Of a DNA stretch of 40,096 bases, positions 1-40,096 are shown piece after piece. A model generated the notes under the pieces. It did no database searches. It saw nothing but the letters and a program-made list of their open reading frames with translations, and was not told the origin of the DNA. Position 1 is the first letter of the stretch; each line of letters begins with the position of its first letter. Made by a program: the position numbers and the translations under genes. The stretch is from Chloroflexota bacterium (GTDB lineage: Bacteria; Chloroflexota; Anaerolineae; Promineifilales; Promineifilaceae), in the NCBI GenBank assembly GCA_003696605.1, contig RFGV01000003.1, forward strand, positions 1-40,096. The letters are read 5' to 3'.

Positions 1-541
1 CCTCTACCCACCCCTTCACAGAGCCATCAGGCGTTTCCACCAGCCACCACTCCTCATTTTCCTGAGGATTCCGAATAACAACCGGCGACACATTCACCAA
101 CCGCGCCACCTCAGAGCCGCCAGGCGTATCAAAAAGGGGCACATCACTGCCCGCCCCGTCAAAAACATACCCCTGCCGCCGCACAAAAAAATCAGACACC
201 CACCCTTTAATCCCCTCAACGGTACGCACGCGATAAAAGCGATGCAGATTTTGCGGACCACTATGCCGAATCTCATACACCGCTGCCGGTACACCCGTAT
301 GGACTTTAGCCACCACAGGCGCATCTTTCTGGGGAGCTGCCAGCAAATCCACTTCATGGGCGAACATCAACCCATGCTCATCCACACCACTCAACAAAAC
401 CCATATTGGCCCATCCTGCTCTGCCAGTTGCAAGCCAACACTATTCGTTACTGGCACAACAGTAGGCGGCAAAGAATCGGCCGTTTTGCACCCTGCCATC
501 AAAAACAACAGCAAACACCCAAACAACCATTTCCACACCAT
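1..541 (-). CDS. Truncated lipoprotein with SH3-like repeats (5' part only)
   Basis: Reading from an ATG at 541 leftward gives an open frame of 180 codons that runs off the window edge. The first residues are a hydrophobic signal ending in the lipobox LMAGC, with Cys18 as the expected lipidation site, so the product is probably a membrane-anchored lipoprotein. The rest contains two stretches of the kind seen in bacterial SH3 domains: one around residues 75-115 ending in GWVSDFF, and one around 135-180 ending in a second KGWVE. This suggests cell-wall or ligand binding, but the similarity is by eye only. A GGGAG box lies about 9 bases before the ATG. The downstream part is outside the window, so total length and any catalytic domain are unknown. 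A plus-strand reading frame across the same bases is a shadow. Confidence 0.7.
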   Translation of the reverse strand, partial: MVWKWLFGCLLLFLMAGCKTADSLPPTVVPVTNSVGLQLAEQDGPIWVLLSGVDEHGLMFAHEVDLLAAPQKDAPVVAKVHTGVPAAVYEIRHSGPQNLHRFYRVRTVEGIKGWVSDFFVRRQGYVFDGAGSDVPLFDTPGGSEVARLVNVSPVVIRNPQENEEWWLVETPDGSVKGWVE

Positions 542-598
542 AAAACCACACTCCCAAAAACTCAATACAAATCAAATATTATCCCCTCACTCCCCAAA

Positions 599-639
599 AC
601 AAAAAAGGCGCAGGGCAAGCCAACAACCCACCCTGCGCC
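599..639 (-). terminator. Rho-independent terminator of the LTD/MBL gene
   Basis: A perfect 9-bp stem, GGCGCAGGG (607-615) with CCCTGCGCC (631-639), is followed on the minus strand by a run of T (the A-run at 601-606). It lies just after the stop codon of the minus-strand gene ending at 657 and before the lipoprotein start at 541. The two genes are therefore probably separate transcripts. Confidence 0.85.
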
Positions 640-656
640 AGCACACTCAACCAATA

Positions 657-2600
657 CTAGGGATTAGGCGCACCCTTTGTGGGCGAACCCGGTGACGAAG
701 CCCAGGCACCACCATCCGGAGTACGATACCACGACTTATTCTTGCTACTGCTGGTATAAGTAAAACTGTCCACCACAGTCGTGCCATCCGGCATCAACAA
801 CCGCACATCATCCCCACCATTATTAAAATAGCGGTTCGTGTCCATGGTGTAATACCCGCCTGCCGGAATAATCGTCCCTGCCGGAATTTGCTGCGGCGCC
901 CCGCCACCACCGGCAATGTCATCAATCCACGCCCCCGAAATATCAATGGCCTGCGGCGTCGGGTTATACAACTCAACCCACTCCGAATTGCCACTACTTG
1001 GATTCGGGAACAGTTCATTAATCACAATATCATCAATCCCATAAGTAGGTGGTGGCGATGACGGATCACTGGCCACATACGGCGTGCCATTTACCGTATA
1101 ATTCACGCCGTCCGTCGAACGCAAAATAATATCACCATCCACAATAACCGATGCCCCGTAATTTCGAGTGGTATCACATATATTTGTCAGATACACATCA
1201 CTGGTTGCCAGCAAGCGGTCTAGTACCACTTGTGCCGGATGCCCATACGTATTACTACCACAAGAGATGGCCGACACATCAGGATTCAGGGTGTCCACAT
1301 ATGCCTGACTGGTAGAATGACCGGAGCCATGATGATTCGCCCGCATCACATCCACCTGACCGAAACGTGGAGCCAGCACACTTTCCACATCATTGTAAGT
1401 GTACCCGAACTGACTGGTGTTGTATTCACCGTCAGAGTCACCCGCTGTGGCATAGTCAATCTGGCCAAAGCGAATCTTGAGACCAATGGAATAGTCATTT
1501 TCGCTGGGTGGTAACGGGTCGTTGGTATGATCACCCTGCAGAGGTGTAACGCCATCTGCCATGACCACGCCATCAGCATCTACCTGAACGATTTCAACCA
1601 CTGCCCCTGCGTCTGGTGGGTCAATTTGGGTGGTAGAGCCAAGTTGAGCCAATTCACGAATGGGATAAATGTTTGTGTTAGCCGGATTCGTTGCGTAACA
1701 AATCCAGTTACGGGCTGTACCGGATTGAGTACCGGCGTTATGCCACACAATTTCCAGATCGGGATCACACAGTCCGTCTGCTGCTCCCCCATTTGCGCCA
1801 TCTACCCACACCCCGGAATCACGATCTATGATTTTGTCGAAGGTGATTCCTTCTACCTCCATCAATGCCCAGAAGCCGCCGTAGCCGGCGTATCCGATGT
1901 GGTCCAGGTGCAGGTGGCTGAGTACACCTACGTTGATGTGGGAGCCACCGGTAATTGCCCGGATTTTTTGGGCAATATAAGCAGCACCTGCGCCTGTGTT
2001 CCAGGAGGATTCACGTACGTCTATGAGGATGGTGTAGCCGGAGGGGAAGATAATGAGTTGGCTGTCACCCTGTTCTACATCGAAAATGCGGATTTCGAAT
2101 GTGCCGGGAACCCAGGGTTCGTCTCCTGTACCGCCGTTGCTGGCTCCTTTGGTGGGGGAGTCGCTTTCGATGCCACTCCATGCGCCACCATCAGGGAAGC
2201 GATACCATGAGTATTCGGCGGTGGCGGAACTGTAACTGGTGCTGTCGAGCGCGTTTTGTGAGGGGTCCAGGAAGCGAACATCATCACCGCCGTTGTTAAG
2301 GAAGCTGGAGAACTCCATGACGTAATAGCCTTTGGCGGGGATGATGGTACCGGAGGGGATGACTTTGGGGGAGCCTCCTCCGTTGGCTATGTCGTCTATG
2401 TAGTGGCCGGATATGTCCAGGTCGGTGTTGGTGGTGTTGTAGAGTTCTACCCATTCGGTGATGCTGCTGTTGGCGACGTATTCATTGATGACGACGTCAC
2501 CGGGACCGGGTGGGTTGGCGGCGGCTGCCTGGGTGTAGGGGTAGGCGATGAATAGTAAAACGGTTAGCAGGATAAAGCGGAACAGTTTTTGGGAAATCAT
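657..2600 (-). CDS. Secreted LTD - metallo-beta-lactamase - LTD protein
   Basis: The 647-aa product begins with a signal peptide (hydrophobic residues about 7-20, then an Ala-rich cleavage region). It has three domains. A lamin-tail domain (LTD, about 35-150) starts VVINEYVANSS and has the WVELYN strand. A ComEC/Rec2-type metallo-beta-lactamase domain (about 165-510) carries HLHLDHIG at 229-236 and NHHGSGHS from 422. A second LTD (about 540-645) has the same WVELYN and PDGGAW signatures. MBL domains of this type bind two metals and usually hydrolyse phosphodiesters, so an extracellular nuclease-like role is plausible but inferred. The start at 2600 was chosen over a TTG further upstream because AAAGGAG precedes it and the signal peptide starts there. 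The gene sits alone, with its own promoter (2842-2869) and terminator. Confidence 0.85.
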   Translation of the reverse strand: MISQKLFRFILLTVLLFIAYPYTQAAAANPPGPGDVVINEYVANSSITEWVELYNTTNTDLDISGHYIDDIANGGGSPKVIPSGTIIPAKGYYVMEFSSFLNNGGDDVRFLDPSQNALDSTSYSSATAEYSWYRFPDGGAWSGIESDSPTKGASNGGTGDEPWVPGTFEIRIFDVEQGDSQLIIFPSGYTILIDVRESSWNTGAGAAYIAQKIRAITGGSHINVGVLSHLHLDHIGYAGYGGFWALMEVEGITFDKIIDRDSGVWVDGANGGAADGLCDPDLEIVWHNAGTQSGTARNWICYATNPANTNIYPIRELAQLGSTTQIDPPDAGAVVEIVQVDADGVVMADGVTPLQGDHTNDPLPPSENDYSIGLKIRFGQIDYATAGDSDGEYNTSQFGYTYNDVESVLAPRFGQVDVMRANHHGSGHSTSQAYVDTLNPDVSAISCGSNTYGHPAQVVLDRLLATSDVYLTNICDTTRNYGASVIVDGDIILRSTDGVNYTVNGTPYVASDPSSPPPTYGIDDIVINELFPNPSSGNSEWVELYNPTPQAIDISGAWIDDIAGGGGAPQQIPAGTIIPAGGYYTMDTNRYFNNGGDDVRLLMPDGTTVVDSFTYTSSSKNKSWYRTPDGGAWASSPGSPTKGAPNP

Positions 2601-3006
2601 GGCAACTCCTTTGTATTGAGATGGGATAATAAAAACGGCCATGATGGGTTGCATCATGGCCGATGGAGACAAGGAGAGGGGGGAAGGTTATTGATTGGTG
2701 GCGGGCGGAAAGGAAAACGGCCGTTTTCTCCGCACGCAACTTCTTTTTCCCAATTATTTGGTTTTCAGGGGGAACGACCGTACTGCCCATATGGCGTTCA
2801 TTCCTGTTCCTAAAAATGCCCAATTAAGCCCAATAAATGGCATTATAACGTACCATATTTTAATGACAAAGTAAATACACATTTTTTAGTTTGCCAGAGT
2901 GCGAGCACCTCTACAACCTTGATTTGAACAGGGCAATACCAAAGAGAAAAATGCTTCACTTATACGCTTTTACTTATTACAAAGCTGCCGTGCGGCATCC
3001 CTGTTT
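2601..3006. other. Gene-free stretch holding a long 5' leader and a palindrome copy
   Basis: No convincing gene lies in these 406 bases. They hold the probable leader (about 235 nt) of the minus-strand LTD/MBL gene, with a 14-base perfect palindrome AAAACGGCCGTTTT at 2714-2727 inside it and the promoter at 2842-2869. The remainder up to 3006 is AT-rich and shows nothing I recognise. Confidence 0.6.
2842..2869 (-). promoter_or_regulatory. Sigma70-like promoter for the LTD/MBL gene
   Basis: On the minus strand TTGTCA (2869-2864) and a perfect TATAAT (2847-2842) are separated by 16 bases. The predicted transcript would have a leader of about 235 nt before the ATG at 2600. Confidence 0.55.
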
Positions 3007-3249
3007 TTAATTTGTCATTCTTTTCTTCACCATTCTTCGGATAACCAATGTTACTCCCCCTAATGTACTAATACCTGCGCCTGCCCAGCGAATTTGGGAA
3101 GCAATCTGGGCATGAAAATTGTAGCGTGTCACCATTGCGGGCGTTGGATCTTGATAGGGGATGCCGGCAAACAATATGTCATACATAAAGCCGCAAAAGA
3201 TCACCAGGAATCCGAATATAAGCAACCCAACTGGCCAAAATTTTTTCAT
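3007..3249 (-). CDS. Small two-span membrane protein of unknown function
   Basis: This 80-aa protein has a hydrophobic helix at about residues 5-28 and a second at about 55-72, followed by a basic tail (RRMVKKR). The short loop between them reads GIPYQDPTP, a motif I have seen in small uncharacterised bacterial membrane proteins without known role. An AAGGAG box lies 9-11 bases before the ATG, which supports a real gene. It stands between the PBP gene and the LTD/MBL gene, all on the minus strand but with sizeable gaps, so an operon is uncertain. No function is assigned. Confidence 0.65.
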   Translation of the reverse strand: MKKFWPVGLLIFGFLVIFCGFMYDILFAGIPYQDPTPAMVTRYNFHAQIASQIRWAGAGISTLGGVTLVIRRMVKKRMTN

Positions 3250-3525
3250 CTGTCAGTGCTCCTTCAAGGGGGAATGCCTGGTTAGCCTGTTAACCTCAAA
3301 ATGTGCTTTGCCAGGCTGATAAATAAGTTTCATGTTTCAGGGACAGTATAGTCTAACGCCAAAAAGCGAGTCAATAGTCATTCGAATTGGCACAGTAAAG
3401 TCGAAACCACTGTTGTGGCGCGCAAGAACTTAACGTCCAGTCGGGTCTCCGGCTGGCACATAACGATTAGGTGTCAAAAACGGCCGTGTGACAACAGACA
3501 GTATTGGTGAATACCAACTGGCGGT

Positions 3526-5763
3526 TTATGGTTCTGACCAGGGGAAAGGAGTCAACGGCCGTATCCCATAATATAGCTCCACAATTCGCCGAAAGACAGG
3601 TGCTGCTACTTCCGATCCCTCGCCTGCATTTTCGACCATGACGACGATAGCTATCTGAGGGGATTCGATGAACTCGCCTGTTGGTGTGGTGTAGGGAGCT
3701 GCCGGTGCATAACCTGCAAACCAGGCATGGGGATCATTGGGTGGTGCTTCCGCTGTGCCTGTTTTGCCTGCTACCGGCACTGGCAAGCCAACGAACTGAT
3801 AAGCGGCCGTGCCGGCCTCACTATTGGCTACATTCCACAAGCTTTGTCGGATAACTTGCAAATGCTCTGGCGAAAGCGGCAATTCACCCCGAACTTGAGG
3901 TGGCCAGGGCTCTTCTGGAATACCAGCACCTGCGCCAATGCGATCAACCAGGGTGGGGACGTACAAAGTGCCCCCGTTAGCAATAGCAGCCATCATGTCC
4001 ACTACCTGAAGTGGGGTCACTTGCACAAAGCCCTGGCCAATAGCCATATTCACCGCATCACCACGCGCCCAGCCTTCACCAATATTGGCCAGTTTCCACT
4101 CCGGGTTGGGTATGAGACCAGTGGCTTCTTCTATTTGAATGCCGGTGGGTTGCCCGAAGCCAAATTGAACGGCCGTATTTGGCAAAAGCTCCGGATCTGC
4201 TTCATCCAGGTTATAGCCAACATCATAAAAACAGGTGTTACAAGAAACAACCAACGCCTGTTTGAGGCTAATCGTTCCATGCCCCCCTTCCAACCAGTCA
4301 TATTTGACAAAAGCATCACCAAGCCGATTCCATGAGCCGGTACTGGTATAGAGTGTGTCTGGCGTGTAGAGGCCACTGTTGAGTGCTGCCGACATAGTGA
4401 CAATTTTGAAGACGGAGCCAGCCGGATATGCGCCTTGAGTGGCCCGATTGAGTAACGGCCGTCCTGGATCATTGAACAAACGCCCCAACTCCACCGCCGA
4501 ATCCAACCGCAATGTATCAAATACCACCGGGTTGAATGTGGGATAGCTGGCCATTGCCAAAATTGCCCCATTGTTGACATCCATCACAATAATAGAGCCA
4601 GCCTGGGCGACCGGATGGGAGTTGATCGCTTCTGCCAGTGCTTCTTCTACAGCGGCCTGAAAGTCCCGATCGATAGTAGTGTAAATACTACGGGCTTGTT
4701 TGGGTTCTCTTTCAGCCACAGTGGTAATATATTCCCCACTGGGACCAACAACAGTCAATGTACCGCCTCGCTCCCCATTAAGATAATCCTCTCCCCACTT
4801 TTCCAAACCTGCCCGACCAACCATCTCGTCTCCACGATACCCCTGAGCTTTATAAGCCTCCACTTCTTCGGCGGGGATGAAGCCGGTATAACCAACGATA
4901 TGTGCGGCAATCCCTTCTGGTGTGTAGAGGCGGCTGAGGCGAGTTTGCGGAATGGCCAGACCGTTGCCGATGTAAGGCTGGATGGCAGTGGCGTATTGTT
5001 GCATGGTTTCTTCCAGTACCTCGCCGATGGGTACGTACCAGTCAGGTAAGGCAGAAGCATAGAGGGCCTGGATTTCTTCGGGCGGGCGATTGAGCATCTG
5101 GCTGAGCAGACTGAGTAGCCCTTCTTCATCCTGGATTTTGCCGGGGATAACGCCCAGGGTGATGATGTTGCCCTGAAAAGCAAGGGCACGGCCGTTTTTG
5201 TCGTAGATGTTCGCACGAGCAGGGATGCGGTAGTCGAGATATAGCCGATAACCAGGAGCCAGTTCGGGCAGAATGAGGCTTTCGTCCCATACAATTCCCC
5301 AGCGATTTTGCTCAAACTTGAGAGGGACGGTAAAGTCGCGGGTGATAGGGCCAACAACGGCCGTTTCCCACGTGACACGCACCCCAAATTCGGCCGTTTC
5401 CCCCTGCTGAATCAACGATAACGGCTGTGTATGCACACGCTGCACCGTAGCCGTTGCCATCGTTTCCTCATACAACCTCACAAACGAATCAACATCTACC
5501 AACGCCTGACTACTGGGTGCCAACAAACTGTACATTCCCAGGTAATCCATCCCTTCCCATGCCCGATAAAAGGCGCGGGCAATCCCCCCCGCATCCTCTT
5601 TTACCGGCGGTTCAGTCGGATGAGGTGTATTGGTTGGCAACGGTGTCAGCGTAACAATCTCCGCGCTATCCTGTGGCTGAGGCACAACAATGTTGTCTGT
5701 GCTACAGGCAACCATCAACACTGTTAGCAAAATAATAAGCAAGAAAAACCGATTTGTATTCAT
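3526..5763 (-). CDS. Penicillin-binding protein, MecA/PBP2 type (lipoprotein)
   Basis: The 745-aa product is a class B peptidoglycan transpeptidase. It starts with a signal ending LMVAC (lipidated Cys20), then an NTF2-like MecA N-terminal domain (about 55-170), a PBP dimerisation domain (about 175-350) and the transpeptidase domain (about 375-740). All three catalytic motifs are visible: S450-V-F-K453, S507-C-N509 and K667-T-G669. The enzyme cross-links cell-wall peptides outside the membrane and would bind beta-lactams; the MecA-like N domain alone does not imply resistance. Replacing the usual N-terminal membrane helix with a lipobox is a known variation in some lineages. The gene appears monocistronic, and a promoter is predicted just upstream (5802-5830). 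Plus-strand GC skew within it switches near the palindromes at 5358-5396. Confidence 0.93.
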   Translation of the reverse strand: MNTNRFFLLIILLTVLMVACSTDNIVVPQPQDSAEIVTLTPLPTNTPHPTEPPVKEDAGGIARAFYRAWEGMDYLGMYSLLAPSSQALVDVDSFVRLYEETMATATVQRVHTQPLSLIQQGETAEFGVRVTWETAVVGPITRDFTVPLKFEQNRWGIVWDESLILPELAPGYRLYLDYRIPARANIYDKNGRALAFQGNIITLGVIPGKIQDEEGLLSLLSQMLNRPPEEIQALYASALPDWYVPIGEVLEETMQQYATAIQPYIGNGLAIPQTRLSRLYTPEGIAAHIVGYTGFIPAEEVEAYKAQGYRGDEMVGRAGLEKWGEDYLNGERGGTLTVVGPSGEYITTVAEREPKQARSIYTTIDRDFQAAVEEALAEAINSHPVAQAGSIIVMDVNNGAILAMASYPTFNPVVFDTLRLDSAVELGRLFNDPGRPLLNRATQGAYPAGSVFKIVTMSAALNSGLYTPDTLYTSTGSWNRLGDAFVKYDWLEGGHGTISLKQALVVSCNTCFYDVGYNLDEADPELLPNTAVQFGFGQPTGIQIEEATGLIPNPEWKLANIGEGWARGDAVNMAIGQGFVQVTPLQVVDMMAAIANGGTLYVPTLVDRIGAGAGIPEEPWPPQVRGELPLSPEHLQVIRQSLWNVANSEAGTAAYQFVGLPVPVAGKTGTAEAPPNDPHAWFAGYAPAAPYTTPTGEFIESPQIAIVVMVENAGEGSEVAAPVFRRIVELYYGIRPLTPFPWSEP

Positions 5764-5801
5764 AACTCTCTCTGAATAAACAAACGAATGTCGAAGCTGA
5801 T

Positions 5802-5830
5802 ATTCTTGGAGAGATTGGGCAAAAAGTCAA
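5802..5830 (-). promoter_or_regulatory. Possible promoter of the PBP gene
   Basis: On the minus strand TTGACT (5830-5825) is followed after 17 bases by AAGAAT (5807-5802), a 4/6 match to the -10 consensus. It would give a leader of about 30 nt. Confidence 0.45.
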
Positions 5831-5905
5831 GCAGTTGGTCATATTTTTACCCATTTTCTTAACATGCTGCCGCCAGTTATTTATCAAGGTATGACCGATA
5901 ACCTG

Positions 5906-5935
5906 TTACAGGTTTGTCCTAAAAACCGGTAAAAT
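5906..5935 (+). promoter_or_regulatory. Possible promoter of the thiolase gene
   Basis: TTACAG (5906-5911) and TAAAAT (5930-5935) are 18 bases apart, about 44 bases before the thiolase start. Similar -35/-10 pairs occur upstream of pyruvate kinase and the slipin gene. Confidence 0.4.
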
Positions 5936-5978
5936 AGTGAAGTAACTCACGAATCTCACTGAATACCAGGAGCGTAAA

Positions 5979-7220
5979 ATGAGCACAAACGAAAAAGGAC
6001 AGGAAGTAGTCATTGTCGGCGCGGCACGTACACCCGTCGGCAAACTTATGGGAGGGCTGGAGAAACTGTCAGCCCCACAGTTGGGAGCGATTGCTATCAA
6101 AGCAGCCGTAGAACGGGCCGGGATTGATCCCGATACAGTTTATGAAGTAATCATGGGGAATGTGGTGACAGCGGGAGAAGGACAGGCCCCTGCCCGACAA
6201 GCTGCATTGGGGGCGGGCTTGCCGAATACAGTTGGCGCATCCTCTGTAAATAAGGTATGTGGTTCCGGCCTGAAAGCAGTGATGATGGCTGCCAATGGCA
6301 TTGTGGCTGGTGAGGCAGATGTGTTTGTGGCTGGCGGTATGGAAAGTATGTCCAATGCACCCTATCTGGTGCCACGCGCCCGCCAGGGGTTGCGCTACGG
6401 TCATGCCCAGTTGCAGGATTCGCTGCTACATGATGGGTTGTGGTGTGCGTTTCAGGATTGGGCAATGGGGAATGCGGCAGAATTTATTGCCCGGCAGTTT
6501 GAGGTAACACGGGCGGAGATGGATGAGTTTGCATTGCAGAGTCATCAGCGGGCAGCAGAGGCCACAGCAAACGGCCGTTTTCAGGCCGAAATCACCCCCG
6601 TAGAAATCAAAACCCGCAAGGGCACTCAAACCATTACCATTGACGAACCAATTCGCGCCAACTTCCACAACGGCAGCTACGAACTAACCACCAGCCTGGA
6701 GCTACTGGCCAAATTACCCCCCGCCTTCGAAAAAGACGGCCAGGTAACAGCCGGAAATGCACCTGGCCTTAACGACGGTGCGGCGGCTCTCGTCCTCACC
6801 AGTCGTACCGAAGCCGAACGACAAGGCCTCAAGCCAATGGCGCGTATAGTGGGCTACACCCTGGCAGCGGTAGAACCGGCCTGGCTCTTTGCAGCCCCCG
6901 CTCGTGCCATCCCCCGCCTGCTACAAAAAGTAGGCTGGCAACTGGAAGATGTCGATCTCATTGAACTTAATGAAGCATTTGCCGCACAGGCTCTGGCCAA
7001 TGGTGTGGAATTAACTCGAAACGGTTATAAATGGGATTGGGATAAAGTGAACATACATGGTGGCGCCATTGCTTTGGGGCATCCTATTGGGGCAAGTGGT
7101 GCGCGTATTTTGGTTACGTTGCTCTATGCCCTGCAACAGCGTGGCCTCAAACGAGGCATTGCTGCGTTGTGCCTGGGCGGTGGCGAGGCTGTGGCGCTGG
7201 CCGTAGAGATGGAAGAATAA
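5979..7220 (+). CDS. Acetyl-CoA acetyltransferase (thiolase)
   Basis: The 413-aa protein has the full thiolase layout: the N-terminal start EVVIVGAARTPVGK, the nucleophile Cys94 in NKVCGSGLKAV, NEAFAAQAL, His368 in GHPIGASGAR and the second catalytic cysteine Cys398 in CLGGGEAVAL. It condenses two acetyl-CoA or cleaves 3-ketoacyl-CoA; the closeness to the acetyl-CoA C-acetyltransferase type is by eye, and substrate range cannot be read from sequence. It is cytoplasmic and stands alone, with a terminator at 7251-7294. Together with the acyl-CoA mutase at 15196 it suggests fatty-acid or branched-chain CoA metabolism. An exact AACGGCCGTT at 6570-6579 encodes Asn-Gly-Arg, and codon choice shifts from G-ending to C-ending after it. 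Confidence 0.95.
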   Translation: MSTNEKGQEVVIVGAARTPVGKLMGGLEKLSAPQLGAIAIKAAVERAGIDPDTVYEVIMGNVVTAGEGQAPARQAALGAGLPNTVGASSVNKVCGSGLKAVMMAANGIVAGEADVFVAGGMESMSNAPYLVPRARQGLRYGHAQLQDSLLHDGLWCAFQDWAMGNAAEFIARQFEVTRAEMDEFALQSHQRAAEATANGRFQAEITPVEIKTRKGTQTITIDEPIRANFHNGSYELTTSLELLAKLPPAFEKDGQVTAGNAPGLNDGAAALVLTSRTEAERQGLKPMARIVGYTLAAVEPAWLFAAPARAIPRLLQKVGWQLEDVDLIELNEAFAAQALANGVELTRNGYKWDWDKVNIHGGAIALGHPIGASGARILVTLLYALQQRGLKRGIAALCLGGGEAVALAVEMEE

Positions 7221-7250
7221 AAGAGGGAGTTGCGCAGTATGACGATGCGG

Positions 7251-7294
7251 GCAGGTAATTGGTACGCCGATTTTGTGCCGATTACCTGCTTTTT
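7251..7294 (+). terminator. Rho-independent terminator after the thiolase gene
   Basis: A 12-bp stem (one G-T pair) pairs 7251-7262 (GCAGGTAATTGG) with 7278-7289 (CCGATTACCTGC). It is followed by TTTTT at 7290-7294. Confidence 0.88.
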
Positions 7295-7327
7295 AATTTA
7301 CTTTAGAGACAGCATCGGGAGGAAGGT

Positions 7328-9028
7328 ATGAAATTGGATAAATGTATCCTGGTTTTAGGCGGGGCGGGTCTGGTTGGCTCGCAGGTTGTCCGCCAAATTG
7401 CGCGCGAACTGGAACCTGAACGCATTATTGTCGCCAGTTTGTATCGAGGAGAAGTGCGGGAGTTCTTGCATGATTTGCGGCGGGAGTTCCCACATATTGA
7501 GTTTGTGGGTGCATGGGGGGATGTATTTGTCAGGCAGGAATTCGCGCTGGAACGTCGGTTGCGGTTGTTACAGAGTCAGGTACGGCGGGATCAGCTTTAC
7601 CAGGATTTGTTTGGACCACTGGACGAGGCATATGAGCGGTCTGGGTTGGTGCAGCTTATTCGACAGTATAAGCCGGATGTGATTGTGGATAGCATTAACA
7701 CGGCAACGGCGATTAGTTATCAGGATGTCGTGAGTCAGAGCCAAAAGACGTATGATTTGTTGCAGCAATTGCAAGAGATTGTGGATCATCAGGACCTGGA
7801 TAAGTTGGCGCAGTTGGGTAAGGATTTGGATCAGAGTGTGACAACTTTGTTGATTTCTATGGCTGTGCCGCAGTTGATTCGACATGTGCAGATGATTCAC
7901 AAGGCAATGTGTGAGGTTGGAACGCGGCTGTATGTCAAGGTGGGGACGACAGGAACTGGGGGAATGGGGCTGAATATTCCATATACGCATAGTGAGGATC
8001 GGCCGAGTGCGAAGCTGATGAGTAAAACGGCCGTTGCTTTTGCTCATACCGGGCTTATGTTCCTGATGGCACGCACCCCCAATGGCCCCCTTGTAAAAGA
8101 AGTCAAGCCAGCCGCCATGATAGGCTACCGTCAGGTTGCTTACCAGACAATTAAACGTCGCGGTCAGCCCCAATTTTGTTACGAAAGCCAGGCCCAAAAA
8201 CTGGAAGGAACACTGGTGTTACGTGGCGAAGAAAGCCAATACACGCGCCTGGGTAAACTAAAAATGGCAGGTGTAGATACGGGCGAAAACGGCTTTTTTG
8301 CCCGCGGCGAATTTGAGACCATTACACATATTGACCAGATGGAATTTGTCACCCCAGAAGAGATTGCCCATCAAGTTGTGCTGGAAATCAAGGGGAGCAA
8401 TACTGGTTATGATGTGATAGCCGGCATTGATAGCAGCGTCATGAACCCAAGCTATCGGGCTGGTGTATTGCGGCAGACAGCTCTAGATAAGCTGGCACGT
8501 ATTGAAGAGGAGACAAGAAGTCATAGTGTTGCATTGGGTCAGCTGGGACCGCCTGAGTTGTCTAAGCTGTTGTATGAGGCGCACCTGTTGAAGCTGAATT
8601 ACGGCACGTTGCAGGCTGTTATGGAAACGCCGGCAGAAGAAATTGCTCAAACATTATATGAGTTTATTATGCAGGCACATGATTTGCGGAATATTATTGT
8701 CTCAATTGGTGTGCCTATTTTGACACCAGACGGTTGTACCTTGATTCGTGGCCCACGTATCAATATTCCAGAAAGTATTTATCGTGAAGTGTCGCTTACA
8801 GATGGGGCAGTGGATGCATGGGCGCGTAAGGGTTGGGTAGATTTACGCCCCGAAAATATACGGGTTTGGCAAGATCGCTTTACGCGGATTCGGCGCACAC
8901 GACATATGTTGCATACACGGGGAACATCATCGGTGACGCTGAAAACATATTTGCCAGAAACAATTGAGATTGGTGCCATTGTGGCCTGGTTGTTTAATAA
9001 TGATTATCAGGGATATCGTATAAAGTAA
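7328..9028 (+). CDS. Rossmann-fold NAD(P)-binding protein of unknown function
   Basis: The 566-aa protein opens with a classic dinucleotide-binding fold: KCILVLGGAGLVGSQVV, with the glycine pattern G11-G-A-G14-L-V-G17, as in extended short-chain dehydrogenases and epimerases. Later parts read DVIVDSINTATAISYQDV and a KVGTTGTGGMGLNIPYTHSED segment, which resemble the substrate region of such enzymes but lack a clear YxxxK catalytic pair. The length is about twice that of a normal epimerase; the C-terminal half (about 330-566) has no motif I know. A strong GGGAGGAAGG box precedes the ATG at 7328 and a terminator follows at 9036-9090, so it is a single-gene unit. An oxidoreductase role is plausible but not shown. 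Confidence 0.8.
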   Translation: MKLDKCILVLGGAGLVGSQVVRQIARELEPERIIVASLYRGEVREFLHDLRREFPHIEFVGAWGDVFVRQEFALERRLRLLQSQVRRDQLYQDLFGPLDEAYERSGLVQLIRQYKPDVIVDSINTATAISYQDVVSQSQKTYDLLQQLQEIVDHQDLDKLAQLGKDLDQSVTTLLISMAVPQLIRHVQMIHKAMCEVGTRLYVKVGTTGTGGMGLNIPYTHSEDRPSAKLMSKTAVAFAHTGLMFLMARTPNGPLVKEVKPAAMIGYRQVAYQTIKRRGQPQFCYESQAQKLEGTLVLRGEESQYTRLGKLKMAGVDTGENGFFARGEFETITHIDQMEFVTPEEIAHQVVLEIKGSNTGYDVIAGIDSSVMNPSYRAGVLRQTALDKLARIEEETRSHSVALGQLGPPELSKLLYEAHLLKLNYGTLQAVMETPAEEIAQTLYEFIMQAHDLRNIIVSIGVPILTPDGCTLIRGPRINIPESIYREVSLTDGAVDAWARKGWVDLRPENIRVWQDRFTRIRRTRHMLHTRGTSSVTLKTYLPETIEIGAIVAWLFNNDYQGYRIK

Positions 9029-9035
9029 ATGGTCT

Positions 9036-9090
9036 GGGAAGATGGTGGGTGGGAATTTAGCGTTGCCCACCATCTTCCCATCTTTTTTCT
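9036..9090 (+). terminator. Strong rho-independent terminator after the Rossmann protein
   Basis: A perfect 14-bp stem pairs GGGAAGATGGTGGG (9036-9049) with CCCACCATCTTCCC (9066-9079), followed by a T-run at 9083-9088. Confidence 0.92.
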
Positions 9091-9116
9091 GGGTTTGGTA
9101 AAAGGGTGTGCCAAAC

Positions 9117-9144
9117 TTGACGATTTGCCATCCTTCGCTATCAT
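9117..9144 (+). promoter_or_regulatory. Possible promoter of the 354-aa unknown gene
   Basis: TTGACG (9117-9122) is followed after 16 bases by TATCAT (9139-9144). It sits just after the terminator and would give a leader of about 135 nt to the ATG at 9285. Confidence 0.4.
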
Positions 9145-9284
9145 ATATTTAGTCAATACATTGTAACAGGACATCCTCATAAACATTTGTCCCCATTACT
9201 CTGTCTGTACGTAAAAAATGACAGGAACAACCAGAACGATTGACCAAACTGGTTTTAATTTGTTTTACCAAGAGGTATTAGCAT

Positions 9285-10349
9285 ATGCAGTCTACTCAGC
9301 ACTTTACCGGTCTTACAATGCCCGTATTTGCCGCATTTGGTTGGGCGGGTGAGGAAGCCGCTATCAAGTTTGCTCTTTCGCAGCTTGAATTGTTTATTCG
9401 GGAACTTCATGTTCATTTGCCGCGGGAAATGCGGGAAAAGTTGCCATATTATGGGTTGAATCGGGAAATGCAAAGTGTGTTTCTTGCTGCCGATGAGCAA
9501 ACCGAGCGGGATGCTTATGTGGCGTTCTTTGCCCGACCGTTGAGTCTGGAAATTCAGTTTGGCCTGATGGATAAGGCGGTGTTGGGCAAGGGGTTGAAGG
9601 CAGCGAGTAAGGATTTGTTGCGTACGCATCGGCTGTTTACTGAGTTGGGGCCGGATTGGACGTTGCGGGTGCAACAAATGCATGTGGATGATGAGACGGG
9701 TGAGGCTTCGCATTATCAGGATTTGTTTAAGGATAGTGTGGGGCAGTTGAGCCTGGAGGTGGCGAATGAGCTGTTTCCGAAGGCGGAGTTTTTGAATAGT
9801 GATCCGAAGTGGAAAACGCCGATTTATTTGAGTCGGAAGATTTCGTCGGAACAGGTGGCAGCAATGGGAACGGCCGTTCTCCAGGTGATGACCGAAAATA
9901 TTGGCTCACTTTTACCCGTTTTGGACTTGCTTACCGGGCGCGAAGCCCGTAAAAGCCGCCCCAAAGCTAAAGCCCGCAAGGTTGTTGCACCTGTTGCAGA
10001 AGAACTGTCACCCGAACTCCAGCAAGCTGAAGAAACCTTTACCTATGTCGCTGAACTGAAACCGTTACACTTGCGTAAAGGGTTCATTAACCTGACACCC
10101 CGCCACTGGCCATTCTTTGCTATCAACTCGCGCACTGAAACACGAGAAGTGACTGTGTATTACAACGGAGTATATGACAAAGAGTGTACCGTATGGCGGC
10201 TGGTTCCTGATGATACAGCCAGAATTGTGCTCAGTTCGGCCGTTCACGACTGGCTGGAAGACAACTTTGGACCCGAAGACAAAATAAAAGTGACAGCCTT
10301 CAAGCTCGACGGAGACGAAATTCAAATCAACTTACAGCCAGCCGCATAG
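9285..10349 (+). CDS. Unrecognised 354-aa protein, probably two domains
   Basis: I do not recognise this protein. Residues 1-215 are mostly helical in appearance, without membrane segments, and include the aromatic-rich start FTGLTMPVFAAFGWAGEE. A basic, low-complexity linker follows (about 222-240, RKSRPKAKARK). A compact C-terminal part (about 250-354) looks like alternating beta strands, for example VTVYYNGVYDKECTVWRLV followed by a helix and KIKVTAFKLDGDEIQI. The basic linker and beta-rich end would suit a nucleic-acid-binding role, but that is a guess. It has its own promoter-like element and terminator. The exact palindrome at 9869-9878 lies inside it, with strong G-rich sequence to the left and C-rich to the right. 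AAGAGGT precedes the ATG. Confidence 0.75.
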   Translation: MQSTQHFTGLTMPVFAAFGWAGEEAAIKFALSQLELFIRELHVHLPREMREKLPYYGLNREMQSVFLAADEQTERDAYVAFFARPLSLEIQFGLMDKAVLGKGLKAASKDLLRTHRLFTELGPDWTLRVQQMHVDDETGEASHYQDLFKDSVGQLSLEVANELFPKAEFLNSDPKWKTPIYLSRKISSEQVAAMGTAVLQVMTENIGSLLPVLDLLTGREARKSRPKAKARKVVAPVAEELSPELQQAEETFTYVAELKPLHLRKGFINLTPRHWPFFAINSRTETREVTVYYNGVYDKECTVWRLVPDDTARIVLSSAVHDWLEDNFGPEDKIKVTAFKLDGDEIQINLQPAA

Positions 10350-10378
10350 ACAGGCAATTGGCAAAAATCAAGTAAAGC

Positions 10379-10408
10379 TCAAGGGCGTTTTCCAGAACGC
10401 CCTTTTTT
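10379..10408 (+). terminator. Rho-independent terminator after the 354-aa unknown gene
   Basis: The stem AAGGGCGTT (10381-10389) pairs with AACGCCCTT (10396-10404) and runs into a T-tract ending at 10408. Confidence 0.9.
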
Positions 10409-10427
10409 AGTCACAAAACCAAACAGC

Positions 10428-10457
10428 TTGTTATGGGTTACAGCATAACAGTAAAAT
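10428..10457 (+). promoter_or_regulatory. Possible promoter of pyruvate kinase
   Basis: TTGTTA (10428-10433) and TAAAAT (10452-10457) are separated by 18 bases, about 37 bases before the pyk start. Confidence 0.45.
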
Positions 10458-10493
10458 TCAACCCAAAATCTCGACTTTCATGTAGGAAAAACG

Positions 10494-11903
10494 ATGGCTC
10501 GAACAAAAATAGTGGCCACAATTGGCCCTGCATCCAATAATCCGGAGACAATTCGGCGCATGCTGACAGCCGGAATGAATGTTGCCCGCATTAACTTTTC
10601 GCATGGCGACCACGCAACACACGCTCAAACGATTGCTATGCTGCGCCGTGTGGCCGCTGAGGAAGGGAAAACATTAGCTATCCTTGGTGATTTACAAGGC
10701 CCAAAGCTGCGTTTGGGGCAGGTGCGGGCTGGTGGTATTTCGCTGGCCGTTGGTGATGAGGTGGTATTTACACCCCGACGTGGCCAACCCGCTATGATTC
10801 ATTTGCCCCACCCGGAACTCATTGATGCAGTCAGGCCGGGTGCGCGTTTAGTGATTGGTGATGGAGAAGTAGAACTGATCGTTAAAGAAAAGCGGGAAGA
10901 TACGCTACTTTGTCAGGTGACTGTGGCTGGTTTGTTGGAGTCGCGCAAGGGGGTAAACGCACCCGGCACAGATTTGCCTATTTCCAGTGTGACGGAAAAA
11001 GACAAGGAAGACTTGAAACTGATTTGTCAGCTCGATTTGGATTATGTGGCATTGTCGTTTGTGCGTTCAGCCGATGATGTGCTGGAGTTACGGTCACTGA
11101 TGGAGGCAAACGGCACGCCAATTCCGATTATTGCCAAGATTGAGAAGAGTGAGGCGATTGAACAGCTGGAGGCAATTCGGGATGCGGCTGATGGTATGAT
11201 GGTAGCACGGGGCGATTTGGGGATTGAGGTGCCGCCACAGGAAGTACCTTTGTTGCAGAAGCGTATCATTCGGGCTTGCAACGCGGTGGGTAAGCCGGTG
11301 ATTACGGCGACGCAAATGTTGCAGTCTATGGTGGAGCATCCCCGTCCTACCCGGGCTGAGGCAAGTGATGTGGCGAATGCGATTTTGGATGGGACGGATG
11401 CAGTGATGTTGTCGGGGGAAACGGCTTCGGGTAAGTTTCCGGTTGAAGCGGTGCAGATGATGCGTCAGATTAGTGAAATTACGGAGAGGGAGTTTCCTTA
11501 TAATTTGTGGCGGGCACAACGACATGATTTGCATCAGTCGTTTGGGATAACGGAGGCGATTAGTGCAGCGTGTTGTGATATTGCGGAACAGATTAAGGCG
11601 CGGGTGATTGTGAGTACGACAATGTCGGGATATACAGCTCGCCAGATTGCGCGGTATCGTCCGGCGACGCCGATTATGGCGGTGTCGCCGTTACCACAGA
11701 CGCAGCGTCGGTTGGCGTTGGTGTGGGGTGTGGAGTGTTTGTTGGTAACGAATTTTGATGATACGGATTCGATGTTGGAAGAGACGGTAATGGCTATGCG
11801 GCCGTTTAATTTGAGACAGGGGGACAAATTGGTTATTACGGCTGGTGTGCCGTTTGGGCAGAGTGGCCAGACGAATTTGATTCAGGTGCATGAGATTGGT
11901 TAG
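10494..11903 (+). CDS. pyk: Pyruvate kinase
   Basis: This 469-aa enzyme converts phosphoenolpyruvate and ADP to pyruvate and ATP, the last step of glycolysis. It shows the N-terminal signature TKIVATIGPAS, the substrate region MNVARINFSHGD, the signature IPIIAKIEKSEAIE with the catalytic lysine, then DGMMVARGDLGIEVP, and the ITATQMLQSM and DGTDAVMLSGETASG segments. The C-terminal regulatory-type domain (about 350-469) is present, and total length is normal for bacterial type enzymes. It lies between a terminator and an AT-poor G-rich gap, with no linked glycolytic gene. TAGGAAAAACG precedes the ATG. A CGGCCG core at 11799-11804 near the 3' end encodes Arg-Pro. Confidence 0.97.
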   Translation: MARTKIVATIGPASNNPETIRRMLTAGMNVARINFSHGDHATHAQTIAMLRRVAAEEGKTLAILGDLQGPKLRLGQVRAGGISLAVGDEVVFTPRRGQPAMIHLPHPELIDAVRPGARLVIGDGEVELIVKEKREDTLLCQVTVAGLLESRKGVNAPGTDLPISSVTEKDKEDLKLICQLDLDYVALSFVRSADDVLELRSLMEANGTPIPIIAKIEKSEAIEQLEAIRDAADGMMVARGDLGIEVPPQEVPLLQKRIIRACNAVGKPVITATQMLQSMVEHPRPTRAEASDVANAILDGTDAVMLSGETASGKFPVEAVQMMRQISEITEREFPYNLWRAQRHDLHQSFGITEAISAACCDIAEQIKARVIVSTTMSGYTARQIARYRPATPIMAVSPLPQTQRRLALVWGVECLLVTNFDDTDSMLEETVMAMRPFNLRQGDKLVITAGVPFGQSGQTNLIQVHEIG

Positions 11904-11942
11904 GGGGATGGTGTTGGGAGTGGATTTTGGGTAAATTTGGTG

Positions 11943-11971
11943 GTTTCAAGAGGTGGGGGGCGTGTTATAAT
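11943..11971 (+). promoter_or_regulatory. Promoter-like element before the AAA+ ATPase gene
   Basis: A perfect TATAAT lies at 11966-11971. The -35 side is poor (GTTTCA-like, about 17 bases upstream), so only the -10 is convincing. The leader to the ATG at 12101 would be about 120 nt and contains the palindrome at 12034-12045. Confidence 0.4.
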
Positions 11972-12100
11972 AAGGTGTGTTTACAGGAGTGAGGGGTTGT
12001 GTGGGTGATGTGATCGTGTTTGAGGTGTATTAAAAACGGCCGTTTTACTCCCCAGTACCCCACAGCCTTGCAAGTAACCGTATTTCCCGGAGCAAAAATA

Positions 12101-13432
12101 ATGCAAAAAACTGCCCCATCTTCATCTTCCGTTCAAAGCCAAACCAGAAATTGGGTTCCTGCCCCAGTTCGCGGCGTCGAAGACACAGGTCTTCCGGAAA
12201 GTTTTTTACAAGAGCTTGCCCTTAAAATCATGTACTTTCGTGGTCAGATGACTGGTCACGACATTGCCAAAGCGATGCATCTTCCCTTTAGCACGGTAGT
12301 AGGCCCCATGCTCGACACCCTCAAACGAGAGCAAATGTGTGAAGTGAAAGGAGCTGGTGGGCTGGGAGCAGCCAGTTACCAATACATTATTACAGGTAAG
12401 GGTGCTGCCCGTGCGCGCGAATTACTGGAGCGGAGTACCTATGCTGGCCCAACCCCTGTCCCTTGGGAAGATTATGTTCAGGCTATGAAAACCCAGGGGA
12501 CAAAACGGCTGCGTGTTACCCCAAAAATCATGAAAGAAGCTCTCAAACACCTGGTGCTGGAAGAGTCCGTTTTCTCCAAAATTGGCCCGGCAGTCAATTC
12601 TGGCAAGTCTATTTTTCTTTATGGGCCGCCAGGAAATGGTAAAACAACGATTGCTGAGAGCATCGGCCGCATGATTCTTCGTAATGATATTTATATTCCC
12701 TATGCCGTAGAAGTAGATGGACAAATCATCAAAATTTATGACGAAATCAATCATGAAGCAGTGCCTGCTGAGGGAAATAATGGGGGGACTGGGGCATTGG
12801 GTTCTGGGAATCGGCCTGATGCTCGTTGGATTCGCATACGACGACCGGTCATTATGGTTGGTGGTGAGCTGACGTTAGAGGGATTGGAATTGCAGTATGA
12901 CCCGGTGAATAAGTATTATGAAGCGCCCTTCCAAATGAAAGCAAATGGAGGGATGTTTCTGATTGATGACTTTGGTCGCCAGCAGGTTCGTCCGCGTGAT
13001 TTGTTGAATCGGTGGATTGTACCTATGGAAAAGCACGTGGACTTTTTGGCATTGCATACAGGGCGCAAAATTGAAGTGCCGTTTAATGTGTTGATTGTCT
13101 TTTCTACAAATTTGCCACCGCGAGATTTGGTGGATGAAGCTTTTTTGCGTCGAATTCGGCACAAGATTGAGGTGACATCTCCTTCGTTTGAGGGGTATCG
13201 GGAAATTTTTCGGCGAATGTGTAAGATGAAGGGGGTGCCGTATGATGAGCAGGCGGTGCGTTATTTGCTTCAGGAGTATTATGTGAAGCGTAATCAGAAG
13301 TTGCGGGCGAATCACCCGCGGGATTTGCTGGATCAGTTGCTGGATATTGCTGCGTATTTTGGGGTGGAGCCACGCCTGACGAAGGAGTTGATTGATCGGG
13401 CGGCTGAGTCTTACTTTGTGGATTTGGGGTAG
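12101..13432 (+). CDS. AAA+ ATPase with N-terminal winged-helix region
   Basis: The 443-aa product has an N-terminal region (about 25-110) that looks like a winged helix: a predicted helix-turn-helix around MTGHDIAKAMHLPFSTV, followed by a GAGGLGAASYQYIIT wing. The AAA+ domain (about 145-440) has Walker A GPPGNGKT at 175-182, Walker B FLIDDF with Asp289-Asp290 (Asp in place of the usual Glu), and a sensor/arginine region FSTNLPPRDLVDEAFLRRIRHK. It is probably a cytoplasmic chaperone-like ATPase; the partner is unknown. The ATG at 12101 was preferred over an upstream in-frame codon at 12020 because CCCGGAGC precedes it and the extra codons would span the palindrome in the leader. The next gene begins 8 bases after the stop, so both are probably cotranscribed. 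Confidence 0.88.
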   Translation: MQKTAPSSSSVQSQTRNWVPAPVRGVEDTGLPESFLQELALKIMYFRGQMTGHDIAKAMHLPFSTVVGPMLDTLKREQMCEVKGAGGLGAASYQYIITGKGAARARELLERSTYAGPTPVPWEDYVQAMKTQGTKRLRVTPKIMKEALKHLVLEESVFSKIGPAVNSGKSIFLYGPPGNGKTTIAESIGRMILRNDIYIPYAVEVDGQIIKIYDEINHEAVPAEGNNGGTGALGSGNRPDARWIRIRRPVIMVGGELTLEGLELQYDPVNKYYEAPFQMKANGGMFLIDDFGRQQVRPRDLLNRWIVPMEKHVDFLALHTGRKIEVPFNVLIVFSTNLPPRDLVDEAFLRRIRHKIEVTSPSFEGYREIFRRMCKMKGVPYDEQAVRYLLQEYYVKRNQKLRANHPRDLLDQLLDIAAYFGVEPRLTKELIDRAAESYFVDLG

Positions 13433-13440
13433 AAGGCCTG

Positions 13441-14157
13441 ATGTGGATGTCGGCAGAACGGCCGTTAGTCATTGCTCACCGGGGGGCCAGTGCAGATGCA
13501 CCAGAGAATACGCTTGCTGCTTTTGCCCTGGCTATGGAGCAGGGTGCAGATGGTATCGAGCTGGATGTTCAGCTTTCTGCTGATGGCTGGCCTGTGGTGA
13601 TGCATGATTTTACAGTCGATCGCACAACCAATGGGCAGGGGCGAGTGTCTGACCTGTCGGTAGATGCTTTGCAAGCGTTAGATGCAGGGGATGGGCAGGG
13701 GGTCCCGACACTGGATGATGTGTTTGAGATGTTGGGGCCGGGAATATTGTATAACATTGAAATCAAGGATTTTTCACTTTGGGAACGGGGGACGGAAGCC
13801 GCGGTGGCTGACAGGGTGCAGGCGTATCACCTGGAAAATCAGGTACTGGTTTCTTCTTTTAATCCTTTGGCAGTGCGGCGTTCGCGTCGTCATTTTACAC
13901 GGAGCACACCGATTGGCCTGATTCGATCGACGGGTTGGCTTAAATACGGGTATTTGTTGGCCAGCGGGGAAGCAGACCACCCCCATTATTCGCTGGTGGA
14001 TGCGGCTTATATGGCGTGGGCACGCCGGCGGGGGTATCGGGTGCATGTGTGGACGGTGGATGAGCCGTCAGAAGCGCGACGTTTGGCGGCGTTGGGGGTT
14101 CATGCCATTATAACAAACAAGCCAGCATTGATTCGGGCATGTTTGTCTGAATCGTGA
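13441..14157 (+). CDS. Glycerophosphodiester phosphodiesterase
   Basis: The 238-aa protein is a GDPD/UgpQ-type enzyme that hydrolyses glycerophosphodiesters to glycerol-3-phosphate and an alcohol. The catalytic residues are clear: His13-Arg14 in IAHRGASADAPENT, Glu40 and Asp42 in GIELDVQLSADG, and His55 in VVMHD. VPTLDDVFEML and YNIEIKD follow as expected. There is no signal peptide, so it is cytoplasmic. It starts 8 bases after the AAA+ ATPase and is followed 55 bases later by a lipid kinase, so this may be a small phospholipid-turnover unit. The exact palindrome at 13457-13466 falls in codons 6-9 (Glu-Arg-Pro-Leu). Confidence 0.94.
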   Translation: MWMSAERPLVIAHRGASADAPENTLAAFALAMEQGADGIELDVQLSADGWPVVMHDFTVDRTTNGQGRVSDLSVDALQALDAGDGQGVPTLDDVFEMLGPGILYNIEIKDFSLWERGTEAAVADRVQAYHLENQVLVSSFNPLAVRRSRRHFTRSTPIGLIRSTGWLKYGYLLASGEADHPHYSLVDAAYMAWARRRGYRVHVWTVDEPSEARRLAALGVHAIITNKPALIRACLSES

Positions 14158-14212
14158 TGCGGGTGTGCAGATGCCTGGTGGTGCCTGAGAAGATGGTCAT
14201 GGGAGAGGATGC

Positions 14213-15112
14213 ATGAAGGTAAAGGTGATTTTGAACCCGTATGCGAACCGCTGGGGTGCGAAGGAGAGAATGGGGGAAGTGGAGGCGGCCTTGAAAGAGG
14301 CCGCTTTGTCCTATGATTTGGCAGTGACGGATGGACCGGGGCATGGGTTGCGTCTGGCGGAAACGGCCGTTTCTGAAGGATATGATGTGGTTGTGGCGGC
14401 AGGTGGTGATGGCACGGTCGGGGAAGTGGCCAACGGCCTCTTGCGGGCATCTGGTGATGGCCCTACAGTGCCTTTGGGAGTTTTGCCCATTGGTTCGGCC
14501 AACGATTTTGCTGTCATGACAGGTATTCCACGCCGTGTGTCGGAAGCAGTGCGGATTATTGCTGCGGGGCATACACGTCAGATTGATGCGGGTTTGGTAA
14601 ACGGCCGTTATTTCATCAACAACTCCGCTTGTGCGATGGAACCAATGGTCACTTTGGAAAGCATGAAAATTCACCGTATCTCCGGCACATTGCGTTATAT
14701 GGTAGCTCTGGTGCGGGCATTGGCACGGCTTAAGGCATGGCAAATGCAAATTGTTTGGGATGAGGGCCAATACACAGGGCCGGTATATCTGGTTTCTATT
14801 TGTAATGCCGGTCGGTCTGGCGGGTTTATGATGGCCCCCCAGGCAGAAGTGGGAGATGGCAAACTGGACTTTGTCTTTGCCCCAGAAGTTCCCCGGCGGA
14901 CAGTTTTGGCGATTTTGTTGCGGCTTTTACGGGGGACACACATTCATCACCCGCAAGTGGAATACGGCCGTATCACTCATCTCTCCCTGCGCAGCCAGCC
15001 TGGCACCCCCGTTCATGCCGACGGCGAAATCATTGGCGAAAGCCTTACCCATTTAGAATATCGGATTCTTCCCGGTAAAGTCACCTTGATCACTCCCCCA
15101 CCGGCAATGTAA
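14213..15112 (+). CDS. Diacylglycerol/lipid kinase (DagK/YegS family)
   Basis: The 299-aa protein belongs to the DAGK catalytic family. It begins KVKVILNPYANRWG and carries the ATP-binding GGDGTVGEVANGL (from residue 64) and the GVLPIGSANDF motif (94-99 for GSANDF). The C-terminal beta domain ends with HADGEIIGESLTHLEY, as in YegS and DgkB. These kinases phosphorylate diacylglycerol or related lipids using ATP. Which lipid is used here cannot be read from the sequence. GGGAGAGG lies just before the ATG. It is downstream of the glycerophosphodiesterase in the same direction. Three palindrome copies (14364, 14602, 14965) divide the gene into segments of different codon use. Confidence 0.93.
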   Translation: MKVKVILNPYANRWGAKERMGEVEAALKEAALSYDLAVTDGPGHGLRLAETAVSEGYDVVVAAGGDGTVGEVANGLLRASGDGPTVPLGVLPIGSANDFAVMTGIPRRVSEAVRIIAAGHTRQIDAGLVNGRYFINNSACAMEPMVTLESMKIHRISGTLRYMVALVRALARLKAWQMQIVWDEGQYTGPVYLVSICNAGRSGGFMMAPQAEVGDGKLDFVFAPEVPRRTVLAILLRLLRGTHIHHPQVEYGRITHLSLRSQPGTPVHADGEIIGESLTHLEYRILPGKVTLITPPPAM

Positions 15113-15145
15113 CCTTCCTCTCTCGCAAAACTTACCGGGCACAAG

Positions 15146-15151
15146 TATAAT
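15146..15151 (+). promoter_or_regulatory. Possible -10 box of the acyl-CoA mutase gene
   Basis: A perfect TATAAT lies 45 bases before the ATG at 15196. No good -35 hexamer is visible 16-18 bases upstream. Confidence 0.35.
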
Positions 15152-15195
15152 GTTGAAAATCCCTACCACGAACCTGCACACGAGGAGATAACAGG

Positions 15196-16878
15196 ATGTA
15201 CGACAAGAAAAAACTGGAAGAACTGACCGAATATACAGATCGTTGGGAAGAAACCACTCTGCAACGCAGCCTATCCCGTTTACCCGAGCGCAAAGACCAA
15301 TTCATCACCACCTCCAGCGAACCAGTCAAGCGACTCTACACACCACTTGATGTAGCTGAGCTTGACTACATACGCGACTTGGGGCATCCGGGCGAATATC
15401 CATTTACTCGTGGCGTTCATCCGACCATGTATCGTGGCAAAGTCTGGACAATGCGCATGTTTGCTGGTTTTGGGACAGCAGAGGAAACCAACCAGCGGTA
15501 CAAATACTTGCTGGAACAGGGGAATATGGGCCTTTCGGTGGCTTTTGACTTGCCTACCCTGATGGGGTATGACACAGACGCCCCCGAAGCATTGGGCGAA
15601 TTTGGTAAATGTGGTGTTGCCGTTAGTAGCCTCAAGGATATGGAAATCCTCTTTGACGGTATTCCATTGGGTGAAGTCAGTACCAGCATGACAATTAACA
15701 GTCCGGCAGCGATTATTTGGGCGATGTATATTGCCGCTGCGGAAAAGCAGGGTGTGCCTATGGCGGAGCTGCGGGGAACGCTGCAAAATGATATTCTTAA
15801 AGAATATATTGCCCAAAAAGAATATATTTTCCCTCCAGAACCTTCGATGCGGCTGGTAATTGATACGATTGAGTTTGGCTCCAAGTATATGCCTAAGTGG
15901 AATACAATTTCTATCAGTGGTTACCATATCCGAGAGGCGGGCTCAACGGCCGTTCAGGAGCTCGCATTCACCCTTGGTAACGGTTTCGAGTACGTCCGCT
16001 GGGCACTCAAACGCGGCCTTGACATAGACGAATTTGCCCCACGCTTGAGTCTTTTCTTTAACTGTCATAACGATTTCTTTGAAGAGATTGCCAAGTTCCG
16101 GGCTGCTCGCCGTATTTGGGCACGTGAAATGCGGGAAACATTTGGTGCCAAAAATCCACGTTCATGGCTCTGCCGTTTTCATACCCAAACTGCGGGTGTT
16201 TCCCTTACTGCCCAACAGCCAGAAAACAACATTGTGCGGGTTGCCATTCAAGCCCTGGCTGCTGTTTTGGGTGGTACGCAAAGCTTGCATACCAATAGTA
16301 TGGATGAAGCCCTGGCCTTGCCCAGCGAACACGCTGTAACAATTGCATTGCGTACGCAGCAGATTATTGCTGAGGAGAGTGGGGTGGCGAATACGGTTGA
16401 CCCGTTGGCTGGCTCCTTCTATCTGGAACATCTGACGAATAAAATGGAGAAACAAGTTTATGATTACTGGAAGCAGGTGGAAGATTTGGGTGGTGTTTTG
16501 CCGGCAATTGAGCAAGGTTTTTATCAGCGTGAAATTGCGAATGCTGCTTACCAGTATCAGCAGGAGATAGAAGAAAAACGGCGTATTATTGTGGGCGTGA
16601 ATGAGTATATTGCCGATGGGGAAGAATGGGAAATTCCGATTTTGCAAATGGATCCGAATGGGTATGATCGCCAGGTGGCTCGCCTGAACAAATTGCGGAT
16701 GGAACGGGATAATGAGAAAGTGAGCCAAACACTGGGGGCATTGCGCGAGGCAGCCAAAGGTACAGAAAATCTGATGCCGTATATTTTGGAGGCGGTGCGG
16801 GCGTATGCAACGTTAGGTGAAATTACGGATGTGTTCCGTGAGGTGTTTGGCATGTACGAAGAGCCGACGTGGATATAA
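15196..16878 (+). CDS. B12-dependent acyl-CoA mutase large subunit, isobutyryl-CoA-mutase-like
   Basis: The 560-aa protein is the large (substrate-binding) subunit of a split methylmalonyl-CoA-type mutase, with no C-terminal cobalamin domain. Motifs [37 protein letters not shown] and [11 protein letters not shown] (His244) are standard. Two residues that decide substrate differ from methylmalonyl-CoA mutase: WTMRMF places Phe89 where that enzyme has Tyr89, and [13 protein letters not shown] places Gln207 where it has Arg207. Phe/Gln is the pair described for isobutyryl-CoA mutase. I therefore infer rearrangement of isobutyryl-/n-butyryl-CoA or a similar uncharged acyl-CoA. The B12-binding small subunit and the G-protein chaperone are not in the window. 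CGAGGAGATAACAGG precedes the ATG. A palindrome sits at 15945-15954 in mid-gene and another overlaps the stop codon. Confidence 0.9.
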
Positions 16879-16904
16879 ACGGCCGTTTTTTGTGCTGATT
16901 GTTT

Positions 16905-16942
16905 GCCGGGAGTTAGTTTTGGCTGGCTCCCGGCTTTTTTTT
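16905..16942 (+). terminator. Rho-independent terminator after the acyl-CoA mutase
   Basis: GCCGGGAG (16905-16912) pairs with CTCCCGGC (16927-16934), followed by eight T (16935-16942). Confidence 0.92.
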
Positions 16943-16955
16943 GTGCCTTAAATGC

Positions 16956-16984
16956 TTGACAGTTCTTGATGCCTTTAGTATAGT
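16956..16984 (+). promoter_or_regulatory. Near-consensus promoter of the lacI-family regulator
   Basis: TTGACA (16956-16961), a 17-base spacer and TATAGT (16979-16984) form the best promoter in the window. The operator palindrome begins 4 bases after the -10 box, so repressor bound there would cover the start site. Confidence 0.8.
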
Positions 16985-16988
16985 ATTC

Positions 16989-17004
16989 ATGGAACCGTTT
17001 CCAT
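16989..17004 (+). promoter_or_regulatory. LacI-family operator
   Basis: ATGGAACCGTTTCCAT is an almost perfect 16-base inverted repeat with a central CG, the typical shape of LacI/CcpA-family sites (TGGAAACGTTTCCA-like). Its place over the transcription start of the lacI-family gene implies autoregulation. Confidence 0.75.
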
Positions 17005-17094
17005 TTAGTAGCGTGACTTAATTTTGCTTCTTTAATTTTTCTGTTCGCACCACCTTTCCCTTATTCATTGTTCTGAGTCACGAGGAGAACGCAA

Positions 17095-18108
17095 GTGACA
17101 ACTGTAACCATTCGTGACGTTGCCCGACGGGCAGGCGTCGGAATCGCCACGGTTTCCAGAGTTCTAAATAATAGCCCATCGGTTCGAGAATCCACACGGC
17201 GCAAGGTGCTGGAAGCAATTGAGGAGTTGAATTATTCGCCAAACCAGGCGGCACGGCGTCTTTCTCGTGGCAAAACAATGTCTATTGGTGTCATTGTCCC
17301 CTATTTTACAAATCCGTCCGTTGTGAAACGTCTTCAAGGTATCGTTTCTGTTATCAATAGTAGTCCCTATGATCTGGTTCTGTTTGATATCGAAAAGGTA
17401 ACTCGCCGAGATGTATTTTTGCGTAATGTGCCGCGCCAGAAGATGGTAGATGGTTTGCTGATTATTTCGCTAACACCAACGGATGAAGAAGCAGAGCAGT
17501 TTTTGGCTTCCGGGATTCCCGTTGTATTGATAGACGCATTTCATCCACGTATGAATCGGGTGATAGTGGATAATGTGGCAGGGGGATACAAAGCAACAAA
17601 GTACTTGATTGAGTTGGGACACCAAAAGATAGCTTATGTCAGCGATTTTTTGGCCGATCCGTTTAATACACCAGTGCGGGATCGCTTTGAAGGGTACAAA
17701 AAGGCGTTACAAGAGGCTGGGTTGATATTTCGGCCAGAGTATCATTTGCAAGATAAACACGGCCGTTTACCAGCCTACAAAATGGGAAAACAATTACTAC
17801 GAATGCCCGACCCACCAACGGCCGTTTTTGCCTACAGCGATACCCAGGCCATTGGCATTATCGAGGCAGCCACCGAAAACGGCCTTTCCGTTCCCGGCGA
17901 TCTTAGCGTAATCGGATTCGACGACATCGAATCAGCCGAATACCTCCACCTCACCACAGTACATCAATCCCTGTTTGAATCCGGCGTCGAAGGAAGCAAA
18001 TTGCTACTTACCCAAATGCAAAACCCCGACGCCATTCCGACCAACCCAATTGAAATCAAGTTGCCCACAGAACTGGTTATAAGAAAAACAACAGCCCCTC
18101 CTGCCTGA
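17095..18108 (+). CDS. LacI-family transcriptional regulator
   Basis: The 337-aa regulator has a LacI-type helix-turn-helix with hinge at residues 4-60 (TIRDVARRAGVGIATVSRVL, then SPNQAARRLSRGKT), followed by a periplasmic-binding-protein-like sensor domain with SIGVIVPYF, VIVDNVAGGYKATKYL and LSVIGFDDIESAEY. The start is GTG at 17095, preceded by CACGAGGAGAACGCAA. It probably controls the alpha-glucoside uptake and sucrose/trehalose genes directly downstream, with a sugar or sugar phosphate as effector; this is inferred from position. Likely targets are the operator over its own promoter (16989-17004) and the related AAACGTTT site before the binding-protein gene. Two palindrome copies occur at 17760 and 17819, after which codon choice becomes C-rich. 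Confidence 0.94.
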   Translation: MTTVTIRDVARRAGVGIATVSRVLNNSPSVRESTRRKVLEAIEELNYSPNQAARRLSRGKTMSIGVIVPYFTNPSVVKRLQGIVSVINSSPYDLVLFDIEKVTRRDVFLRNVPRQKMVDGLLIISLTPTDEEAEQFLASGIPVVLIDAFHPRMNRVIVDNVAGGYKATKYLIELGHQKIAYVSDFLADPFNTPVRDRFEGYKKALQEAGLIFRPEYHLQDKHGRLPAYKMGKQLLRMPDPPTAVFAYSDTQAIGIIEAATENGLSVPGDLSVIGFDDIESAEYLHLTTVHQSLFESGVEGSKLLLTQMQNPDAIPTNPIEIKLPTELVIRKTTAPPA

Positions 18109-18223
18109 TTCTGTTGTTCTTATTCGTTATTTGAGCGAGCAAAACAGCCTGTAAATTGGTGAAAGGAGGTGGAATAACGGAAGACAAAAAATGTTAAAGC
18201 AGGTTTATACAAGCGCAAATTAC

Positions 18224-18237
18224 TTTAAACGTTTCAA
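18224..18237 (+). promoter_or_regulatory. Possible second LacI-family operator before the sugar-binding protein gene
   Basis: TTTAAACGTTTCAA contains the perfect palindrome AAACGTTT (18227-18234) and resembles the operator at 16989. It abuts the CAAGGAGG ribosome site of the binding-protein gene, so repressor bound here would block elongation or translation initiation of the sugar operon. Confidence 0.45.
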
Positions 18238-18251
18238 GGAGGAAAAGAAAA

Positions 18252-19676
18252 ATGTCAACTCGTAAATGGTTTCAACTTTTAGGCCTGATGCTGGTACTGG
18301 CCCTGGTACTGGCTGCCTGTGGTGGCGGTCAGGAAGGTGGCGAAGAACCCACAGCCAACGAAGGTGCAACCACTGAAGAAGAACATGCTGACGAAGCAGA
18401 ACATACCGATTCTGAAGAACATCATGCAGAAGAAGCAACTGGCAGCTACCTGGAACGGGCACTGGCAGGCGAATTCAGCGGCACCGTCGTTACCATGATG
18501 GGGCCATTCACCGACGAGGACGAAGTTCTCTTCAATGAAAGCATTGCTGCCTTCGAAGAAAAGACCGGTATTGACATCCAATACACCGGCACAAAAGAAT
18601 TCGAAGCGACCATCTCTGTTCGTGTGGACGCAGGCGACGCTCCCGACATTGCCGACTTCCCCCAACCTGGCCTGGCCGGCAATTTCGCCAAGCAAGGCAA
18701 ACTCGTAGACGTCACCACCTTCCTTTCAATGGATTATCTCCAATCCCAATACAATCAGAGCTGGTTGGACATGGCCACTCTGGAAGGCCCCGACGGTCCA
18801 ATTATGGCTGGCGTATGGCAGCGGTTCAATGGCAAGAGCCTGGTTTGGTACCCCAAGGATGACTTCGATGAAGCCGGTTACAAAGTTCCAGAAACCTGGG
18901 ATGAGCTGATCGAATTGTCCAACCAGATTGTGCAAGATGGCGACACACCATGGTGCATTGGTATCGAAAGTGGTGTGGCCACAGGTTGGCCAGCTACCGA
19001 CTGGATGGAAGAGGTGATGCTGCGTACAACCTCGCTGGAAAACTATGACAAATGGGTGACTGGTGAATTGCCTTTCAACTCGCCAGAAGTGAAGCGGGCG
19101 GCTGAAACTGTGGCTGAAATTTGGTTCAATGATGATTACGTCTTTGGTGGCCGGGCGGCCATTGTATCCACCTTCTTCGGTGATGCCCCGGCACCAATGT
19201 TTGAAGAACCGCCAAGATGCTGGTTACACAAGCAGGGTAACTTTATCACCAGCTTCTTCCCCGAAGATGCGGAACCAGGTGTGGACTATGACTTCTTCTA
19301 TCTGCCGCCAATTGATGAACAGTACGGACGGCCGTTCCTCGTTGCTGGCGACCTGATGTCCATGTTCAACGACCGGCCTGAAGTCCGTGCCGTCATGGAA
19401 TTCTTCACCACAGCCGAATCCGCTTCCGGTTGGATGGCTGCCGGTGGTGCGCTTTCACCTCACACTGATGCCACCCTGGATATGTACGGCGACCCTGTCG
19501 TGCGGGGCATCGCCGAACTGGTTATGAACGCCACCAGCTTCCGCTTCGATGGTTCTGACCTCATGCCTGGCGAAGTTGGCGCAGGCTCCTTCTGGAAAGG
19601 CATGACCGACTGGGTTAGCGGAACGGCCGATCTCGACACCGTCCTGCAAGAAATTGACGACAGCTGGCCCAAATAA
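18252..19676 (+). CDS. aglE: Alpha-glucoside ABC transporter substrate-binding lipoprotein (AglE-like)
   Basis: The 474-aa protein has a lipoprotein signal (LVLALVLAAC, Cys23). A very acidic, His-rich linker follows (about 30-65, with EEEHADEAEHTDSEEHH). The rest is a family-1 extracellular solute-binding domain (GTVVTMMGPFTDEDEVLFN, then GIDIQYTGTKEFEATISVRV and DAPDIADFPQPG). It captures an oligosaccharide outside the membrane for import. The assignment to the AglEFGK alpha-glucoside class comes mainly from the diagnostic permease AglG next to it; sucrose, trehalose or maltose are likely ligands given the enzymes downstream. CAAGGAGGAAAAG precedes the ATG. The acid/His linker is low complexity and could hold metal, but is more likely a spacer. 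Confidence 0.88.
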   Translation: MSTRKWFQLLGLMLVLALVLAACGGGQEGGEEPTANEGATTEEEHADEAEHTDSEEHHAEEATGSYLERALAGEFSGTVVTMMGPFTDEDEVLFNESIAAFEEKTGIDIQYTGTKEFEATISVRVDAGDAPDIADFPQPGLAGNFAKQGKLVDVTTFLSMDYLQSQYNQSWLDMATLEGPDGPIMAGVWQRFNGKSLVWYPKDDFDEAGYKVPETWDELIELSNQIVQDGDTPWCIGIESGVATGWPATDWMEEVMLRTTSLENYDKWVTGELPFNSPEVKRAAETVAEIWFNDDYVFGGRAAIVSTFFGDAPAPMFEEPPRCWLHKQGNFITSFFPEDAEPGVDYDFFYLPPIDEQYGRPFLVAGDLMSMFNDRPEVRAVMEFFTTAESASGWMAAGGALSPHTDATLDMYGDPVVRGIAELVMNATSFRFDGSDLMPGEVGAGSFWKGMTDWVSGTADLDTVLQEIDDSWPK

Positions 19677-19749
19677 AACACCCAATAACCAGACAGGTTT
19701 CATAACCACCTCAACAAAAAAACCTGTTACCTGATTCATACACAACACA

Positions 19750-19787
19750 ACAGGCAGGGTGGCCAGCAACATGGTTACCCTGCCTGT
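19750..19787 (+). terminator. Intercistronic stem-loop between aglE and aglF
   Basis: ACAGGCAGGGT (19750-19760) pairs perfectly with ACCCTGCCTGT (19777-19787). There is no clean T-run after it. A stem here often acts as a partial terminator or RNA stabiliser that gives more binding protein than permease. Confidence 0.6.
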
Positions 19788-19916
19788 CACTTTCAACAGC
19801 TATCTCATTGCGTTACAATAAGAACACGGTAAACAAACTTCCAACACCCATCTTCCACAATACCGGTTCTCCGCAGCAACAATATCCGAAAATATGTTAA
19901 CCAGCAGGAGGCCACT

Positions 19917-21026
19917 ATGCAACGATCGACAGACATAAAACCAAAGTCATCGTTTATAGTAGATTTCTTTGCCAGCACCATCGGGCGCATACTCATTTCC
20001 CTGTTTGTACCTTTAGTAACTTTCTATATCCTTTACTTAGGCTTCATTTTCCTGCGCGATAGCAATGCCCCCAAAATCGTCATCGTTGCAGTTGCCATTA
20101 TTTGGGGCGTAGGTGGCGTTGCCCTACTCTACCTCGTATCCAACTGGCTCGTCGAACGAATGCCAGGCGACTGGACAGCCCGCTTACAACCCTACGTCTT
20201 CGTTGGCCCCGCTGTCGCCATCCTCATTTGGTACCTCGCCCTGCCAGCCGTGCGCACATTCATCATCAGCCTCTACAACCGAGACGGCTCCGAATTTATC
20301 TGGTTCCGCAACTACATAGATGTTTTCACACAACGCGACATGCTAATCACCTTCCGCAACAATTTAATGTGGATGATATTTGGTACAGGCTTTTCTGTTG
20401 GTTTTGGTCTCCTCATTGCCGTACTTGCCGACCGTAGCAAATACGAACGCATCGCCAAATCACTCATCTTCCTGCCAATGGCCATTTCTTTTGTCGGTGC
20501 TGGTATCATCTGGAACTTCATCTACGAGCCAAATCCAAACATTGGCTTACTCAACGCCATTTGGGTGAATCTCTTTGGTGGCGAACCACAAGCATGGACA
20601 GCACTCATTCAGCCCTGGAACAATCTATTCCTGATAGCCATTGTTGTATGGTTACAAACCGGCTTCGCTATGGTACTCTTCTCAGCAGCCCTCAAAGGCA
20701 TTCCCAATGAACTACTCGAAGCTGCACGTGTAGATGGCGCCAATGAGCTTCAAGTATTCTTTCGCATTATGCTCCCCTATATTCGCGGCACAATCATCAC
20801 TGTTACCACCACTATTGTTATCTTTACCCTGAAAATCTTCGATATTGTATTGGTAATGACTGGTGGCCGTTTTGGTACAGAAGTGATTGCCACACAGTTC
20901 TATCGCCAATACTTCATCAATCAAAACAGCGGATTTGGTTCAGCTATCGCCATCATTTTGCTAATCGCTGTTATCCCCGTCATGATTTACAACCTGAAGC
21001 AATTTAGCGAAAGGGAGACATTCTAA
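19917..21026 (+). CDS. aglF: Alpha-glucoside ABC transporter permease (AglF-like)
   Basis: The 369-aa inner-membrane permease has about eight hydrophobic segments and the MalF-type EAA loop EAARVDGANELQVFFRIMLP near residues 265-285, which contacts the transporter ATPase. AGGAGGCCACT precedes the ATG. Its stop TAA overlaps the ATG of the next permease by one base (21026), so the two are translationally coupled. The N-terminal 100 residues (three hydrophobic segments before the transport core) are long, as in AglF. No ATPase gene (AglK/MsmK) is present in the window; a shared ATPase elsewhere is likely. Confidence 0.9.
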   Translation: MQRSTDIKPKSSFIVDFFASTIGRILISLFVPLVTFYILYLGFIFLRDSNAPKIVIVAVAIIWGVGGVALLYLVSNWLVERMPGDWTARLQPYVFVGPAVAILIWYLALPAVRTFIISLYNRDGSEFIWFRNYIDVFTQRDMLITFRNNLMWMIFGTGFSVGFGLLIAVLADRSKYERIAKSLIFLPMAISFVGAGIIWNFIYEPNPNIGLLNAIWVNLFGGEPQAWTALIQPWNNLFLIAIVVWLQTGFAMVLFSAALKGIPNELLEAARVDGANELQVFFRIMLPYIRGTIITVTTTIVIFTLKIFDIVLVMTGGRFGTEVIATQFYRQYFINQNSGFGSAIAIILLIAVIPVMIYNLKQFSERETF

Positions 21027-22153
21027 TGGCCGAAAAAACTGGTAAAAAACAAAAGAGCGCCAGAAGACAACGCATTATTAGCAGCTTACTGGTCAATTTA
21101 GGATTATTGCTAATTGTCTTGCTCTGGACAGTACCCACATTTGGGTTGTTTGTTTCCTCCTTCCGCACACGAGAAAAAATCCAGACAACTGGCTGGTGGA
21201 CAGTATTTCCCCATCGGGGCTGGGTCACTGTTGAAACCCTTGACTTACCTGAAGGACTGGATACAGATGGCGTTATGGAATTTGAAGGAATTCAGGGGAC
21301 ATTTGAGGAATTCCGTGAAGGTGTACAGAGTGCAGATGGCCGCAAGCGAATTTTGTGGATAGGCAACAAACGTAACGGGTTTATTCAAGTGCAAGAAAAG
21401 CAGTGGACGGCCGATTGGGACTTCACACTAACAAACTATCAGCAAGTACTGGCGGGAAAAGAATTCGTATATCAACGCCCGGACGGCACTACCCAGGTTT
21501 TACAAGGAGACAATTTGATCGGATCGTTCCTGAATAGCCTGGCTGTTGCCATTCCCTCCACAGTAATCCCTATTCTTATTGCAGCATTTGCGGCTTATGG
21601 TTTTGCCTGGATGAACTTTTCTGGTCGTAAGGCATTCTTTGTTATGATTGTGGCCTTGTTGGTAGTGCCACTACAAATTGCTCTGGTGCCAATTTTGCGG
21701 GACTATACTACTTTAAATCTTAATGGGACATTTTTGGCGGTGTGGCTGGCACATACAGGATTTGGTCTGCCGCTGGCCACTTACTTGCTTTACAACTACA
21801 TTAGCACATTACCCCGCGAGACGCTGGAGTCGGCGTTTATAGATGGCGCATCCCATTTCACGGTGTTTTTGCGGCTGATTTTACCGCTTTCTGTGCCAGC
21901 GCTGGCTTCCTTCGCCATTTTTCAGTTTTTGTGGGTGTGGAATGATTATCTGGTAGCCTTGATCTTCATTGGCAATAAGCCAGATGTGAAAGTGTTGACA
22001 ATGCAATTGGCGGAAATGGTTGGCTCGCGTGGCTCGGATTGGCATTTATTGACGGCGGGTGCGTTTGTTTCGATGGTTTTGCCGCTATTTGTGTTCTTTT
22101 CTTTGCAGCGTTATTTTGTGCGGGGATTGCTGGCCGGTTCTGTGAAGGGCTGA
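21026..22153 (+). CDS. aglG: Alpha-glucoside ABC transporter permease (AglG-like)
   Basis: The 375-aa permease carries an N-terminal membrane helix, then FVSSFRTREKIQTTGWW and an extracytoplasmic insert of about 100 residues (about 55-155), then five helices and the EAA loop LESAFIDGASHFTVFLRLIL. The GWW segment followed by a large soluble insert is the layout of AglG from rhizobial alpha-glucoside transporters, which is why I prefer that name over MalG. It forms the channel with AglF. It overlaps aglF by one base. A terminator follows at 22195. GC skew turns strongly G-rich through the second half. Confidence 0.9.
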   Translation: MAEKTGKKQKSARRQRIISSLLVNLGLLLIVLLWTVPTFGLFVSSFRTREKIQTTGWWTVFPHRGWVTVETLDLPEGLDTDGVMEFEGIQGTFEEFREGVQSADGRKRILWIGNKRNGFIQVQEKQWTADWDFTLTNYQQVLAGKEFVYQRPDGTTQVLQGDNLIGSFLNSLAVAIPSTVIPILIAAFAAYGFAWMNFSGRKAFFVMIVALLVVPLQIALVPILRDYTTLNLNGTFLAVWLAHTGFGLPLATYLLYNYISTLPRETLESAFIDGASHFTVFLRLILPLSVPALASFAIFQFLWVWNDYLVALIFIGNKPDVKVLTMQLAEMVGSRGSDWHLLTAGAFVSMVLPLFVFFSLQRYFVRGLLAGSVKG

Positions 22154-22194
22154 TTTGTTTGCAAATTCCGTCGTTGACAAGATGGATTGATTAT

Positions 22195-22227
22195 AAGCAC
22201 GAGACGATGCTCGTTTCGTGCTTTTTC
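22195..22227 (+). terminator. Rho-independent terminator after the permease genes
   Basis: AAGCACGAGACG (22195-22206) pairs with CGTTTCGTGCTT (22212-22223) with one G-T pair and a 5-base loop, then T-rich sequence to about 22227. Confidence 0.9.
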
Positions 22228-22407
22228 ATTACAACAGAGTGGAATGTGTGAATTTCAGGTGTTATTATGCAGCAGGAATGTAGAAGGAGGTGGAAGGGAC
22301 GGGAAAACCTGTTCTTTTTCCGGGTGGTTTTGGTATTCTCTGCATTTCTGAATATTGCTGGTATGAATACATGGTTTGCTTTTGAATAAATTTTTAGGAG
22401 TGGTTGA

Positions 22408-24018
22408 ATGAACAATAGCTGGTATCAGGAAGCGGTTTTTTATGAGCTGTATATTCGAGCATATAAAGATAGCAATGGAGATGGTCACGGTGATTTTAGG
22501 GGAGCGATAGAGAAACTAGACTATATTAAATCGTTGGGGGTTGATTGTATCTGGATTTTGCCGATGTATCCGTCGCCATTGCGGGATGATGGGTATGATA
22601 TTGCTGATTATATGGATATTCATCCAGATTATGGAACGTTGGATGATTTTAAGGCGTTTTTGGATGCTGCTCATGAGCGTGGGTTGAGGGTGGTAACAGA
22701 CCTGGTGATGAATCATACCTCTGATCAACATCCCTGGTTTCAGGCAGCGAGGCGGGACAGGCATTCGCCGTATCGGGATTATTATGTGTGGAGTGATACG
22801 GGGAAGGAGTATGCGGATGCCCGGATTATTTTTTTGGATTATGAGGAGTCGAACTGGACATATGATGAAGTGGCAGGTCAATATTATTGGCATCGGTTTT
22901 ATAGTAGTCAACCTGACTTGAATTATGATAATCCGGTTGTTCATGAGGAGATGTTTCGGATTATTCGTTTTTGGCTGGATATGGGGGTGGATGGTTTTCG
23001 GGCGGATGCGGTGCCGTATTTGTATGAGCGGGAGGGGACTAATTGTGAGAATTTGCCGGAGACGCATGCTTTTTTGAAGAAGGTGCGGAAGTTGTTGGAT
23101 GAGGAGTATCCAGATCGGGTGTTGATTGCGGAGGCGAATCAATGGCCAGAGGATTTGTTGCCATATTTTGGGGATGGGGATGAGTTTCATATGTGTTTTC
23201 ATTTTCCGATTATGCCTCGTTTGTTTATGGCGTTGAAGCGGGGGGATAAGCAGCCGATTTTGGATATTTTGGCGCGGACGCCGGAGATTCCGGTGGGGAC
23301 GCAGTGGATGACGTTTTTGCGGAATCATGATGAGTTGACGTTGGAGATGGTGACGCCGGAGGAGCGGGTGTGGATGTGGGAGCAGTATGCGCCGGATCTA
23401 CGTATGCGATTGAATTTGGGGATTCGGCGACGGTTGGCGCCGTTGTTGGATAATGATAAGCGGCGTTGGTGGTTGTTGCATGGGTTGTTTTTGTCTTTGC
23501 CGGGGGCGCCGATTGTGTATTATGGGGATGAGATTGGGATGGGGGATAATGTTGAGTTGGCGGATCGGTATGGTTGTCGGACGCCAATGCAGTGGACGGC
23601 CGATTTGAATGGGGGATTTTCGACGGCCGGGAAGACTTATTTGCCGGTGAATAGTGACCCGGTGTATGGGTATCAGCGGGTGAATGTGGCTGCCCAAGAG
23701 GGGGATTCGGATTCTTATTTGGAGCGGATGCGCTTTTTGTTGCGTCGGCGGAAGCAGGAGTTGGCGTTGCAGCGGGGGGAGATGCAGGTGGTGGAAACGG
23801 GGAATTCGGCCGTTTTTGCTTATGTGCGTTCTTTGGCATCGGATTCTGTGTTGTGTGTGTTTAATTTGAGTGATCAGCCTCAACCATTGGCGTTGGCGTT
23901 GCCGGGGCGTATGGTAGATTTGTTGTCGCGGGATGGGGAGGTGTGGTTGCCGGAAACGGCCGTTACCCTGGCTCCTTTTGCGGCACATTGGCTTAAGGAA
24001 CAAAAAGATGACAACTGA
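22408..24018 (+). CDS. treS: Maltose alpha-D-glucosyltransferase (trehalose synthase)
   Basis: This 536-aa GH13 enzyme matches the TreS layout from its first residues ([20 protein letters not shown], then [20 protein letters not shown]). Catalytic residues are Asp200 in GFRADAVPY (nucleophile), Glu242 in IAEANQW (acid/base) and Asp308 in [17 protein letters not shown] and the small C-terminal beta domain are as in TreS. It interconverts maltose and trehalose, with slow hydrolysis. It lacks the fused maltokinase found in some homologues. TTTAGGAG precedes the ATG. The next gene starts inside its 3' end (11-base overlap). Its second half is the most G-rich stretch of the window, ending at the exact palindrome 23955-23964 within the last codons. 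Confidence 0.93.
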
Positions 24019-25966
24019 TTCCTGGCTTTTCCAACAGGTGGATTTGTTAATTCAAGGACCTTTACGGTTGCTAGACCCTTTTGAACAGGCCATTTTTCGG
24101 GCACGATTGGAAGAACATTGGTCAGATGTAATACGGCCGTTGCGCCATCTTTATGGTCAGCACCCCGACTTTGAAACCTGGCTCGTCAAATTTCTGCACA
24201 TCATTGCCCAAAACTACGCCCACCGTCCTCACGACCTGCGCCTCCTCGACATCAAACGTGCTGCTCGTCCGGACTGGTTTCAAGAATCTCGCATGATTGG
24301 CTATGTTTGTTACACTGACCGTTTTGCTGACACATTAACCGGTGTGCGTAAAAAAATTCCCTACCTGAACGAATTAGGTGTCACATACTTGCATCTTATG
24401 CCCCTCCTTAAGCCCCGCCCACGCCCTAATGATGGCGGATATGCTGTTGCTGATTATCGTCAGGTAGATCCACGTTTGGGCACAATGGATGATCTTAGCC
24501 AACTGGCTGTTGAGTTACGCCAAAATGGCATTAGTCTATGCGTGGATCTGGTATGTAACCACACAGCCAAAGAACATGAATGGGCACAAAAAGCCCTGGC
24601 CGGTGATCCAGTGTACCAAAACTATTACTTCATGTTTCCAGATCGCACCTTGCCTGATCAATATGAGCGTACATTGCGCGAGATCTTTCCCGAATCCGCT
24701 CCTGGTAGTTTTACATGGTATCCGGAAGCAGAACGGTGGGTTTGGACGACTTTCCATGAATACCAATGGGATTTGAATTACCAAAATCCGGCTGTTTTTG
24801 CTGAGATGCTGGACATTATGCTGTTTCTGGCTAACCAGGGAGTAGAGATATTGCGGCTGGATGCGGTGGCTTTTATGTGGAAGCGGATGGGGACAGATTG
24901 TGAGAATTTGCCAGAAGCACATTATTTGTTGCAGGCTTTTCGGGCGTTGAGCCGTGTTGCTGCGCCTGCCTTGTTGCTTAAAGCAGAAGCGATTGTGCCT
25001 CCTCCGCAACTTGTGCCATATTTGGGGCAAGGAGAGGCAACGAACAAGGAATGTGAAATTGCTTACCACAATGTGTTGATGGTGATGTTGTGGAGCGCTC
25101 TGGCAGAGCGAAAGGTGAATCTGGCTACGTATGCGCTGGGAAAGATGCCGCGTATTCCGTCTGGTTGTGCCTGGGTGACGTATGTGCGGTGTCATGATGA
25201 TATTGGTTGGGCGGTGACGGAGGAGGATGCGGCAGCGGTAGGATTAAATGGGTTTTTACACCGGGCTTTTTTGAGTGATTTTTATAGCGGCCGTTTTCCG
25301 CACACTTTTGCGCGAGGGGCGACTTTTCAATTTAATCCCAAGACGGGTGATCGGCGTATCAGTGGTACGTTGGCTTCTTTGGCCGGGTTGGAGGTGGCTC
25401 TGGAGCAAAAGGATTGGCGGGCAGTGGACCTGGCTGTACGACGAATTTTGTTGTTGCATAGTATGATTTTTGTGTATGGGGGGATTCCGTTGATTTATAT
25501 GGGGGATGAGTTGGGGTTGCTGAATGATTATAGCTATCAGGATGATCCGAGTCGGGTGGGGGATAATCGCTGGATGCATCGGCCGTTTATGGATTGGGAA
25601 AGGGCAGGGGAGCGGCTGGACTGGCAAAGTGTAACGGGGCGAATTTTTCAGGGGTTGGTTCGGCTGGTGCAGGCGCGAAAGCGAACGTCGGTGTTGCATG
25701 CGGAAACGGCCGTTACACCTGTGTGGACCCACAACGAACACGTGTTGGGTCTTTTGCGGCATGGCCCTCGTGGTCGCTTGTTGGCCCTGGCCAACTTTAC
25801 CGAACATGTCCAGACTGTTCCCCGTTACCGGTTGCTTGAGCTTGGGTTTTCTGGGGAGCTACATAATTGTTTGAACGGCCGTTTACTAGACGCCTGGTCA
25901 GATATTCAACTGGAACCCTACGAAAGCTTGTGGCTGGTTCACCCAGAACAATTGCACTCAGCATAA
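24008..25966 (+). CDS. Amylosucrase (GH13_4)
   Basis: The 652-aa protein agrees closely with amylosucrase: the helical N-terminal domain (about 1-90), [60 protein letters not shown] and [19 protein letters not shown]. Catalytic residues are Asp285 in ILRLDAVAF, Glu327 in KAEAIV and Asp397 in RCHDDIGW, near the numbers of the Neisseria enzyme. DNRWMHRP, which closes the sucrose pocket, is present. It transfers glucose from sucrose to an alpha-1,4-glucan and frees fructose; no signal peptide is seen, so it acts in the cytoplasm. The ATG at 24008 overlaps treS by 11 bases. The following fructokinase takes up the released fructose. Confidence 0.94.
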
Positions 25967-25975
25967 GGAGGACAA

Positions 25976-26869
25976 ATGGCATTATTCGGTGGTATTGAGG
26001 CCGGAGGAACAAAATTTGTGTGTGCTGTTGGTACTGCCCCTGATGATATTCGGGCAGAAATTCGCTTTCCTACAACGACACCAGAAGAAACAATTGGGCG
26101 AGCAATTGCGTTCTTTCAAGAACAACAGGCAATTTATGGAACAGTTCAGGCAGTGGGTATCGGTTCGTTTGGCCCAGTCGATCCGCACCCTGATTCGCCA
26201 ACATACGGGTATATTACCACCACACCCAAGCCAGGGTGGGCAAACACCCCATTTGCTGGCTGGATAAAAGAAGCATTGGGTGTGCCGGTAGCATTTGATA
26301 CAGATGTGAATGTGGCGGCACTGGGTGAAGGGATGTGGGGTGCAGCCCAAGGGTTAGATACGTTTTTGTATTTGACAGTAGGGACAGGAATTGGCGGAGG
26401 GGCAATGGTAAACGGCCGTCTTTTGCATGGGCTACTACACCCTGAAATGGGACATATTTTGTTGCCACGCGATCCCCAAAAAGACCCATATAACGGCCGT
26501 TGTCCCTATCATGGTGATTGTCTCGAAGGCCTTGCCTCTGGTCCCGCCATCGCCGAGCGATGGCAGAAACCCGGCACCGAACTCCCCCCCGAACACCCGG
26601 CCTGGGAACTCGAAGCACACTACCTGGCCACTGCATTGGTCAACTTCATTTGCACCCTTTCTCCCCAACGCATCATCCTGGGTGGTGGCGTCATGTCTGC
26701 CCCTGGCCTACTCCCCCGCATTCGCCAAAAAACAACAGCCTACCTCAACCAATACATTCAATCCCCAGCTATCACCAAACACACAGACACCTATATTACT
26801 GCGCCGGCACTGGGAAACAAATCAGGTGTCCTGGGAGCAATTGCCCTGGCCAAACAACATACCCAATAA
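25976..26869 (+). CDS. ROK-family fructokinase
   Basis: The 297-aa kinase starts [17 protein letters not shown] (phosphate-binding loop) and shows [29 protein letters not shown] and the zinc-binding HPEMGHI ... [16 protein letters not shown] signature of ROK fructokinases such as Bacillus YdhR/GmuE. It phosphorylates fructose to fructose-6-phosphate with ATP. It begins 9 bases after amylosucrase with a good AAGGAGGACAA ribosome site, so the two are cotranscribed: sucrose is split by amylosucrase and the fructose enters glycolysis here. Two palindrome copies (26413, 26494) lie in the middle, each giving Asn-Gly-Arg; codon use becomes C-rich after the second. Confidence 0.94.
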
Positions 26870-26906
26870 AAAAACGCTCTCCTGAAGATTGAAGGAGAGC
26901 GTTTTT
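26870..26906. terminator. Bidirectional terminator between fructokinase and the YugP-like gene
   Basis: AAAAACGCTCTCCT (26870-26883) pairs perfectly with AGGAGAGCGTTTTT (26893-26906). Each strand ends in a T-run, so it serves both convergent genes. Confidence 0.93.
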
Positions 26907-26926
26907 ACACAAAATCAAGTCAGCAA

Positions 26927-27616
26927 TTAGTTACGGCGGCGGCCACCTGTGAGGATAAACACATAGTAAAGCAATGTGCCAATGGCAGAAACGGCCGCTG
27001 CCACATACGTCCAGGCGGCTGCATCCAGCACCTTGTTGATACCATCAATTTCATTACCAAACAAAATACCCTGACTAACCAACAACTTCTTGGCACGCCG
27101 ACTGGCATCAATTTCCACAGGCAACGTAACCAGGGTAAACAACACACTGGCACCAAACAAAATGACCCCCAACCAGGCCAACTGCGTAAAGTTTAGCAAC
27201 AAGCCGCCCAGAAAAATCCACGGCGCCAATGTGCTGCCAAACTGCGCCGCTGGCACTAGCGAACTCCGCAAACGCAGCGGAAAATAACCAGCCGCATCTT
27301 GCAGAGCGTGCCCCATCTCATGCGCCGCCACACCAGCCGCGGCAATGCTGGGCACCCGATATACCTGTGGACTTAATCGCAAGACCTTACTTCTGGGATC
27401 ATAGTGATCACTCAGAAAACCTTTTGTTTCTTCAATATCTACATCATAAAGTCCCTGGGCATCCAACAACGCACGGGCTACTTGTGCGCCAGTCAGCCCG
27501 CGAGCCGTAAGCTCACGGGAATATTTGTTAAATGCACTTTTTACCCGCGCTTGTGCCCAAAGACCAATCAGTAGTCCCGGTAATGCAAATATAAGAAACA
27601 GTGGATCGAAAAACAT
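26927..27616 (-). CDS. Membrane zinc metalloprotease, YugP-like
   Basis: The 229-aa protein has an N-terminal membrane helix (about 4-20), the zinc motif His99-Glu100-M-G-His103 in AAHEMGHALQDA, three further membrane segments (about 125-145, 148-170, 205-222) and EIDASRRAKKLL, which supplies the third ligand in this family. Members (YugP, DUF-type Zn peptidase 2) are putative membrane proteases of unknown substrate. AGCAGGAGAG lies before the ATG at 27616. The gene converges on the fructokinase and shares its terminator. A small membrane-protein gene lies about 60 bases upstream in the same direction. Confidence 0.9.
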   Translation of the reverse strand: MFFDPLFLIFALPGLLIGLWAQARVKSAFNKYSRELTARGLTGAQVARALLDAQGLYDVDIEETKGFLSDHYDPRSKVLRLSPQVYRVPSIAAAGVAAHEMGHALQDAAGYFPLRLRSSLVPAAQFGSTLAPWIFLGGLLLNFTQLAWLGVILFGASVLFTLVTLPVEIDASRRAKKLLVSQGILFGNEIDGINKVLDAAAWTYVAAAVSAIGTLLYYVFILTGGRRRN

Positions 27617-27676
27617 CTCTCCTGCTTACTCCCCTTTTGATTTTTGTTGAAAGGTTACCAAACTGTTATTTGTATT

Positions 27677-27835
27677 TTAAAAAGCATGTTGGTTAGGTTC
27701 GCGTGTTTGCACCGGCACAGTAACCAACACACGAGCTGCTTGCTGTTTTTCCACCATGTAGCGGAGGAACAGCAACCCGGTACCTGTAATAATAGTTGGC
27801 AATACGATTAACCAGAAAAAGAAATTATTAAACAT
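27677..27835 (-). CDS. Small single-span membrane protein, 52 aa
   Basis: I take the ATG at 27835, which is preceded by AAAGGATAATTC, rather than an upstream in-frame codon at 27907 without a ribosome site. The 52-aa product has one hydrophobic span (about 5-27, NNFFFWLIVLPTIITGTG) and a basic, Gln-rich tail ending TREPNQHAF. I do not recognise it. It lies upstream of the YugP-like protease on the same strand and may be cotranscribed with it. Confidence 0.55.
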   Translation of the reverse strand: MFNNFFFWLIVLPTIITGTGLLFLRYMVEKQQAARVLVTVPVQTREPNQHAF

Positions 27836-28192
27836 TGAATTATCCTTTAATGTGAGCTTTTGATACAAACTCGCTAGATTGTTACATAATTGTGCTTCTG
27901 TCGTCAAGAATTAGAGCAGATTTCCAATGAATATCTTACGAAAATGCACGTTAGATGATATAAAAATGAGAAACAATTGGTTGTTGTTTTGGATACAGTA
28001 CGAACTAAATTGATTTTGGTTGTGATTTTGGTTGAATGAGAAAAGTGTTTAAATTGGTAGCATGAATTTGATTTGGATTTTGTACTGTTTTACACTGTAA
28101 TTATGAAGCAGTAATGTTAAAATCATATAAATGTTATTTCCACAATTTTCTGCTGATCCTCGCAATGAGACCCCGTGTGGAGAGGTGTTTTG

Positions 28193-30094
28193 ATGGCTGA
28201 AAATTGGAAAGAAACGGCCGTTCGTGCGGCAAAACTACCATCCAGAAAAAATCAACAGCGACGCAATGACATCATAGCCCGACGCAATCATCCTGCACGC
28301 CGATTTTTTCGATTCTTGCGTCGTTTCTGGTTTTGGGGGCTGCTGATTGCACTCGGGTATGCCGCCTATTCCGACCCGGAAATCCTCAATTTGGTGCTAA
28401 TTGCTCTGGGCTTTATTTTTCGCCTGGTATTTGCCATTGTGTTTGTCATCATTCAGTTTGGCGCGATTTTCTGGTTCATGTCCCAAACCAAAATAGAGAT
28501 AATACGTCCAGGCGACCCCAAAACAGTGACCTTTGAGGATTACAAGGGACAAGATCGCCTGGTTGAAATGGTGAAGCAATGGCTTTCCTTACTTTATGAT
28601 CGTACCGAATTCCAGAAGATGGGTGGCCGATTTATCAATGGCCTGCTTTTATACGGGCCACCTGGAACCGGAAAAACACTTCTGGCCAAGTGCATGGCTG
28701 GAGAGGCAGGTGTTGCTTTTATTTCTGTAGAAGGTTCGGGTTTTCGGGGTATGTTTTGGGGAATGGATGTGTTGCGAATGATGTCGTTCATTCGCAAGGC
28801 ACGCAAACTCGCCCGAGAATATGGTGCATGTATTGCCTTTATTGATGAAATTGATGCAGTAGGAACTTCACGAGGGGCAGTTATGGGTGGCCAGGGGGGG
28901 CAAGTTGGTATGCGCGGAGGGATGCCTTTCTTTGGGGGCACAGGTGCATTGACACGCTTGCTGTATGAGATGGATGGGGTTGAAGAAAAGACGCGAATGG
29001 AGCGATGGCAGGCACGTATTTACAAATTGCTAGGCAAAACCCCACCCCCGCGCAATTGGCATGTGTTGTTTATGGGTTCAACAAATCGGCCAGATGTGCT
29101 TGATCCGGCGTTGACGCGGCCTGGCCGCTTTGATCGTATTATCGAGGTGAGCCCGCCAGACAAGACCGGCCGCCGAGAGATTATTAAGTATTACCTGAGC
29201 AAGATCCGCCATGATGATACAGTCGATCTGGAGGCGATTGTGGAGGATACGGCGTGGGCAACACCGGCCAAGATTATGGCGGCAATTACGAAGGATGCGG
29301 TACGTCTGGCTTTGTTCGATGGCCGAGATAAGGTGAGCCAGCGGGATATAGACCAGGCATTTCAGGAGCAGGCGTTTGGTTTGGAACGGCCGATTGAGGA
29401 AATGCAAGAAGACCAGCGCCGCCAGATTGCTTACCACGAGGCTGGCCATGCAGTTGCTTCGCATTACTATCGGCCGGAAAAGCGAATTGTGCGGGCAACA
29501 ATTATTGGGCGAGGTGGGGGCACGCTGGGATATGTTCAGGCAACGCCCAAATATGAAGAGTATGCCAAGCCATTACGGAAGATTGTAGCTGATATTATGG
29601 TTAGCCTGGCGGGTCATGTGGCGACGAAAGTGTTTCTGGGTGAGTATTGGACGGGTGCTTATTCTGATTTTGCTAATGTGCGTTCTCATATTGCTCACCT
29701 GGCTTCATTGGGATATTTTGGGCCACCTCTTAAAGACCCGATGGCGATGATGAATGGGAGTGACCCGCATAGTCGTGAGATTGAGTGGTTTTGGAATAGT
29801 TTGCAGGAGCAGTGTGAGGTGTTTATTCGCACACATGCGGCTGAGGTGGATGCGGTGGCACGTGCCTTGTTGGAGCGGGAATCGTTGACGGGTAAGGAAG
29901 TGCTTGAGGTGATGGCACAGGCACGGCAAACGCAATTGGGTGAGAATGGGGCAGTGGTTGAGATGTTGCCGTCGGATGAGGGGAGTGATGGGGAGGAAAA
30001 CGGCCGTTCTACATCTGAATTATCCCCAAAACCCCAGGCAGAACCTTCGCCACTGGCTACGCAGCCACCTGAAAATGAAGAACCAACCAGTTAG
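28193..30094 (+). CDS. Divergent FtsH-like membrane AAA+ protease
   Basis: The 633-aa protein has two membrane segments (about 45-95), an AAA+ domain with Walker A GPPGTGKT (155-162), Walker [13 protein letters not shown] and the second region of homology [19 protein letters not shown], then an M41 peptidase domain with His415-Glu416-A-G-His419 and a downstream GAYSDFANV segment that holds the third zinc ligand. It differs from typical FtsH: there is no large extracytoplasmic loop, the pore loop reads [11 protein letters not shown] instead of MFVGVGASRV, and about 35 extra residues (including [14 protein letters not shown]) separate Walker B from the second region. The start at 28193 follows GGAGAGGTG. 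It should degrade membrane or cytosolic proteins with ATP; substrates may differ from housekeeping FtsH. Confidence 0.88.
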
Positions 30095-30124
30095 CTCAAA
30101 AAAACAACGAACACACCAAAAGAC

Positions 30125-30153
30125 AATGAGGGCAAAAAACTGCCCTCATTTTT
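30125..30153. terminator. Shared terminator between ftsH-like and TolB-like genes
   Basis: AATGAGGGCA (30125-30134) pairs with TGCCCTCATT (30141-30150), followed by T's on the plus strand. The converging minus-strand gene stops at 30152, so it may also use this stem. Confidence 0.85.
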
Positions 30154-31456
30154 ACTTCCATGACCAGAATGCCAACACCCCTTCAGCAATAACTCGTGGT
30201 TCCAGCCGCCCGGATGCTGCTACCACCCACACATCTGGAGTTTCGTCTCCGGTAAACGCCGTCAGTACCAGGTTGTTGCTGTCTGGTGACCAAATTGTTG
30301 TTGAGTGTTGATATTGGTCGAAAAAAGGCAAGATGCTGACAAATTCCTGCGTAGGCTGGAATACAGCCACCACTTCACTTTCCCCGCTGGTAACATCCAA
30401 AACATAAAGCGCAAGCAATAAAATCGGCTGTTGGGGGCTGTCGGATTCATCTACTGGTGCTCTGACGGGGACAATATAAGCCAGTTTCTGACTATCTGGC
30501 GACCAGAAAAAGGCCACCACCTGATCTTCTTCTGGAGTGATAACATTTTCTGAATTTGTGGTATCTACAACGGTAAGTGGTCCCAACACCCCTTGGGTGC
30601 GTGCCCGTTCGCTGACAATATAAGCAATTTTTTGGCCATCTGGCGACCAGGCAAAGGCAATACCGGCACTGGATTCAAGGGTTTTGACCACGCGAACTTC
30701 GTTGCCTTGTTGGTCAACAAGTAACAGGGTGTTTTCTTCAGCATCGGTTTTGGTTGCGATAAGGAGTTGTTGGCCATCTGGTGACCAGGCTGGTGCCTGA
30801 AAGAAGCTGGGTTGGAAGGTGGTTACCTGCTCGATGACTGGATCGGAGAGGTGGAGGAAAGAAAGGCGAGATTCGGCCGTTGTTCCACCCGCATGGATAA
30901 ACATTTGGTTGCCATCAGGTGCCCATGTCCAGTAATACGGTTCGCCGGTGTCTAGTATTTGGCTCTCTTCGCCATCGGCTGTTACCATTTCCAGCGTCAT
31001 GTGTCCACCAAACAGTGTGGAAGCCAGAAATGTTAATGTATTGCCATCAGGAGACCAGTAGAGATAAAACGGAACACGGGAGTTGCTGTGATAAATTTCG
31101 CGCATGTCTGAGCCATCTGCGGCTGCCAAATAGATTTTAACTTGTGCTGGCGTATCATCCTCACTGTTTTCCACACCCACAAAAGCCAATTCCTGGCTAT
31201 TTGGTCGCCAGGTAGGGAAGAGATATTGGCCAGGGAATTCGGCATCATCGGTGATGGCTGTCTGGTTGCCGCCCCCCTGGTTGATAGTGTAAATGTTGCC
31301 GTCAGTACCAATATAAGCGATAAGGCCGGATTTTCGTTCCAGGTTACGCAGGTAGGGGCTTTGTGGAACGCGGATGCCACGTGGAATGCAGGCGGTAAGG
31401 AGTAGGGGAAGTAGCCAGAATAGAAGAAGTGGTCGTTTTGTGGGTAAACTTCTCAC
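30152..31456 (-). CDS. TolB-like beta-propeller lipoprotein
   Basis: The 434-aa product has a lipoprotein signal (LLPLLLTAC, Cys23) and then a row of WD40/PD40-like propeller repeats. The marker W-S-P-D-G/S recurs (WSPDGNTLTFLAS, WAPDGNQMFIHA, WSPDGQQLLIAT, WSPDGQKIAYIV, WSPDSQKLAYIV, WSPDSNNLVLTA), suggesting six or seven blades. Such proteins are extracytoplasmic binding scaffolds; no enzyme motif is visible. The start is GTG at 31456 with GCGAGGTG upstream. It lies 41 bases after an S41-protease homologue on the same strand, also a lipoprotein. The two may form an operon, as propeller and S41 domains are found fused in tricorn-like proteases. Confidence 0.88.
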   Translation of the reverse strand: MRSLPTKRPLLLFWLLPLLLTACIPRGIRVPQSPYLRNLERKSGLIAYIGTDGNIYTINQGGGNQTAITDDAEFPGQYLFPTWRPNSQELAFVGVENSEDDTPAQVKIYLAAADGSDMREIYHSNSRVPFYLYWSPDGNTLTFLASTLFGGHMTLEMVTADGEESQILDTGEPYYWTWAPDGNQMFIHAGGTTAESRLSFLHLSDPVIEQVTTFQPSFFQAPAWSPDGQQLLIATKTDAEENTLLLVDQQGNEVRVVKTLESSAGIAFAWSPDGQKIAYIVSERARTQGVLGPLTVVDTTNSENVITPEEDQVVAFFWSPDSQKLAYIVPVRAPVDESDSPQQPILLLALYVLDVTSGESEVVAVFQPTQEFVSILPFFDQYQHSTTIWSPDSNNLVLTAFTGDETPDVWVVAASGRLEPRVIAEGVLAFWSWK

Positions 31457-31497
31457 GTGTTCACCTCGCTTGTGTCAGATGATAATGTTTATATGGA

Positions 31498-32748
31498 TTA
31501 TTCCTGTTCTGGTTGCAAAACGGTAACTGCTGCCGCTCTTACCGGGTCGTTGTCGTCGGTTACTTCATCCCAATCTGCCTGGATGGGGATGTCGGGCATG
31601 ACGCCGAGGAGACCTATTTCTCGCAGGTCTGGTGTGCGGTAGCTGCTGGTGGGGACGAAGACGCGGGAGCCATCGGGCAGGAAGAAGGGGGTGAAGCCTT
31701 CCAGTTCTCCGGTGGTGTTTTGGCCAATAATGGTTGCTCTTTTTATTGACTGAAGGGCGGCGGCGAATAGTTCCGGGGTGCCGCTGGTGTCTGGCCCAAC
31801 GATGATGGCGAGCGGGATTTGTTGGGAGTTGAGGGTGTCGGTACCGGTGACGGTGATGGGGGTGGTGTCGGTGCGGGTGTAGATTTCGCCTAAACGGCCG
31901 TTTCCAAATAGCGAAAGCAAGTCATCAATAGGCCAGCCGTTGCTTGTGGTAGCAATGCGTAAATCCAAAATCAGTCCGGTAATAGTGGCCTCTGTATTTA
32001 GCGCATCCAGTGTGGCCAATAAGTCATTTACCATGTTGGCATATGGTACAGGGGGGAATAATACATAGGCGATTGTATCTGCCAGCCGTGTTACTTGCAG
32101 CTTTCCAGGGGTTACTGTCACTGCACCACGTGTAACCACAACGTCGCGAGGAATGCCTCCCGGTGGACGCACGGTCAGGGTTACATCTGTTCCGGCAGGG
32201 CCACGTACCCGCATGACGGGATGTTCTTCCGGTAGAATATCGGCAATGCTGATACCATCCACAGCCAGGATACTATCGTGAGGCTGCAAACCGGCTTTTT
32301 CGGCTGGGGAGTTGGGCATGATGGAAAGAAGAATGACACGGGCTTCGGGATTTTCGCGCACGCTCACAAACGCGCCGATCCCTTCGTAATTGGCGCCAGT
32401 GTCGTCCAGGGCTTGCTGGATGCGTTCTTCGCGGGTTTGATAGGTGACAACGGCCGTTTCTGGCAATTCACTCACCATTTCCCGCATCAATTCTGCAAAT
32501 GCCTCTGCCGACAAATCTTCTTCCAGTCGGCTGGCATATTGCTCACGCACATTCTCCCAATTTACCCCGCCAAAATCCTCATAGACAAAATTATCATTCA
32601 CTGTTTGCCACAGTGCTTCAAATGTTTGTGTTTGTAATGTATGCAGGTCTGGTTGTTGGCTCTTTTGTGTAACCGAAGCAGGTTGCTGGCGGCAAGCGAC
32701 AAGCAAGATTGAGAGTAGAATAACAAGCCAATACCGTACTTTGCGCAT
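31498..32748 (-). CDS. S41 (C-terminal-processing) protease homologue, probably catalytically altered
   Basis: The 416-aa lipoprotein (signal ending LLVAC, Cys19) has an N-terminal helical region (about 35-110), a PDZ domain (about 125-200, SIMPNSPAEKAGLQPHDSILAVDG) and an S41 catalytic fold (about 215-400). In active S41 enzymes the nucleophile lies in a T-A-S-A-A-E-like motif after VGP. Here the segment is VGPDTSGTPELFAAAL, which aligns Gly323 with that serine; only the shifted Ser322 is nearby. The usual catalytic lysine position (GQNTTGELEG) also has no Lys, although some S41 branches lack it. The protein may be a binding pseudo-protease or use a shifted serine. GGGGAAA precedes the ATG. 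It is followed by the propeller lipoprotein. Confidence 0.85.
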   Translation of the reverse strand: MRKVRYWLVILLSILLVACRQQPASVTQKSQQPDLHTLQTQTFEALWQTVNDNFVYEDFGGVNWENVREQYASRLEEDLSAEAFAELMREMVSELPETAVVTYQTREERIQQALDDTGANYEGIGAFVSVRENPEARVILLSIMPNSPAEKAGLQPHDSILAVDGISIADILPEEHPVMRVRGPAGTDVTLTVRPPGGIPRDVVVTRGAVTVTPGKLQVTRLADTIAYVLFPPVPYANMVNDLLATLDALNTEATITGLILDLRIATTSNGWPIDDLLSLFGNGRLGEIYTRTDTTPITVTGTDTLNSQQIPLAIIVGPDTSGTPELFAAALQSIKRATIIGQNTTGELEGFTPFFLPDGSRVFVPTSSYRTPDLREIGLLGVMPDIPIQADWDEVTDDNDPVRAAAVTVLQPEQE

Positions 32749-32867
32749 AAATTTCCCCGGAAACAGTTTCTTAAAATACGCAATGCAGGCAGTGAAAATC
32801 TATCCTGTTATAAATTTTAGCATACAATTAAAGGCAACTATATAGTTATTTGATGAGAAAGAGTGAC

Positions 32868-33818
32868 ATGAATCCTGTTGAGCCATTTTTGCAGCAACAA
32901 GGTGCACTGATTCTGGATGGTGGTTTAGCCACAGAGCTGGAAGCACGTGGTTTTAATCTGGATGATCCGCTTTGGTCGGCGCGGTTGCTGCTGGAGCAGC
33001 CAGATGCCATTCGCCAGGTGCATCTGGATTATTTGTATGCGGGGGCCGATTGTGTGATTAGTGCCAGTTACCAGGCCACGATTTCCGGTTTTATGGCGCG
33101 AGGTGTTTCGCGGGCAGAGGCAATTCGGTTGATTCGGTTGGCGGTGGAACTGGCATTGGCTGCACGGGATGATTTTTGGGGGGTGGCGGCGAATAGAAAC
33201 GGCCGTTTACGGCCTTTGGTTGCTGCCAGTGTGGGGCCATATGGGGCTTATCTGGCTGATGGTTCAGAGTACACGGGTAACTACGGGCTGGAAACGGCCG
33301 AACTGATTGCCTGGCATCGGGAGCGCTGGCACATTTTGGCCAACAGCGGCGCCGATTTACTGGCTTGCGAAACAATCCCTTCGTATAGAGAGGCTGAAGC
33401 ATTGCGTTATTTATTGGCCGAAACGCCAGACACATGGGCCTGGTTTAGTTTCAGTTGTCGTGATGGTCACCACATTAGCGATGGTACACCTATTACCGAC
33501 TGTGTGCGGTTGCTTGCCGATGCGCCACGTGTGGCAGCGATTGGTGTCAATTGTACGCCTCCCCGTTACATACCGGCGCTCATTAAGGCCATCCACCAAG
33601 TGACAGATAAACCGATTGTCGTGTATCCAAACTCTGGTGAAATATACGATCCAGAGCGGCATTGTTGGTTGGGTGAATCGGTGCCAGCGGAGTTTGGAAC
33701 GTATAGCCGTGAATGGCGCAAGTTGGGCGCGGCGCTAATTGGTGGTTGTTGTCGTACTGGCCCGGCGCATATTCGCCAGATTGCGGACAGGATGCGCCGA
33801 GGGGGGCAGCGTGAGTAG
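32868..33818 (+). CDS. mmuM: Homocysteine S-methyltransferase
   Basis: The 316-aa protein has the TIM-barrel features of MmuM: LILDGGLATELEARGF at the start, ISASYQATISGF, LLACETIPS, and the zinc-binding cysteines Cys229 (GVNCTPP) and Cys294-Cys295 (GGCCRTGP). It transfers a methyl group from S-methylmethionine (or S-adenosylmethionine) to homocysteine, making methionine. The ATG at 32868 is chosen because an AGAAAGAG box precedes it; in-frame starts at 32850 and 32853 have none. Its last codons overlap the start of a Nudix gene, beginning a run of closely spaced genes up to 35632. Two palindrome cores (33200, 33295) lie within it. Confidence 0.93.
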   Translation: MNPVEPFLQQQGALILDGGLATELEARGFNLDDPLWSARLLLEQPDAIRQVHLDYLYAGADCVISASYQATISGFMARGVSRAEAIRLIRLAVELALAARDDFWGVAANRNGRLRPLVAASVGPYGAYLADGSEYTGNYGLETAELIAWHRERWHILANSGADLLACETIPSYREAEALRYLLAETPDTWAWFSFSCRDGHHISDGTPITDCVRLLADAPRVAAIGVNCTPPRYIPALIKAIHQVTDKPIVVYPNSGEIYDPERHCWLGESVPAEFGTYSREWRKLGAALIGGCCRTGPAHIRQIADRMRRGGQRE

Positions 33819-34305
33819 TAAGGCGTATCAGAGTCGTTTGCCGAAGAAGCGGATGGCGGCAGGGGCGTTGTTGTGGGATGAAGACGGCCGTTTTTTGATC
33901 GTAAAGCCGACTTATAAACCAACCTGGGAGATTCCTGGCGGCGTGGTGGAAGCGGGTGAGTCCCCACGGGAGGCGTGTGAGCGGGAGATTTTGGAGGAGT
34001 TGGGGCTGATACGGCCGTTGCGTCGTCTGTTGTGTGTGGATTATGTGCGGGAATCGGCCACCAAAGTTGAAGGGGTCATGTTTATTTTTGATGGCGGAAT
34101 GCTGTCAGCAGCCGATTTGGCTAATATGCACCTGCCCCCCACAGAATTGAGTCACTATTTGCTGGTGGATGGGAAAACGGCCGTTCATTACCTGAACGAG
34201 AGATTGACCCAACGAGTTCGCCATGCCCTGCACGCTGCTGCCAACAACCACGTTTGTTATCTGGAAGATCAGCAACCAGTGTTCACAGGGAGGCATGATG
34301 ACTGA
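33811..34305 (+). CDS. Nudix hydrolase
   Basis: The 164-aa protein contains an intact Nudix box (about residues 43-65): GGVVEAGESPREACEREI followed by LEELGL, matching GX5EX7REUXEEXGU with all metal-binding glutamates. Members hydrolyse nucleoside diphosphates linked to other groups; the exact substrate cannot be inferred. I choose GTG at 33811, 8 bases inside the end of mmuM and preceded by GGGGGGC, as the start. ATG at 33853 is an alternative. The stop overlaps the next gene by 8 bases, so mmuM, this gene and the VOC gene are translationally linked. Three palindrome copies (33885, 34012, 34178) fall in 300 bases. Confidence 0.9.
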   Translation: MSSKAYQSRLPKKRMAAGALLWDEDGRFLIVKPTYKPTWEIPGGVVEAGESPREACEREILEELGLIRPLRRLLCVDYVRESATKVEGVMFIFDGGMLSAADLANMHLPPTELSHYLLVDGKTAVHYLNERLTQRVRHALHAAANNHVCYLEDQQPVFTGRHDD

Positions 34306-34726
34306 AATTTTAGGTGTGGCTGAAGCCGTTTTATATGTTGCCGATTTGCAGCGAGCAAAAACATTTTATACGACTGTATTAGGTTTGCCTGTAACGGCCG
34401 AATTTGAAGATGCCTGTTTTTTGCAAACCGGTCCCAACTCCACACTCATCCTGTTCGAGCTGGAAAAATTACAGCAACGACAAAGCGTCATTCCAGCACA
34501 TGGGGCAAAGGGGGCGGGGCATATCGCGCTGGCGATTCCAACTGACCAGATGAATGCCTGGCGGGCACGATTACAGGCGCATGGGGTCTCGATTGAGCAC
34601 GAGCAGGACTGGGGGGCGGGAACACACTCGATTTATTTTCGCGATCCAGACAATAACAGCCTGGAATTGATAGATGCAGCCCACTATCCGCGCATGTGGC
34701 AACAAATTCAAAAAAAAGGGACATAG
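34298..34726 (+). CDS. VOC-superfamily (glyoxalase/dioxygenase-like) protein
   Basis: The 142-aa protein has the paired beta-alpha-beta-beta-beta modules of the vicinal oxygen chelate fold: VAEAVLYVADLQRAKTFYTT at the start, GAGHIALAIP in the middle, and IYFRDPDNNSLELID near the end, where the His and Glu are typical metal ligands. The family includes glyoxalase I, fosfomycin-resistance enzymes and ring-cleaving dioxygenases; substrate is not readable. The start at 34298 (second of two ATGs) has better spacing from the GGGAGG box than 34295. It overlaps the Nudix gene and lies 9 bases before the transporter gene. Confidence 0.88.
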   Translation: MTEILGVAEAVLYVADLQRAKTFYTTVLGLPVTAEFEDACFLQTGPNSTLILFELEKLQQRQSVIPAHGAKGAGHIALAIPTDQMNAWRARLQAHGVSIEHEQDWGAGTHSIYFRDPDNNSLELIDAAHYPRMWQQIQKKGT

Positions 34727-34735
34727 CAAGGGGAT

Positions 34736-35632
34736 ATGTTTTTGGGTGAATTGGCAGCGTTGGGAACGGCCGTTTGTTGGTCCTTAACAGCCATCTTCTT
34801 TAGCTACAGTGGGCGGCTGGTTGGTTCCGATGTGGTCAACCGTAGCCGGCTGGTTTTTGCCTTCATCCTGCTTGCGCTTACCCATTGGCTAACATTAGGG
34901 CAGGTTTTCCCCTGGCAAACTGAGCCGTTTCGCTGGGGTTGGCTGGCTGTTTCCAGTTTGTTAGGGTTGGTGCTGGGCGACACGTTTCTCTTTCGGGCTT
35001 ATGTGTTGTTGGGGCCGCGCCTGGCGATGCTGCTTATGTCCACTGTGCCGGTGTTTAGTACCTTGTTGGGCTGGTTGCTATTCTCAGAAAGGGTAACGGC
35101 CGTTGAACTGGTGGGTATTTGTGTGGCCGTAGGCGGGATTGCCTGGGTGGTGACGGAACAGCAAAACGGCCGGACCATAACCAAAAATCGAGACTATCGT
35201 CGCGGTATCCTCTTCGGCCTTGCTGGTGCGTTAGGGCAAGTCGCCAACCTGGTCACTGCTCGCTATGCACTTACCGATAATTATTCCCCCCTGTCTGCTA
35301 CCCTCATCCGCATTCTCATTGCCCTGATTATCTTGTGGGGTATTGCCTTGTGGCAAGGGCAGGCTGCTCATACCTTGCGCCAATGGCGACATCCGCAGGC
35401 GTTCCCGGCTATTCTCGGCGGGGCATTTAGCGGTCCATTTTTAGGCATTTGGCTTTCACTCATTGCCATTCAACTATCCCGCCTGGGCATTGCGGCTACA
35501 CTTATGGCGTTGCCGCCTGTTTTATTAATTCCGCTGGAATACGTCATCTATCGTCATCCCATTAGCTTGCGGAGCGCAACCGGCACACTCATTGCCTTTA
35601 TCGGCGTAGCGATATTATTCTGGCCAGGGTAA
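34736..35632 (+). CDS. EamA/DMT-family transporter
   Basis: The 298-aa membrane protein has about ten hydrophobic helices in two repeated EamA halves (about 3-135 and 150-298). The first repeat begins GELAALGTAVCWSLTAIFF and the second GILFGLAGALGQVANLV. Family members export amino acids, nucleotides or other metabolites; the substrate here is unknown. AAGGGGAT lies before the ATG. It ends the tight run mmuM-Nudix-VOC-EamA. Three palindromes (34767, 35097, 35167) lie in the first half, and codons after 35167 are C-rich. Confidence 0.9.
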   Translation: MFLGELAALGTAVCWSLTAIFFSYSGRLVGSDVVNRSRLVFAFILLALTHWLTLGQVFPWQTEPFRWGWLAVSSLLGLVLGDTFLFRAYVLLGPRLAMLLMSTVPVFSTLLGWLLFSERVTAVELVGICVAVGGIAWVVTEQQNGRTITKNRDYRRGILFGLAGALGQVANLVTARYALTDNYSPLSATLIRILIALIILWGIALWQGQAAHTLRQWRHPQAFPAILGGAFSGPFLGIWLSLIAIQLSRLGIAATLMALPPVLLIPLEYVIYRHPISLRSATGTLIAFIGVAILFWPG

Positions 35633-35730
35633 AAACGTTCGTGAGAGGTGGTGATGAACACAAACACCACAGTATAACTGTCCTCCCCATTTTTCTCCGG
35701 TTTTTATGGTTCAGGCCACAGGAGTTTTTC

Positions 35731-36882
35731 ATGAAAACGGTCAAAATTTGGTTCTCCCGTCTGGCTTTGGTTGGTTTTGGTTTTTTGCTGGCTTTGTTAA
35801 TCCTGGAAGCAGGGTTGCGGCTTTTTGGCAATCCGTTTGGCTTCCGCGTAAAGGGGGATCAGATTGTGCTGCCCGTGCATCGGCAGTACACCATTATTAA
35901 CCGCACTAACCCCAAACTGGATTCGGTAATTGTACACACGAAGAATAGTCTGGGTTTTCGGGGGCCAGAACCCCCACCAGATTTGGAGAATTACCTGAGT
36001 GTGGTGGCTGTGGGTGGGAGTACGACGGAGTCGTTTAATATTTCTGATGGAAAGACGTGGGTGGATGTGTTGACGAACGATTTGGCGATGAATTTTGACC
36101 CGTTGTGGGTGAATAATGCCGGGTTTGTGGGACATTCGACATATGGGCATATGATTCTGGTGCAGGATTATTTGGTTCAGTTACGGCCGAAGGTGATTGT
36201 GTTTTTGGTGGGGGCGAATGAATTGGGGTTGACTGATCTGGGTGAGTATGATCGGTCAGCGTTGGTGGACAGAAGAACGTGGAAAGGGGTGGTGCGCTGG
36301 GGCGCATTGCATAGTGAGGTGTTGGCACTGGGGTTGAATCTGACGAGATATTGGCAGACGAGGCAACTGGAATATGATCGGGGGTATCTGGATTTGGCCG
36401 CATTGCCGGTGTTGCGTTTGTCGGATGAGGAGGTGGAGGCGCGATTACGGCCGTATCAGGGAGAACCACTTGTTGCTTATCAAGAGCGTTTAGAGAAGTT
36501 GATTGATATGACACGGGCAAATGGTATTGAACCGGTTTTGATGACTCAGCCAGCTTTGTATGGGGATGTGATAGATCCGACAACGGGTGTGGATTTGGGC
36601 ACAATCCCATTTCGGGAGGGAAACGGCCGTTCTGAGTGGGCCACCCTTGAACTCTACAACGATGTAACCCGCCAGGTTGCTGCCGCCCAAAACGTTTTTC
36701 TCATTGACCTGGCACACCAGATGCCCAAAGACTCCCGCTACTACCGTGATGTAATTCACTACACCAACGAAGGATCAGCGCTATTAGCTTCCCTCATCTA
36801 CCCACCACTTTGCCAATTTCTGGCCAGCAAATTCCCCGAATATCAGATACAACCTTGTCCTTCTGGGTCCACAATTCCCTGA
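35731..36882 (+). CDS. Membrane-anchored SGNH/GDSL hydrolase
   Basis: The 383-aa protein has one N-terminal membrane helix (about 8-28) and an SGNH hydrolase domain outside the membrane. Ser97 is in GGSTTES (block I), the block III Asn in LVGANELGL, and the catalytic Asp340/His343 in DVIHYTNEGS. NSLGFRGPE before block I is common in this membrane-bound subgroup. Such enzymes are esterases or O-acetyl hydrolases acting on polysaccharides or lipids; the substrate is not known. The ATG at 35731 has CAGGAG upstream; an in-frame codon at 35641 lacks this. It follows EamA by about 100 bases. The exact palindrome at 36622-36631 marks a sharp change from G-rich to C-rich codons. Confidence 0.88.
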   Translation: MKTVKIWFSRLALVGFGFLLALLILEAGLRLFGNPFGFRVKGDQIVLPVHRQYTIINRTNPKLDSVIVHTKNSLGFRGPEPPPDLENYLSVVAVGGSTTESFNISDGKTWVDVLTNDLAMNFDPLWVNNAGFVGHSTYGHMILVQDYLVQLRPKVIVFLVGANELGLTDLGEYDRSALVDRRTWKGVVRWGALHSEVLALGLNLTRYWQTRQLEYDRGYLDLAALPVLRLSDEEVEARLRPYQGEPLVAYQERLEKLIDMTRANGIEPVLMTQPALYGDVIDPTTGVDLGTIPFREGNGRSEWATLELYNDVTRQVAAAQNVFLIDLAHQMPKDSRYYRDVIHYTNEGSALLASLIYPPLCQFLASKFPEYQIQPCPSGSTIP

Positions 36883-36888
36883 CACCTG

Positions 36889-36916
36889 TTACATCCGCAA
36901 CAAATATCGGTATAAT
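36889..36916 (+). promoter_or_regulatory. Promoter of the slipin gene
   Basis: TTACAT (36889-36894) is followed after 16 bases by a perfect TATAAT (36911-36916). The leader to the ATG at 37006 is about 85 nt. Confidence 0.6.
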
Positions 36917-37005
36917 AGCGTACAGATAGGCAGACCCAATTTGTCTATTTCGACAACAATGATTCAGTGTCACCCGGTTTTAGTCAGTCAAAGGAGGTTA
37001 CCCCA

Positions 37006-37791
37006 ATGGATTTGTTAGCCGGCCTGATTCCCCTGTTTTGCATTTTTGGTATTGGCCTTGTCGTCATTGCTGCTGCGGCAATTCGTATTGTACAAGAATA
37101 TGAGCGAGGCGTTATCTTCCGTCTGGGACGGGTTGTTGGTGCCAAGGGACCTGGCCTTTTCTTCATCGTTCCGATTATTGATCGCATGGTCAAAGTAGAT
37201 TTGCGGACGGTTACGCTGGATGTCCCGGCACAGGAGGCGATCACGCGAGATAATGTTACGGTTAAAGTCAATGCGGTTGTCTATTTCCGGGTAGTCGATC
37301 CAGTAGCGGCCGTTATTCAGGTAGAAGATTATCGGCGGGCAACCTGGCAGATTGCCCAAACCAGTTTACGAAATGTCATTGGTCAATCTATGCTCGACCA
37401 ATTGTTGCAGGATCGAGAAACAATTAACGAGACCTTGCAGCACATCATTGATGAAGCAACCGAACCCTGGGGGGTCAAAGTTTCTATTGTAGAAATCAAG
37501 GATGTGGAACTGAATCAGCAAATGGTGCGCGCTATGGCTCGCCAGGCAGAAGCAGAGCGGGAGCGCCGCGCCAAGATTATCCACGCTGAAGGTGAGTTGC
37601 AGGCTTCAGAACAATTGGCACTGGCGGCACGTCGCATTAGCTCGGAGCCGGGAGCGATGACATTGCGGTATTTGCAAACACTATTGGAAATTGGTGTGGA
37701 GCAAAATACAACCACAATTTTCCCTGTGCCAATTGATATGGTTACCGAGTTTTTGCGGCCACGCATTGAAAAAAAGGAGTCGGGTGAATAA
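37006..37791 (+). CDS. Slipin (SPFH/band-7 membrane scaffold)
   Basis: The 261-aa protein has one N-terminal membrane helix (about 6-28) followed by the SPFH domain: [37 protein letters not shown], and [19 protein letters not shown] charged helical segment follows (about 185-225, [19 protein letters not shown]). This is the stomatin-like slipin layout; these proteins oligomerise on the membrane and organise partners, often an NfeD protease gene next door, but none is seen here. An AAAGGAGG box precedes the ATG at 37006; an in-frame GTG at 36967 is less likely. A terminator follows. Confidence 0.93.
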
Positions 37792-37816
37792 CCCTGTTCA
37801 AATCATTTGATTTTTG

Positions 37817-37861
37817 AAGCGTGAAACGTGAGGTGGTAAACTTTGCGTTTCACGCTTTTTG
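37817..37861 (+). terminator. Rho-independent terminator after the slipin gene
   Basis: AAGCGTGAAACG (37817-37828) pairs perfectly with CGTTTCACGCTT (37846-37857) and ends in a T-run. Confidence 0.92.
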
Positions 37862-37880
37862 TTATGGGAGAGTTGTAAAA

Positions 37881-39236
37881 GTGCAACAGATTTGGCGAAA
37901 AGGCTTTTTGTTGATTGTTGTGGGGGTGTTGTGGTTGGGAACGGCTTGCTCTTTGCTCCAGCCGCCGCCTCGGCCAGTGATACCCACGCCTCCTCCGACT
38001 GCACGACCGATTGCTCTGGCTGAGGTGCGTGATTTGGTGGTTGATCCGGTTAGTACACTGGTTCCGGCAGTTGATCCGGAGATTGAGGCGTTGATGAATG
38101 CGGTATCGGAGCAACAGTTGCAAGGGTATGTGCAGACGCTAGAAGGGTTTTATACGCGGAATACATTTAGTGTGACGGATGAAACGGATAGGGGGATTGG
38201 CGCGGCGCGGACGTGGATTTTTAATGAGTTTGTGCGGGTGGGAAACGGCCGTCTTCAGGTGCAATTTGATGATTTCCCGCTTAATTTTGACGGCACAGTG
38301 TTGCAACAGCAAAACGTGATAGCCACTCTGCCTGGGACTGGGCCACATCCCGGTGTCGTCGTATTCGTTGCTCACTACGATTCCCGCACAGTAGATTTCA
38401 ACGACGCCACTGGTTTTGCACCTGGCGCCAATGACAATGCCTCTGGTGTGGCTGCCATGTTGGAAATTGCTCGTATTCTTAGCTCACGCACCTGGAATCA
38501 GACGGTTGTGTTCGTTGCCTTTGCCGCCGAAGAACAGGGAATGTTTGGCAGCCGCCATTTTGTGGCCAACCGTTTGCTACAAGGTTGGCTGGTGGATGCA
38601 GCCCTAAATAATGACATCATTGGTGGTCACCCAGGCATTCCCCAGTCGGTTCGCGTCTTTTCTCCTGGTCCGGCGACCAATCCGGCCCGACATCTGGCAC
38701 GTTATGTTAACTATATTGGCGGCCTGTATCTGCCTACATTTCCAGCAACACTGGAGGATGCGATTGATCGAGAAGGACGATATGGGGATCATATCAGCTT
38801 TATTAACGGAGGCATTCCGGCCGTACGCCTCACCGAGTCGGTGGAAACGCCAGAGTTTCAGCACAATGGTCTGGATACGTCTGACAGATTGGATTACAGT
38901 TATTTGAAAAAAGTGACTCAGCTTAATCTGGTGGTGTTGGCCAATGCAATTGGTGGGCCACCACCTCCGCCTGTGCCTACTGTATCTCCTGCGGATCAGC
39001 CGGGAGCTTATGTGTTGAACTGGACGCCTGATCCTTTGGCAGCAGGGTATGTGATTTCGTTTCGTCCGGCAGAATCGGAAGAGTTGATGCCGTTTCGGTT
39101 TGTGAACAGTTTGCAGGCCGGGAATGTGGCTATTACAGGTTTGGATCCGGCAATGACTTATGCTGTAAGTTTGGCTGCGCTGGATGAAAACGGCCGTATG
39201 GGACTCTTCTCTACAGAAGTTTTGGTCGGTCCATAA
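37881..39236 (+). CDS. M28-family zinc aminopeptidase lipoprotein with C-terminal FN3-like domain
   Basis: The 451-aa product has a lipoprotein signal (VLWLGTAC, Cys23), a Pro-rich linker (about 28-43), an N-terminal helical part and the M28 catalytic domain. Metal ligands and catalytic residues are visible: His165 (VAHYDSR), Asp185 (GANDNASG), Glu217-Glu218 (FAAEEQG), the Asp of NNDIIGG and the His of YGDHISF. After another Pro-rich linker, residues about 365-451 look like a fibronectin type III domain (YVLNWTPDPLAAGYVIS, ITGLDPAMTYAVSLAAL). It should remove N-terminal residues from peptides at the cell surface. I choose GTG at 37881, with GGGAGAG upstream. An in-frame ATG at 37821 would begin inside the terminator hairpin. 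Confidence 0.9.
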   Translation: MQQIWRKGFLLIVVGVLWLGTACSLLQPPPRPVIPTPPPTARPIALAEVRDLVVDPVSTLVPAVDPEIEALMNAVSEQQLQGYVQTLEGFYTRNTFSVTDETDRGIGAARTWIFNEFVRVGNGRLQVQFDDFPLNFDGTVLQQQNVIATLPGTGPHPGVVVFVAHYDSRTVDFNDATGFAPGANDNASGVAAMLEIARILSSRTWNQTVVFVAFAAEEQGMFGSRHFVANRLLQGWLVDAALNNDIIGGHPGIPQSVRVFSPGPATNPARHLARYVNYIGGLYLPTFPATLEDAIDREGRYGDHISFINGGIPAVRLTESVETPEFQHNGLDTSDRLDYSYLKKVTQLNLVVLANAIGGPPPPPVPTVSPADQPGAYVLNWTPDPLAAGYVISFRPAESEELMPFRFVNSLQAGNVAITGLDPAMTYAVSLAALDENGRMGLFSTEVLVGP

Positions 39237-39243
39237 AATAACG

Positions 39244-39273
39244 AAAAGGGGCACAAGACTGTGCCCCTTTTTT
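39244..39273. terminator. Bidirectional terminator between the M28 peptidase and UPF0173 genes
   Basis: AAAAGGGGCACA (39244-39255) pairs with TGTGCCCCTTTT (39260-39271). It ends in T's on either strand and lies between two converging genes. Confidence 0.93.
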
Positions 39274-39293
39274 ATAGACAAATTGGAGAATAG

Positions 39294-39983
39294 TTACTCC
39301 AAAATATAACTTTCATCCACACCCAAAACAACCGGTTTCGTATCTGTTTCTGCTGCAACCCGCTCAGCCCACGCATCAGCATCCGCAGCAATAAGCGGCC
39401 ACGTGTTGTAATGGCAGGGGATAACAACCTTCGGTTTCAGGTATTCCAGTGCTAGCAAAGCATCGTCCGGCCCCATTGTAAAATTGTCCCCAATTGGCAA
39501 GATTGCCAGATCGAGCCCTACGCGCCCAATGAGAGACATATCGGAGAAAAGTGCGGTGTCACCAGCAATGTAGATGTTTTTACCATCGGCCGTAACAATA
39601 TACCCGCCAGGATCACCACCGTAAGAACCATCTGGTAGGCCGGAACTATGTAAAGCTGGCGTCATTTTTACCCGCCCGAACGGGAAGTTCCAGCCGCCGC
39701 CAGTGTTCATGGGGTGTGTATTTTCGTGGCCTTGTTTGTTAATCCATGTGCAAATTTCAAAATTGGCAACTACTTGTGCATTTGTTCGTTTACCTAGCGG
39801 TACTGTATCGGCAATATGATCGGCGTGGCCATGTGTTTGCAAAATAAAATCGGCAGCCACCTCATTGGCACTCGTTTTGGCTGCGGGGTTATTACCCGCA
39901 AAGAAAGGATCGACAACGATTTTTGTGCCGTTAATGTCCAATGAAAATGTGGCATGTCCGTGCCAGGTAATTTTGATAGCCAT
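39294..39983 (-). CDS. UPF0173 metal-dependent hydrolase (metallo-beta-lactamase fold)
   Basis: The 229-aa protein matches the UPF0173/YtkL family in length and motifs: KITWHGHATFSLDINGTKIVVDPF at the start in outline (His8 and His10), the metal site H51-G-H53-A-D55-H56, a central GYIVTADGKNIYIAGDTALF strand pair, and VIPCHYNTWP near the end. Members bind metal in an MBL fold; their physiological substrate is not established. The start at 39983 follows AAAGGAGGTTCCC; the longer in-frame start at 40070 lacks such a site. It converges on the M28 peptidase with a shared terminator. No signal peptide is present, so it is cytoplasmic. Confidence 0.92.
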   Translation of the reverse strand: MAIKITWHGHATFSLDINGTKIVVDPFFAGNNPAAKTSANEVAADFILQTHGHADHIADTVPLGKRTNAQVVANFEICTWINKQGHENTHPMNTGGGWNFPFGRVKMTPALHSSGLPDGSYGGDPGGYIVTADGKNIYIAGDTALFSDMSLIGRVGLDLAILPIGDNFTMGPDDALLALEYLKPKVVIPCHYNTWPLIAADADAWAERVAAETDTKPVVLGVDESYILE

Positions 39984-40096
39984 GGGAACCTCCTTTTTGC
40001 AGTCGCTTGAGGAAAAGACAGGAAAGCGTTTTTCTAATTTAAGTATATGCCTGCAAGAGAGGGGCGTCAACTGAAAACGGCCGAAGAGTGTAGCAA

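Follow-up and report, generated by a model that had tools for sequence, protein, structure and literature searches.

The window analysed here is a stretch of 40,096 nt whose left part carries an open reading frame (ORF) with lamin-tail domains (LTD) and a penicillin-binding protein (PBP) gene, both on the minus strand, followed by a thiolase gene on the plus strand. A short palindrome, ACGGCCGT, recurs throughout: the window contains it 40 times in exact form and the whole 4.9 Mb genome (G000) 5641 times, against 201 for a control with the letters reversed. The observed-to-expected ratio is about 105 (157 kb), and the genome-wide over-representation that characterises a highly iterated palindrome (HIP) is thus found for ACGGCCGT. 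Its degenerate form, TCGGCCGT, is one base off. Within the LTD frame an HLHLDH stretch suggests a metallo-beta-lactamase fold, a call made by eye with no Pfam match. The features of this part of the window are listed below, palindrome copies with their G minus C counts (G-C) on either side.

1..2716, skew ramp over the LTD gene (minus strand), where exact motifs are missing for 2.7 kb or more, successive values -0.36, -0.32, -0.16, -0.05, +0.12, +0.36
477..484, degenerate TCGGCCGT of the weak one-off class, no flip, C-rich on both sides, G-C left -22, right -43
657..2672, minus strand, ORF with lamin-tail domains (PF00932, E 4.4e-34)
2717..2724, exact ACGGCCGT at the right-hand end (plus coordinates) of the LTD gene ramp, G-C left +32, right -10 (140-base flanks)
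3480..3487, exact ACGGCCGT between the LTD and PBP genes, G-C left +2, right -5
3526..5763, minus strand, penicillin-binding protein with transpeptidase, dimer and MecA_N domains (PF00905, E 1.2e-58; PF03717; PF05223)
3555..3562, exact ACGGCCGT inside the PBP gene, G-C left +9, right +3
4169..4176, exact ACGGCCGT inside the PBP gene, G-C left -12, right -19
4455..4462, exact ACGGCCGT inside the PBP gene, G-C left +11, right -16
5188..5195, exact ACGGCCGT inside the PBP gene, G-C left +14, right +13
5357..5364, exact ACGGCCGT inside the PBP gene, at a flip already named in the first-pass annotation, G-C left +12, right -29
5365..6570, skew ramp between two exact motifs, from a minus-strand gene into a plus-strand gene, -0.38 to +0.24
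5390..5397, degenerate TCGGCCGT adjoining the exact copy at 5357
6571..6578, exact ACGGCCGT, the next exact copy, in the thiolase gene (plus strand), G-C left +30, right -32

Across ACGGCCGT the plus strand changes from G-rich to C-rich, with G-C higher on the left than on the right at 38 of the 40 exact copies in the window. Around these copies, mean plus-strand GC skew drops from about +0.25 on the left side to about -0.05 on the right within tens of bases, and T-A skew alters little; against 2000 rotations of the motif positions, none of which comes near the observed mean flip, this corresponds to z = 10.7. The base counts from which the first-pass annotation had started are accurate to within one base: 4921-5160 (G84 C52) and 5461-5580 (C42 G19) are exact, and 901-960 and 2341-2460 contain C25 G12 (given as C26) and G44 C22 (given as G45), respectively. 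Of the two palindromes it had placed at 5358 and 5391, the former is the exact copy at 5357 and the latter only a one-off TCGGCCGT copy at 5390. Its remark that the degenerate core at 478 lacks a flip holds, and so does the restriction of the rule to better copies that it drew from this, with a flip size in G000 of 0.071±0.005 at exact copies vs. 0.029±0.006 at one-off copies. This weak one-off activity is limited to G000, the flip at such copies being about 0 in three other genera.

The flip is one part of a larger pattern. Between successive copies the skew climbs steadily, from negative past one motif to positive before the next, and resets at each copy, a ramp that holds for almost all interval classes between 100 bp and 6 kb. 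The earlier description of a flip at the palindromes is therefore right about where the change is anchored and incomplete about its form, which is a sawtooth between neighbouring motifs rather than a flip of fixed length. The skew beside a motif is larger the farther away the next motif lies, reaching 0.215, 0.297 and 0.615 in G000 for intervals of 320-640 bp, 640-1280 bp and 1280-2560 bp, and the end amplitude in G001 likewise grows with interval length (0.116, 0.212, 0.293); longer intervals are also steeper. A model based on the two flanking motifs outperforms an additive model based on all motifs in each of four genomes (log-likelihood 626 vs. 540, 554 vs. 501, 266 vs. 240 and 304 vs. 287); neighbouring motifs insulate the skew.

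Two explanations from DNA replication and repair predict such a shape. If Okazaki fragments were primed at the motif and DNA farther from the primer stayed single-stranded for longer, the result would be a linear ramp bounded by neighbouring motifs, but only one of the two distances should then matter in each replichore. Within single contigs (up to 204 kb), we found instead that the left-hand and right-hand distances carry coefficients opposite in sign and comparable in magnitude, so that both sides act; this largely refutes one-sided priming, which we regard as very improbable. In methyl-directed mismatch repair, the palindrome would be a nick site, as GATC is for MutH, and excision would proceed in one direction to the mismatch, starting at whichever site is closest. 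The ramp expected from this is linear and insulated and scales with the difference between the distances to the two flanking motifs, as is seen in G000, and the motif should be conserved; the protein requirements of this explanation are considered below.

The first-pass annotation had also argued, from the two minus-strand genes, that transcription or codon preference would reverse with gene direction and so could not account for the skew. The conclusion stands; the argument is weak, since the pattern "G-rich, palindrome, C-rich" is unchanged by reverse complementation and must look alike in plus- and minus-strand genes whatever its cause. A transcriptional process anchored at the motif would look alike on both strands too, and independence of gene strand is thus no test by itself. 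When the ramp was separated by gene strand, minus-strand genes did not exhibit the opposite profile: the fourfold-site coefficient in G000 is 2.99±0.11 in plus-strand and 2.72±0.19 in minus-strand genes, with corresponding values of 0.90/0.99 in G001, 0.69/0.63 in G021 and 0.75/0.66 in G007 (standard errors here are too small, as sites inside one interval are not independent; rotation nulls, which allow for this dependence, give z of 14 to 26). The effect extends to intergenic DNA, where noncoding strength is about 0.15 to 0.4 of that at fourfold sites, and in three of the four genomes it declines from fourfold sites through other third positions, noncoding DNA and codon position 1 to codon position 2, which is nearly unaffected. 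These site-class and interval results cover 157 to 312 kb from each of four genomes, with genes called as longest ORFs and most genomes being metagenome-assembled (MAGs).

Orthologous genes in which the motif lies elsewhere provided a further comparison. Across 32 between-genera pairs, restricted to fourfold codons for the same amino acid, the side on which a genome's own motif lies predicts whether G or C is used (logit 0.451±0.038), and the side of the relative's motif does not (logit -0.051±0.038). The motif thus anchors the skew, and the skew goes with it; as orthologous codons follow the motif of their own genome, neither the place of the gene nor protein content nor a composition border that was there beforehand can be the cause. 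Genes do contribute a strand-dependent baseline skew of their own, but transcription, codon usage and a motif set at composition borders already in place are refuted as explanations by this comparison together with the equal fourfold coefficients and the intergenic effect, and we attach next to no probability to them.

The motif itself is strongly maintained. In 55.6 kb aligned between G001 and G022, which are 7% divergent, 105 of 107 motifs are identical, against 60% for composition-matched 8-mers (P ~6e-21). Substitution rate in this pair is flat with distance to the motif, without a hotspot, and no more than 9 motifs are private to one genome, too few to give a direction of change.

Silent sites reveal which bases are exchanged. 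At fourfold sites in G000, the coefficients are 2.92 for G vs. C, 1.39 for T vs. C, 1.46 for A vs. C, 1.58 for G vs. A, 1.56 for G vs. T and -0.02 for T vs. A. G is thus gained and C lost, A and T being close to neutral, and near motifs the G+C content is slightly higher. Every dinucleotide context carries the exchange. These values bear on the proposal that double-strand breaks at the motif are followed by 5' to 3' resection and by cytosine deamination on the exposed 3' single strand. Its predicted polarity does hold, the strand with its 3' end at the motif being C-poor, and T is slightly up over A in two of four genomes; C is nevertheless not replaced by T, fourfold G rises against both A and T, and the reset at the next motif would require a roadblock. 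If C were simply lost, G+C would fall near motifs, where it is in fact raised; single-strand deamination is hence a poor fit as sole explanation, and the break-and-resection proposal appears to us quite unlikely. We infer that an additive preference of the form G > A, T > C, as from fixation or repair bias, fits better.

An additive fixation bias is also what would be expected under the main rival to the reading that we prefer, namely selection for polarity, in which G-rich strands directed toward the motif guide a translocase or helicase-nuclease and the palindrome is a focus or stop site. Consistent with this, the G-rich strand points at the motif from both sides, and GGTG and GGTGG are the most asymmetric 4- and 5-mers. 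Net base composition nevertheless explains most of the 5-mer asymmetry, no single k-mer dominates and all dinucleotide contexts are affected, a diffuse effect that led us to reject a Chi-like single oriented oligomer; furthermore, a ramp that scales with the distance to the next motif offers no obvious selective target, and codon positions 1 and 2 barely shift. Selection for polarity is a doubtful explanation in our judgement, albeit one with an appreciable chance of being correct.

The sawtooth is a family-wide property in which the recognised palindrome differs between genera, an extension that the first-pass annotation, made from the one stretch, did not contain. Copies of ACGGCCGT number ~3,000 to 13,000 in 14 of 24 genomes of the window's own family, which belongs to the Chloroflexota, and fewer than 300 in each genome sampled from other families of the order and class. 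Six genomes (G000, G001, G010, G013, G018 and G021) have ACGGCCGT as their own palindrome and flip there, while others use a different one: TCGGCCGA in G007 (469 copies in 300 kb), TGCCGGCA in G011 (z = 5.3), GCGGCCGC in G014 (z = 6.1) and a degenerate CGGCCG in G017 (z = 6.7). Each genus flips at its own palindrome and at few or none of the others, with z of 20 to 29 for the own motif vs. approximately -4 to +3 for other six-base palindromes. Three genomes (G009, G020, G023) have neither such an octamer nor a clear flip, and two (G005 and G019) have abundant CGGCCG, densely spaced in G005, and no flip. The nearest named relative that we found, Anaerolineales MAG HKST-UBA48 (PBP identity 63%), contains ACGGCCGT at 76x expectation and flips there by 0.029±0.011.

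We additionally searched for proteins that could recognise the motif. The check for a cognate orphan methyltransferase covered the C5 and N4/N6 families: a C5 methylase (PF00145) is absent from five motif-rich genomes (G000, G001, G022, G010 and G018), and N4/N6 methylase (PF01555) gives no more than weak matches in G000. NotI-family nuclease (PF12183) is sporadic, being absent from G000, G001, G007 and G021 and present or marginal in G013, G014 and G015, and MutH (PF02976) was found in none of 26 genomes, with a positive E. coli control. No one family among these four fits all motif genomes. MutS and endonuclease-type MutL are present both with and without the motif and so do not separate motif genomes, the MutL endonuclease site DQHAxxExxxxE occurring in nearly all genomes regardless of motif (degenerate in G015). 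For methyl-directed mismatch repair, the presence of MutS and MutL is thus set against the absence of MutH, the inconsistent methylase and the intact MutL site, and E. coli GATC sites exhibit no ramp (50 kb only); we consider this explanation unlikely.

The two sides of the motif and the two gene strands behave alike, amplitude grows with interval length, silent sites are affected and the motif is conserved, which together call for a process that recognises the exact palindrome, treats both strands equally, ranges from one neighbour to the next and acts weakly over long times. Our best reading, to which we give slightly less than an even chance, is strand-specific DNA processing that is initiated at the motif and bounded by the next copy. 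A sequence-specific DNA-binding or DNA-nicking factor, probably a dimer, would recognise the palindrome and begin processing there; the simplest forms would be excision with resynthesis, or strand exchange, travelling in one direction on each strand until bounded by the next motif. Over long times, and equally on either side of the motif, G would be favoured and C disfavoured along the strand whose 5' to 3' direction leads into it. The dedicated protein, initiation at the motif and a repair or fixation bias behind the G-for-C exchange are what we infer. A purely mutational cause does not predict the weaker noncoding effect, which counts against this reading. Further points against the processing model are the flat substitution rate near motifs, CGGCCG without a flip in G005 and the negative recogniser searches. 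We think it rather probable, at the broader level, that a lineage-specific palindrome in thousands of copies partitions these chromosomes, that a bidirectional, strand-specific processing system makes the sawtooth, and that the recognition sequence switched between genera while the process was kept.

Replication and transcription are the usual explanations for strand skew in bacteria; the skew described here is set by a short palindrome, at gene scale, symmetrically and independently of both. Human replication N-domains also combine linear skew ramps with abrupt jumps, but the sign of the jump is opposite, and the motif sawtooth is anchored on a short palindrome at kb rather than Mb scale. Chi and KOPS/AIMS are G-rich oligomers whose strand polarity directs translocating machines; these are specific, non-palindromic and oriented by replichore, whereas here the whole composition is polar around thousands of palindromes. 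The GATC/MutH/Dam system is similar in that a palindrome acting as nearest nick site would yield a neighbour-bounded ramp, and differs in the two respects given above, lack of MutH in motif genomes and of a ramp at E. coli GATC.

The nearest analogue of ACGGCCGT is HIP1 (GCGATCGC), a cyanobacterial 8-base palindrome that occurs about once per kb, far over expectation and mostly within genes, and that is replaced by other palindromes in exceptional strains (PMC4390886); both are iterated 8-base palindromes replaced by others in some lineages. The main HIP paper says nothing about skew (PMC4390886), and no equivalent of the orphan methylases linked with HIP1 recurs consistently in motif genomes within the C5 and N4/N6 families searched. 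A comparable flip was not seen at HIP1 in the one cyanobacterial replicon analysed, Gloeocapsa pGLO7428.01 (252 copies), where the effect is weak and short-range (0.0067±0.0021 vs. 0.063 for ACGGCCGT) and T-A skew has the opposite sign. Highly iterated palindromes are already known from cyanobacteria, and in the open-access literature searched we found no description of a palindrome-anchored sawtooth, of ACGGCCGT, of skew at palindromes or of palindromes in this group. We take the sawtooth to mean that some process reads these palindromes and has gradually remodelled the entire genome about them, so that unrecognised DNA repair, recombination or segregation can be traced in the genome sequence. 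The function of highly iterated palindromes, a long-standing question, thereby becomes testable, and a family in which one process operates with five palindromes is a natural experiment for finding the responsible protein.

Motif abundance can also occur with very little skew. Viral-class contigs from IMG/VR with one motif per ~400 bp, a host-like density, exhibit almost no sawtooth at matched interval lengths (half-range 0.001 to 0.035 vs. 0.07 to 0.16 in G001 and G021), which indicates that abundance and skew are separable. Their putative hosts were assigned from the motif, and their gene content (ParA, anti-repressor, DnaC-like loader, FtsK-like, transglycosylase) suggests phages or plasmids. 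Finally, an extended G-rich consensus flanks the motif and produces a short skew spike within ~25 bp, on top of the ramp.

Among IMG/VR mobile-element contigs (L276, L288, L294, L333, L345 and others), the density of the exact eight-base palindrome ACGGCCGT matches that of the bacterial genomes, and the skew sawtooth, in which the plus strand turns from G-rich to C-rich at each copy, is nearly absent. These ACGGCCGT-rich contigs may be mimicking a host motif.

Within genome G005 (stretches L241, L242 and L044), the six-base palindrome CGGCCG occurs once per ~256 bp, which is 11 times expectation, and the skew does not flip at these sites; such abundant, flip-less copies would either be relics or lie too close together. 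Also full of CGGCCG are G013 (L228), G014 (L226) and G015 (L227), each carrying an N6_N4 methylase gene at most a few kb from a NotI-like nuclease gene, and directly adjoining it in G013 and G015, pairs that appear to be restriction-modification systems. The MutL of G015 (L270) has lost its endonuclease residues (DQHAAHCRVLYE) and has a changed CPHGRP motif, both of which are retained in MutL of other family members; this loss comes in spite of the genome being motif-rich.

For the LTD protein (657-2672, minus strand), Pfam returned lamin-tail domains only. Its HLHLDH stretch, read near plus-strand positions 1890-1925, resembles a metallo-beta-lactamase metal site.

Finally, two dispersed repeats are present in many copies in genome G022:
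L081:8905-9032, ~90 bp
L083:15689-15745, ~55 bp, with matches on both strands
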